A stretch of DNA of 45,299 bases from Methanobrevibacter sp. (lineage in GTDB: Archaea; Methanobacteriota; Methanobacteria; Methanobacteriales; Methanobacteriaceae), in contig NZ_JAFQQZ010000051.1 of the NCBI RefSeq assembly GCF_017410345.1, positions 1-45,299 on the forward strand. Direction: 5' to 3'. Of this stretch, positions 1 to 45,299 are shown in pieces. The position numbers were made by a program, and so were the translations under genes. The notes under the pieces are model-generated. The model saw nothing but the letters and a program-made list of their open reading frames with translations, made no database searches and was not told the origin of the DNA. How positions within the stretch are numbered: the stretch's first letter is position 1; the number at the start of each line of letters is the position of its first letter.

Positions 1-1
1 A

Positions 2-169
2 GAATATATTCATTCTGGACTTCTTCGTGCTCGTTCAAGCGGAAGAATGGAATTGTACGCAAGTAAAGATAATGAGATTCTTGCAATTGTAGATTATGCG
101 CATAATAAGCTTAGCTTTGAAAAATTATTCTCTTCTATGATGTATGTAATGTGTTCTGCTCCAGAATAG
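2..169 (+). pseudogene. Truncated Mur ligase (pseudomurein-type) C-terminal fragment
   Basis: The frame enters from the left edge and reads GLLRARSSGRMELYASKD, then IVDYAHNKLSFEKLFSS. This matches the end of the central domain and the start of the C-terminal domain of MurE-like ligases (GRME and DYAH motifs). Such ligases build the peptide of pseudomurein in Methanobacteriales. An intact protein continues for over 100 residues after DYAH. Here the frame runs into an unrelated stretch (MMYVMCSAPE) and stops at 167-169. The break falls near position 137, where similarity to the family ends. I read this as a truncated, probably non-functional copy; the upstream part lies outside the window, so how much of the gene remains is unknown. 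Confidence 0.6.
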
Positions 170-287
170 ATTACTGCTCCATTTGTTGCCATATTATTTT
201 TAAATACATTATTTTTTAAAAATTCCATTTAAACCCTATTTCTAGTTCAGATGCTTTTTCAGTCCAGAATTTTTTTAGTTTAGATAC
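94..287 (-). pseudogene. Open frame remnant abutting the Mur ligase fragment
   Basis: The minus strand is open from about 287 to a stop at 94-96. It contains FWTEKASELEIGF and, after an ATG at 190-192, MATNGAVIYSGAEHITYI. NGA-x-IY followed by a short loop resembles the early part of Cof-type HAD phosphatases, but the match is short. The part below about 137 is only the antisense of the Mur ligase fragment, so the real similarity, if any, ends there. There is no ribosome site. It could be a gene remnant joined to the ligase fragment by an inversion or deletion, or chance. Confidence 0.2.
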
Positions 288-368
288 TTAATTATTTTAA
301 CAAATTTTATTTACTAGTTTCAATTAATATATTCTTATTGTATTTTAATTGTTTTTGTAGTGATTTTT

Positions 369-1856
369 ATGGCGTCTGAAAAGTCTGTGTGGGATAGTAA
401 TATTGCTTTTGTTTTGGCAATGATTGGTTCTGCTGTTGGTTTAGGAAATATTTGGCGTTTCCCGAATGTCCTTTATTCAAATGGTGGAGGATCATTCATG
501 ATTCCTTATATAGTGTCTCTATTTATTTTAGGAATCTCATTTGTTTTGGTGGAATATGCAGTAGGATTTAAGTTCAAGACATCTTTATCAAAGATATTCT
601 TCACCATCAAATCCCGATTGGAACCTGTCGCTTGGTTTATCATATTGGTTGTATTCCTAATCACAACATATTATGTTTGTGTAGTTGCTTGGGATTTGAT
701 ATATGTCGCTTTGAGCCTTACCAAGGCATGGGGTGCAAATCCTGATTTGTTCTTTACAGTTAGTGTTTTGCATGCCTCTGATTCCCTTTCAGGTATTTTC
801 ACTATTGTTCCATGGGTTTTCATTTCAATTCTTCTTATTTGGTTAAGTTCATGGTTCATTGTCCAAAAGGACTTGAATGAAGGTATCGGTAAAGTAAGCA
901 AAATATTATTGCCTGTTTTGCTTGTGATTGTTGTCATTATTGTTGCATTTTCCTTGACTTTGCCTGGCGCTTCAATAGGCTATACCCAGATATTCACTCC
1001 GGATTGGTCTGCATTGACCAATATGGATGTATGGCTGGCCGCATTTGGTCAGATCGTGTTTTCCCTTAGTTTAGGAATGTCCATTGCACTTACCTATGCA
1101 AGTTATCTTCCAGAAGACTCCAAATTAACTGACAATGCTTTGATTGTAGCATTTTCCAACTCCGGATTTGAAGTGTTCAATGCTATTGGGATCTTCTCAA
1201 TCTTAGGATTCATGACTTTAACCAGTGGCATTCCATTCGATGAGTTGGTTACTGAAGGAACAGGTTTGGCGTTTGTTGTTTTCCCGAAGGTATTTAATGT
1301 AATGGGTCCTTGGGCATCTGTCATTGGACCATTATTCTTCTTATGCATCTTATTTGCAGGCTTAACCTCTTTAATGGCTCTGCTTGAAGTGGCTTCATTT
1401 GCAATTTCTGAAAAATTTGGCTTTTCAAGAAGAAAATCCGCTACTGTTGTATGCATTGTCGGATTCTGCATATCATGTTTATTCTCAACTGCTGCAGGAA
1501 GCTACCTCTTAGGAATCTTTGATGCATTCCTAAATAACTTTGCATTGCTATTTGGAGTGTTCCTTGAATGTATAATATTCGGTTGGATATATAATTTTGA
1601 TGAGCTTGTTGAAGTCTTGAACACTCATTCATCCATTCAAATGGATCCATTCTGGAAGATTATCATCAAGTATGTCTTACCTGTTTGTATCTTTGTCTTA
1701 TGGGCTCAAGGAGTTTACAGCACTATCTTGACTGGAGAGTTCACAAGCCATATGGTTATGTTGGCTTTAGCTGTTGTCCTCATAGTTGTTCCAATAATAT
1801 TCACTCTATTGCCTGCCAAAAACGAGGAATACTATAAGCCACTTGATGACAAATAA
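369..1856 (+). CDS. SNF-family sodium-dependent amino acid transporter
   Basis: This is a LeuT-fold sodium:neurotransmitter symporter family protein of 495 residues with about 12 hydrophobic segments, expected in the cytoplasmic membrane. The diagnostic TM1 block GSAVGLGNIWRFP followed by NGGGSFMIPYI is intact. It keeps the residues aligned with LeuT Ala22 and Asn27 (sodium site 1) and Arg30 (outer gate). Substrate is probably an amino acid or related amine, but it cannot be read from sequence. An in-frame GTG at 360 is possible, but I prefer ATG 369: the GTG is part of a GTGAT ribosome site 5 nt upstream, and the protein then starts MASEKSVW, parallel to its neighbour. A second SNF gene follows after 305 nt on the same strand, suggesting tandem duplication. 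Confidence 0.9.
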   Translation: MASEKSVWDSNIAFVLAMIGSAVGLGNIWRFPNVLYSNGGGSFMIPYIVSLFILGISFVLVEYAVGFKFKTSLSKIFFTIKSRLEPVAWFIILVVFLITTYYVCVVAWDLIYVALSLTKAWGANPDLFFTVSVLHASDSLSGIFTIVPWVFISILLIWLSSWFIVQKDLNEGIGKVSKILLPVLLVIVVIIVAFSLTLPGASIGYTQIFTPDWSALTNMDVWLAAFGQIVFSLSLGMSIALTYASYLPEDSKLTDNALIVAFSNSGFEVFNAIGIFSILGFMTLTSGIPFDELVTEGTGLAFVVFPKVFNVMGPWASVIGPLFFLCILFAGLTSLMALLEVASFAISEKFGFSRRKSATVVCIVGFCISCLFSTAAGSYLLGIFDAFLNNFALLFGVFLECIIFGWIYNFDELVEVLNTHSSIQMDPFWKIIIKYVLPVCIFVLWAQGVYSTILTGEFTSHMVMLALAVVLIVVPIIFTLLPAKNEEYYKPLDDK

Positions 1857-2161
1857 TTTTTCAACTTTTTATTTTTTCATATTCTTTTCTATTTTTTATT
1901 TTTAAATATTCCTATCTATTTTTTATTTTTTCATATTCTTATCTATTTTTTACAATTTTTTCCAAAATAAGCAAATTTTTTAAATAATTAAAACTTCAAT
2001 ATATTATATAATAATGAAATTCTAAAATCAAATTATTTATGAGATTCAATTTAAGAAAATATATGATGTTCTGAAATTATTAATTTAATAGAATAAATAG
2101 AATGAATAAAAATAAATTGATTGATTATTCTTATTGATGTGATGTAATGGGTGATAAAATT
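1857..2161. repeat. T-rich intergenic tract with a 27-bp tandem repeat
   Basis: No gene is seen here. Directly after the transporter stop, three consecutive units of 26-27 bp (1866-1891, 1892-1918, 1919-1945) share the pattern T6-A-T5/6-CATATTC-TATCTA, followed by the start of a fourth. The T runs would serve as an archaeal U-rich transcription terminator for the upstream gene. The remainder (1950-2140) is AT-rich and must hold the promoter of the next gene; I cannot pick a single TATA box. Confidence 0.5.
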
Positions 2162-4525
2162 ATGGAAAATAGATGGGGCAGTTCAACTGGCTTCCTGATT
2201 GCTATGATAGGAGCCATTATCGGATTGTCTGGAATTTGGAAATTCTCTTATCTTATGTATGAGAATGGTGGAGGAACTTTCCTCATACCATATATTTTAG
2301 CTATTGTAGTCATGGCCATTCCTATTTTGGTATTGGAGTTTGCAGTAGGTTTTAAGTTCAAATCAAGTCTGCCTAAGGTATTCTACAATATCAAATCGGA
2401 GTTTGAGATAATAGCTTGGTTTATTGTATTCCTGATTTTTATAGTCCTAATCTATTATACCTGCATAATGTCTTGGGACCTTATCTACATTATCCTTAGT
2501 TTATTTAAAGGATGGGGCAATAATCCTAGTGTTTTCTTTACAACTACACTATTACACAGCACCTCTAATCCATATGGGCTGACTTATCTTGTGGTTCCTA
2601 TTGGAGTGGGGCTTATATTCATATGGGGTTTGATATATTTATTCTCCCGCAAGGAAATCAACAAGGGAATACTTACTATCAGCAAAATCTCTTTGATATT
2701 GTCCTTTGTATTATTGATTGGCATGCTGATATTCGCTCTTCAATTGCCTGGCTCCCGTACAGGAATAATGGCACTGTTCAATCCGAATTGGGGGGTCTTA
2801 CTGGATGTGAATGTTTGGCTTGCCGCATTTGGCCAATTGATATTCTCATACGGTTTAGGATATGCAGTTGCAAGCACATATTCATCTTATATACCAGGGG
2901 ATGCCAAACTGATCGACAATGCATGGATCATTGTATTGGTGAGTCTGGTCTTTGAAGTCTTGGTTTCAGTTCTCCTCTTTGCGATTATGGGTTATATGGC
3001 ATTAGGAAGGAACATTCCAATCACCAGTTTGGTAAGTGACGGATTCTCATTGATATTTGTTGTTTTCCCTAATGTATTCAATATAATGGATCCATGGGTT
3101 TATATGGTTGCTCCGGCATTCTTCCTGCTTTTGTTTGTTGGAAGCTTAAGCACCATTTTAGCTTTGATTGAACCATTGTCCAATGCAATAAGTGAAAAAT
3201 TTGCATGGTCAAGGGACAGAGCTGTCAGACAGCTTGTTCTAGTGGGCCTGTTCCTATCATTCATATTTGCAACCGGTATGGGAGAATACCTTTTAAGAAT
3301 CACTGATTCATTCATAAGCCAATTTGCGATTATATTGGGGGTTCTCCTTGAACTCCTTGTTTTAGGATGGGTATATGACATTGAAGACCTTCGTTCAGTA
3401 TTGAATGACAATTCCTATATCAAGGTGGATCAATCTTGGATAATTACCATCAAATTCATTATCCCAATCATTTTAGCTGTCATTTGGATTTTAGGAGTCT
3501 ATAGCTTAATTCTTGCCGGAGATAGGCAAAGCTTGCTTGTTCAGTCAGTCATTGCTTCAATATTTGTGATTGTTCCTTTGGCTTTAACCATTATTCCTTA
3601 TAAGACAGATTACTCCCTTGACCTATCAGACAGTAAATCTGGAGTAAACTACTTTAAGGAAAAGGAATATGTCGAGAAGACCATTGACGATTATGCAGAA
3701 GAAGAAAGTCATAATCCTTTATTTGACAAAAATGGATCATTCGTTAGTCCATATAAGTCTTTAAGGAATAGGTTTAAAAAGGATGATAACGAGGATGAAG
3801 AACTTGATCATATTGAAGAGGAAGACAAATCCAAATCAAGAAGATTGAACAGATTCGGCAATTCCAAATCCAAATCAGGAAAGAATGTATTGAGAAATGT
3901 TGACATGTCTTCTGAAGAATTTGATTCCCCTTATGATGAGGATTTCGATGACAAGTATAATAGGGATGTTTATGGTGATTCCTATTCCGAATCTAATGAT
4001 TCCCCTCAGGATAAAAGAAAATCAAAATCATTATTCGGTAAACTGAACGTCTTCAATAGGGATGATGGTGAGGACTTAGAGGATGATTTCGATGAGGATA
4101 TAAGCTTTGATAACGATTTTGATTACATTTCCCCTATTAAGGATGAAAGTCAAAGTGCTAAAAGGTCAGGCCCTAGCTTCAAGAGCTCTAAGGATGCAGA
4201 GATTTTTGATAATCTGGATGATTATGCTGAAAGGCCTAAGGCAAAACCTAAAGCCAAATCAAAAGCAAAATCCAAACCGAAGGCTAAGGCCAAATCTTCT
4301 AAAAAACCTAAGGTTGAAGAGCCTGTTGAAGAGGAGTATGAAGACTTCAGTGATGATTTCTTTGATGATGGAGTATTTGGCGATGAGGGATACGAATCCC
4401 TTTTGGACGATTATGTTGAACCTAAATCCAAGTCCAAATCAAAATCCAAGTCTAAAAAAGATGAAGATAAGATTTATGATTATGAAAGAAAAGGGGCAGA
4501 TTCTGTTTTCAATTTAGATGAGTGA
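2162..4525 (+). CDS. SNF-family transporter paralogue with long charged C-terminal tail
   Basis: This protein of 787 residues has two parts. Residues 1 to about 480 form an SNF/LeuT-type membrane domain, clearly homologous to the upstream gene (NGGGTFLIPYI, FAVGFKFKSSLPKVFYNIKSE). Residues from about 480 to 787 form a hydrophilic tail rich in Asp, Glu, Lys and Ser, with low-complexity KAKPKAKSKAKSKPKAKAK and KSKSKSKSK stretches; it should be cytoplasmic and largely disordered. TM1 reads GLSGIWKFS where the paralogue has GLGNIWRFP, so residues of sodium site 1 and the outer gate have changed. ATG 2162 has a GGTGAT site 6 nt upstream and matches the paralogue start; ATG 2147 is a weaker alternative. 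The tail keeps codon usage like the rest of the gene, arguing against a frameshift artefact. Confidence 0.85.
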   Translation: MENRWGSSTGFLIAMIGAIIGLSGIWKFSYLMYENGGGTFLIPYILAIVVMAIPILVLEFAVGFKFKSSLPKVFYNIKSEFEIIAWFIVFLIFIVLIYYTCIMSWDLIYIILSLFKGWGNNPSVFFTTTLLHSTSNPYGLTYLVVPIGVGLIFIWGLIYLFSRKEINKGILTISKISLILSFVLLIGMLIFALQLPGSRTGIMALFNPNWGVLLDVNVWLAAFGQLIFSYGLGYAVASTYSSYIPGDAKLIDNAWIIVLVSLVFEVLVSVLLFAIMGYMALGRNIPITSLVSDGFSLIFVVFPNVFNIMDPWVYMVAPAFFLLLFVGSLSTILALIEPLSNAISEKFAWSRDRAVRQLVLVGLFLSFIFATGMGEYLLRITDSFISQFAIILGVLLELLVLGWVYDIEDLRSVLNDNSYIKVDQSWIITIKFIIPIILAVIWILGVYSLILAGDRQSLLVQSVIASIFVIVPLALTIIPYKTDYSLDLSDSKSGVNYFKEKEYVEKTIDDYAEEESHNPLFDKNGSFVSPYKSLRNRFKKDDNEDEELDHIEEEDKSKSRRLNRFGNSKSKSGKNVLRNVDMSSEEFDSPYDEDFDDKYNRDVYGDSYSESNDSPQDKRKSKSLFGKLNVFNRDDGEDLEDDFDEDISFDNDFDYISPIKDESQSAKRSGPSFKSSKDAEIFDNLDDYAERPKAKPKAKSKAKSKPKAKAKSSKKPKVEEPVEEEYEDFSDDFFDDGVFGDEGYESLLDDYVEPKSKSKSKSKSKKDEDKIYDYERKGADSVFNLDE

Positions 4526-4527
4526 GT

Positions 4528-4562
4528 TAAACTTTAAAAAACTTGATTAAGATTTTCCCTTT
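4528..4562 (+). terminator. Hairpin/T-tract end of SNF paralogue
   Basis: Three nt after the stop, AAACTTT and AAACTT half-arms are followed by GATTAAGATTTT and a long T-rich tract. It resembles, in degenerate form, the hairpin elements found after mptE and after the cation efflux gene. Confidence 0.35.
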
Positions 4563-4765
4563 TTTCTTTTCTATTTTTTTAATTTTTTCTATTTTTTAAT
4601 TTTTTATTTTCTAAATTTTTAATTAATTCTTTTTCATTTTTTAAAATTTTAATTTTTCATTTTTTTCAATATTTTTGTAAAATTTATTCTATTTTTCATG
4701 TTTTTTTATAATAATATATATAAAGATAAAAACATAATTAATATTATCTTAAAAAGGTGTATCAT

Positions 4766-5296
4766 ATGGATAAAAAAATGGCTATTCTAATAGTTGCTGT
4801 ATTTTGTTTATTATGTCTAGGTTCCTATTTGATCTTTGAACCTGGCAGAGATGTTACCTATCATCAAGTTAATTTAACAAATTCCTGTTCAGCTAAAGTT
4901 CCATTAACAGATAAGGTATCCGAATATGAGGATAATCTGAATATTCATTACTATTGTGATTATGATTATGGTCTTAACATTACCAGTTTCAATAACGGAT
5001 CTCCTGTTACTGGATCACAGGGACTTCTAAGATTCAATAATATTAAGAAAGAGGTTTTAGGCACTGAGAAAGCAAGTAACGGCAATTTCACTTATTATAA
5101 AAACAATAAACTGGGAACTTATACTGTCTTTGTTGAAGATAAGATGTCAAATAACTTTATTCTAATGTCTTCAAAGGATTTGACAATTTTGAATACGGTT
5201 TATAATAGTTTAGAGGCAAGAATAGTTGTGGATGATTATGAATTGCAACAGATGTATTCCAACAATTCTGCCAATAATTCATCTCATTATTATTAG
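4766..5296 (+). CDS. Small membrane-anchored hypothetical protein
   Basis: I do not recognise a family. The 176-residue product has an N-terminal hydrophobic segment (residues 5-22, AILIVAVFCLLCLGSYLIF) after MDKK. That predicts a signal anchor with the rest outside the cell. The exterior part contains several Asn-x-Ser/Thr sites, two Cys residues (in NSCSAK and HYYCDY) and no catalytic motif. It ends in a Ser/Asn-rich tail. The start is taken as ATG 4766 because AAAGGTG lies 7 nt upstream; the in-frame GTG at 4757 is part of that site. A TATA-like ATATATATAAAG at about 4714 suggests its own promoter. Role unknown; a cell-surface or envelope protein is a reasonable guess. Confidence 0.7.
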   Translation: MDKKMAILIVAVFCLLCLGSYLIFEPGRDVTYHQVNLTNSCSAKVPLTDKVSEYEDNLNIHYYCDYDYGLNITSFNNGSPVTGSQGLLRFNNIKKEVLGTEKASNGNFTYYKNNKLGTYTVFVEDKMSNNFILMSSKDLTILNTVYNSLEARIVVDDYELQQMYSNNSANNSSHYY

Positions 5297-5384
5297 GACT
5301 TATTAATCTTTTAATTTTTTATTTAAATTTTTAATTTTGTCCAGTTTATTAGTTTTATTAGATTTTATTTTTAATTGTGATAAT

Positions 5385-7178
5385 ATGAATACTGCAGAAG
5401 CATTGATCAGATTGCTTGAAGAGGATGGTGTCAAGCATATATTCGGACACCCTGGAGAACAGATACTTCCTTTCTATAAGGCCTTGAAGGATTCTTCAAT
5501 TGAGCATATCTTAACAAGACATGAACAGGGGGCCGCTCATGCTGCAGATGCGTATGCCCGTTCATCAGGCGATTATGGCCTATGCGTTTCCACTGCAGGT
5601 CCAGGTGCCATGAATCTGGTTATGGGACTCGCAACTGCATTTAAGGATTCAGTGCCTCTTCTCGTATTTACAGGAGATAACGATTATCATATAAAAGATG
5701 AGGACTTTTTTCAAAATTCCCCAATAAATGGTGTTTTTGAAAACATAACTGTCAAGAGCTTTCACCCATATTCTGCCAAATCAGCTATTTTTAATTTGAT
5801 TGAAGCTTTGGTCATACTTAAGAAATATCCGAAGGGACCGGTTCATATCAATCTTTCCAGAGACATTCTGCTTGAAGATGTCGATTTGGGGGATATTGAT
5901 TTCAAGGATATGGTTGATTCTTTTGATCATGCTATTTTTAGTGACATTGATTCTGATTTGGATATATTTAATGAAAAGATTCCCAATGTTGATAATCTTT
6001 ATGAATTAGTGGAAATTTTTGATAAATACTTTAGATATTTTGATGGCAAATTGGTATTTATTGAAGATTCTTTAGAAAATACAATGACTGATGTAGATAA
6101 CAATATCAACTTAGCCATCGAAAAAGTTAAAGTTTCACGAAAACCATTAGTCGTTGTAGGAAATGGTATAGTTTGGGGGAAAGCTATAAAAAAATTAAGC
6201 ACTTTTGTAAGTAAAACATGGGTTCCTATTGCAACTACTTTTCACTCCAAGGGAATCATAAGTGAAAGCGATAAATTGAACCTTGGACTTCTCGGACTTA
6301 GGGGAACTTCACTTGCAAATTATGCATATGAGAATTCAGATTGCATTCTGGTTTTAGGTGCAAGATTGTCTGAGCGAACCATTGCTTCCTGTGATTATGA
6401 TAGTGTTTGCGATAAGGTCATTCATGTAAACATTGATGAAACCTGTCTTGAAGGCAATATCAATCTTCCTATGGATGCATCAGACTTCCTGGATTTATTG
6501 TTGGATGAAATTGAATCCAAAGACTATAAGGATAAGGACTTTATTTTATATCAGGATTGGATCAATGAGATCTATTCCAATTATGAAGAGTTGGTTGTTG
6601 ATGGCATTGATGACATTGAGGATAATTACATTACATTAAGGCCTCCTTATGCAATCAATAAGATTGTAAATGCATTCAAAGGAAGCTATTTCCTATCAGA
6701 TGCCGGCACCCATACCACTTGGACAACATTGCTCTCCAAGAATGACAAGTTCGGAAAGCTATTGTTCTCCGGCGGATTCGGTCCAATGGGCTATGGTTTG
6801 GCTGCTTCCGTCGGTGTAGCCATTGCACATCCGGATGACCCTGTTGTTGTTATCTGCGGTGATGGTGACATTCAAATGGTCATTCAGGAATTGGCTACAA
6901 TCATTGAATATGACTTGAATGTGAATGTTTTCATTATAGACAATTCCCAATTGGGCATCATTCGCCAATGGGAAGAGACAGTCTATGATATGGATAGGTA
7001 TCAGATAGATTTGAAAAATCCTGATTTTGTAAAATTAGCAGATGCTTATGGAATTGACTCTGTAAAGGTTGAGTCAAAGGAAGACCTTGAATTGGCCATT
7101 GACAATGCTTTCAGTTCCAGCCATGCATTCTTGGCTGATGTTTGCGTTTGCCAAGAGAACATTCCATTGCCTAAATGA
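5385..7178 (+). CDS. Acetolactate-synthase-like thiamine pyrophosphate enzyme
   Basis: A 597-residue TPP-dependent enzyme of the IlvB/POX family. Glu47 in RHEQGA is the conserved cofactor-activating residue. The C-terminal TPP/Mg motif is GDGDIQMVIQELATI with IIDNSQLGIIRQWEE, very close to acetohydroxyacid synthase large subunits. A central nucleotide-binding-like domain lies around residues 250-390. Synthases of this type join two 2-oxo acids in branched-chain amino acid synthesis. However, no small regulatory subunit (ilvN) or other ilv gene is adjacent, so this may be a paralogue with another 2-oxo acid substrate. The start is ATG 5385, with GTGAT just upstream; the upstream in-frame start at 5337 has no ribosome site. 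Confidence 0.8.
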   Translation: MNTAEALIRLLEEDGVKHIFGHPGEQILPFYKALKDSSIEHILTRHEQGAAHAADAYARSSGDYGLCVSTAGPGAMNLVMGLATAFKDSVPLLVFTGDNDYHIKDEDFFQNSPINGVFENITVKSFHPYSAKSAIFNLIEALVILKKYPKGPVHINLSRDILLEDVDLGDIDFKDMVDSFDHAIFSDIDSDLDIFNEKIPNVDNLYELVEIFDKYFRYFDGKLVFIEDSLENTMTDVDNNINLAIEKVKVSRKPLVVVGNGIVWGKAIKKLSTFVSKTWVPIATTFHSKGIISESDKLNLGLLGLRGTSLANYAYENSDCILVLGARLSERTIASCDYDSVCDKVIHVNIDETCLEGNINLPMDASDFLDLLLDEIESKDYKDKDFILYQDWINEIYSNYEELVVDGIDDIEDNYITLRPPYAINKIVNAFKGSYFLSDAGTHTTWTTLLSKNDKFGKLLFSGGFGPMGYGLAASVGVAIAHPDDPVVVICGDGDIQMVIQELATIIEYDLNVNVFIIDNSQLGIIRQWEETVYDMDRYQIDLKNPDFVKLADAYGIDSVKVESKEDLELAIDNAFSSSHAFLADVCVCQENIPLPK

Positions 7179-7199
7179 ATTTCTTTTTTAATAAAACAA

Positions 7200-7547
7200 T
7201 CACGGTTTTTCCTCTAAAAATTGTTTTATCAATTTATTTTCATTATCTTTAACAGTTTTTTCATATTTTTCATCAATAGCTTCAATGGTGTATTCATTTC
7301 CAATATCTTTTAATAGGTAAGCTATAGGCTCTATTTCCAAATGGGATAGAATTGGTTCAGATTGAATTTTAATTCTCCTTATCAGTTTCCTTAAGCCGTT
7401 ATCTTTAATTTCAGATGGATTTGATTCAATTGAAATCACTTCCACTTTGAAGATTAAATAGATTTCATCATTGAATATGGGGATGGCTTCACTGAATTCA
7501 TAAAATGTTCCCTTTTTGAATTTATTCAATATTTCATATCCATCCAT
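7200..7547 (-). CDS. Hypothetical protein, third gene of the GerW/DUF2953 cluster
   Basis: I do not recognise a family. The 115-residue product (MDGYEILNKFKKGTFYEF...) has no membrane segment and is moderately acidic, with a Lys/Glu-rich C terminus. It is the last of three same-strand genes after the GerW-like and DUF2953-like genes, 62 nt after the latter, so probably co-transcribed. I choose ATG 7547 because AAGTGATGG lies directly upstream; ATG 7562 would add five residues. Its stop is only 21 nt from the stop of the convergent TPP enzyme gene. Confidence 0.6.
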   Translation of the reverse strand: MDGYEILNKFKKGTFYEFSEAIPIFNDEIYLIFKVEVISIESNPSEIKDNGLRKLIRRIKIQSEPILSHLEIEPIAYLLKDIGNEYTIEAIDEKYEKTVKDNENKLIKQFLEEKP

Positions 7548-7609
7548 ACCATCACTTCCCATTGGTCAATTTCAGTCTTTTTATATTCTTTCTATTCTTT
7601 TTATTCTTC

Positions 7610-8233
7610 TTATCCTATGATTTCTTTAATCAATTCTCTAATGTTCTTTTCAGTCAATAAAATCATGCTGTAGGCCAATAGAAACAAGAGATTTATTTTC
7701 AATTCGAGCTTTCCCTCAAAATCAATTATTTCTTCTGTAAACTTAGGTTCTACAGTTAGCAGACTTGGGTTTGTGCTATTTAGAATGGCTCCTATTGACC
7801 AAATCCAACTTGCTATCTTAACGGTGGTTGTATGATTGCCAAGGCCGATTACTAGGTTTCCTTCCAATTTCTTTAAATCGATGGTCTTTAAAAGCTTATT
7901 CAAATAGTCCTTAAGCTCTTCCTTGGATTTTATTAATCCGTTTATGATTGGCTTGATCTCTTCGTATTTTTCTTTCAGGCCTTTGTCTTCATCTAAAGTC
8001 TCATCCAAATCATCAGCTGAATCTTCAGTATCATCATTTTCGGTCTTGTCATCATTTCCATTAGTGCCTGTTCTTGTAAAAATAGGTATCTTAAGTATAG
8101 TTGCCTTTAATTCATATTCAACCATACTCTTATCCTTTTCAACGGTTAATAATATTCTCAAGCCGTTGTATAGGATTATTGAAAATAGGATAATCAAGGC
8201 GATTATTATGGTTAAAAAAAGATTGAAGTTCAT
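7610..8233 (-). CDS. DUF2953 (YtfI-like) membrane protein
   Basis: The 207-residue product starts with a hydrophobic segment (residues 5-27), followed by a short basic/polar beta-rich stretch (LLTVEKDKSMVEYELKATIL). Next come a very acidic low-complexity insert around residues 58-85 (Asp/Glu/Thr) and a C-terminal half with KLEGNLVIGLGNHTTTV and hydrophobic helices. The order and the gene next door match DUF2953, the family of Bacillus YtfI, which in endospore formers sits beside ytfJ/gerW. Function is not established. The start has AGGCGATGAA immediately upstream. It lies 51 nt after the GerW-like gene. The DUF assignment rests on both layout and sequence style, so it is moderately sure. Confidence 0.6.
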   Translation of the reverse strand: MNFNLFLTIIIALIILFSIILYNGLRILLTVEKDKSMVEYELKATILKIPIFTRTGTNGNDDKTENDDTEDSADDLDETLDEDKGLKEKYEEIKPIINGLIKSKEELKDYLNKLLKTIDLKKLEGNLVIGLGNHTTTVKIASWIWSIGAILNSTNPSLLTVEPKFTEEIIDFEGKLELKINLLFLLAYSMILLTEKNIRELIKEIIG

Positions 8234-8284
8234 TTCATCGCCTTTTCATATTTATTAATTTTTTTTATTTTATGGATTTATAGA

Positions 8285-8767
8285 TTATTCATCATCTATT
8301 TCAATGTCCAATTTCTCTTCAGCATCATCCACTATATCTTCAGCCTTTTCTCTTATTTCCCCATCCTTGATTTCAACTTCAGTAATATCATCAACATTTA
8401 TGTAATCATCTTCACTGTTTTGGGATGGAATCAAATCCTTTATTATATCGGTTATTATCAATCCTAATTCATTCAATGCCTTATTGCCTTCACTGCCTTT
8501 TGTTAAGTTGATTGTCCTGATTCCTTCTGCTCCGGTTTTGCCTTTTGTTACAACAACCATGGTGGTAGGCTCAACGCTTACACCTGCACCGGTTCCGGTT
8601 ATTTCATTTTCCTTTTTGTGTTCACCTATTCCAAAGCCTACTGCAGCCTTGGATACTGGAATCAATATCTTATCTTCGGTTTCGATTGGCTCTCCAATGT
8701 AGTTGCTGATGTTAACAAGCTTTCTCAATTCTTCTACAGTAGTTTTAATTGGTGCATCATCTATCAT
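8285..8767 (-). CDS. GerW/YtfJ-family protein
   Basis: A 160-residue protein with the hallmarks of the GerW (sporulation protein YtfJ) family: an N-terminal segment ending in IGEPIETEDKILIPVSKA, then GFGIGEHK, a Gly-rich GTGAGVSVEPTTMVVV block, and a C-terminal acidic tail. In Bacillus this protein is needed for normal germination. Archaea make no spores, so its role here must be different and is unknown. It begins the operon with the DUF2953-like gene, as ytfJ and ytfI are neighbours in Firmicutes. The start has AAGGAGCT seven nt upstream. The 255-nt gap upstream holds the probable promoter and the terminator of the preceding gene. Confidence 0.8.
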   Translation of the reverse strand: MIDDAPIKTTVEELRKLVNISNYIGEPIETEDKILIPVSKAAVGFGIGEHKKENEITGTGAGVSVEPTTMVVVTKGKTGAEGIRTINLTKGSEGNKALNELGLIITDIIKDLIPSQNSEDDYINVDDITEVEIKDGEIREKAEDIVDDAEEKLDIEIDDE

Positions 8768-8993
8768 TTTTTAGCTCCTTATCTTTTTGGATTTTTATAG
8801 AAATATCATTTACTTAATAATCATACTTATATTTTCTTTAGATTCTTTATATACTTTTGTTTATATTTTGGTATTCAAAAATTTTTTAAAAAAAGTCATA
8901 GTGGATAAGTTAATTAAATTAAAATAAGTAAAATAAAAAAAAGTAAAGTTAAGAGTATTCGCTCTCAACCAGTGAAAAGAGTTTTGGTCAAGG

Positions 8994-9014
8994 TTTTTGA
9001 CCGAAGGTCAAAAA
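8994..9014 (-). terminator. Perfect 9-bp hairpin after the class V aminotransferase
   Basis: TTTTTGACC (8994-9002), loop GAA, GGTCAAAAA (9006-9014). It starts 8 nt past the stop codon on the minus strand and is followed there by TTGACCAAAACTCTTTT and a further T-rich tract. The layout matches the hairpins after mptE and the cation efflux gene. Confidence 0.6.
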
Positions 9015-9022
9015 GCTTGGGC

Positions 9023-10165
9023 TTAGATGTAATGGTCAGCAAGAGCTGCAACACCTGCACCTGCATCTTCGACTAATCCTAATCCTTTCAAGGTTAATCC
9101 TAATGCGGTGAAAGTGATAGCCAATTCCTTGTAGCTGATTACACCCATATGTCCAATTCTAATAATGTTTCCTTTAAGGTGGTCTTGTCCACCAGCTAAT
9201 TGAACAAAGTATTTGTCTAGCATGGTTCCTCTGATTTGGGCATCAGTTGCTCCTTCAGGCATTTTCACTGCAGTTACAGTTGCAGATGAAACTGCTTCAT
9301 CAGGGAAGAGTTCAAGGCCTAATGCTTTGACTGCGTCTCTGGTTGCAGCTGCTGCTTGGTGGTGTCTTGCCACTCTGTTTTCAAGTCCTTCTTCCTGAAC
9401 GATTTCAAGAGCTTCCTTCAATGCGTAAATCAATGAGACTGATGGAGTGTAAGGAGTTTGAGCAGGGTCCTTATTACCGTTTGCTCTGTATTTAGGCATG
9501 TTCAAGTAGTAGTTGTTGTCTTCAACCTTTTCACATGCTGCCCATGCGTCATCGTTAAAGGTAATTGCTGCAAGGCCTGGTGGTGCAGCGAGACATTTTT
9601 GAGATCCGGTTACACATGCGTCAATATGGAACTTGTCCACATCAACATAGTCTCCACCTAAGGAGGATACGGTGTCTACAATGAATAATGCATCGTAGTT
9701 TTTCATTACTTCTCCCACTTCCTGAATAGGTGCAGCCACACCGGTGGAAGTTTCGTTGTGGATCATGGTTACAGCTTTGATGTCTTCATTTGCTTCCAAT
9801 GCTTCTTCCACGAGGTCTGGAGTTACAGCAGTTCCCCATTCGACGTTTAAAGGTATGGATTCAATTCCATGCATTTTGGAAATGTCTGCGAACCTTTCTC
9901 CGAATTTTCCACCTACAATGTTTAATATTTTATCTCCTCTGTTTACAAGGTTGGATACTGCAGCTTCCATTGCAGAAGTTCCGGAACCTGTAAGGATGTA
10001 AGAATCATTTTGGGTTTGGAAAGTCTTTGACATCAATTGAGTGGTTTCAGTGTAAATTTCTCCGAATTCGTCTCCTCTGTGGTTTACAACAGCTTTTCCC
10101 ATTGCTTGCAATACTCTTGGGTCAGCGGTTGTTGGACCTGGGAGCATTAATAATATTTCGTTCAT
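9023..10165 (-). CDS. Class V (serine-pyruvate/alanine-glyoxylate type) aminotransferase
   Basis: The 380-residue PLP enzyme starts MNEILLMLPGPTTADPRVLQAM, typical of the serine-glyoxylate/alanine-glyoxylate aminotransferase family. The PLP lysine is in TGSQKCLAAPPGL, and SGTSAMEAA is the phosphate-binding turn. In methanogens a related broad-specificity class V enzyme has been linked to phosphoserine formation and aspartate/alanine transamination, so a role in serine or central amino-donor metabolism is likely, but the substrate is not decided by sequence. A strong GGAGGAAA ribosome site precedes ATG, and a TATA box is visible upstream. It is monocistronic, closed by the hairpin at 8994-9014. 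Confidence 0.85.
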   Translation of the reverse strand: MNEILLMLPGPTTADPRVLQAMGKAVVNHRGDEFGEIYTETTQLMSKTFQTQNDSYILTGSGTSAMEAAVSNLVNRGDKILNIVGGKFGERFADISKMHGIESIPLNVEWGTAVTPDLVEEALEANEDIKAVTMIHNETSTGVAAPIQEVGEVMKNYDALFIVDTVSSLGGDYVDVDKFHIDACVTGSQKCLAAPPGLAAITFNDDAWAACEKVEDNNYYLNMPKYRANGNKDPAQTPYTPSVSLIYALKEALEIVQEEGLENRVARHHQAAAATRDAVKALGLELFPDEAVSSATVTAVKMPEGATDAQIRGTMLDKYFVQLAGGQDHLKGNIIRIGHMGVISYKELAITFTALGLTLKGLGLVEDAGAGVAALADHYI

Positions 10166-10246
10166 TTGGTTTCCTCCGATATATAATAAGAATTATATGC
10201 TTGATGAATAATTTAATTTTTATAATGTTAATTGATTAAATATTAA

Positions 10247-10264
10247 AATTGTTTATATATTTAA
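10247..10264 (-). promoter_or_regulatory. TATA-box promoter of the class V aminotransferase
   Basis: On the minus strand AAATATATAAAC sits about 85 nt upstream of the start codon, the only clear TATA match in the gap. Transcription would begin near 10225, giving a leader of about 60 nt. Confidence 0.4.
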
Positions 10265-10418
10265 TTTAAATTTATTAAATAATTCAAGCTATATATAAAT
10301 TATTCCTTTTATATTTATTAAATATTTTGTCGGCAATTCGTTTTCTTTATTGGCTTAAGTTTTCACGGGGCAATTTTTATAAGTGACTTTATAAAGAATA
10401 ATAATAGAGGTTTTTCTT

Positions 10419-11492
10419 ATGAGCTTTAGAACACGAAGAGTGATTATGTCCACTCCATTTATGATGTTATATGAATTCTTTCTTATGAAATATCTCTTTT
10501 TGTTGTTTGGCGGCTTGGAGGACATATATTTGCTTTTGTTGACTGTTCTCTTTGCCATATTGAAGATAGTTCCTATGTTATTTGAAGAGAGGAAATCAAG
10601 AAGGATAACACGATTCCTAGATCACATATCTGCATTTTGGATTTTTATGTCCCTATTCACATTCTTTGACTTGCTTTTGATTTACGCTATTGGGGCTTAT
10701 ATCGAACTCCCAATCTATATTATAGTTCTCTTGCTTATGATTGTTCCTTTAATCACAATTTATAGCTATTGTCATGCTCATAAGATTATTGTTCATGAGA
10801 AAATCATAGAATTGGATAATATCAATCAGGATATGAATATTGCCCATCTTTCAGACGTTCATTTCGGTTCCATCAGACATAAGGAAATCATCAATGACAT
10901 TAGGGATAAGATTAATCAGATTCCTTGTGATTTGGCCATAATTTCCGGAGATTTGGCAGATGGGTCTTGTGTGGTTGAAGAAGATGATTTTCTGGCATTT
11001 AGGGATGTTAATGTGCCTATCATTTTTACATCAGGAAATCATGATTACTATCCTGGGATTGAAAATGTTCATAAGGCTTGCAGGAAGGCAGGAATTATTG
11101 TTTTGGATAATGAAGGAATGGAATTCAAGGACTTGAACATTTTTGGAATTCCATTCAGTTTTGATAATGTTGATTTGGTTGGTGCAGATGAATTGAAATC
11201 ATTCATCAAGGAAGATAAGGTAAATATAATCAATTTTCATGTCCCTCGAAATTGGGAGGAGTTTTCAAGATTGGGCTTTGACATTCAATTGTCTGGCCAT
11301 ACCCATGGAGGACAGTTTTATCCGGTCACTTGGATAGGAAATCTTCTTTTCTATAATATGGGACTTTTTAAAAATAGAATAGGGGAGAAAGAGAGATATT
11401 TGCATGTAACAACTGGTGTAGGTTCAATGGATTACCCATTCAGATGGGGTACTGACAGTGAACTTGTTCTATTGAAGTTGAGAAAGAAATAG
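10419..11492 (+). CDS. Membrane-anchored calcineurin-like metallophosphoesterase
   Basis: The 357-residue protein has three to four hydrophobic segments in residues 1-120, then a calcineurin-type metallophosphoesterase domain. The metal-binding motifs appear in order: SDVHFGS (Asp146, His148), SGDLADG, GNHDYY, a lone His in INFHVPR, and SGHTHGGQF near the C terminus. This is the YkuE/YaeI-like group of membrane-associated phosphoesterases, some of which act on lipid or nucleotide phosphoesters. The substrate is unknown. GAGG lies upstream of ATG. The Fe-S aldo/keto reductase gene follows after 16 nt, so the two probably form a transcription unit. Confidence 0.85.
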   Translation: MSFRTRRVIMSTPFMMLYEFFLMKYLFLLFGGLEDIYLLLLTVLFAILKIVPMLFEERKSRRITRFLDHISAFWIFMSLFTFFDLLLIYAIGAYIELPIYIIVLLLMIVPLITIYSYCHAHKIIVHEKIIELDNINQDMNIAHLSDVHFGSIRHKEIINDIRDKINQIPCDLAIISGDLADGSCVVEEDDFLAFRDVNVPIIFTSGNHDYYPGIENVHKACRKAGIIVLDNEGMEFKDLNIFGIPFSFDNVDLVGADELKSFIKEDKVNIINFHVPRNWEEFSRLGFDIQLSGHTHGGQFYPVTWIGNLLFYNMGLFKNRIGEKERYLHVTTGVGSMDYPFRWGTDSELVLLKLRKK

Positions 11493-11508
11493 GATTATTG
11501 GTGCTTGT

Positions 11509-12774
11509 ATGGTAAAAAGAACAGTTAAAAAGAATGGGGATGAGATATTTCCACTTGGTATCGGAGCTATGCGCCTTCCCACTAAAAACAATTCAATTGA
11601 TAGGGAAAAGGCTCAGGAATTTATTCTATACGCAATTGACAATGGGGTGAATTACATTGATACCGCTTATGCCTATCATGCTGGAGAAAGTGAATCATTT
11701 TTAGGGGAAATCTTGAGTTTAACAGATTCAAATGGAGTCAAATACAGGGATAAGGTTAAATTGTCCACAAAATCACCTTCTTGGATGGTAAGGTCCAGAG
11801 AGGATTTCGATGCATTTCTAAATGAACAGTTAAGAAGACTTCAAACAGATTGTATTGATTATTATTACCTTCATAGCATTGATTTAAGCACACTTGGAAG
11901 ACTTAAGAAATTAGGGGCTTATGAATTTTTAGAGAAAGCAAGATCAGAGGGTAAAATCAGGAATATTGGATTTTCATATCATGGGGCTCCTAATGAGTTC
12001 AATGATGTGATTGATGATTTCAATTGGGATATGGCCCTTGTTCAGTATAATTATGTTGATGTCAATGCACAGGCAGGGATTAGAGGAATCAGACATGCGT
12101 ATGAAAATGATGTGGCAATATTCATCATGGAACCTTTAAAGGGGGGACTTCTTGCTGGAGAGATACCTGAAGCTGTTGATGATCTCTTTAAAGGTGTTGA
12201 TTCCAATAAGTCTTCAGTTGATTGGGCCTTAAGTTGGGTCTTGAATCAAAAGGAAATCACTTGTGTGTTGTCTGGAATGGGCTCATTAGATCAAATAAAG
12301 GAAAACATATCCATTGCAGAAAGAGTTGAAGTTGATTCATTAAGTGATGATGAGTTGGATGTATTGGATAAGGCCCAGGCCATCTTTGATTCCATGATGA
12401 AGATTAACTGCACTGGCTGCGGCTACTGTCTGCCTTGCCCTAAAGGAGTGAACATTCCAGATTGCTTTAATGTCTACAATGAAAAGTATCTGTTCAATAA
12501 GAAGGCATTTGGTATAATTCCACATGCCATGGTCAATTATTACATGGTTGTGGGAGGAATAACCAATAAGCAATCAAGTGCGGGGCTTTGCAATCATTGT
12601 GGAAGGTGCAAGCGATTATGTCCGCAGTCCCTTGACATTCCAAATGAGTTGGATAGGGTAAAGTCAGAATTTGAACTCATCGGATTCAATTATCACATCA
12701 AGTTCATTAGAAACATTGCAATGCCTTCAATAAACAAGATTTCCAAAGTGTTTGATTTCTTTAAGCATTTTTAA
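11509..12774 (+). CDS. Aldo/keto reductase with C-terminal Fe-S domain
   Basis: The 421-residue protein has an aldo/keto reductase barrel (residues 1-290; GIGAMRLP, DTAYAYHAGESESFLG, YYYLHSID, GFSYHG). Its C-terminal ferredoxin-like domain has CTGCGYCLPCP and CNHCGRCKRLCP clusters, each able to bind a [4Fe-4S] centre. This type is common in strict anaerobes and is annotated as a predicted oxidoreductase; the clusters suggest electron exchange with ferredoxin instead of, or besides, NADPH. The canonical barrel Asp and Tyr are visible (IDTAYAY). The physiological substrate is unknown. It follows the metallophosphoesterase gene closely; GGTG precedes ATG by about six nt. Confidence 0.9.
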   Translation: MVKRTVKKNGDEIFPLGIGAMRLPTKNNSIDREKAQEFILYAIDNGVNYIDTAYAYHAGESESFLGEILSLTDSNGVKYRDKVKLSTKSPSWMVRSREDFDAFLNEQLRRLQTDCIDYYYLHSIDLSTLGRLKKLGAYEFLEKARSEGKIRNIGFSYHGAPNEFNDVIDDFNWDMALVQYNYVDVNAQAGIRGIRHAYENDVAIFIMEPLKGGLLAGEIPEAVDDLFKGVDSNKSSVDWALSWVLNQKEITCVLSGMGSLDQIKENISIAERVEVDSLSDDELDVLDKAQAIFDSMMKINCTGCGYCLPCPKGVNIPDCFNVYNEKYLFNKKAFGIIPHAMVNYYMVVGGITNKQSSAGLCNHCGRCKRLCPQSLDIPNELDRVKSEFELIGFNYHIKFIRNIAMPSINKISKVFDFFKHF

Positions 12775-12895
12775 CAATATTATTGCATTATCTAAAATTA
12801 TTTGGCATTTATAATTATTAAAAATTATTTTAAGAATTTATAAGTATTATTAAAAACAGAATATAATTCAAGAAGAAAATTAATGAGGGTTCTCT

Positions 12896-13684
12896 ATGAA
12901 AAACATTTTAATATCCAATGATGATGGTGTTCTTGGACCGGGCATTTTAGCTACCAAACAGGCACTGGAGGGCTTTGCCAACGTTACTGTTGTGGCTCCT
13001 CAGGAGAATAACAGTGCCGTAGGACGTAAGGTCAACATTATGAAGCATATGTATCTGGATGAATATGAATTGGCTGATGGAAGCATGGCCTATGGATTGT
13101 CTGGAACTCCTGCGGATTCCGTCAATGTAGGTATTAATTATGTTTGTGATGAGAAGCCCGATCTTGTTGTAACCGGAATCAATCCTGGAATCAATATCAG
13201 CAGACTGCAGATTACAACCTCTGGAACCGTTTGTGCAGCAGTGGAGGCTGTTGGATTGGGAGTTCCTGCCATTGCATGCTCTCTATTTTTGGATGATGAT
13301 TGCTTCAAGCAGGATGAGGAAGGGAATTGGTATGTTGATACTGATTACAGCTTTGCTCAAGAGATTCTTGCCAAAGTGGTTAAAAAAGTCTTGGATGAAG
13401 GTCTTCCAGAGGGAGTTGACTTATTCAATTTGAACATTCCATCCAAGCCGTTGTCTGACCGGATTAAGGTAACCACTCTTGCAGATAGGATGTTGGACTT
13501 TAATATTCTGGAGAGAGTTGACGATGATGGCAATGATACAGTCATGAATGTTCCTCAATTGGTTGAGGATTATGAAGAGGGAACAGACGGATATTGTGTG
13601 CTCGTTGAAAGAAGGCCTAGCTTGACTCCTTTAAGTCTTGATTATGGTGGCAGAATTACCGGATTGGATAATTGGGAGTTTTAA
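12896..13684 (+). CDS. surE: 5'-nucleotidase SurE
   Basis: The 262-residue protein carries the SurE signature: ILISNDDGVLGPGI at the N terminus (metal-binding Asp-Asp), VVAPQENNSAVGRKV, LSGTPADSVNVGI, and PDLVVTGINPGINI. SurE is a metal-dependent survival protein that removes phosphate from nucleoside 5'-monophosphates. The length is normal. GAGGGTT lies upstream of ATG, and a TATA-like TTTATAAG about 60 nt upstream suggests a separate promoter. mptE follows after 83 nt on the same strand. Confidence 0.92.
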   Translation: MKNILISNDDGVLGPGILATKQALEGFANVTVVAPQENNSAVGRKVNIMKHMYLDEYELADGSMAYGLSGTPADSVNVGINYVCDEKPDLVVTGINPGINISRLQITTSGTVCAAVEAVGLGVPAIACSLFLDDDCFKQDEEGNWYVDTDYSFAQEILAKVVKKVLDEGLPEGVDLFNLNIPSKPLSDRIKVTTLADRMLDFNILERVDDDGNDTVMNVPQLVEDYEEGTDGYCVLVERRPSLTPLSLDYGGRITGLDNWEF

Positions 13685-13767
13685 TTATTAAACTTTTTTT
13701 TTTTATGAATGATAAAAATATTAAAAATAGAAGATTATATTTACTCAATTTATTAAAGGTGTGAAAA

Positions 13768-14505
13768 ATGGATTTTGATGAATGGGAAGGATGGTATGAG
13801 GAAATCTTGGAAACTCTTGGATTTTCAAGGGAAGGAGATGAAAAGACCGCTGTCTTATTGGACAAGATTCTTGAGGAACATGGTTTCTTAACCCTTGAAG
13901 ACCTCTATAATGAAACTGTTCATAAAAAGAATGATACCACTAAGTTCATTGTTTTTGGTGCAGGTCCTTCAATTAAGAAGCATATTGAAGAGATAAAGAC
14001 TTATGATTTGGAGGAGTATATTCTCGTATCCTCAGATGGTGCAACCACTGCACTTCTGGAAGAGGATGTAGTGCCTGATATCGTTGCTACCGATTTGGAT
14101 GGCACACTTTCCGATTTATTAGTCGCAAATGATAAAGGGTCCTACTTTGTCATTCATGCCCATGGTAACAATGAGGAAGTCATTGAGAAATGGACAACAA
14201 GCTTCAATAAAATATTGGGAACCACCCAATCAAAACCAATAGGTCACTTGTATAACTTTGGCGGTTTTACCGATGGTGACAGGGCCATGTATTTGGCGGT
14301 GGCATTGGGCTGCAAGGAAATGGTTCTTGCAGGAATGGACTTTGGAACAATCGTCACCAGATATTCAAGGCCTAACATCGAAGGGGAAACAGGTCCTGCA
14401 GATGAGATCAAAACCAAAAAGCTTATCTTTGCGGAAAGATTGCTTAATTGGATAAAGGAAAACACTGATGTGAAAGTGATTAATCTGGTTGATGAGGTCA
14501 AATAA
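13768..14505 (+). CDS. mptE: 6-hydroxymethyl-7,8-dihydropterin pyrophosphokinase MptE
   Basis: A 245-residue DUF115-family protein. FIVFGAGPSIKKHIEEI, VSSDGATTALLEEDVVPDIVATDLDG and NFGGFTDGDRAMYLAVALGC are the family blocks; the Asp-rich TDLDGT would bind Mg2+ and the diphosphate. In methanogens the archaeal MptE transfers diphosphate from ATP to 6-hydroxymethyl-dihydropterin in tetrahydromethanopterin synthesis. The ribosome site AAAGGTGTG lies just before ATG. A perfect hairpin with a T tract follows the stop at once. Confidence 0.88.
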   Translation: MDFDEWEGWYEEILETLGFSREGDEKTAVLLDKILEEHGFLTLEDLYNETVHKKNDTTKFIVFGAGPSIKKHIEEIKTYDLEEYILVSSDGATTALLEEDVVPDIVATDLDGTLSDLLVANDKGSYFVIHAHGNNEEVIEKWTTSFNKILGTTQSKPIGHLYNFGGFTDGDRAMYLAVALGCKEMVLAGMDFGTIVTRYSRPNIEGETGPADEIKTKKLIFAERLLNWIKENTDVKVINLVDEVK

Positions 14506-14507
14506 TC

Positions 14508-14545
14508 CAAACTTTTAAAAAAAAGTTTGATCAAAATCTTTTTTC
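14508..14545 (+). terminator. Hairpin terminator after mptE
   Basis: CAAACTTTT (14508-14516), loop AAAA, AAAAGTTTG (14521-14529), then ATCAAAATCTTTTTTC. A perfect 9-bp stem plus U-rich tail directly after the stop. The same sequence recurs almost unchanged at 33629-33665. Confidence 0.65.
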
Positions 14546-14640
14546 ACTTTCCTTTCTTCTTATTTTTTCTTATTTTATTTTTTATAATTTCATTGAATTT
14601 TTTCTTAAATTCCTATACAATTTTTAAAATAAAGAACTTT

Positions 14641-14650
14641 TTTATATAAG
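14641..14650 (+). promoter_or_regulatory. TATA box implying a leaderless cdc6 mRNA
   Basis: TTTATATAAG lies about 25 nt before the ATG at 14670, which puts the expected transcription start on or next to the start codon. No ribosome site is visible before the ATG, unlike most genes here. Confidence 0.5.
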
Positions 14651-14669
14651 TTAACATATAATAAACTAT

Positions 14670-15788
14670 ATGGCAATAGAAGATATTTTAATGGGTGATG
14701 AAACACTATTCAATAACATAAATGCATTTAATCCTGATTATATGCCGGATAACTTTAATTTTAGGGATAGCCAAATGGAAGGAATGGCTATGTGCATCAG
14801 ACCGGCCATTCAAGGGGGACGTCCTACCAATTCAGTCATTATGGGATCATGTGCTACAGGAAAGACAACAGCACTTAAAAAGGTTTTTGAATTGGTGGAA
14901 AACACTACTGACAAGGTTGTTTGCTGTTACATCAACTGTCAATTACACACAACTCGTTTTGGAATCTTTTCTCAAATTCATAAAAAGATATTCGGTCATC
15001 AGCCTCCAGAGACTGGAGTTCCATTTTCAAGGGTATATGAAAAGGTCATGAAATATCTTTCAGACCAAAACAAGGCATTGATCGTTGCTTTTGATGATGT
15101 CAATTACTTGTTCCAAACCCAGCATGCAAATAAGATATTCTATGATATCCTAAGGGCTTATGAAGAGTTTGAAGGAGTAAGAACAGGGATTTTTGCAATC
15201 CTTTCAGATTTGGAATTCAGATATGCCCTTGACAAGAATGTGAATACAGTATTCATTCCTCAAGACATCACATTCCAGCCTTACACATATTCTGAAATAT
15301 TCAGCATTCTTAAAGATAGGGCCAATGCAGGATTTTTCCCAGGAGTGATTTCAGACGAAGTCATTGAGGAAATTTCCAATCATGCCATTGAACTTGGAGA
15401 CTTGAGGGTAGGAATTGACCTTCTCAGGGTCTGCGGTAATATTGCAGAAGCCAATGCTTCAAGAACAATCACTTTGGAACATGTGGAAGAGGCAGTATCC
15501 AAGCAAGGATCAGTTAACTTAAGGGAAACCATCAATTCCTTGAATGACATTGAAAGGGCGCTTCTCAGAGCGGTTGTTGAAAGTGATGAGATATTGACTG
15601 CCGGGGACTTGTCCAAGCGATTCAAGGAAGAGGTCGGATTGAGTTATGCCACTTTCAATAGAACACTTGAAAAACTTGAATTCCTAAGACTGGTGGATAC
15701 CAAGTTCACTGGAAAAGGAGTTAAGGGAAATTCAAGGGAAATCATTTTAAGATTTGATCCAGAGGATATTAAACGTTGTAACCTCTAA
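14670..15788 (+). CDS. cdc6: Orc1/Cdc6 replication initiator
   Basis: A 372-residue AAA+ protein of the archaeal Orc1/Cdc6 family. Walker A is GSCATGKTT, Walker B is ALIVAFDDV, and sensor 1 is in GIFAILSD. The C-terminal third (LNDIERALLRAVVES... SYATFNRTLEKLEFLRLVD) is a winged helix for origin DNA. Archaeal Orc1/Cdc6 binds ORB repeats, opens the origin and loads MCM. Origins often sit beside the gene, but I see no cluster of ORB-like repeats in the flanks. Only one sequence near the ORB core (TACACTTGAAA, near 16452) lies within 1 kb. This may therefore be the non-origin-linked copy. The mRNA looks leaderless. Confidence 0.9.
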   Translation: MAIEDILMGDETLFNNINAFNPDYMPDNFNFRDSQMEGMAMCIRPAIQGGRPTNSVIMGSCATGKTTALKKVFELVENTTDKVVCCYINCQLHTTRFGIFSQIHKKIFGHQPPETGVPFSRVYEKVMKYLSDQNKALIVAFDDVNYLFQTQHANKIFYDILRAYEEFEGVRTGIFAILSDLEFRYALDKNVNTVFIPQDITFQPYTYSEIFSILKDRANAGFFPGVISDEVIEEISNHAIELGDLRVGIDLLRVCGNIAEANASRTITLEHVEEAVSKQGSVNLRETINSLNDIERALLRAVVESDEILTAGDLSKRFKEEVGLSYATFNRTLEKLEFLRLVDTKFTGKGVKGNSREIILRFDPEDIKRCNL

Positions 15789-15881
15789 GTTTAATATTCC
15801 TTTTTTAACTTTTTTTTAACTTTTTTAATCTATTTTTATTATTTTCATATTTTTTAAAAGCTATTTCTAAAAAATATAAAG

Positions 15882-16349
15882 TTATAAATCTAAAATGGCT
15901 CTAAGCTTAAAGACACCATCATCTTCTTTTACACACATCTTATGAAAAGTGATGGCCTTGACTTCAGATTTTGGAGTATGAATGTTCCAATCTATTTCCT
16001 CACCACGAGCAAAACAAGTTAATTTATAATTTTCCAAATTGGAAGATTCATCATCTATTTTTTCAATATTTACTTTAAAATCAGAGAAGAACAAAAATTC
16101 TGTATCTTGCAGAAACAGAAGTTCCTCTAAATAATCATATAAGAGAGAAACCAAATCCTCTGAAACTATTTCAAACTCTCTATGCTCTTCTTTTTTCACA
16201 TTCTCAATATCAGTTATGACATTAAACATAGCGAGCCCCGCATTTTCATATGCCTCTTCCAAAGACTTGCCGTAAGCATGAAATCCAATGTCTGCGGTAA
16301 CATCAAAATAATCATATTTATTTAATGCTGGTTCATCGTTAAGTTCCAT
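15882..16349 (-). CDS. Archease (RtcB-activating protein)
   Basis: The 155-residue product has the archease layout: FDVTADIGFHAYGKSLEEAYENAGLAMFNVITD at the N terminus and VKAITFHKMCVKEDD...RAILDL at the end. Archease helps RtcB turn over by promoting its guanylylation, and it has a metal site formed by the conserved Asp residues. The usual DHTAD motif is DVTAD here, so the His is replaced. I take ATG 16349, with GAGAGGC upstream; the longer frame to 16436 adds an unsupported N terminus. A TATA box (TTTATATAAG on the minus strand) lies at 16385-16396. rtcB lies 0.9 kb away on the other strand. Confidence 0.88.
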   Translation of the reverse strand: MELNDEPALNKYDYFDVTADIGFHAYGKSLEEAYENAGLAMFNVITDIENVKKEEHREFEIVSEDLVSLLYDYLEELLFLQDTEFLFFSDFKVNIEKIDDESSNLENYKLTCFARGEEIDWNIHTPKSEVKAITFHKMCVKEDDGVFKLRAILDL

Positions 16350-16384
16350 AATATGCCTCTCTTTTATTAAATATTTAATTTTAA

Positions 16385-16396
16385 TCTTATATAAAT
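16385..16396 (-). promoter_or_regulatory. TATA box of archease gene
   Basis: On the minus strand AATTTATATAAG lies about 40 nt upstream of the archease start, leaving a leader of roughly 15-20 nt that contains the ribosome site. Confidence 0.5.
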
Positions 16397-16490
16397 TACT
16401 TGAAAAACAAGTTTGGAAAATAGTGGCTGCACTCAAGATAAATACACTTGAAATCCAACCCCATTAGTTTTCAAATGCTCTCTTTCTCTT

Positions 16491-16502
16491 TTTTTATATA
16501 TG
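16491..16502 (+). promoter_or_regulatory. TATA box of the small membrane protein gene
   Basis: TTTTTATATATG lies about 75 nt before ATG 16574. With a start about 25 nt downstream, the leader would be about 45 nt and include the perfect AGGTGA ribosome site. Confidence 0.45.
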
Positions 16503-16573
16503 TTTTTCAACTTACTAATAGTACAGAGAGAAAATTTATATGAAATTTTAAATTAAAAAATGAGGTGAAAAAA

Positions 16574-16762
16574 ATGATAAATCGTACTAACACTACTTGT
16601 GACTTAAGAAGAAAAACCAGCATTGCGGATCCTATGACTTTCCGTAACCTTAGAATAGACTTTAAAGATTGCATGGTAATATTTGTAGTTCTTACAGTAT
16701 TGCTTTTATCTATTTTAGCTGTTAGCGCAGCTCCAAGCCCAGACATGTTGGCTTGGGTATAA
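16574..16762 (+). CDS. Small single-pass membrane or secreted protein (62 aa)
   Basis: I do not recognise a family. The product is 62 residues: a basic polar N terminus (NRTNTTCDLRRKTS...), one hydrophobic segment (about residues 35-53, VIFVVLTVLLLSILAVSAA), and a short exterior tail PSPDMLAWV. VSAA-PS could be a signal peptidase site, which would release only an eight-residue peptide. A perfect TGAGGTGA ribosome site precedes ATG 16574, and a TATA box and a 3' hairpin frame the gene, so it is probably real. The in-frame GTG at 16565 is part of the ribosome site. It lies between archease and rtcB but has no obvious link to RNA repair. Confidence 0.65.
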   Translation: MINRTNTTCDLRRKTSIADPMTFRNLRIDFKDCMVIFVVLTVLLLSILAVSAAPSPDMLAWV

Positions 16763-16763
16763 T

Positions 16764-16792
16764 TAAACAATAAAAACCAAACCCATTGTTTA
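16764..16792 (+). terminator. Hairpin after the 62-aa gene
   Basis: TAAACAAT (16764-16771) and ATTGTTTA (16785-16792) form a perfect 8-bp stem with a 13-nt loop two nt after the stop. There is no strong T run after it, so it may be a stability element, or part of the larger structure next to it. Confidence 0.4.
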
Positions 16793-16920
16793 TTAAAGGA
16801 TGTAACCATATAGGATAAAAAAATGCTAAAGATTTATGAATATTATCGTGCAATTTCTTAAAAGAAACATCTCATAAATATTTAGATTTTTATAAATTAC
16901 ATTTTGTTTACATCCTTTAA
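16793..16920. repeat. Nested palindromic element, possible structured RNA or MITE-like
   Basis: Three nested inverted repeats: 13-bp perfect outer arms TTAAAGGATGTAA (16793-16805) and TTACATCCTTTAA (16908-16920); 14-nt middle arms CTAAAGATTTATGA (16826-16839) and TCATAAATATTTAG (16872-16885) with one mismatch; and an inner TTTCTTAAAAGAAA (16854-16867). The whole could fold as one long stem on either strand. It has no coding frame and shows no target-site duplication that I can see. Confidence 0.5.
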
Positions 16921-17238
16921 GCAATGTGTTTATGGATTCAGATTATCGTTCATTTAATTTTTATTTTATCATTTTTTAAACACTGAAAACTCAATAACCA
17001 TCATTCACTCCTTTACACCATACATCAATTTTTACTTTTTTTAGGCATTGAATTATATAAATTCTTTTTTTAACATATGGGGACATTCATTTTTCCAGAT
17101 TTGTTAGTTTCAATTTCAACAATTAATTTTAAATGTTTAATAGAACATAACTATAATATTATATTAAAACATATGAATTGAAACTTACAATTTTTTATAA
17201 AACTAAATATATTCATTTTTAATTAATCAGTGGTAATT
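16921..17238. promoter_or_regulatory. rtcB leader and promoter region
   Basis: This is the rtcB upstream region, with no gene. AATTATATAAATTC at 17051-17064 is a TATA candidate and would leave a leader of about 150 nt. Within it AGTTTCAATT (17106-17115) and AATTGAAACT (17176-17185) are perfect 10-nt inverted arms 60 nt apart, which could fold in the mRNA. Confidence 0.35.
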
Positions 17239-18687
17239 ATGTCAATTAAAGAAAGTCTTGAAAAGGTAAGAGATAATGTATGGGAACTTCCAAGCAGTTA
17301 TAAAAAGGAAATGAGAGTTCCTGGAAGATTGTATCTTGATGATGAAGCTGTTGAAAACATTGAAGAAGGGGCAGTTGAGCAAGTGGCGAATGTAGCTTGC
17401 ATGCCAGGTATTCAAGGAGCATCAATAGCTATGCCGGACATCCACTTCGGATACGGTTTCAGCATTGGTGGTGTAGGAGCTTTTAATTATAATAATGGTG
17501 TTGTAAGTCCTGGAGGAGTAGGCTTTGACATTAACTGTGGAGTCAGAATGCTTAGAACCAACTTGACTGAAGATGAAATCAAGCCTAAGCTTAAGGAACT
17601 TACTGAAACCTTGTTCAAGAACATTCCATCAGGTGTGGGAAGCAAAGGTCAAATCAGACTTAAGGATAATGAAATCAATGAAGTCTTGGACTACGGCGCT
17701 TGGTGGGCTGTTGAGAGAGGATTCGGTTGGGAAGATGACCTTAAATTCCTGGAAGAAAACGGTAGAATGAAAGAGGCTGAATCAGCTATTGTAAGTGATA
17801 AGGCTAAAAAAAGAGGAATTCCACAATTAGGTTCATTAGGTTCCGGAAACCACTTCCTTGAAGTTCAAAAGATTGAAGAGATCTATGATGAAACCGTAGC
17901 AAAGGCATTCGGTCTTGAAGCGGGATCAATAGCCATCATGATTCACAGCGGTTCAAGGGGATGCGGACACCAAATCTGTTCCGATTACTTGAGAAAAATG
18001 GATAAGGCTTACAGAAATTATAAAATAAACATTCCAGACAGGCAATTGGCATGTGCACCTATCGATTCCAAAGAGGCACAAGGCTACTTGAAGGCTATGG
18101 CCGCTGGAGCCAATTATGCATGGGCAAACCGTCAGATGATGTCCCATTGGGTCAGACAATCCTTTGAGGAAGTGTTCTCACGCAGCGCTGATGATATGGC
18201 CATGACCACCATTTATGACGTTGCGCACAATATCGCTAAAAAGGAAGTTCATAAGGTAAAAGGTTCCCACATGGAAGTTCTTGTTCACAGAAAGGGAGCT
18301 ACCCGTGCATTCGGTCCTGGAAGACGTGAAATTCCTAAGGAATACCGAGATGTCGGACAGCCTGTATTGATTCCTGGAACCATGGGTACCGCTTCTTACA
18401 TCTTGCATGGTACCGATGTTGCTATGGAAGAGACCTTCGGTTCAACCGCTCATGGTGCCGGAAGAGTCCTATCAAGAACTGCTGCCAAAAAGCAGTTCAC
18501 TGCAGAAGGAATCGAGAAGGAATTGAATGCAAAAGGAATTCATGTAAAGGCAAATTCCGCTCCTGTCTTGGCTGAAGAGGCACCTGGCGCATACAAGAAT
18601 GTTGATTCAGTCGTCAAGACATCTCACGATGCAGGAATTGCTAAATTAGTGGCTAAAGTTGTTCCTTTGGCAGTTACAAAAGGATAA
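17239..18687 (+). CDS. rtcB: RNA-splicing ligase RtcB
   Basis: The 482-residue protein matches archaeal tRNA-splicing ligase RtcB along its length: [32 protein letters not shown] (Asp/Cys metal ligands), [38 protein letters not shown] (with the guanylylated His region downstream, [24 protein letters not shown]). RtcB joins 2',3'-cyclic phosphate and 5'-OH ends, mainly tRNA halves after intron removal, using GTP and Mn2+. No intein interrupts it. I take ATG 17239; the in-frame GTG 17230 overlaps the ribosome site. Its activator archease is nearby, on the other strand. Confidence 0.95.
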
Positions 18688-18770
18688 ATATTATCCTTAT
18701 TTTTTATTTTTTAAATTTTTTAATTAATCTATTAATGATAATTAATTTTTTATTTTCATGAGGTTATTTT

Positions 18771-19541
18771 ATGATTGGAATTATTGGTGGAAGCGGAGTA
18801 GAGGAAATCGGTGAATTGGCGGATTCAATTGAAAAGAAAACAGTTGATACAGAATATGGCTCTGTTCAAGTTTCCCTTTTAAGCATTGGAGATGAGACAG
18901 TTGCATTCTTGCCAAGACACTCTGAAGGTCACACATGCCCTCCACATAAAATCAATTTTAAGGCAAACATTATGGCCCTTAAGGAATTGGGTGTCAATCA
19001 GATCATAGCTACAAATGCCGTAGGCTCACTTGATTTGGATATTGGTCCTGGATCCATTGTTCTCCCAGATGACTTTATAGATTTCACTGTAAATAGGGAC
19101 AAGACTTTCTATGACGATAAGGTTGTCCACATTGACATGACCGAACCTTTCTGCAATAGATTAAGAGGAGCCATCTTATCAAATTCCCAATGTGTTAACG
19201 GGCCTGTGGTGGATGGAGGAACCATTGTCTGTGTGGAAGGGCCAAGATTTGAAACTCCTGCTGAGATTAAGATGTTCAGCATACTTGGGGGAACAATTGT
19301 TGGCATGACCACCTTGCCTGAAGCGGTTCTTGCAAGGGAAAAGGGCATATGCTATGCTCCGATAGCTGTTGTTTCCAATTATTCCACATCAATCTCTCCT
19401 ACCAAATTGACTATGGAGGAAGTCATTGAGATAATGGCTCAAAAGAAAGAGGAATTGATTGCCTTGCTCTTAAATACAATCAAGGATCTATCAAAAGACT
19501 GTGATTGCGATTGCCATCACACTTTAGATGGTCTACTTTAA
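18771..19541 (+). CDS. Methylthio-nucleoside phosphorylase (MTA/MTI type)
   Basis: A 256-residue PNP/MTAP-family protein: IGIIGGSGVEEIGEL, FLPRHSEGHTCPPHKINFKAN (phosphate-binding Arg/His), IIATNAVGSLD, and GTIVCVEGPRFETPAEI. It would release methylthioribose-1-phosphate in the recycling of methylthioadenosine from polyamine/SAM metabolism. True MTA phosphorylases carry a base-binding Asp pair (TDYD) near the C terminus. Here the equivalent reads VVSNYSTSIS, so an inosine-type base (5'-methylthioinosine) is likelier, as reported for other methanogens. The C terminus is odd: DCDCDCHH. It lies 83 nt after rtcB with its own AGGT site and may be co-transcribed. Confidence 0.82.
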   Translation: MIGIIGGSGVEEIGELADSIEKKTVDTEYGSVQVSLLSIGDETVAFLPRHSEGHTCPPHKINFKANIMALKELGVNQIIATNAVGSLDLDIGPGSIVLPDDFIDFTVNRDKTFYDDKVVHIDMTEPFCNRLRGAILSNSQCVNGPVVDGGTIVCVEGPRFETPAEIKMFSILGGTIVGMTTLPEAVLAREKGICYAPIAVVSNYSTSISPTKLTMEEVIEIMAQKKEELIALLLNTIKDLSKDCDCDCHHTLDGLL

Positions 19542-20075
19542 GTGAGTATTGCATTGAATAATTCTTCTGATTTTCACTTTTTTATTCTTTTTTCTATTAT
19601 TTTTTCTAATTTTTTATTTTCTAATTTTGCTTCCAATATTTTTCCATCTTTTTCATCTCATTTTCACTTTTTTTACTAAATTCAAAACCTTTATATGCAA
19701 CCAAGTTTATATAATTGTTACCACATCAACCACATGATCTAAAATTTTCAATCACCTTTGGATTATAGATTTAATGAAGGGGTATAAATCTATTTATATG
19801 GTTGATGGACACCAATAAATTATCATCATGTATTTCACTCCTTATATTTTGTTTGTTCATAGTATCAACTCACAGTTTTTTGTTCGCTGTATCATTTCTT
19901 GTATTTCGTTTAAGATAATTTATTGGGTACTTAATGAACTTGGCAGGGGTTGCCTGAATATGTTCGAAGGGGGCGTATTTGGGTTTGGGTGGGAATGTTC
20001 ATTAATTATTTCATTGCCCGATTGGGTTTTTTTTACGTATTCTGTTGTCGAATTTTCATCTGGAGAGGTGTTTTA
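19542..20075 (+). other. Long structured leader or candidate non-coding RNA
   Basis: No convincing gene lies here. Downstream of the promoter at 19681, arms CATCAACCA/TGGTTGATG enclose TAGATTTA/TAAATCTA. A second domain has TTAATGAAC (19931-19939) paired with GTTCATTAA (19997-20005), enclosing GGCAGGGGTTGCC and a G-rich tract (19969-19993) that fits a four-run G-quadruplex pattern. GGGAATG (19991-19997) can alternatively pair with CATTGCCC (20012-20019), and a CCC-GATT-GGG hairpin followed by eight T (20017-20034) looks like a weak terminator. A frame of 82 codons (19828-20076) overlaps the next ATG as TAATG but has no ribosome site. Confidence 0.45.
19681..19698 (+). promoter_or_regulatory. 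Strong BRE/TATA promoter
   Basis: TTCAAAACCTTTATATGC has the A-rich BRE and TTTATA spacing of strong archaeal promoters. It is nearly identical to the one at 24241-24258 (shared AAACCTTTATAT). Transcription would start near 19722, about 350 nt ahead of the next convincing gene. Confidence 0.6.
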
Positions 20076-20780
20076 ATGAATGATTTTGGTTTAGTGCAAT
20101 TGATTTGGATTAAAAGGTTAGTAAGTGAAACAAGCAGGATAAATACTTTGATTGAATGCAACAGCTTATCAAAAAGGGATTTGAATAGATATAAATCTGT
20201 TATCTCAGCTATTGATGACTTTTGTGCATTTGTAATCAATTCCCAGAATTGGAGTGATGTCAGAAACATTTCCAAAATAGTTGATGAAGTTGAAATGGTC
20301 TTATTCCAACATTTTTATGAACAGATAGATGCTTTTGAAAATGAGGAGGTTCACTTGGATTTCTCCCATGAGGATGAAAATGAGATAAATCTCAGATTTG
20401 CAAATCCGTTCATTGAAGATAAGTCCTTTGCAGTGATTGATGATGAGACTTATGAAAATGGGCCTATGCTCGAAGGGGAGATTGTTGAGCTTCCTGAAGA
20501 GATCGAATTGGAAATCAGCAATGAAAATCCATTTTTGGACATATTTGACATGAAACCTGGAGAGTCCCGTGAAATATCTGTAGAGGATTTGATAGAGATT
20601 CTTAGCCAAAATCAAGAAGAGTTCAGCTTCACCTTAAATCCTGAAACATTTCCTGATGAGGCGGATATCCTAAGTGAGGAGGATGAAGTTTCATTGGAGG
20701 AATTCATTGCACACCTCATTGATCACACTTCCACAGAAGGCATGAGATTTGGTTTGATTGATGATAATGATGATTTTTAA
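20076..20780 (+). CDS. Acidic hypothetical protein (234 aa)
   Basis: I do not recognise a family. The product starts MNDFGLVQLIWIKRLVSETS and has a helical N-terminal half of about 100 residues. The C-terminal part is strongly acidic (for example LEGEIVELPEEIELEISNE and a final LIDDNDDF). It has no membrane segment, Cys cluster or catalytic motif. ATG 20076 has GGAGAGGTG upstream; a longer frame starting at TTG 19950 would add 42 Trp/Arg-rich residues from the structured leader and is rejected. The long leader, with possible terminator and alternative pairings, suggests control after transcription initiation. Convergent with the small HTH gene. Confidence 0.7.
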   Translation: MNDFGLVQLIWIKRLVSETSRINTLIECNSLSKRDLNRYKSVISAIDDFCAFVINSQNWSDVRNISKIVDEVEMVLFQHFYEQIDAFENEEVHLDFSHEDENEINLRFANPFIEDKSFAVIDDETYENGPMLEGEIVELPEEIELEISNENPFLDIFDMKPGESREISVEDLIEILSQNQEEFSFTLNPETFPDEADILSEEDEVSLEEFIAHLIDHTSTEGMRFGLIDDNDDF

Positions 20781-20833
20781 TAATTAAAATCATTTAAATC
20801 ATTATTCTCTATTTTTTAATTATTTCTAATTTT

Positions 20834-21028
20834 TTATAATTCACTAATGAAAATGTCCTCTATTTTCACATCAAACTTGTGGGCTATCTTAAAGGCAAGC
20901 TCAAGGGATGGATTGTATTTATCATTTTCAATAGCCACAATGGTTTGTCTGCTGACTCCTAGTTCATTTGCCAATTCCTCTTGGGTAATATTTTCGATGG
21001 CCCTGTAAATTCTTAGATTATTTCTCAT
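20834..21028 (-). CDS. Small XRE/Cro-type HTH regulator (64 aa)
   Basis: The 64-residue protein is a single HTH_3 domain: RIYRAIENITQEELANELGVSRQTIVAIENDKYNPSLELAFKIAHKFDVKIEDIFI. Such one-domain regulators are widespread in Firmicutes and Methanobrevibacter and often control adjacent membrane or metabolic genes. No such partner gene is on its strand here, so its target is unknown. It has a good GAGGGA ribosome site. The C terminus (EDIFISEL) is normal, so it is not truncated. Confidence 0.9.
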   Translation of the reverse strand: MRNNLRIYRAIENITQEELANELGVSRQTIVAIENDKYNPSLELAFKIAHKFDVKIEDIFISEL

Positions 21029-21264
21029 ATTCTCCCTCTTTTTTATAAATTGATTAAAATTCTTAAGTTTTATGTAAAGTTATCTTTACTAATTGTATAA
21101 TTATATCTACTTTATGTTTAATATTATTTACTATTCTTATGTATTTATATATGATTATGAATATATATTCAAAATGTAATTTGATAAGTTTAATTAAATT
21201 ATTTAAAAATGTTCATTGAATTTTAGCATTTCTAAATGATTTAAAAAATAAGGTAGTTGATAAT

Positions 21265-21564
21265 ATGGAAAAAGCTTTAACTTTAAAATATACTTGCAAA
21301 GATTGCGGATTCACTTGGATTACTTTAAATGGTGAACACTCAATCTGTCCTAAATGTCACAGTGAGAACATTGAATTCCTAGATGAAGTGAAAGGTTTGG
21401 ATATTGATTCAATCCTTGCTCATAACAAAAGAAGAGGAGGATGCTGCGGGTCTGCAAGGGGAAAAGGTCCTTTAACTTGTGGAAAACCAATGCCTGATCA
21501 TGCCAATCCTAATATCCCACATCATAGGCATGACAAGAGAACCTGTTGCGGTTACAATGAATAA
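21265..21564 (+). CDS. Zinc-ribbon protein with Cys/His-rich C terminus (99 aa)
   Basis: The N-terminal half (residues 1-45) is a zinc ribbon: YTCKDCGFTW ... SICPKCHSENIEF, two CxxC knuckles. The C-terminal half is basic and rich in metal ligands: GGCCGSARGKG, LTCGKPMPDH, IPHHRHDKRTCCGYNE. This could be a second metal or cluster site, or a nucleic-acid-binding basic region. I do not know a characterised homologue. The gene stands alone behind a divergent intergenic region shared with the HTH regulator, and is followed by a large hairpin. Confidence 0.75.
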   Translation: MEKALTLKYTCKDCGFTWITLNGEHSICPKCHSENIEFLDEVKGLDIDSILAHNKRRGGCCGSARGKGPLTCGKPMPDHANPNIPHHRHDKRTCCGYNE

Positions 21565-21607
21565 TTAATTATTCGTTGATTTAATGATTTTACCCTTAAA
21601 AACTAAA

Positions 21608-21687
21608 ATGGATAATTAGTATTCAATAGCCAGTTTTTATTTTTCCTTTTTAATACCTCCTATTGCTATTGGGTATTAATTATCCAT
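21608..21687 (+). other. 23-bp hairpin with a competing alternative fold
   Basis: ATGGATAATTAGTATTCAATAG... (21608-21630) pairs along its length with 21665-21687, giving a 23-bp stem with three G-T wobbles and a 34-nt U-rich loop. The loop carries ACCTCC, which resembles an anti-Shine-Dalgarno. TTAATACC (21650-21657) can instead pair with GGTATTAA (21672-21679), which would break the long stem. It lies 43 nt after the zinc-ribbon stop and 266 nt before the next gene. The rest of the 389-nt gap is AT-rich and holds the next promoter. Confidence 0.5.
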
Positions 21688-21953
21688 CTCGACCAATTTT
21701 TTCTTTTCTAATTTTTAATAAAACTTTTATTTTCTCGTCTTTCATTTATTAAATTCCTTATTTTATCTGTTTTTTTCTATTTTTTTCTAATTTAAATAAT
21801 AAAATATTTATTATAAAGATAATATAAATTAAAACATAAGATATTTAATTTAATTATCTTATTCTTTAAAATAGGTTATAATTAACTGAATTAACTTATT
21901 AGACTTATTGGAATTATTAAATAATTTAAATTATTTCTTTTTGGAGGATTTTG

Positions 21954-23102
21954 ATGAATAAAAGTGATTTGAAAAGAGACCATTATATGTTGAAAGGTCC
22001 CCTTGCCAAGCAAGGTTATGACTGGTGGTGGCATTCCTTAACCGCTTACAATAAGGAAACAGGTGAACCAAGACCATTCTTCATTGAATACTTTGTGTGT
22101 AACCCTGACTTGGCTGAAGATGAGCCTACCTTAGGTCAAGACCCTAAGAACATTGAAGCAGGCAAAAGACCTTCCTACTGCATGTTGAAAGTGGGAGCAT
22201 GGGGAAAAGAACCTAAACAGATCCATAATTACTATTCCATGAAGGATTTCTCATGTCCTGATGATAAGCTGGACATTAAGGTTGGAGAATACAGCTTGAC
22301 TGAAACCCATATGACTGGATACTGTAAGGTTACTGAAGAGGAAGCCCGCGAACATCCGGAATATATGTGTGATGCAGGAGAAATGAAATGGGACTTGGAT
22401 ATTGACAAGCAAATCACTTTTAATGTAGGATATGGTGCAAACAGTTTCTTTAGAAAATTGAATGCATTTGAAATGTTCTGGCACGCTGAAGGAATAAAGA
22501 CCCAATACAGCGGAACCATTGAAATGGATGGCGTTGAGTATGAGGTCATTCCTGAAAAGTCCTTCGGATATGCTGACAAGAATTGGGGTGGAGACTTTAC
22601 AAGCCCTTGGCTATGGATATCCTCCTGTAATCTGACAAGTTTGATTACCGGCAAGAAACTTAATAATTCTGCTTTTGAAGCTGGTGGTGGAAAGCCTAAG
22701 GCATTCGGTATTTCCCTTCCTCGTAAATTATTGATAGGTTTCTATTATGAAGGAAAGATGTATGAATACAACTTTGCAAGATTCTGGAATAATGTAAGAG
22801 TCAAATTCGGTTTCAAAGAAGGAGAAGACGTAAACGAATGGTTCATCAACTGCAGCAATTGGAACAGCAAGCTTGAACTCAAATTATACTGCAAACGTGA
22901 TGAGATGCTCCTTTTCAATTATGAAGCACCTACCGGTAAAAAGTTACACACCCGTCTTTGGAATGGTGGAAACGGTTACGGTGAAATCAAGTTGATGAAG
23001 AAGGACGGAACCCTTATTGACCATGTGAAAATAGAAAATGCAGGTTGTGAATACGGAGAATATGATGATGACAGAACCCATAATGTTATAGATGACAGAT
23101 AA
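21954..23102 (+). CDS. Tocopherol-cyclase-like protein
   Basis: The 382-residue soluble protein matches the layout of the tocopherol cyclase family (Pfam Tocopherol_cycl, two lipocalin-like beta-barrel halves). The key block is FGYADKNWGGDFTSPWLWISSC, corresponding to GYAEKNWG..FP..W.W in plant and cyanobacterial cyclases. An N-terminal WWWHSL...RPFFIEYF also fits. In plants the enzyme closes the chromanol ring of vitamin E. Methanogens make no tocopherol, so the substrate is unknown; family members of unknown role occur in anaerobic bacteria. ATG 21954 has GGAGGA at ideal spacing; the TTG at 21951 is not needed. A phytol-kinase-like gene follows after 155 nt. Confidence 0.7.
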   Translation: MNKSDLKRDHYMLKGPLAKQGYDWWWHSLTAYNKETGEPRPFFIEYFVCNPDLAEDEPTLGQDPKNIEAGKRPSYCMLKVGAWGKEPKQIHNYYSMKDFSCPDDKLDIKVGEYSLTETHMTGYCKVTEEEAREHPEYMCDAGEMKWDLDIDKQITFNVGYGANSFFRKLNAFEMFWHAEGIKTQYSGTIEMDGVEYEVIPEKSFGYADKNWGGDFTSPWLWISSCNLTSLITGKKLNNSAFEAGGGKPKAFGISLPRKLLIGFYYEGKMYEYNFARFWNNVRVKFGFKEGEDVNEWFINCSNWNSKLELKLYCKRDEMLLFNYEAPTGKKLHTRLWNGGNGYGEIKLMKKDGTLIDHVKIENAGCEYGEYDDDRTHNVIDDR

Positions 23103-23257
23103 GTTATCTATAATATTATTTTTTTTATTCATCAGCTTCTTAATTAATTTAACTTTCATTATTATTTAATAATTTGATTTAATTATTATTCTAAAATTTT
23201 ATTATTATTTTATTAATTTGATTTTAATTATTATTTGGAATTTAAAGAGTAGATATT

Positions 23258-23947
23258 ATGTTATGGACAGACATGATTGCTTTAATCATAGTTTATCTCT
23301 ATGTTATTGTAGTCTTTATATTAGCGGAAAAGGTTTTAAAGAGTAAACCTGAAGTATCTCGTAAGTTTTTACACATTATGGTAGGTAATATGATCTTTGC
23401 CATGCCTTTCTTCTCAGATCCATGGATCATGCTCATATTCATTACCTTGCCTGTTACAGTTGCACTATTCTTCCTTACAGAATATTCCCCTATTACAATC
23501 AAAAACAGTGTAACTGAATCTGGCCATGCATTAGGATTGTTCTTCTATGCATTGATTTGGTCAATTTTGCTCTTGATTTATCCAATATTGATTGATCCTA
23601 ACTTACTCTGGATTGTAGCGATGGCTATTGTTCCTTTAGTATACGGTGATGGATTTGCAGCTCTTGTTGGAGGAAAATGGGGTAATATCAAATATCATGT
23701 ATTTGGTGGAGAAAAGACCCTTATGGGTTCCCTTGCAATGCTTGCTGTAACAGCAGTGCTTTCCGTATTCGTATGGGTGTTCTACAGTGCAATGGGATAC
23801 ACTCTTCCAGAGCTTAACTTCTGGTACATATTGATCATTTCCGCACTTGCAACAATCTGTGAAGCTATCAGTTATGGTGGTATCGACAACCTTACCGTAC
23901 CTTCCGTAACTTCAATCTTGTACTTCCTTGTTGCTACAGTGCTCTAG
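23258..23947 (+). CDS. Phytol/dolichol kinase-like membrane protein (CTP-transferase family)
   Basis: The 229-residue protein has six to seven membrane segments and the motifs of the Dgk1/Sec59/VTE5 family: SRKFLHIMVGNMIF near residue 35, YGDGFAALVGGKWG, GGEKTLMGSLAM, and a final EAISYGGIDNLTVP. These enzymes phosphorylate prenyl alcohols or diacylglycerol with CTP at the membrane. In plants VTE5 makes phytyl phosphate for tocopherol. In an archaeon a geranylgeraniol- or polyprenol-type substrate is plausible. It follows the tocopherol-cyclase-like gene on the same strand, and a perfect intrinsic terminator overlaps its stop. No strong ribosome site is seen. Confidence 0.8.
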   Translation: MLWTDMIALIIVYLYVIVVFILAEKVLKSKPEVSRKFLHIMVGNMIFAMPFFSDPWIMLIFITLPVTVALFFLTEYSPITIKNSVTESGHALGLFFYALIWSILLLIYPILIDPNLLWIVAMAIVPLVYGDGFAALVGGKWGNIKYHVFGGEKTLMGSLAMLAVTAVLSVFVWVFYSAMGYTLPELNFWYILIISALATICEAISYGGIDNLTVPSVTSILYFLVATVL

Positions 23948-23974
23948 TTATCACATATTGTGATAACTTTTTTA
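23946..23974 (+). terminator. Intrinsic terminator after the phytol-kinase-like gene
   Basis: AGTTATCACA (23946-23955), loop TAT, TGTGATAACT (23959-23968) form a perfect 10-bp stem, followed by TTTTTTATTTT. The first arm overlaps the stop codon. Confidence 0.75.
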
Positions 23975-24240
23975 TTTTCTTAATTTTTTATCTATTTTTT
24001 GAATCGTTTTTTCATTTTGTTTTTATATATTCAAATTATATTTTATTTTTTCTGATTTTTCCTACTTAAATAACTTAAATTTATTTTTAATTTTACTGAT
24101 TTATTTTCATTTTAAACAAATATAATCAAGTTTCTTATCATAATTTTAATTTTTATTCCATTTTTAATTATTTAAGCTATTTTAAGTTGATTTTTTTAGT
24201 TTTAATAATTTTTAGATTAAAATAACTTTTTGTTAATAAA

Positions 24241-24258
24241 ATCGAAACCTTTATATAC
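24241..24258 (+). promoter_or_regulatory. Strong BRE/TATA promoter of the cdc48 leader
   Basis: ATCGAAACCTTTATATAC matches the consensus CGAAAnnTTTATATA almost exactly. Transcription would start near 24283, roughly 550 nt ahead of the CDC48 start. Nothing between looks like a protein gene. Confidence 0.65.
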
Positions 24259-24279
24259 TATGAAGTGCAAGTATTATTT

Positions 24280-24831
24280 AGTTACAAAAACTAACTAAAA
24301 GATTTACATTAATAATTGTTGATAAATTTTTAGTAAATTCTTTTAATTCTTTATTTGGTTAATTAAATTGAAGCAATTCAATTTAAAGCGATTGATTAAA
24401 CGAATTAAGTGAATTTAAATGGAATTAATTCTTTAATTATTTATTGATGATTAATTTGGATTCATATTAGTTATTTGAATGAATTGATGGTCTTTAAATC
24501 TTTAGTTTAATTTTAATGTATTTGCCGAAATCTTCGGATTTCATTTGTTTGTATTTGACCGATCTCTTGATTTGGATTATTGATTAAATTCAAGCATTGG
24601 ATAAATGATTTTAAAATTAATTCTAAAAATTGATATTTCTGTGCCATCAATGGTTATTAATGGTCTTTTATTTATTGTAACTCGGTGACACTAATGATCT
24701 TATTAGTGTAGCTTGCGAATCAAGAATCTTAGTGTGACCGTCATATTTATTTATTCATTAATTATTCACTAAACAGAAAAGGAGTTATTTATTAATTAAC
24801 TATTCACTAAACAGAAAAGGAGATGAAGATT
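24280..24831 (+). promoter_or_regulatory. Long leader of cdc48 or separate non-coding RNA
   Basis: The 550-nt stretch is AT-rich with local structure: GAAATC-TTCG-GATTTC (24527-24542, UUCG tetraloop), ACACTAAT/ATTAGTGT (near 24690-24712), and CGGTGACACT/AGTGTGACCG (one mismatch) around it. Two near-identical 34-nt blocks (24751-24784 and 24789-24822, two mismatches) each end in AAACAGAAAAGGAG, so the ribosome site is duplicated. Only the second copy is placed to serve the CDC48 start. Short frames (23 codons from 24516, for example) lack ribosome sites. Confidence 0.5.
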
Positions 24832-27042
24832 ATGGCTGATATGGAACTTAAAATCAAAGTTGCAGAAATATTATCTCAAAAGGATGTAGGTAAGAATATA
24901 GCTAAACTGGATATGGAATCCATGTTTAAATTAGGCCTTAAGGATGGAGACTTGATTGAGATTATCGGATCTAAAAATACTGCAGCTGTCGCAGTCGCTT
25001 CTCAATCTGACATGGAAACAATCATTAGGATAGACGGTACCACCCGTAAGAATTCCGGTGCCTCAATAGGTGAGGAAGTAACCATCAAAAGGGCAGAGGC
25101 AAAGGAAGCCAAAAAGATTGTTCTCGCTCCTATTGATGCAAGGATTAGAATCAGCGGAGACTTGAACAGCGCATTCAGAAACCAGGTAATGGTTAAAGGA
25201 GACTTGGTGAATACAAGGGTCAAGGCTCCACAAAGAAGATCTGTAGGCAGCGGATTCTTTGATGACATATTTGATGACATCATGAATGTTCCAGGCATTG
25301 GAGCAATGAGCCAAATCAAGTTGGCGGTAATCAGCACCAATCCTGGTGGAGTGGTAAAGGTCGGTGCGAACACCAAGGTTGAAATCACTGACGAGCCTGT
25401 GGATGTTTCAAAATTGGAAGGTGTATCCAACCTTGTAGATATAAGTTACGATGATATCGGAGGTTTGAAAGAGGAAGTCAAAAAGGTCAGGGAAATGATT
25501 GAGATTCCTCTTAAGAAGCCGGAATTATTTGATAAGTTAGGAATTGCTCCTCCAAAAGGGGTATTGATGCACGGTCCTCCAGGTACCGGTAAGACATTGC
25601 TTGCAAAGGCGGTAGCAAACGAAAGTGACGCTCACTTCATTGTAATCAACGGCCCTGAGATCATGAGCAAATATGTTGGCGGATCTGAGGAAAACCTTAG
25701 GGAATTCTTCGAGGAAGCTGAAGAGAATGCTCCATCAATCATCTTCATTGATGAGTTGGATGCAATTGCACCTAAACGTGAAGAAACTCAAGGTGAAGTG
25801 GAAAGAAGAACCGTTGCACAGCTATTGACCTTGATGGATGGACTTAATTCAAGAGGTCAAGTGGTTGTAATCGGTGCAACAAACAGGCCTGATTCCCTTG
25901 ATGGTGCACTTAGAAGACCTGGTAGGTTTGACCGTGAAATTGAAATCGGTGTCCCTGATAAGGTCGAACGTAAGGAAATCATGGAAATCCACACAAGAGG
26001 AATGCCTCTTGCAGAGGATGTGGACTTGGATGATTTGGCAGATACAACCCATGGATTCGTAGGTGCTGATCTTGAGGCATTGGCTAAGGAAGCTGCTATG
26101 AGGGTTGTAAGAAGGATCATACCTGATTTAGGTGCCGATGATGAGATTCCTCCTGAAGTCTTGGAAAAACTTGTGGTAACCAAGGATGACTTTAAGAATG
26201 CACTTAGGGAAATTCAACCTTCAGCATTAAGAGAAGTTCTCGTGCAAGTGCCAAATGTGACTTGGGATGATGTCGGTGGATTGGATGATGCAAAACAGGA
26301 ATTGAAGGAAGCTGTTGAATGGCCTCTCAAATACCCAGACAAATTCAAGGAATTTGGTGTAAGGCCACCTAAAGGTACATTGCTGTATGGTATTCCAGGT
26401 ACCGGTAAGACCATGCTTGCAAAGGCTGTGGCAAACGAAAGTGAAGCCAACTTCATCGCAATCAAAGGACCTGAACTCTTGTCCAAATGGGTCGGTGAGT
26501 CTGAAAAAGGTGTAAGGGAAGTCTTTAGAAAAGCAAGACAGACCGCTCCTACCGTCATATTCTTTGATGAAATCGATTCAATCGCAAGTTCAAGAGGTGC
26601 GGAATCCGGGGATTCTGGAGTAACCAAACGTGTCGTAAATCAATTGCTTACTGAAATCGACGGTCTTGAAGAATTAGAGGATGTTGCAATCATTGCGGCA
26701 ACCAACAGACCGGATATCATCGATCCAGGTCTCATGAGACCAGGAAGATTCGACAGACACATTAAGGTTGATGCTCCTAACGAAGAGGCAAGACTTGCCA
26801 TATTCAAGGTACACACCAAAGACATGCCTCTTGCAAAAGATGTCAAGCTTAAGAAATTGGCTAAAAACACAGAAGGATATGTCGGGGCAGACATTGAAGC
26901 TGTATGTCGTGAAGCTGCAATGCTCGCCTTAAGAGACAACATAGAAGCAAGTGAAGTCGAAGCAAAATACTTCGATGAAGCTATGGAAAAAGTGAAGCCA
27001 AAAACCATAAGTGATGTGGAAGAATTGATCCAATACTACTAA
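24832..27042 (+). CDS. CDC48/p97-type AAA+ ATPase
   Basis: The 736-residue archaeal CDC48/VAT: a double-psi-barrel N-domain (residues 1 to about 190), then two AAA+ modules. D1 has Walker A GPPGTGKT (about 248-255), Walker [10 protein letters not shown] and [10 protein letters not shown]2 has GIPGTGKT (about 520-527; Ile replaces the usual Pro), FFDEIDSI and MRPGRFDRH. It unfolds proteins, partly for the proteasome. The C terminus LIQYY puts Tyr at the penultimate position as in HbYX proteasome-docking tails, but Gln sits where a hydrophobic residue is expected. ATG 24832 follows GGAGATGA at good spacing; ATG 24823 abuts the ribosome site and is unlikely. Confidence 0.95.
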
Positions 27043-27199
27043 TTGGGTCAATTCCCATCACTTTTTCCTCCTATATTAATCATTTTTGCTATTAAATTCA
27101 TATTGAACACAAATCAAAAACACACTATAAAATCAAAGTACATTTAATATATCATATATTAAAACCTAAAAAAAACACTAAAAACACCTAATATATTGT

Positions 27200-27249
27200 A
27201 TGAATTAAAGAATAGATATCTCTGCCTTTTTTATCTATCTTTAATTCAT
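27200..27249 (+). other. 18-bp hairpin between cdc48 and methanogenesis marker 8
   Basis: ATGAATTAAAG-A-ATAGATA (27200-27218) pairs with TATCTATCTTTAATTCAT (27232-27249), giving 18 bp with one bulged A. The loop is pyrimidine-rich (CTCTGCCTTTTT), and more T-rich sequence follows. It lies 158 nt past the cdc48 stop. It could be a distal terminator, a small RNA, or a leader element of the next gene. The rest of the 372-nt gap is AT-rich without a gene. Confidence 0.45.
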
Positions 27250-27414
27250 TCACCTCTTTTTTATTATTCTTTTTACTCGATTATTTTTCATTCTTTTTTT
27301 AAAATTTTATTCAAATCTTTATTTTTTAAAAATCTATTTATTTAAGAACAGATAAAATGATTATTAAGTTTAAAAATTTAACAATTGTTAATAGATTTTA
27401 TCGTTGGGATTATT

Positions 27415-28248
27415 ATGGATAAGCATGTGATAGAAGCTTTAGGAAGGGCTAAGATAACAATTAAGGATGGAAAGGTTGTAGATGTGGGAGAACCTATGAT
27501 TGAATACTGCCCATTATTTCATAAGCATAGGGGAATTGAAAAATTAACAGAAGATAAAATAGAGGAAAATATTCAATTTAGAATAGATGATTTCGGAATG
27601 TGCAAGGCCAATCGCCAATTAAGATTGAAGGACTTCTTATCATTTGGAATCTCTGAAATATTGTCTACATTACTTGCTGATGATATAATCGATTGTGCTG
27701 TAATGGTTTGTGAAGGCTGTGGAACAGTCATTGTCACAGAAAGCGAACTTGCTCAGGGAGTCGGCGGAAGGGTTTCAGGGCTTGTAGAAACCAGTCCAAT
27801 TCCAGAGCTCATTGAAGAATTCTCACCAAATCACATTTTTGATGATGAGAATGCAACAATTGATCAGGTGGAAGGATTCAAGTTAGCTATTGAAAATGGC
27901 TATAAGAACATTGCAGTGACAATTGCGTTTCCAGAAGATGGAATCATCATTAGGGAATTGGAAAAGGAATATCCTGATGTAAACGCTTACTTGTTTGCAG
28001 TTCATACAACCGGACTTTCCAGAGAAGAGTCAGAGCTTATATTCGATGTAAGTGATGTGGTGACTGCATGTGCCAATAAACATCTTAGAGACATTGCAGA
28101 TGAAGAGAATATATTCTCTGTAGGCACTTCCATTCCAATTTATGCAGGAAGTGAAAAGGGAGAAGAATTCATTAAATTAAGATTGGATAAGATTGGAGGA
28201 CCTAAAAAGAAAACAGGAAATTCCAAGCATCCTTATCCTTTAATTTAA
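27415..28248 (+). CDS. Methanogenesis marker protein 8 (DUF2099)
   Basis: The 277-residue protein starts MDKHVIEALGRAKITIKDGKVVDVGEPMIEYCPLFHKHRGI and matches methanogenesis marker 8, found in nearly all methanogens. Conserved Cys residues (EYCPLF, FGMCKANRQ, VCEGCGT, TACANKH) suggest metal or cluster binding. Its exact job is not established; marker proteins often serve assembly or modification of methyl-CoM reductase. ATG 27415 gives the family's usual start; the longer frame from 27385 is not supported. Confidence 0.85.
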   Translation: MDKHVIEALGRAKITIKDGKVVDVGEPMIEYCPLFHKHRGIEKLTEDKIEENIQFRIDDFGMCKANRQLRLKDFLSFGISEILSTLLADDIIDCAVMVCEGCGTVIVTESELAQGVGGRVSGLVETSPIPELIEEFSPNHIFDDENATIDQVEGFKLAIENGYKNIAVTIAFPEDGIIIRELEKEYPDVNAYLFAVHTTGLSREESELIFDVSDVVTACANKHLRDIADEENIFSVGTSIPIYAGSEKGEEFIKLRLDKIGGPKKKTGNSKHPYPLI

Positions 28249-28300
28249 TTTATTCTATTCATTATTTTAAACAATTAATTATTTTAATTTTCTATAATTT

Positions 28301-28329
28301 TAACTAATTATTATATAAATATTAGTTAA
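28301..28329 (+). promoter_or_regulatory. Inverted repeat around a TATA box upstream of queC
   Basis: TTAACTAAT (28300-28308) and ATTAGTTAA (28321-28329) are perfect 9-nt arms flanking TATTATATAAAT, itself TATA-like. A second TATA candidate, GTTTATATAAT, follows at 28330. A repressor bound here would block transcription of queCDE. No ribosome sequence or gene lies in this 247-nt gap. Confidence 0.35.
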
Positions 28330-28495
28330 GTTTATATAATTTTTAAAACATATTTCTTTTAATAAGACTTAATATTAACTTTTTTTAAGTATTTTCTTTT
28401 TAATTTTTTTTAAAATTATTTATTTTTATTAATTTTTCTATAAAAATTAAGCAATTTATCAACTTATCAATTCACTTGGATTATGGAGCAATTAT

Positions 28496-29137
28496 ATGGA
28501 TTCAAAAAAAGAAGTAGTTCTCATATTATCTGGAGGATTGGACTCCTCCACATTATTATACAAATTATTGGATGAAGGAAAAGATGTAACTGCACTCAGT
28601 TTCAATTATGGTCAAAAGGCAAGCATTGAAATTGAAAGAGCAGCAGAAATCTGTAAAATGAATGGTGTGCCTCATTTTGTATTCGATATAGCGAATATTG
28701 TTGATTTGCTCAGTAGCAGTTTAACCGATAAGGATAATGACAATGTGGAAGAGCCAAGAAATACAGTCGTTCCAAGCAGAAATACAATATTGCTTGAACT
28801 TGCAACTGCCTTTGCAATCAGCAATGACAAGGAGGAAGTCTATTATGGTGCAATCAAGGCAGATGTCGGAGATTATCCGGACACCACTCCAGAGTTCCTG
28901 CATCAAATAAACGAGCTAAATAAGGTAAATAATTATGAATACATTCCAGTACGTGCTCCATTCATTGATACAGACAAGAAGGATGTTGTCAAGCTTGCAT
29001 TGAAATTGGGAGTGCCAATAGAAAAGACATGGAGCTGTTATGTGAACAATGATGGAACTCCATGTGGCGAATGCTTCAGCTGCAAGTCAAGAATAAAGGC
29101 CATTGAAGAGGCTAAAAAGGAATTGGGAATGGATTGA
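28496..29137 (+). CDS. queC: 7-cyano-7-deazaguanine synthase QueC
   Basis: The 213-residue PP-loop ATPase has SGGLDSS at residues 12-18, SFNYGQKA, VPSRNTILL and YYGAIKADVGDYPDTTPEF, and a C-terminal zinc site (SCYVNNDGTPCGECFSCKSR). It converts 7-carboxy-7-deazaguanine to preQ0 with ATP and ammonia. In archaea preQ0 goes to archaeosine at tRNA position 15. It starts a queC-queD-queE set. Confidence 0.95.
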   Translation: MDSKKEVVLILSGGLDSSTLLYKLLDEGKDVTALSFNYGQKASIEIERAAEICKMNGVPHFVFDIANIVDLLSSSLTDKDNDNVEEPRNTVVPSRNTILLELATAFAISNDKEEVYYGAIKADVGDYPDTTPEFLHQINELNKVNNYEYIPVRAPFIDTDKKDVVKLALKLGVPIEKTWSCYVNNDGTPCGECFSCKSRIKAIEEAKKELGMD

Positions 29138-29194
29138 TTAATGAAATTAAACTGATTAAAACTGATTGAATTATTGTAATTATGGAGGAATATT

Positions 29195-29554
29195 ATGTTA
29201 ACATTAGTATCAGAACATAGGATTTATGGATGTCACAAATTAAAGAATCAAGGGGGAAAATGCACTCAGTGGCATGGACACCAATATAAGGTCATCTTAA
29301 CCCTTAAGGCACCTTATAAGGATTTGGATTACAGAAACATGATCATGGACACCTATGACATTGAAGCGATCTTCAATGAATTCATTGGTGTGGACCATTT
29401 GAACTTGAATGAATTCATGGATTCAGAAGACCCTACCATGGAAGAGATGAGCAAGTTCTTCTATGATGGATTGAAACCTAAAATCGAATGCTTGACAAGT
29501 GTGGGAGTTTATGAGACTCCTGAAACCGGTGTAACTTACGAACCTATGGAATAA
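29195..29554 (+). CDS. queD: 6-carboxy-tetrahydropterin synthase QueD
   Basis: The 119-residue protein belongs to the 6-pyruvoyl-tetrahydropterin synthase family. Zinc ligands His14, His27 and His29 and the catalytic Cys23 (CTQWHGH) are present, with the Asp-His (GVDHLNLNE) and Glu (PETGVTYEP) residues towards the end. It makes 6-carboxy-5,6,7,8-tetrahydropterin from dihydroneopterin triphosphate, the step before QueE. GGAGGAAT precedes ATG. It lies 57 nt after queC and 62 nt before queE. Confidence 0.92.
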   Translation: MLTLVSEHRIYGCHKLKNQGGKCTQWHGHQYKVILTLKAPYKDLDYRNMIMDTYDIEAIFNEFIGVDHLNLNEFMDSEDPTMEEMSKFFYDGLKPKIECLTSVGVYETPETGVTYEPME

Positions 29555-29616
29555 GTTCATTTGAATAGAATATAATAAATTTAAAATAGTTTGAACAAAA
29601 GAAGGATTTAAAGTAG

Positions 29617-30225
29617 GTGATTGAAATTAAAGTCAGTGAAATATTCACATCATTTCAAGGGGAAGGACCATATGTAGGAACTCCTGCAACCTTTTTAAGA
29701 TTGTATGGCTGCAATCTTGACTGTGAGTGGTGTGATACGGATATTTCCACTTATGAAATATTGTCTGTAGATGATGTTGCAGAAATCCTGATTACCCAGA
29801 TGGAATTCAACAATATCAAGACATTGATCATAACCGGAGGAGAGCCTACTTTGCAGATGGAAGAGCTAAAGCGTTTGATAAAGGAAATTCCAGATGACAT
29901 TAAGATTCAAATTGAAACAAACGGTTCCATCTTTGAATACATTCCTGAAATAGAATATGTGATCAGTCCGAAGGAAGATAAGGAAAGGGTCTTCAAGAAT
30001 TATTATAATTATGAAAACACTTTCTTTAAGTTTGTAATCACTTCTCAAGAGGATTTGGATGAGGTGATTGCACTTAAGGAAAAATATGATTATGAAAAAC
30101 CAATCTGGCTGCAGGGTGAATTCAGCAAGGATGCTGAAATGGCCGATTTGATTAGGGAGAATTTCCCTCGTTTAAAAAATATTAAATTATCTGTTCAAAC
30201 TCATAAGTATTTAAATCAAAGATGA
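29617..30225 (+). CDS. queE: 7-carboxy-7-deazaguanine synthase QueE
   Basis: A small radical SAM enzyme (202 residues) that contracts the pterin ring to 7-carboxy-7-deazaguanine. It has SFQGEGPYVGTPATFLRL, then the cluster-binding CNLDCEWC (Cys32, Cys36, Cys39), TGGEPTLQ, and ETNGS. The CxxxCxxC spacing is standard. The likely start is GTG 29617; no in-frame ATG exists near it, and GAAGGA lies 10 nt upstream. Completes the preQ0 set; the GTP cyclohydrolase and archaeosine transglycosylase must be elsewhere. Confidence 0.92.
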   Translation: MIEIKVSEIFTSFQGEGPYVGTPATFLRLYGCNLDCEWCDTDISTYEILSVDDVAEILITQMEFNNIKTLIITGGEPTLQMEELKRLIKEIPDDIKIQIETNGSIFEYIPEIEYVISPKEDKERVFKNYYNYENTFFKFVITSQEDLDEVIALKEKYDYEKPIWLQGEFSKDAEMADLIRENFPRLKNIKLSVQTHKYLNQR

Positions 30226-30361
30226 TGCATGTTTATATGTTAATCTTTTTTTAATTAGTTTGATAATATACTTATATTATTAAAACAAATATATTAATAA
30301 AGATAGTTATCTGTTATTGAAATTAAAAATTAAATTGTATCTTAAAATTAAGTGTGGAATT

Positions 30362-30784
30362 ATGTATAAAAGAATCTTATTACCAACTGACGGATCCGAA
30401 TACTCTTTACGTGAAGTTGCGAGAGCTAAACACTTATTGGCTGACGATGGGGAAATCATCATTCTCTCAGTTGCCATAAAAATAAGAAAAACAGCTTTCC
30501 ATAGGACTAAAGATGTTAGGAAAATGAACAAGGAAGCTATGAAAGAAGCTGAAGATAATGTTAATGCCATGGCAGAATGCTTTGACGATAGCATTAATTT
30601 AAGAACCATGGTAAAGGTAGGTTTCCCTTCAGAAACAATCAATAAGGTTGCAGAAGAGGAAGACTGTGATTTGATCATCATTGCATCTTCAGGAGTAAGT
30701 GGAATTCATAAGTTTGTTATTGGAAGCGTTGCAGAAAACGTGCTTAAAGAATGTGAAAGGGATGTTTTATTAATTCATAATTAA
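30362..30784 (+). CDS. Universal stress protein (UspA family)
   Basis: A 140-residue UspA-fold protein: MYKRILLPTDGSEYSLREVARAKHL at the N terminus, DLIIIASSGVSG..., and the C-terminal FVIGSVAENVLKECERDVLLI. The Gly-rich GxxG...GS segment is the ATP-binding type. Such proteins bind ATP or AMP and take part in stress responses; no specific role can be given. ATG 30362 is preferred; the frame open from 30317 adds a Lys/Leu-rich, unlikely N terminus. It is transcribed away from queE with a 136-nt gap. Confidence 0.9.
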   Translation: MYKRILLPTDGSEYSLREVARAKHLLADDGEIIILSVAIKIRKTAFHRTKDVRKMNKEAMKEAEDNVNAMAECFDDSINLRTMVKVGFPSETINKVAEEEDCDLIIIASSGVSGIHKFVIGSVAENVLKECERDVLLIHN

Positions 30785-31186
30785 TCAATGCATCATTTCA
30801 TTTTTTTCTTTTTTTATTTATTTTTCAAAATTATTTTTTTATCACTATCCTATTTTTTCTTCAATTTTTTAGCTATTTTTTACTATCCTAAAAATCCTTA
30901 TTTTTCAAAATATTCCTCAATTTTTACTTTATTTTATTAAAAACAATTGTAAAATACTTATTTTTTATTTTTAATGGATATTAATTAGTTATATTCCTTT
31001 TTAAAGTCTATTGGATTTTTTATAAACCATAAATGAGCAAATATTTAAATATTAATTTAAGTATAAATCTATTTGTAGTTTATTTAAATGAAATTTAATT
31101 TGTCATTATTACAATTTCATTATTAGGGTTTGATGGTTTTAATAAAATAAAAAAACTAGCTTAGATAAAATTAAAGGAGTGATATT
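30785..31186 (+). promoter_or_regulatory. T-rich end of usp and leader of mtrA paralogue
   Basis: No gene in these 402 nt. 30790-30960 is T-rich terminator-like sequence. Near the next gene, AATGAAATT (31087-31095) and AATTTCATT (31113-31121) form a perfect 9-bp stem with a 17-nt loop about 65 nt before the ATG. A TATA-like AAGTATAAATC lies at about 31058, so the stem would be in the 5' leader. The gene's ribosome site GGAGTGAT is strong. Confidence 0.35.
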
Positions 31187-31759
31187 ATGGCAGATAAAAA
31201 ACCAACTGCGGATAATTGGCCTGTTGTAAGTGGAGACTATATTGTAGGGGACCCTGAAAGTCCTGTTGCTGTAACTACTTTGGCTTCTCACAATGAGGAC
31301 ATTCCAGCTGCTGCTGGAGCAGCTATTGCTGGACCTTGTAAGACTGAAAACTTAGGTATTGAAAAAGTTGTAGCAAACATCATTTCAAACCCAAACATCA
31401 GATTCCTGATCCTTTGTGGAGCTGAAGTGCAAGGTCACATTACTGGTCAAAGTATCCAAGCATTACACGAAAATGGTTGCGACCCTGAGAAAAAGAAAAT
31501 CACTGGTGCTACCGGTGCTATTCCTTTCGTAGAAAACATTCCAATGGAAGGAGTGGAAAGATTCCAACAACAAGTTGAACTTGTTGACATGATCGACAAC
31601 GAAGACGGTGGAGCAATCACAGCTAAAGTAAAGGAATGCATTGAAAAGGATCCTGGTGCTTTAGAGGAAGATGCTTTAGTCATCGACTTGGATGAGGAAA
31701 ATAGTGAAAGTGCAAAAGTGCTTGCATTTTCTAAAGATCTAATGGATGCAGAAGTGTAA
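31187..31759 (+). CDS. mtrA: Soluble MtrA paralogue (methyl-H4MPT:CoM methyltransferase subunit A-like)
   Basis: The 190-residue protein matches MtrA, the corrinoid-carrying subunit of the sodium-pumping N5-methyl-tetrahydromethanopterin:coenzyme M methyltransferase: [62 protein letters not shown], and [13 protein letters not shown]. The cobalt-ligating His region is kept. The usual C-terminal membrane anchor is missing: the sequence ends in an acidic soluble tail. No other mtr subunit gene is next to it. It is therefore a stand-alone soluble paralogue, which might serve a methyl-carrier, scavenging or alternative methyltransferase role. The leader has a strong ribosome site. Confidence 0.88.
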
Positions 31760-31913
31760 TTTTATTATTTTTCTTGATTCTTTTTTTATTTTTTTATTTA
31801 GTTCTTAAGACTTTTTTCATTTTTTCTTTATTCTTTTTTTATTTAGTCTTAAAATTAGTTTTATAAAATGATTAAATATGGTGTTTTTAAAGGATATGCT
31901 ATTTTTTCATTGA

Positions 31914-32366
31914 TTATTCTTTTATGATATTGATGGATCTATCCGCAACTTCCTTAAGTTGGTTTTCCATTTTTTCTATTTGTTCTTCACTTAATCCTTC
32001 AAAGAGAATCTTATCATATTCATCAAATATAATTATGCACTCTTCAAATGTCTTTTCTCCCTTTTCAGTCAAATGAAGATTTCGACGGGCATTGCTTTCC
32101 TTATCAATGGTCTTATAAGCCAATTCCTTCTGTTCCAATTTCTTGAATGTCTTTGCAATGTTCGCTTCGGAAACCATTAAGTCATGTGCAATTTCCCTTT
32201 GGCTGATTCCATCCTTATAATAGATTTTTGATAGGAACATCGCTTCAGCAGGATTGATTTCCAAACCTTCGCTTCTTTCCTTAAAGAATTCTCCAAATCC
32301 CTTGGTAATGCCATACCATGAATTCAGATAACTGTTTTCCTGATTGAATACGGAATTTTTTCTCAT
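31914..32366 (-). CDS. MarR-family transcriptional regulator
   Basis: The 150-residue protein has the MarR winged helix: NPAEAMFLSKIYYKDGISQREIAHDLMVSEANIAKTFKKLEQKEL, followed by the wing DKESNARRNLHLTEKG. It is probably a ligand-responsive repressor. I take ATG 32366 because GTGAGGT lies directly upstream; the in-frame GTG at 32378 is that site. It is divergent from the cation efflux gene, with 161 nt between, and the 10-nt inverted repeat there is a candidate operator. Confidence 0.88.
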   Translation of the reverse strand: MRKNSVFNQENSYLNSWYGITKGFGEFFKERSEGLEINPAEAMFLSKIYYKDGISQREIAHDLMVSEANIAKTFKKLEQKELAYKTIDKESNARRNLHLTEKGEKTFEECIIIFDEYDKILFEGLSEEQIEKMENQLKEVADRSINIIKE

Positions 32367-32466
32367 AGCATACCTCACTTTACTCTGTTAAATATTATAC
32401 TTTTTAATATATATAAGCATATTGATGTTGAATAATGATATGAACTCAGTTAAGATTTCAATGGTA

Positions 32467-32493
32467 AATTATATTTAGTTAAAAAATATAATT
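32467..32493 (+). promoter_or_regulatory. Inverted repeat before the cation efflux gene, candidate MarR operator
   Basis: AATTATATTT (32467-32476) and AAATATAATT (32484-32493) are perfect 10-nt arms with a 7-nt spacer, about 35 nt before ATG 32528, overlapping the probable promoter. Spacing fits a dimeric winged-helix regulator, but AT-rich palindromes also arise by chance. Confidence 0.35.
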
Positions 32494-32527
32494 GTAATTA
32501 AGTATTTTTTATAATTGGGGTATTGCA

Positions 32528-33628
32528 ATGGATAGGGATAGGATTATAGTAAGGACAAGTGTCATCGGAATACTTGTGAATTTGATTCTTGTTGCATTTA
32601 AGGCAACTATTGGGATAATGGTAAACAGTATTGCAATCACATTGGATGCAGTAAATAATTTAACTGATGCATTATCATCCATCATTACAATTATTGGAAC
32701 AAAATTGGCAGGGAAAGCTCCAGATAAGGAGCATCCTTACGGTTATGGAAGGATTGAATATTTCTCATCTGTAATCATTTCAGTGATTGTTCTACTTGCA
32801 GGTATAACCGCTTTGGAGGAATCCGTTCCAAAGATATTCAATCCGGTTCTTGCAGATTACACTTTTGTTTCAATCTTCATAATTGCTGTCGCTGTGGTTG
32901 TCAAGTTCCTTTTGGGAAGATATGTGAAAGGAAAGGGTAAGGAAATAAATTCCCAATCATTGGTTGCTTCAGGAAGCGATGCATTGTTTGATGCAATCCT
33001 ATCATTGTCTACAGTGGTTGCAGCTATTGTGAGCCTAATCTGGCATATCAGTTTGGAAGGCATTTTGGGAACCATAATCGCATTTGTCATCATCAAGGCA
33101 GCCATTGAAATGCTCTCTGAAACTTTAAGCAGCATGATCGGTACCCGTGTTGACAGTGAAATAACAGATAAGCTTAAGGAAAGAATCAATCAATTCGATG
33201 AAGTGAAAGGTGCATATGACTTGACCTTGCATAATTACGGTCCAACACAATTGATGGGATCTGTACATATTGAAGTGAATGATGATTTGACTGCCCGTGA
33301 GATTCATAAATTGACCAGAAAGATCTTATATACTGTTTATGAAGAGTTTGGAATCATACTCACTGTTGGAATCTATGCATCAAATACTGACAATGAGGAG
33401 TATAAGGAAATTAGAAACAGCCTTAATGAGATTGTTGGAAAATATCCAGAAATCTTGCAAATGCATGGATTCTACGTGGATGATACCATCAATCTGGTCA
33501 CCTTTGATTTAATCGTTGATTTTGATGCAGACCGTAGTGATGTAAAAGAAAAGGTTTTAGAGGAAATTAGAAATAAATATCCGAATTATCATTTTGATGC
33601 AATCTTGGATGCTGACTATAGTGACTAA
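32528..33628 (+). CDS. Cation diffusion facilitator (CDF) family transporter
   Basis: The 366-residue protein has six membrane segments (residues 1-200) and a cytoplasmic ferredoxin-like domain. The metal-site motifs are DAVNNLTD in TM2 (Asn-x3-Asp) and SDALFD in TM5 (Asp-x3-Asp). In the CDF classification Asn/Asp and Asp/Asp sites are typical of manganese exporters, whereas zinc exporters have His-x3-Asp. Manganese or a mixed divalent efflux is thus the best guess. HPYGYGRIEYFSS is the family loop. A MarR regulator gene is divergent. Two hairpins follow the stop. Confidence 0.88.
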   Translation: MDRDRIIVRTSVIGILVNLILVAFKATIGIMVNSIAITLDAVNNLTDALSSIITIIGTKLAGKAPDKEHPYGYGRIEYFSSVIISVIVLLAGITALEESVPKIFNPVLADYTFVSIFIIAVAVVVKFLLGRYVKGKGKEINSQSLVASGSDALFDAILSLSTVVAAIVSLIWHISLEGILGTIIAFVIIKAAIEMLSETLSSMIGTRVDSEITDKLKERINQFDEVKGAYDLTLHNYGPTQLMGSVHIEVNDDLTAREIHKLTRKILYTVYEEFGIILTVGIYASNTDNEEYKEIRNSLNEIVGKYPEILQMHGFYVDDTINLVTFDLIVDFDADRSDVKEKVLEEIRNKYPNYHFDAILDADYSD

Positions 33629-33665
33629 CCAAACTTTTAGAAAAAGTTTGATCAAAATTTTTTAT
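33629..33665 (+). terminator. Hairpin terminator after the CDF gene
   Basis: CAAACTTTT (33630-33638), loop AGA, AAAAGTTTG (33642-33650), then ATCAAAATTTTTTAT. It begins one nt after the stop and is nearly identical to the element after mptE. Confidence 0.65.
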
Positions 33666-33685
33666 AAAGTTTAATGATAGTTGTA

Positions 33686-33720
33686 AATTATAGTGACTAA
33701 CTCACTATAATTATTTTTTT
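33686..33720 (+). terminator. Second intrinsic terminator downstream of the CDF gene
   Basis: AATTATAGTGA (33686-33696), loop CTAAC, TCACTATAATT (33702-33712) form a perfect 11-bp stem, then ATTTTTTTT. The arm repeats TATAGTGACTAAC from the last codons of the CDF gene (33616-33628). Confidence 0.65.
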
Positions 33721-33836
33721 AAGCATTAATTTAATTCGTAAACAATAAAACAATTTATTTTTAAATTATTTTAAAAAAGCAGTTTAATTTTGAATAAATA
33801 TTTTAGAAAAAGAGTTTTTATTAGAATAATAATTAT

Positions 33837-33859
33837 GGGGGAGTTTTAATAACTCTCCC
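33837..33859 (-). terminator. Hairpin after the SDR gene
   Basis: GGGGGAGTT (33837-33845) and AACTCTCCC (33851-33859) form a 9-bp stem with one G-T wobble and a 5-nt loop. It lies 27 nt past the SDR stop on the minus strand and is followed there by an AT-rich tract. Confidence 0.4.
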
Positions 33860-33885
33860 TTTATTATTCATTACGTGTTTTTTAA

Positions 33886-34656
33886 TTATATTGCAGTCCA
33901 TCCACCGTCAATACAGATTAATTGACCGGTACAGAAGCTGGATGCATCGGATGCTAAGTAAATTGCGATACCGTCTAATTCACCAGGTTCACCTAATCTG
34001 CCAGCTGGGCAGTATGCTGCAATTAAGTCCATGAATCCAGGTAATCCAAGGGATTCTTCGGTTAATTCGGTTCTGAATACTGCAGGACCTATTGCATTTA
34101 CGGTAATGTTGTATTTAGCCCATTCTACAGCTAAGTTTTTGGTTAAGTTCATTACTGCACCTTTTGCGGAGGAGTATGCGCTGATACCTCCACCAGGGAA
34201 GATAACTCTACTGTGGATGGAACCGATGTTGATGATCTTACCATATTCTTGTTTGATCATGACTTCTCCGACAGCTTTACACATGTAGTATACACCAGTC
34301 AAGTCAATGTGGATATGTCTTGCCCATTCTTCGTTGGATTGGTCAACAACCATCTTGTTGTTACCCATACCTGCTGCGTTTACGAGAATGTCAATTCTTC
34401 CGTAGTGGTCAACTACTTTTTTAACGGATTCGGTAATGCTGTCGTAGTCACCTACGTCGGTTACAGCGTAAATTACTTCAGTTCCAAATTCTTCTTCTAT
34501 TTCTTTAACATTTTCTTGTAATCTTTCTTCTCTTCTAGCGAATAATGCTAATTTTGCACCTTGGCTTGCGTATGCTTTAGCGATTTGCCAGCCTAATCCA
34601 GAGGAAGCACCAGTAATAACTGCTACTTTGTCTTTAATGTCGAAATAGTTTTTCAT
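33886..34656 (-). CDS. Short-chain dehydrogenase/reductase (SDR family)
   Basis: A 256-residue classical SDR: cofactor motif TGASSGLGWQIA, NAAGMGN, catalytic Ser in INIGSIHS, Tyr-x3-Lys in YSSAKGA, and the C-terminal IDGGWTAI. It resembles 3-oxoacyl reductases and gluconate 5-dehydrogenase-like enzymes; the polar residue after the second cofactor strand (ALFARREE, an Arg) suggests NADP(H). The substrate is unknown. AGGAGAAT precedes ATG. The gene is transcribed alone, divergent from thiC across a 537-nt gap. Confidence 0.88.
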   Translation of the reverse strand: MKNYFDIKDKVAVITGASSGLGWQIAKAYASQGAKLALFARREERLQENVKEIEEEFGTEVIYAVTDVGDYDSITESVKKVVDHYGRIDILVNAAGMGNNKMVVDQSNEEWARHIHIDLTGVYYMCKAVGEVMIKQEYGKIINIGSIHSRVIFPGGGISAYSSAKGAVMNLTKNLAVEWAKYNITVNAIGPAVFRTELTEESLGLPGFMDLIAAYCPAGRLGEPGELDGIAIYLASDASSFCTGQLICIDGGWTAI

Positions 34657-35193
34657 TTTTTATTCTCCTAAAAATTTTCCAACCAATGTTGTAAATCTAA
34701 TTATTTAATTTAGTTTTCCAACTTTTATTGGTTATATAATTATTTAGCATTTCAATTATTTAAATATTGTTTATTCAATTTTTTTAGATTTAACATAGTT
34801 AAATATATTATTTTGTTTAGTTTTAATATTGTTTTGTTCATTTTTATTTCTATAATTTATCCACTTATGATTTTTTATATATCTTTAAATTAAACTTGTA
34901 AAAATTTTATTGATTTTTTTAGTATTTTATTTAGTTCAATATCTTTGGAACTATTCATTTTTCATTACTTTATTCAGTTAAGTATACATTGTATAATCTT
35001 ATTTTTTATTTATCCATAATGAATTTCAAATTATTTTTTTACTTAAATCATTCAATTATGACAAATTAATTAAATAATAAATTACATAATTTTATATGTT
35101 ATAGATTTGTTAATATGATTGTACTATGATTATAAAAATATTATTAAAATATTATTAAAACTTAAATTGATTTAAATTATTAAAGGTGCTTTA
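34657..35193. promoter_or_regulatory. Divergent promoter region between SDR and thiC
   Basis: No gene in 537 nt of very AT-rich DNA. For the SDR gene, ATTATATAACC on the minus strand (about 34727-34740) is a TATA candidate. For thiC several AT stretches could serve. I looked for a TPP riboswitch before thiC (CUGAGA core) and found none. A short tandem AAAATATTATT occurs twice at about 35136-35160. Confidence 0.35.
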
Positions 35194-36468
35194 ATGACAC
35201 AAATGACTGAAGCAAAGAAAGGAAATGTCACTCCTGAAATGGAAGCTGTCGCTCAAGAGGAAAGAGTGGATGTGGATAAGATCCTAAAGGGACTTGCAAA
35301 TGGGACCATTGTAATACCAAAGAATGTGGGAAGAGATACAAAGGCTTGCGGTATCGGTCAGGGATTATCCACTAAGATCAATGCGAATATAGGATCATCA
35401 AGCAAAATCGAGGATATCGATTTGGAAGTAAAGAAAGCTAAACTGGCTGTGGATTTCGGTGCGGATGCGGTTATGGACTTAAGCACCGGTCCCAAATTAT
35501 TGGAGTTCAGGGAAAAGATCATGGACTCTGTAGATGTTCCTATTGGTACCGTTCCAATTTATGAGGCAGGGGTAATTACATTAAACAAGGGCAAGGAAAT
35601 CATCGAGATGGATGAGGACGACATATGGGAATCAATAATCCATCAAGCAAAGGATGGCGTAGACTTCATGACCTTGCACTGTGGCATAAACAGGGACCTT
35701 GTCGACAAGCTTCAAAAAGCAAAAAGGATGATGGGTATTGTAAGCAGAGGCGGAACTTTCCTCGCTTCATGGATCTTGCATAATGAGCATGAAAACCCAC
35801 TGTATGAAAATTATGATTATCTTCTTGAAATTGCCTTGGAATATGACATCACACTTTCATTGGGAGATGGATTGCGTCCAGGCTGCTTGTCTGATGCGAC
35901 AGACACTTCCCAAATTCAGGAATTGGTTACCTTGGGAACACTTGTGAAAAGGGCTCAGGAAGCAGGAGTTCAAACCATGGTTGAAGGTCCTGGACATGTT
36001 CCATTGAACCAAATCAGGTCCAATATGGAAATTCAAAAGACATTATGTCATGGAGCTCCATTCTATGTCTTAGGTCCAATCGTTACAGATTTGGCACCTG
36101 GTTATGATCATATCACATCAGCTATTGGAGGAGCAATTGCAGCTTCAAGCGGCGCCGATTTCCTATGCTATGTAACACCTGCGGAGCATTTGTCACTTCC
36201 ATCTTTAGAAGATGTTAGGGAAGGAGTCATTGCAAGCAAGATAGCAGCTCAAGCTGCAGATGTTGCATTGGGATTGGAAACCGCATGGGAAAAGGAAGTT
36301 GAAATGGCAACTGCAAGGAGAAACTTCGATTGGGAAAGCCAATTCAATTTGGCTTTTGACAAATTCAAGCCAAGACATTACAGAAACAAATGTGAGCTTG
36401 AAGACGATGAGATGTGCTCAATGTGTGGAGAGTATTGTGCAGTTAAGATAGCTAAAGGAGACTTTTAG
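35194..36468 (+). CDS. thiC: Phosphomethylpyrimidine synthase ThiC
   Basis: The 424-residue radical SAM-type enzyme converts aminoimidazole ribotide to hydroxymethylpyrimidine phosphate for thiamine. Family blocks: IGQGLSTKINANIGSS, DFGADAVMDLSTG, DFMTLHCGIN, GDGLRPGCLSDATD, MVEGPGHVP, and the C-terminal cluster CSMCGEYC (CxxCx4C). The length fits archaeal ThiC without the plant/bacterial N-terminal extension. AAAGGTG lies before ATG. The DNA ligase gene starts 21 nt after its stop, so the two are probably co-transcribed, an unexpected pairing. Confidence 0.95.
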   Translation: MTQMTEAKKGNVTPEMEAVAQEERVDVDKILKGLANGTIVIPKNVGRDTKACGIGQGLSTKINANIGSSSKIEDIDLEVKKAKLAVDFGADAVMDLSTGPKLLEFREKIMDSVDVPIGTVPIYEAGVITLNKGKEIIEMDEDDIWESIIHQAKDGVDFMTLHCGINRDLVDKLQKAKRMMGIVSRGGTFLASWILHNEHENPLYENYDYLLEIALEYDITLSLGDGLRPGCLSDATDTSQIQELVTLGTLVKRAQEAGVQTMVEGPGHVPLNQIRSNMEIQKTLCHGAPFYVLGPIVTDLAPGYDHITSAIGGAIAASSGADFLCYVTPAEHLSLPSLEDVREGVIASKIAAQAADVALGLETAWEKEVEMATARRNFDWESQFNLAFDKFKPRHYRNKCELEDDEMCSMCGEYCAVKIAKGDF

Positions 36469-36489
36469 TTAGGTATTAGGGGATTAAAG

Positions 36490-38145
36490 ATGAAATATCA
36501 GGAACTTGTTAATGTTTATGAAGCATTGGGAGCCACTACAAAAAGGCTGGAAAAAACAGATATTCTAGCGGATTTTCTAAAGACAGTTGAAGAGGAAGAT
36601 TTGGAGAAAATCACTTTGATGGCTTTAGGAAGCGTTTTCCCGTCCTGGAGTGAAGAGGAACAGGGAATTGGTGATAAACTGGTCATGAAGGCTGTTGGAG
36701 ATGCTGTAGGAGTTTCCGTAGATGTGGTTGAAGATGCCATCCGTGATGAGGGAGACATTGGGGCCGCAGCAGAAAAATTATATGCCAAAAAGGCTCAAAT
36801 GACATTTTTCTCACAGCCATTGACTGTAAAGTTTGTTTATAATCAACTTAGAAAATTGGCAACAATATCTGGAAGCAGATCAACTGCCCGTAAGATTTCA
36901 AATATTCTTGAACTTTTATCCTCCGCTTCTGGAAAGGAAGCAAAATATATCTGCAGAACCATTTTGGAAGAGCTTAGAATTGGTGTAGGTGAAGGAATTA
37001 TCCGTGATGCGATATCCCAGGCCTTTGATGTTGACAAGGCTGTTGCTGAGAGAGCCCATATGCTTACAAATGACTTAGGGCTTGTTGCAAAAGTGGCAAA
37101 GATTGATGGTGAAGAGGGACTTAAAAAACTTACATTGATTCCTGGAAGGCCTGTAAAGCCAATGCTTGCACAATTGTCTGAAGGCATTGACATAAGCATT
37201 GAAGAGATGGGCTGTGCCCTTTGTGAAACCAAATATGACGGTTTCCGTACTCAATTCCATAAGAATGGTGATGAGATCACTTTATTCACCCGTCGTTTGG
37301 AAAATGTGACAGAAGCGTTCCCTGATGCTGTAAAGTTCATTAGAGAAGGTTTTCCAGATGAGGACTTCATTGCTGAAGGGGAAATCATAGGATTTAAGAA
37401 CGGCAAGCCTCAACCATTCCAAACCGTATTGCAGAGGGTTAGAAGAAAATATGACATTGGGGAAGCCATGAAGAATGTGCCTATAAAAATATTCCTGTAT
37501 GACCTCTTATACTTCAAGGAACCGATAGTCGATGAGCCTATCATCAAGCGTAGGGAAATCTTGGAAAATGCTGTGGACTGCTCAAGTGAGGAATTGAACC
37601 TCAGTGACATTGTTAAGGTCGGCCCTGAAAACATTGATGATGCAATAATCCTCTTCAATAAGTCAATTGAAGGTGGACATGAGGGGATAATGATTAAGAA
37701 CTGCTCTGAACCTTATATTCCAGGAATTCGTGGAAAGAAGATGCTGAAATTCAAGGCAGAACCGGAGACATTGGATGTGGTTGTTGTAGGTGGAGTCAAA
37801 GGAATAGGTAAAAGAGGGGAATTCATAGGATCTTATGAGATAGCCCTTCGTGATGAAAACGATGACCTTCAAATCATCAGCCGTATTGGTTCAGGACTTT
37901 CAGATGATGACTTGGCAAATCTCACCAAGCAAATGGAAGAGCTTAAGATTACTGAGAAGGGAACTCACATAACTGTTCATCCAAAGATTATTTTTGAAAT
38001 ATCCTACAGTGAAATCGTAACAAGTCCAGAATATCCTGCAGGATATTCATTGCGTTTCCCAATTGTAAAAAGGATAAGGACAGATAAGGGAGTGGCAGAT
38101 ATTGATACAATTGAAAGATTGGAATCAATGTATAATGGTCAATAA
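36490..38145 (+). CDS. lig: ATP-dependent DNA ligase
   Basis: The 551-residue archaeal/eukaryotic-type ligase I. It has an N-terminal DNA-binding domain, then the adenylation domain with the nucleophile Lys248 in ETKYDGFR, FIAEGEIIGF, EGIMIKNC and the C-terminal OB domain with RIGSGLSDDDL and the RFPIVKRIRTDKG end motif. It seals nicks in replication and repair. It lies 21 nt downstream of thiC, with AAAGATG around the start. The T-rich tract after the stop should be the terminator. Confidence 0.95.
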   Translation: MKYQELVNVYEALGATTKRLEKTDILADFLKTVEEEDLEKITLMALGSVFPSWSEEEQGIGDKLVMKAVGDAVGVSVDVVEDAIRDEGDIGAAAEKLYAKKAQMTFFSQPLTVKFVYNQLRKLATISGSRSTARKISNILELLSSASGKEAKYICRTILEELRIGVGEGIIRDAISQAFDVDKAVAERAHMLTNDLGLVAKVAKIDGEEGLKKLTLIPGRPVKPMLAQLSEGIDISIEEMGCALCETKYDGFRTQFHKNGDEITLFTRRLENVTEAFPDAVKFIREGFPDEDFIAEGEIIGFKNGKPQPFQTVLQRVRRKYDIGEAMKNVPIKIFLYDLLYFKEPIVDEPIIKRREILENAVDCSSEELNLSDIVKVGPENIDDAIILFNKSIEGGHEGIMIKNCSEPYIPGIRGKKMLKFKAEPETLDVVVVGGVKGIGKRGEFIGSYEIALRDENDDLQIISRIGSGLSDDDLANLTKQMEELKITEKGTHITVHPKIIFEISYSEIVTSPEYPAGYSLRFPIVKRIRTDKGVADIDTIERLESMYNGQ

Positions 38146-38376
38146 TCTTTAATTTATTTTCTTTTTTTATTTTTTATTCTTTTATCTCTTTATTTTTTAA
38201 AACTATTTTTGCCTATTTTTCTTTTTTTCATTTTTATTATTATTTTAAATAATTATAACAAGTTTAAAACAATATTATAATCATTTTATAATTCATTTTT
38301 CAATTTTAAGCAATATTTATATGTTATTTAAAGAATAAATCATTTTAAGTATTTAAAAATTAAAATTGGTGATTTT

Positions 38377-38775
38377 ATGGAATTGAATGATAGAATAATT
38401 TTTAAGGTGGCATTGATCACATCCCTTATAGGAATCATTGGACTGCTGGTTTTTGCTTCCTATATTGAACCAAAGGAAATCCAGATAAAGGACATTACAA
38501 GAAACAATATTGGAGAGACTGTAGCCGTTACGGGAGTGGTCGAATCCATAAAGGAATCCTCAAGCGGAAGCTCTTGCTTTATGGAACTGAATGATGGGAC
38601 AGGGAAAATAAATTTAATAATCTTTGAATCGACGTTGGTGGAACTTAAGGACGCTGGAAACGATTTGGACAGTTTCAAGAATCATAAGGTTAAGGTAATC
38701 GGAAGCATAACTGAATATAAATCATCTATGGAATTGATTTTGTCTAATTCAAATTCTATTAAACTGGTTTCTTAA
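38377..38775 (+). CDS. Membrane-anchored OB-fold protein
   Basis: The 132-residue protein has one N-terminal hydrophobic segment (residues 9-28) and then an OB-fold nucleic-acid-binding-like domain: IGETVAVTGVVESIKES, CFMELNDGTGKINLIIF, HKVKVIGSITEYKSSMEL. The pattern matches the tRNA_anti/ExoVII-type OB family. The domain should face outside, or the segment may be a retained anchor with the domain inside. Its partner is unknown. The gene stands alone between the ligase and glmM genes. Confidence 0.75.
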   Translation: MELNDRIIFKVALITSLIGIIGLLVFASYIEPKEIQIKDITRNNIGETVAVTGVVESIKESSSGSSCFMELNDGTGKINLIIFESTLVELKDAGNDLDSFKNHKVKVIGSITEYKSSMELILSNSNSIKLVS

Positions 38776-38901
38776 GTTAATTTTTAATAAAATATTTAAA
38801 CTTTATAAACAAAAATATATTTAGATTTAAAGTAATTTGATTGCTTTTTCAATTATATTCAATTTAATTATTTATTTATTAATTTTATAAAAGGTCATAA
38901 A

Positions 38902-40263
38902 ATGGTGGAAAAAAGATTATTTGGTACATTTGGTGTAAGAAGAACTGCAAATGATGTATTGACTCCGGAATTTGCATCACGTCTTGCTGCTAGTTACGGA
39001 TCAATTGTTCAAGGTACTGTAGCCATTGGAGGAGATACAAGAACAAGCACTCCAATGCTTAAGTATGCAATCACTGCAGGTTTGCTTTCATCTGGCTGTG
39101 ATGTTGTGGATTTGGGAATCCTTCCAACTCCTGCTATCCAATATGCCGTAAGGAATTATTACGATGGAGGAATCATTGTAACCGCTTCACACAATCCTCC
39201 AAAATACAATGGTTTGAAATTTGTGGATGAGTTCGGTATAGGAACTCCAGATGATATGGAAATTGAAGTTGAAAAACTCTACTTTGACTCAGAACCAAAC
39301 CGTGCATCTTGGGATAAAATCGGTGAATGCTTTACCAATGATACCATAATCAAGGAGTATATTGCAGAAACCATAAAAAGGGTTGATGCAGAAGCCATTA
39401 GAAACAGAAAGATTAAGGTTGTTGTCGATTGCGGTTCAGGAGCAGGTTCCTATACAGCTCCTTATATCCTAAAGGAATTGGGATGTGAAGTGACAACCAT
39501 CAACTGTCAGGCAGACGGTTTCTTCCCAGGAAGAGACCCTGAACCAATTGAACCGAACCTCCAGGACCTCATTGCTACCGTTAAGAACCTTGGTGCAGAC
39601 ATTGGCCTTGCTCATGATGGAGATGCCGACAGAACCATCTGCATTGATGAGAAAGGAAACTTCATTTTAGGTGACAAGACCTTTGCACTTGTTGAAAAGC
39701 ATATGTTAAAGGAAAATGGCGGAGGCATTATTGTAACCACTGTGGCCACTTCCCAAGCCATTTATGACATTGCAGAGGAGTTCGGCGGTGAAGTGATAGC
39801 AACTGCTGTTGGAGACCTCCTTGTTGCAAGAAAGCTTAAGGACACCGATGGATTATTCGGTGGAGAGGAAAACGGCGGATTAATCTTCCCAGATTTTATC
39901 TATGGAAGAGATGCAGCCATGACTGTGGCTAAGATTCTTGAGATTCTTGTTAAGGAAGACAAGCCATTGTCCGAACTTGTGGCAGAGCTTCCAGTCTATT
40001 ACCAGGAAAAGCTTAAAGTGGAATGTCCTGATGGATTGAAACAGGAAGTCATGGCAAAGATAGCTGATGAAATCAAGGAGACCACTGATTTCGAGCTTGA
40101 TACAACCGATGGAGTTAAAATCTTGAAAGATGACGGTTGGGTAATCATCAGACCTTCCGGTACCGAACCGATCTTTAGATGTTTTGCTGAATCCGATTCT
40201 CAGGAAAAGGCTGATGAAATGGCCAATTGGGGAATCAGTTTGGTGGAGAAGTATAAAGGATAA
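38902..40263 (+). CDS. glmM: Phosphoglucosamine/phosphohexose mutase GlmM
   Basis: A 453-residue alpha-D-phosphohexomutase: LFGTFGVRRTANDVLTPEFA, the phosphoserine loop TASHNPP (Ser96), the Mg loop DGDADR (Asp239 onward), the sugar loop GGEENGG, and the phosphate-binding RPSGTEP. In methanogens related proteins make glucosamine-1-phosphate for UDP-GlcNAc, needed for pseudomurein; GlmM is the best call, but phosphomannomutase activity is possible. ATG follows AAAGGTCAT. It is closed by a strong terminator. Confidence 0.88.
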   Translation: MVEKRLFGTFGVRRTANDVLTPEFASRLAASYGSIVQGTVAIGGDTRTSTPMLKYAITAGLLSSGCDVVDLGILPTPAIQYAVRNYYDGGIIVTASHNPPKYNGLKFVDEFGIGTPDDMEIEVEKLYFDSEPNRASWDKIGECFTNDTIIKEYIAETIKRVDAEAIRNRKIKVVVDCGSGAGSYTAPYILKELGCEVTTINCQADGFFPGRDPEPIEPNLQDLIATVKNLGADIGLAHDGDADRTICIDEKGNFILGDKTFALVEKHMLKENGGGIIVTTVATSQAIYDIAEEFGGEVIATAVGDLLVARKLKDTDGLFGGEENGGLIFPDFIYGRDAAMTVAKILEILVKEDKPLSELVAELPVYYQEKLKVECPDGLKQEVMAKIADEIKETTDFELDTTDGVKILKDDGWVIIRPSGTEPIFRCFAESDSQEKADEMANWGISLVEKYKG

Positions 40264-40275
40264 TTGAATCTATTT

Positions 40276-40319
40276 ATTAAAGAGTCATTCGGTGATTCTT
40301 TAATCACTATTTTTTTTTT
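40276..40319 (+). terminator. Intrinsic terminator after glmM
   Basis: ATTAAAGAGTCAT (40276-40288), loop TCG, GTGATTCTTTAAT (40292-40304) form a 13-bp stem with two G-T wobbles, then CACTATTTTTTTTTT. This is the clearest bacterial-like terminator here. Confidence 0.75.
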
Positions 40320-40324
40320 AAAAC

Positions 40325-41122
40325 ATGTTGTCTGATAAGAAATCAAAATTAATTCTTATTTTAGTGATTGTCTTAGCGATAGCTATTGTTTTCTTCGGTT
40401 ATGCAATATCTGTGCATAATTCTAATGAAGGTCTTATTGCAGTTAATGATGATAGTGTTGTCATCAATCAATCATATCCTGATGGGCCAACCGCTGAGGC
40501 TAAGATTGATACCTCTGGTGTAAATTCTCAGTTGCTTGGTGAGAATGATTTAGGGTCTGTAGAATTATTAGGGCCATTCGGGAATCCAAATTCAGAGATT
40601 AAGATAGCTTATTCAATAGGCATGCATCCATTGGAAAGCAAAGCCCATAAGGCTTTGTTTGATACTGTAAAGTCCAAGGATAAGTCTTTAAATTATTGTT
40701 ATTACATTTACAAGATCAATGTGACTAATTACAACACTGATGATGAAGGTAGAATGGATGGGCAATTGCTTGCTCAAGAGTTTGTGGCTCCACATATAAT
40801 AAACAATGATTATGATCTTTTTGTAGATGTTCACAGCAATAAGGGAACAGTTTCAGGAACCTATGAGGAGACTAATTTTGTCTTTGCAGTGGGAAAGGAT
40901 GAAAAGTCTGAAGTATTTGTCCAAAAGATTTTAGATAAGATGCCAGAACTGGTTTATTATTTCCCAAGTGCCCAGTCAAGTCCGCATTATATTACATTGC
41001 CAGTTGAACAAGCTGGAACTCCTACAGTAAACTATGAAACATTCTGTTATGAGCCAATCAATACAACTTATGATTTGATGAATAAGTTTGTGGATGTTGT
41101 TGATGGCTTGGAGTTTAATTGA
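40325..41122 (+). CDS. Membrane-anchored M14-like metallopeptidase candidate
   Basis: The 265-residue protein has an N-terminal hydrophobic anchor (residues 8-27, LILILVIVLAIAIVFFGYA) and an exterior domain. IAYSIGMHPLESKAHKAL gives HxxE and YDLFVDVHSNKG supplies a third His, the zinc-site arrangement of M14 carboxypeptidases. A late Glu in VNYETFCYEP could be the catalytic base. This family assignment is mine from motifs only. It may act on cell-wall peptides or other surface proteins. It starts just after the glmM terminator without a clear ribosome site, so the ATG could be leaderless or misplaced. Confidence 0.6.
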   Translation: MLSDKKSKLILILVIVLAIAIVFFGYAISVHNSNEGLIAVNDDSVVINQSYPDGPTAEAKIDTSGVNSQLLGENDLGSVELLGPFGNPNSEIKIAYSIGMHPLESKAHKALFDTVKSKDKSLNYCYYIYKINVTNYNTDDEGRMDGQLLAQEFVAPHIINNDYDLFVDVHSNKGTVSGTYEETNFVFAVGKDEKSEVFVQKILDKMPELVYYFPSAQSSPHYITLPVEQAGTPTVNYETFCYEPINTTYDLMNKFVDVVDGLEFN

Positions 41123-41411
41123 TTCTAAAAATTTTATTTTTGATTCTTTTAATTCCTTTCTTTTTTCTATTTTTCACAATAAATTTTCATTTCATTATAT
41201 TAATTTTAGCCATTATTAAAATATTGTTATGGATAGTAAACATATTTTTAATTAATCATAATTTCAATTAAATTAATTCAAATCAATTTTTTATTTATTA
41301 TTAATTCAATAATCTACATAAACCAATTAATAATTATAAAAGTAGTTAAAATTAGTAAAAAATTAGTAAAAAATTAGATTAAATTAATCGAAAATTAGAA
41401 TTAAAAAAAAG
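41123..41411. repeat. AT-rich convergent gap with short tandem repeat
   Basis: Between two convergent genes; both 3' ends are T-rich in the sense direction. At about 41350-41380 the unit ATTAGTAAAAA occurs in tandem. Nothing else is seen. Confidence 0.4.
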
Positions 41412-42548
41412 TTACATATTTTCCAAACATTCCATCTTTAGGACTCTTGCGTCATCATTTGATGGGTCAATGGCAAGGACTTTTGTAAAGAGAATCTCTG
41501 CTTCATCGAATCTGTCAAGTTCCATCAATACAACACCTTTGTTTAGCAGGAATGATGTGTTTCTTGGTTCGAGCTCTATTGCCTTGTCATAACATTCAAT
41601 GGCCTCTTCAAACCTACCAAGGTCCAATAGTGCGTTTCCTTTCCTGTTCTGTGCTGTTGCGTCTATTTCGGAATCTTCCAAACATAGCTCCAATGCTTTA
41701 TCATAGGATTCCAATGCCTCTTCAGGCCTTTCCATATCAGTCAATACATTTCCACGTGCATTCCAAACTTCAGGATTGGAATTGTCAATGGTAATCAGTT
41801 TGTCATAGACTTCCAAAGCCTTATCGAATTCAGCCAATATCTCTAAAATGAATCCTCTCCAGTAAAGGACAACTGGATTGTTTGGGTTTGCATTCAATGC
41901 GCCGTCACTTGCAACCAAAGCCTCTTCTATATTTCCGGAGTTGAGCATAGCTATTGCCTTGTTGTTCCAAATGTACTCATTGTCCCTTTCAATCTCCAAA
42001 GCCTTGTCATAACATTCAATGGCTTCATCAAAACGGTCTAACCTGCTTAGATTGTCCCCTTTCTTATTTAGAAGATAAACGTCATTAGGGTCTATCTTCA
42101 ATGCAGCATTGTAGCATAATGCTGATTTGTCATATTTTCCTGTATCAAAAAGAATATCTGCCCTTTGGGTAATCATCTCTTTCTGGTCGATTTTTTCCCC
42201 TTTCCATTTGTTTATGTCCAGTTTTTCAAAATAGATTACTTGGAAGAGATCATCATCAGAGATTCCATTAGGATACATTTTTTTGAATTCCCTGACCATG
42301 TCACTTGCATCTTCGTATCCTTCTTCCTGAGCTAACTTATCGTTATTCTTGATTTCCTTGAAAGGTACGGTTTTAACATCAATAACTTCAGCTTCAAAAA
42401 TCTTCTTCTTTTCCTTAGATGCCAAGTTCCAATAGCAGTGAAGCCTGTCTCCAACTTTTAAGGGGGTTTTCCATAATTTCCTTATGGTCATTGCCTTTTT
42501 ATTTGTGATTATATTGATGTTCTGACTTCCAAAGGACATAATTGGCAT
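41412..42548 (-). CDS. ASCH-domain and TPR-repeat fusion protein
   Basis: The 378-residue protein begins with an ASCH (PUA-like) domain, residues 1-110: FGSQNINIITNKKAMTIRK, KVGDRLHCYWNL, KIFEAEVIDVKTVPFKEI. ASCH domains bind RNA or modified bases. Residues 125-378 hold about seven TPR units (such as PNDVYLLNKKGDNLSRLDRF, DEAIECYDKALEIERDNEY, EEAIECYDKAIELEPRNTS). TPR repeats mediate protein binding. I know no characterised protein with this architecture. GGGTGAT precedes ATG at six nt, so the start is sure. Monocistronic. Confidence 0.82.
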   Translation of the reverse strand: MPIMSFGSQNINIITNKKAMTIRKLWKTPLKVGDRLHCYWNLASKEKKKIFEAEVIDVKTVPFKEIKNNDKLAQEEGYEDASDMVREFKKMYPNGISDDDLFQVIYFEKLDINKWKGEKIDQKEMITQRADILFDTGKYDKSALCYNAALKIDPNDVYLLNKKGDNLSRLDRFDEAIECYDKALEIERDNEYIWNNKAIAMLNSGNIEEALVASDGALNANPNNPVVLYWRGFILEILAEFDKALEVYDKLITIDNSNPEVWNARGNVLTDMERPEEALESYDKALELCLEDSEIDATAQNRKGNALLDLGRFEEAIECYDKAIELEPRNTSFLLNKGVVLMELDRFDEAEILFTKVLAIDPSNDDARVLKMECLENM

Positions 42549-42733
42549 GATATCACCCTTTCCGGAGACTTTTTGTAAAAATAGTCTTTGAATTAATAAT
42601 TAAGTTAATCTTAATTATATTATTATCTTTATTGAAAAATTAATAAACTTATCTATTTATTTTAAATAATTTTTAAGTTTATTATTGGATTAATAGTGAA
42701 TATAAAATATTAAAATTATTAGAATGGTCTAAT

Positions 42734-43444
42734 CTAAATGCTTCTTTGACCGAATTCAGCAGTTTTCACATTAATGTCTTGGTCGGGATGTGCTTCCTTG
42801 ATTCTTTTTGCAATATCCTCCATGTCATGAGGATTCGGCTCTTCGGCTTCTGCCAGTGATTCATCCAAAACGCATCTGTTTCTGAATTGCTGAATTGTGT
42901 ATAGGTCGCATTCCACCTCTTCGACTATTGTAAAGAGATCCTCTTCTGTTAGCAATTTAGGGCAATATGTGGTTCTGCATTCTAAAGTGATATCATCATA
43001 TTCATTCACGATTTCCATTGATTCCTTTACCTTTTGCCCGATGTCTGCATTGATCACTTCTTCATACTTGTCAAATGGAGCCTTGATATCCATGGCCACA
43101 TAGTCGACCAATCCCAAATCCAGAATCTCTCTTAATCTGTCCGGATAAACTCCACTTGTGTCCAATTTTGTCTTAAGGCCAATTGATCTGACATACTTGA
43201 AGATTTCAATCACATCTTCATATTGGACTAAAGGCTCTCCACCTGAAACTACAACAGCATCCATGAATAGTGCGGAATCATCAATCTTTTCATAAATCTC
43301 TTCCAAACTGATTTCAGTTCCCTCTTCCAATATCTCGCTATTGCTGCAGTAAGGGCATCTGAGGGGACATTTTGCTAAAAATATTACAAAGGACATATTT
43401 TTAGGATATTCAATTGATGATGTGACTGTTACGCTGTATTCCAT
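42734..43444 (-). CDS. nrdG: Anaerobic ribonucleotide reductase activating protein-like radical SAM enzyme
   Basis: A 236-residue radical SAM protein: CPLRCPYC (Cys26, Cys30, Cys33), VVSGGEPLVQ, KLDTSGVYP, VDYVAMDIKAP, and a C-terminal half typical of the NrdG-like activases (TIGR02495). NrdG makes the glycyl radical on the class III reductase NrdD. No nrdD gene is next to it in the window, so it could be the NrdD activase acting in trans or an activase of another glycyl enzyme. It lies upstream of nothing on its strand but downstream of hisC by 59 nt, so co-transcription with hisC is possible. Confidence 0.78.
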   Translation of the reverse strand: MEYSVTVTSSIEYPKNMSFVIFLAKCPLRCPYCSNSEILEEGTEISLEEIYEKIDDSALFMDAVVVSGGEPLVQYEDVIEIFKYVRSIGLKTKLDTSGVYPDRLREILDLGLVDYVAMDIKAPFDKYEEVINADIGQKVKESMEIVNEYDDITLECRTTYCPKLLTEEDLFTIVEEVECDLYTIQQFRNRCVLDESLAEAEEPNPHDMEDIAKRIKEAHPDQDINVKTAEFGQRSI

Positions 43445-43503
43445 TTTATCAAACCTTTAATCTTATTTTTGCTATGGCTATTTTAAATGATTTTCATTAT
43501 AAA

Positions 43504-44628
43504 TTATTCATTTAAGATTTCTCTCATCACTTCTAGGAATTTCTTATCCTCTTCCAAAGTACAGATGCTTATTCTGAAATAATACTCATCCAATCCTCTA
43601 AATGAAGTGCAGTCCCTTACAATCATTCCTCTTTTCATGAATTCTCTTGTGATTTCTGCTGCTGTGTAACCGGTATCGTGAATGTCGATTAGCATAAAGT
43701 TGGAATAGGATTTATAGACTTTTACGGATTTCATCTTGGATATCTCATCATATAGGAAATCCCTGCTTTCTATTCCATCCTTAATGGACTTTTCAATGTA
43801 CTCTGTATCTTTGATTGTAGTGAGTGCAGCCACATATGAAAGCTTTGTAAGTGAGAAGACAGGTTTTATTCTGTGCATGTAATCAATGATTTCCTTGCTT
43901 GAGATACCATAGCCTATTCTCATTCCTGCAAGTCCCATCACTTTAGACATTGTTCTGAGAATGAAAATGTTGTCATATTCATCCAAAAGGTTTACATTGG
44001 TAGTTAGGGAGTATTCAAAGTATGCTTCGTCTATTACAACCACTGCATCACATGGTCCTCCTTTGGATTTGCTTGTCTTATCCAAGATTACCCTTAAGTC
44101 ATCTTGAGAGATTAATGCACCGGTTGGATTGTTTGGAGTGCATAAGAAGAGCATCTTTGTCTTTTCATTGATTGCATCAAGTACGGAATCCAAATCCAAA
44201 GTGTTTGTTTCCAGATTCCACTTTGCATAATTTGGGACAGCACCATATGGCTTAAATAAGAATTCATAATACATGTAAGAAGGTAAAGGAACTATAAACT
44301 CATCGCCAGGTTCTATAAATGTTTTTGCCAATGTGTCTAGAATTTCATCTGCCCCATCTCCGCCAACAATGATCTGTTCAGGCTTTACATTGGAGTATCT
44401 TGCAAACTCTTTTTTAAGTTCTTCCAAGTTGGATTCAGGGTATCTGTTGATGTTTGCAAGTTCCTTTTCAATCGCTTCCTTTACTTTTGGAGATGGTCCC
44501 CAAGGGTTTTCATTAGATCCCAATTTGATGATATCCTCTTTTTTCACTCCAAATTCCTGTGCAATTTCCTCTTTGGATCTTCCAGGAACATAAGGGTCCA
44601 ATTCCTCTACTGCTTTACGTGCTTTCAT
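43504..44628 (-). CDS. hisC: Histidinol-phosphate aminotransferase HisC
   Basis: A 374-residue class II (fold type I) aminotransferase: [55 protein letters not shown], the PLP lysine in [19 protein letters not shown], and a final [18 protein letters not shown]. It forms L-histidinol phosphate from imidazole acetol phosphate. Archaea often spread his genes, and no other is near. AAGGT lies upstream of ATG. The gamma-carbonic-anhydrase-like gene is 106 nt upstream on the same strand. Confidence 0.92.
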
Positions 44629-44734
44629 TATTTTACCTTCTTTTTGAAAATGATTTTTATGATTAGTCTTTGATAGTTAATAGTAATTAATATGGTTTTA
44701 TTAATAATTTAAAAAAAGTTGATGAATAGATGAT

Positions 44735-45211
44735 TTAATCATCGTATTCATTTGCAAGTTCGACATAATGTTTTGCATTCCAAAGGATATGGTCTCTTTG
44801 TTCTTGTGTAGTTTCCTTAACAAGTTTTCCAGGAACTCCTAAGATTAGGCTGTTTTCTGGAAATTCCTTATTTTCACTTACCACCGCACCTGCACCTACA
44901 ATTGAATTCTTTCCAATCTTGGCACCATTCAATACAGTGGCATTCATTCCTATAAGAACATTGTCATCAATTTCACAGCCGTGAACTACAGCGCCATGTC
45001 CAATGGAGACATTGTCCCCTATCTTAAGGGTCAAGTTTGCTGAAGTGTGCAAAACACAGTTGTCCTGAACATTTGAGCCTTTACCAATTCTTATAGGTCC
45101 CACATCTCCTCGAATAATTGCTCCATGCCAGATGGAACAGTTTTCACCAATTTCAACATCGCCGATTACTTGTGCACCAGGGAATATTTTTACGGGTTCA
45201 TTGAGTTTCAT
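44735..45211 (-). CDS. Gamma-carbonic-anhydrase-like left-handed beta-helix protein
   Basis: The 158-residue protein is a left-handed beta-helix hexapeptide protein: IGDVEIGENCSIWHGAIIRGD, IGKGSNVQDNCVLHTS, IGHGAVVHGCEI. The zinc ligands His55, His72 and His77 have the spacing of gamma-carbonic anhydrases, with Arg34, Asp36, Gln49 and Asp50 also kept. Members of this YrdA-like group often show weak or no hydration activity, so the true function is unclear. The C-terminal helix (TTQEQRDHILWNAKHYVELANEY) is typical. The start is ATG 45211; the right flank holds only its promoter. Confidence 0.9.
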   Translation of the reverse strand: MKLNEPVKIFPGAQVIGDVEIGENCSIWHGAIIRGDVGPIRIGKGSNVQDNCVLHTSANLTLKIGDNVSIGHGAVVHGCEIDDNVLIGMNATVLNGAKIGKNSIVGAGAVVSENKEFPENSLILGVPGKLVKETTQEQRDHILWNAKHYVELANEYDD

Positions 45212-45299
45212 AATATACTCCTCTTTTAGTTTTTTTAATTAATTAATTTCTTTAAATCAATTAAGCTATTTTTTTAATTGCTTAATTTTTCAAATTAAT

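Follow-up and report, generated by a model that had tools for sequence, protein, structure and literature searches.

What do a tocopherol-cyclase-like gene and a prenol-kinase-like gene, lying side by side, do in a methanogen? The pair was analysed in a Methanobrevibacter sp. sequence of 45,299 nucleotides (the window), which makes up all of contig C51; the genome measures 1.84 Mb and is 95.75% complete. The nearest relatives of the window are Methanobrevibacter genomes, one of which is labelled M. olleyae. An earlier note, made from the sequence alone, had suggested, as one option, that the two genes work on a prenyl alcohol. The explanation that we prefer, and to which we give about even chances, is that of a two-gene cassette for handling isoprenoids. 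The kinase would belong to a prenol salvage route together with a thymidylate-kinase-like (TMK-like) protein, and the cyclase would be a carbocation enzyme working on the same pool.

Organization of the gene pair

Gene 1 has an ATG start codon, and gene 2 follows in the same direction after a gap of 155 nt (21954-23102 and 23258-23947), as the earlier note had stated. The GYADKNWGG...WLWISSC block that it had read in gene 1 lies at residues 205-225, and the RKFLH, YGDGFAALVGGKWG and EKTLMGS motifs are all present in gene 2. The terminator placed after the second gene was recovered as a stem-loop with a T-run and a folding energy of -10.5 kcal/mol (z -5.6). The features are as follows.

21943..21947, + strand: probable ribosome-binding site of gene 1 (GGAGG), read directly from the sequence
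21954..23102, + strand: gene 1, tocopherol-cyclase-family protein (PF14249) of 382 aa with an AttH/CrtC-type two-domain lipocalin-like fold; from open reading frame, profile and fold
22566..22628, + strand: gene 1 core block GYADKNWGGDFTSPWLWISSC, residues 205-225, with D208 as proposed acid and W219/W221 as proposed cation-stabilising pair; invariant in 47 sequences, equivalents of CrtC D268/W283/W285
23258..23947, + strand: gene 2, VTE5/FOLK/PolK-type prenol kinase-like membrane protein of 229 aa; from motif, fold and published annotation
23360..23374, + strand: gene 2 RKFLH, the R-K-x-x-H clamp, residues 35-39; R35 and H39 invariant, K36 in 15/16
23642..23683, + strand: gene 2 motif YGDGFAALVGGKWG, residues 129-142; Y129, G130, D131 and G132 invariant
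23711..23731, + strand: gene 2 EKTLMGS motif, residues 152-158; most relatives read K-[ST]-x-E-G-S
23946..23978, + strand: intrinsic-terminator-like stem-loop with T-run at the 3' end of the unit; 10 pairs, from folding energy

Gene 1: fold and catalytic core

A Pfam profile search matched the gene 1 protein to Tocopherol_cycl (PF14249) at 51.3 bits (E 1.2e-13, residues 81-368), above the curated cut-off of 26.6 bits, and the family assignment of the earlier note is therefore upheld. The structure prediction that it had suggested gave an AlphaFold2 model (pLDDT 88.6) with an AttH/CrtC-type fold. Matches to AttH (2ich, E 8.9e-10), the pericyclase Fsa2, kievitone hydratase and 25-phosphosteroid lyase (25-PSL) were all assigned a probability of 1.00, and there was no further fold family at E 0.001 or better. 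When a family profile of 47 relatives was compared with the PDB, two weak matches were obtained, kievitone hydratase 7a0q and 25-PSL 9fzn, both centred on the block at residues 205-225.

Within this block D208, W211, W219 and W221 are invariant in 47/47 aligned sequences, and the D208/W219-x-W221 arrangement is also kept in the divergent cyclases of genomes G028, G063 and G068. D208 and W219-x-W221 are arranged as D268 and W283/W285 of CrtC, an equivalence drawn by motif and not by superposition. CrtC hydrates farnesol and, weakly, geranylgeraniol. D268 is its proposed proton donor and, like W110, W283 and W285, is essential, D268, W283 and W285 having been tested by mutation (PMC12402844). 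The predicted fold and the catalytic core thus point to carbocation chemistry on isoprenoid chains, whether addition, ring closure or elimination. The cyclase is under strong purifying selection (dN/dS 0.01-0.04).

In G023 a frameshift at about residue 353 interrupts the cyclase (L164 6055-7260) and leaves the remainder in another frame, reflecting either real decay or a sequencing error.

Gene 2: a prenol-kinase-type protein

No Pfam model matched the gene 2 protein or its 15 aligned relatives, and no NCBIfam model matched it or two relatives, so the search against CTP_transf_1 (PF01148) suggested by the earlier note fails at the sequence level in all 16 members. A PF01148 match was not treated as a requirement for prenol kinases. 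Within the window's own genome the only PF01148 match is weak and falls on another gene, read as CarS from its sequence.

Other evidence is more informative. In the alignment R35 and H39 of the clamp are invariant and K36 is present in 15 of 16 sequences, with the same R-K-x-x-H spacing as the R29/K30/H33 clamp of the assayed Plasmodium prenol kinase PfPolK (PMC10849223). The best PDB match of the model (pLDDT 83) is the CDP-DAG synthetase CdsA (4q2e), with probability 1.00 but a weak score (E 0.04, TM 0.42). A gene annotated as K18678 (phytol kinase) lies in the neighbourhood of a K11781 gene in M. smithii (PMC10939349), in agreement with the M. smithii-type kinase locus seen here, where a CofH-type gene is nearby. 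On motif, predicted fold and published annotation, gene 2 is best described as a prenol-kinase-type protein; these, and not Pfam, support the prenol-kinase-type membrane protein of the earlier note. The enzyme probably phosphorylates isoprenoid alcohols. Purifying selection on the kinase is likewise strong (dN/dS 0.04-0.08).

In part of the window's genus E156 of the K-[ST]-x-E-G-S motif is replaced by Met or Ala (7/24 sequences of alignment A1, the window included), possibly with changed nucleotide use or a weakened kinase. A VTE6-family DUF92 protein (TIGR00297) is also encoded in the window's genome (L208, G000:C52, 3970-4601), and profile comparison found no relation between it and gene 2.

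Conservation of the pair

The survey comprised 151 genomes of Methanobacteriales, mostly metagenome-assembled, and counts were tabulated by hand. The kinase was searched for in this order and in one genome of another order. The cyclase was found in 84 and the kinase in 102 of the 151 genomes. Among Methanobrevibacter-type genomes in which both genes were placed, cyclase and kinase are adjacent on one strand in 70/72, bearing out the conserved neighbourhood expected by the earlier note. In the window's genus (g1) 52 to 187 nt separate the two genes; in g9, the larger genus, the junctions mostly measure -4 to +5 nt. The pair stands in several flanking contexts. Because one-strand adjacency is so consistent and dN/dS lies at 0.01-0.08, the pair is taken to be more than a chance arrangement.

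Each gene also occurs without the other. The cyclase is kept without the kinase in Methanosphaera, G011 and Firmicutes, and hence cannot strictly need it. The kinase is kept without an intact cyclase in G044 and G070. In G070 (L158) a short cyclase remnant (residues 144-179) directly precedes an intact kinase, and a similar site in G044 has no cyclase left. Relative to the kinase, the cyclase is dispensable. Several Methanosphaera genomes (L088, L089, L167, L168, L177) carry the cyclase followed by a gene of 376-394 aa and a 344-aa ABC-type ATPase gene, with the kinase absent there.

Plasmid searches with both proteins gave no match. Tocopherol cyclase and dolichol kinase annotations are listed for M. 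ruminantium in a published table (PMC7772410); no functional work on either was found in the literature.

Bacterial origin of the cyclase

Beyond the methanogens, the cyclase has its closest relatives mostly among Firmicutes, whose proteins are 54-65% identical to it. At the Firmicutes loci neither a conserved neighbour nor a kinase was found in the flanks examined, and no kinase adjoins the cyclases of Methanosphaera and Methanomassiliicoccaceae. A 220-aa open reading frame next to the Methanomassiliicoccaceae cyclase was considered as a kinase candidate and rejected, since its sequence resembles a peptidyl-prolyl isomerase and it gives no match to the kinase profile. Nothing useful on the Firmicutes cyclase came from the literature.

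In the cyclase tree Methanobacteriaceae fall into two separate clades, A (the window, most Methanobrevibacter and Methanosphaera) and B (G028, G063 and G068), and a single Methanobacteriaceae clade was rejected (AU p 0.0025). Methanobacteriaceae acquired this Firmicutes-type gene on at least two occasions. The clade-B cyclase of G028 lies directly before the kinase, which is followed by the TMK-like gene. In G030 two contig ends share an identical stretch that, read from the sequences, would join cyclase and kinase likewise. Cyclase-kinase adjacency is therefore seen with two separately acquired cyclases.

The TMK-like partner of the kinase

The association of the kinase with a TMK-like gene is older than that with the cyclase: the kinase is followed by a TMK-like gene in genomes that we take to be of Methanothermobacter, Methanobacterium and M. 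smithii type, these labels being our own. A UbiA prenyltransferase gene is often found near the two genes in Methanothermobacter-type and Methanobacterium-type genomes; its product passes the cut-off of PRK12884 (general archaeal prenyltransferase) and falls below that of DGGGP synthase. Of the 151 genomes, 99 carry kinase and TMK-like gene together, 46 carry neither and 6 are discordant, the discordant ones being 68-91% complete. Against the dTMP kinase equivalog TIGR00041 (cut-off 83.25) the TMK-like protein scores 55-60 bits, below the cut-off, and the other TMK of the window's genome passes with 161.5 bits. The TMK-like protein lacks the DR and YQ residues of that other TMK. The paralogue in the window's genome is located at L180 (G000:C10) 121-717, unlinked to the cassette.

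In G110 the kinase and TMK-like gene are succeeded by a gene (L149 7912-8775) with a weak match to PAP2-like phosphatases, short of the Pfam cut-off, which suggests a prenyl phosphate cycle there.

Transfer of the cassette

The TMK-like tree keeps the window's genus together as a single clade (99/97). The kinase tree splits that genus, and its monophyly was rejected (AU p 1.6e-5); g9 without G065 is also split (p 1e-5), and the kinases paired with clade-A cyclases in both genera form one clade (100/99). The M. smithii-type site consists of a cofH-type gene, the kinase and the TMK-like gene. At the native site of cassette-bearing g9 genomes the cofH-type gene and the TMK-like gene are present, the kinase is cleanly missing and the cassette lies elsewhere. 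Within the window's genus several cassette genomes have only the TMK-like gene left of the G028-type site (cyclase-kinase-TMK). Since the kinase tree splits the genera and the native site is without a kinase, the native kinase is, as far as trees and gene order tell, displaced by a transferred kinase; the cyclase either travelled with it or was retained alongside it. An ancient duplication with later loss would be a less simple account.

Comparison with known systems

Any connection with vitamin E finds no support. A search for HPPD (TIGR01263) gave no match at E<=1 in the window's genome, and there is accordingly no tocopherol head group for a cyclase to act upon; nor does a kinase adjoin the cyclase in Firmicutes, Methanosphaera or Methanomassiliicoccaceae. 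A vitamin E role of the pair was rejected on these grounds. Gene 1 resembles the tocopherol cyclase VTE1 in its PF14249 match, the shared 205-225 block and the AttH/CrtC-type fold, but its sequence neighbours are uncharacterised Firmicutes proteins and its host lacks HPPD.

CrtC and kievitone hydratase (7a0q) share with gene 1 the fold and a catalytic Asp with paired Trp, and the known enzymes act on isoprenoid isopropylidene ends, although they have no significant sequence similarity to gene 1. To our knowledge, the host methanogen makes neither carotenoids nor prenylated flavonoids. The kinases VTE5, FOLK and PfPolK (K18678) resemble gene 2 in the RKxxH clamp and, as its weak fold match would suggest, in being helical CTP-transferase-type membrane proteins. 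Gene 2 differs from them in having no Pfam match and a TMK-like protein as its usual partner, and its host genome also encodes the VTE6-family DUF92 protein.

Geranylgeraniol (GGOH) kinase and geranylgeranyl phosphate (GGP) kinase activities are described for Sulfolobus acidocaldarius (Ohnuma 1996). Two separate kinases there lead from GGOH to GGPP in an archaeon, as is proposed by analogy for the kinase and TMK-like pair. In the literature consulted, no gene is named for these activities, and a review discusses the activities without genes. The kinase and TMK-like gene are candidate genes for them.

Proposed function and alternatives

For the salvage cassette that we prefer, the substrates, reaction direction, phosphate donor and order of steps are those that we infer. 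Gene 2 would be an integral-membrane kinase, probably CTP-dependent, converting a prenol to a prenyl monophosphate; geranylgeraniol would be its likeliest substrate in an archaeon. The unlinked TMK-like P-loop paralogue (G000:C10:121-717) would carry out the second phosphorylation, and the resulting prenyl diphosphate could serve UbiA-type prenyltransferases as substrate. Gene 1, from Firmicutes, would be a cofactor-independent carbocation enzyme in which Asp208 may protonate (or, in reverse, deprotonate) a trisubstituted isoprenoid double bond and Trp219/Trp221 may stabilise the tertiary cation. Acting on the pool of prenols or prenyl phosphates shared with the kinase, it would bring about hydration, ring closure or elimination. 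The analysis lends support to the earlier suggestion that both genes may work on a prenyl alcohol. Several observations weigh against the explanation: either gene can occur without an intact partner (cyclase alone in Methanosphaera, G011 and Firmicutes, kinase in G044 and G070), the kinase has no Pfam match and a weak fold score (E 0.04, TM 0.42), the UbiA neighbour fails the DGGGP synthase cut-off, and E156 is Met or Ala in 7/24 A1 sequences, the window included.

The main rival, which we consider unlikely, is dehydration by kinase plus lyase, gene 2 phosphorylating an isoprenoid alcohol and gene 1 eliminating the phosphate to leave an alkene. This logic is documented for the 25-hydroxysteroid kinase and 25-PSL, which act on the sterol side chain (PMC8449060, PMC11061730), and it would explain directly why a kinase adjoins gene 1. 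Gene 1 has few significant fold matches, and the 25-PSL structures 9fzn, 9g2i and 9g4c belong to them; in the profile 25-PSL aligns with the gene 1 core at G-x-x-D-[RK]-x-W-G. However, the gene 1 fold scores better for AttH, Fsa2 and kievitone hydratase than for 25-PSL, sequence comparison with 25-PSL gives a non-significant match (E 0.95), and cyclase-bearing Methanosphaera and Firmicutes are without this kinase. The Sterolibacterium denitrificans system itself resembles the pair in using a kinase and then a lyase of the gene 1 fold, with a common D-[RK]-x-W-G core, on an isoprenoid side chain; it differs in that no candidate lyase gene lies near its kinase. The kinase of the methanogen, for its part, is probably a membrane protein of CdsA type.

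Gene 1 may instead be a hydratase/dehydratase for dietary or host terpenoids, serving gut detoxification or scavenging, with the kinase activating the resulting prenol, so that the link would be the gut habitat and not membrane lipids. Kievitone hydratase and CrtC do such chemistry on prenyl groups and terpene alcohols, rumen and gut samples are the source of the methanogen carriers and of many in Firmicutes, and a cyclase without kinase in Methanosphaera would be explained. We regard this as improbable, since Paenibacillus, Clostridium lacusfryxellense and Fusibacter, also carriers, are not typical gut organisms and a cyclase-kinase adjacency that arose twice is not explained by it alone.

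That an AttH-type lipid-binding protein landed before the kinase by chance and was carried along is very unlikely: loss or decay of the cyclase beside a retained kinase in G044 and G070 and its lack of a conserved partner in bacteria would fit, but the invariant Asp/Trp core, the low cyclase dN/dS, the tight g9 junctions in several flanking contexts and the second, independent cyclase-kinase-TMK arrangement all speak against it.

Implications

With the salvage cassette as the preferred explanation, a further step can be envisaged, although we think it somewhat unlikely. Gut methanogens may have added to a salvage route a bacterial carbocation enzyme with the 25-phosphosteroid-lyase/CrtC fold, yielding a modified isoprenoid (hydrated, cyclised or a dephosphorylated alkene) undescribed in methanogens. 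Literature searches on hydroxyarchaeol in Methanobrevibacter gave nothing useful.

The analysis provides concrete candidate genes for archaeal isoprenoid salvage, which has been known biochemically since 1996. One bacterial enzyme family is present in methanogens through at least two entries, beside the same type of kinase both times, and the native kinase appears to have been displaced. If the chemistry were confirmed, the dominant methane producers of ruminants would modify a pool of isoprenoids, perhaps dietary phytol or membrane lipids, in a manner of which we found no record.
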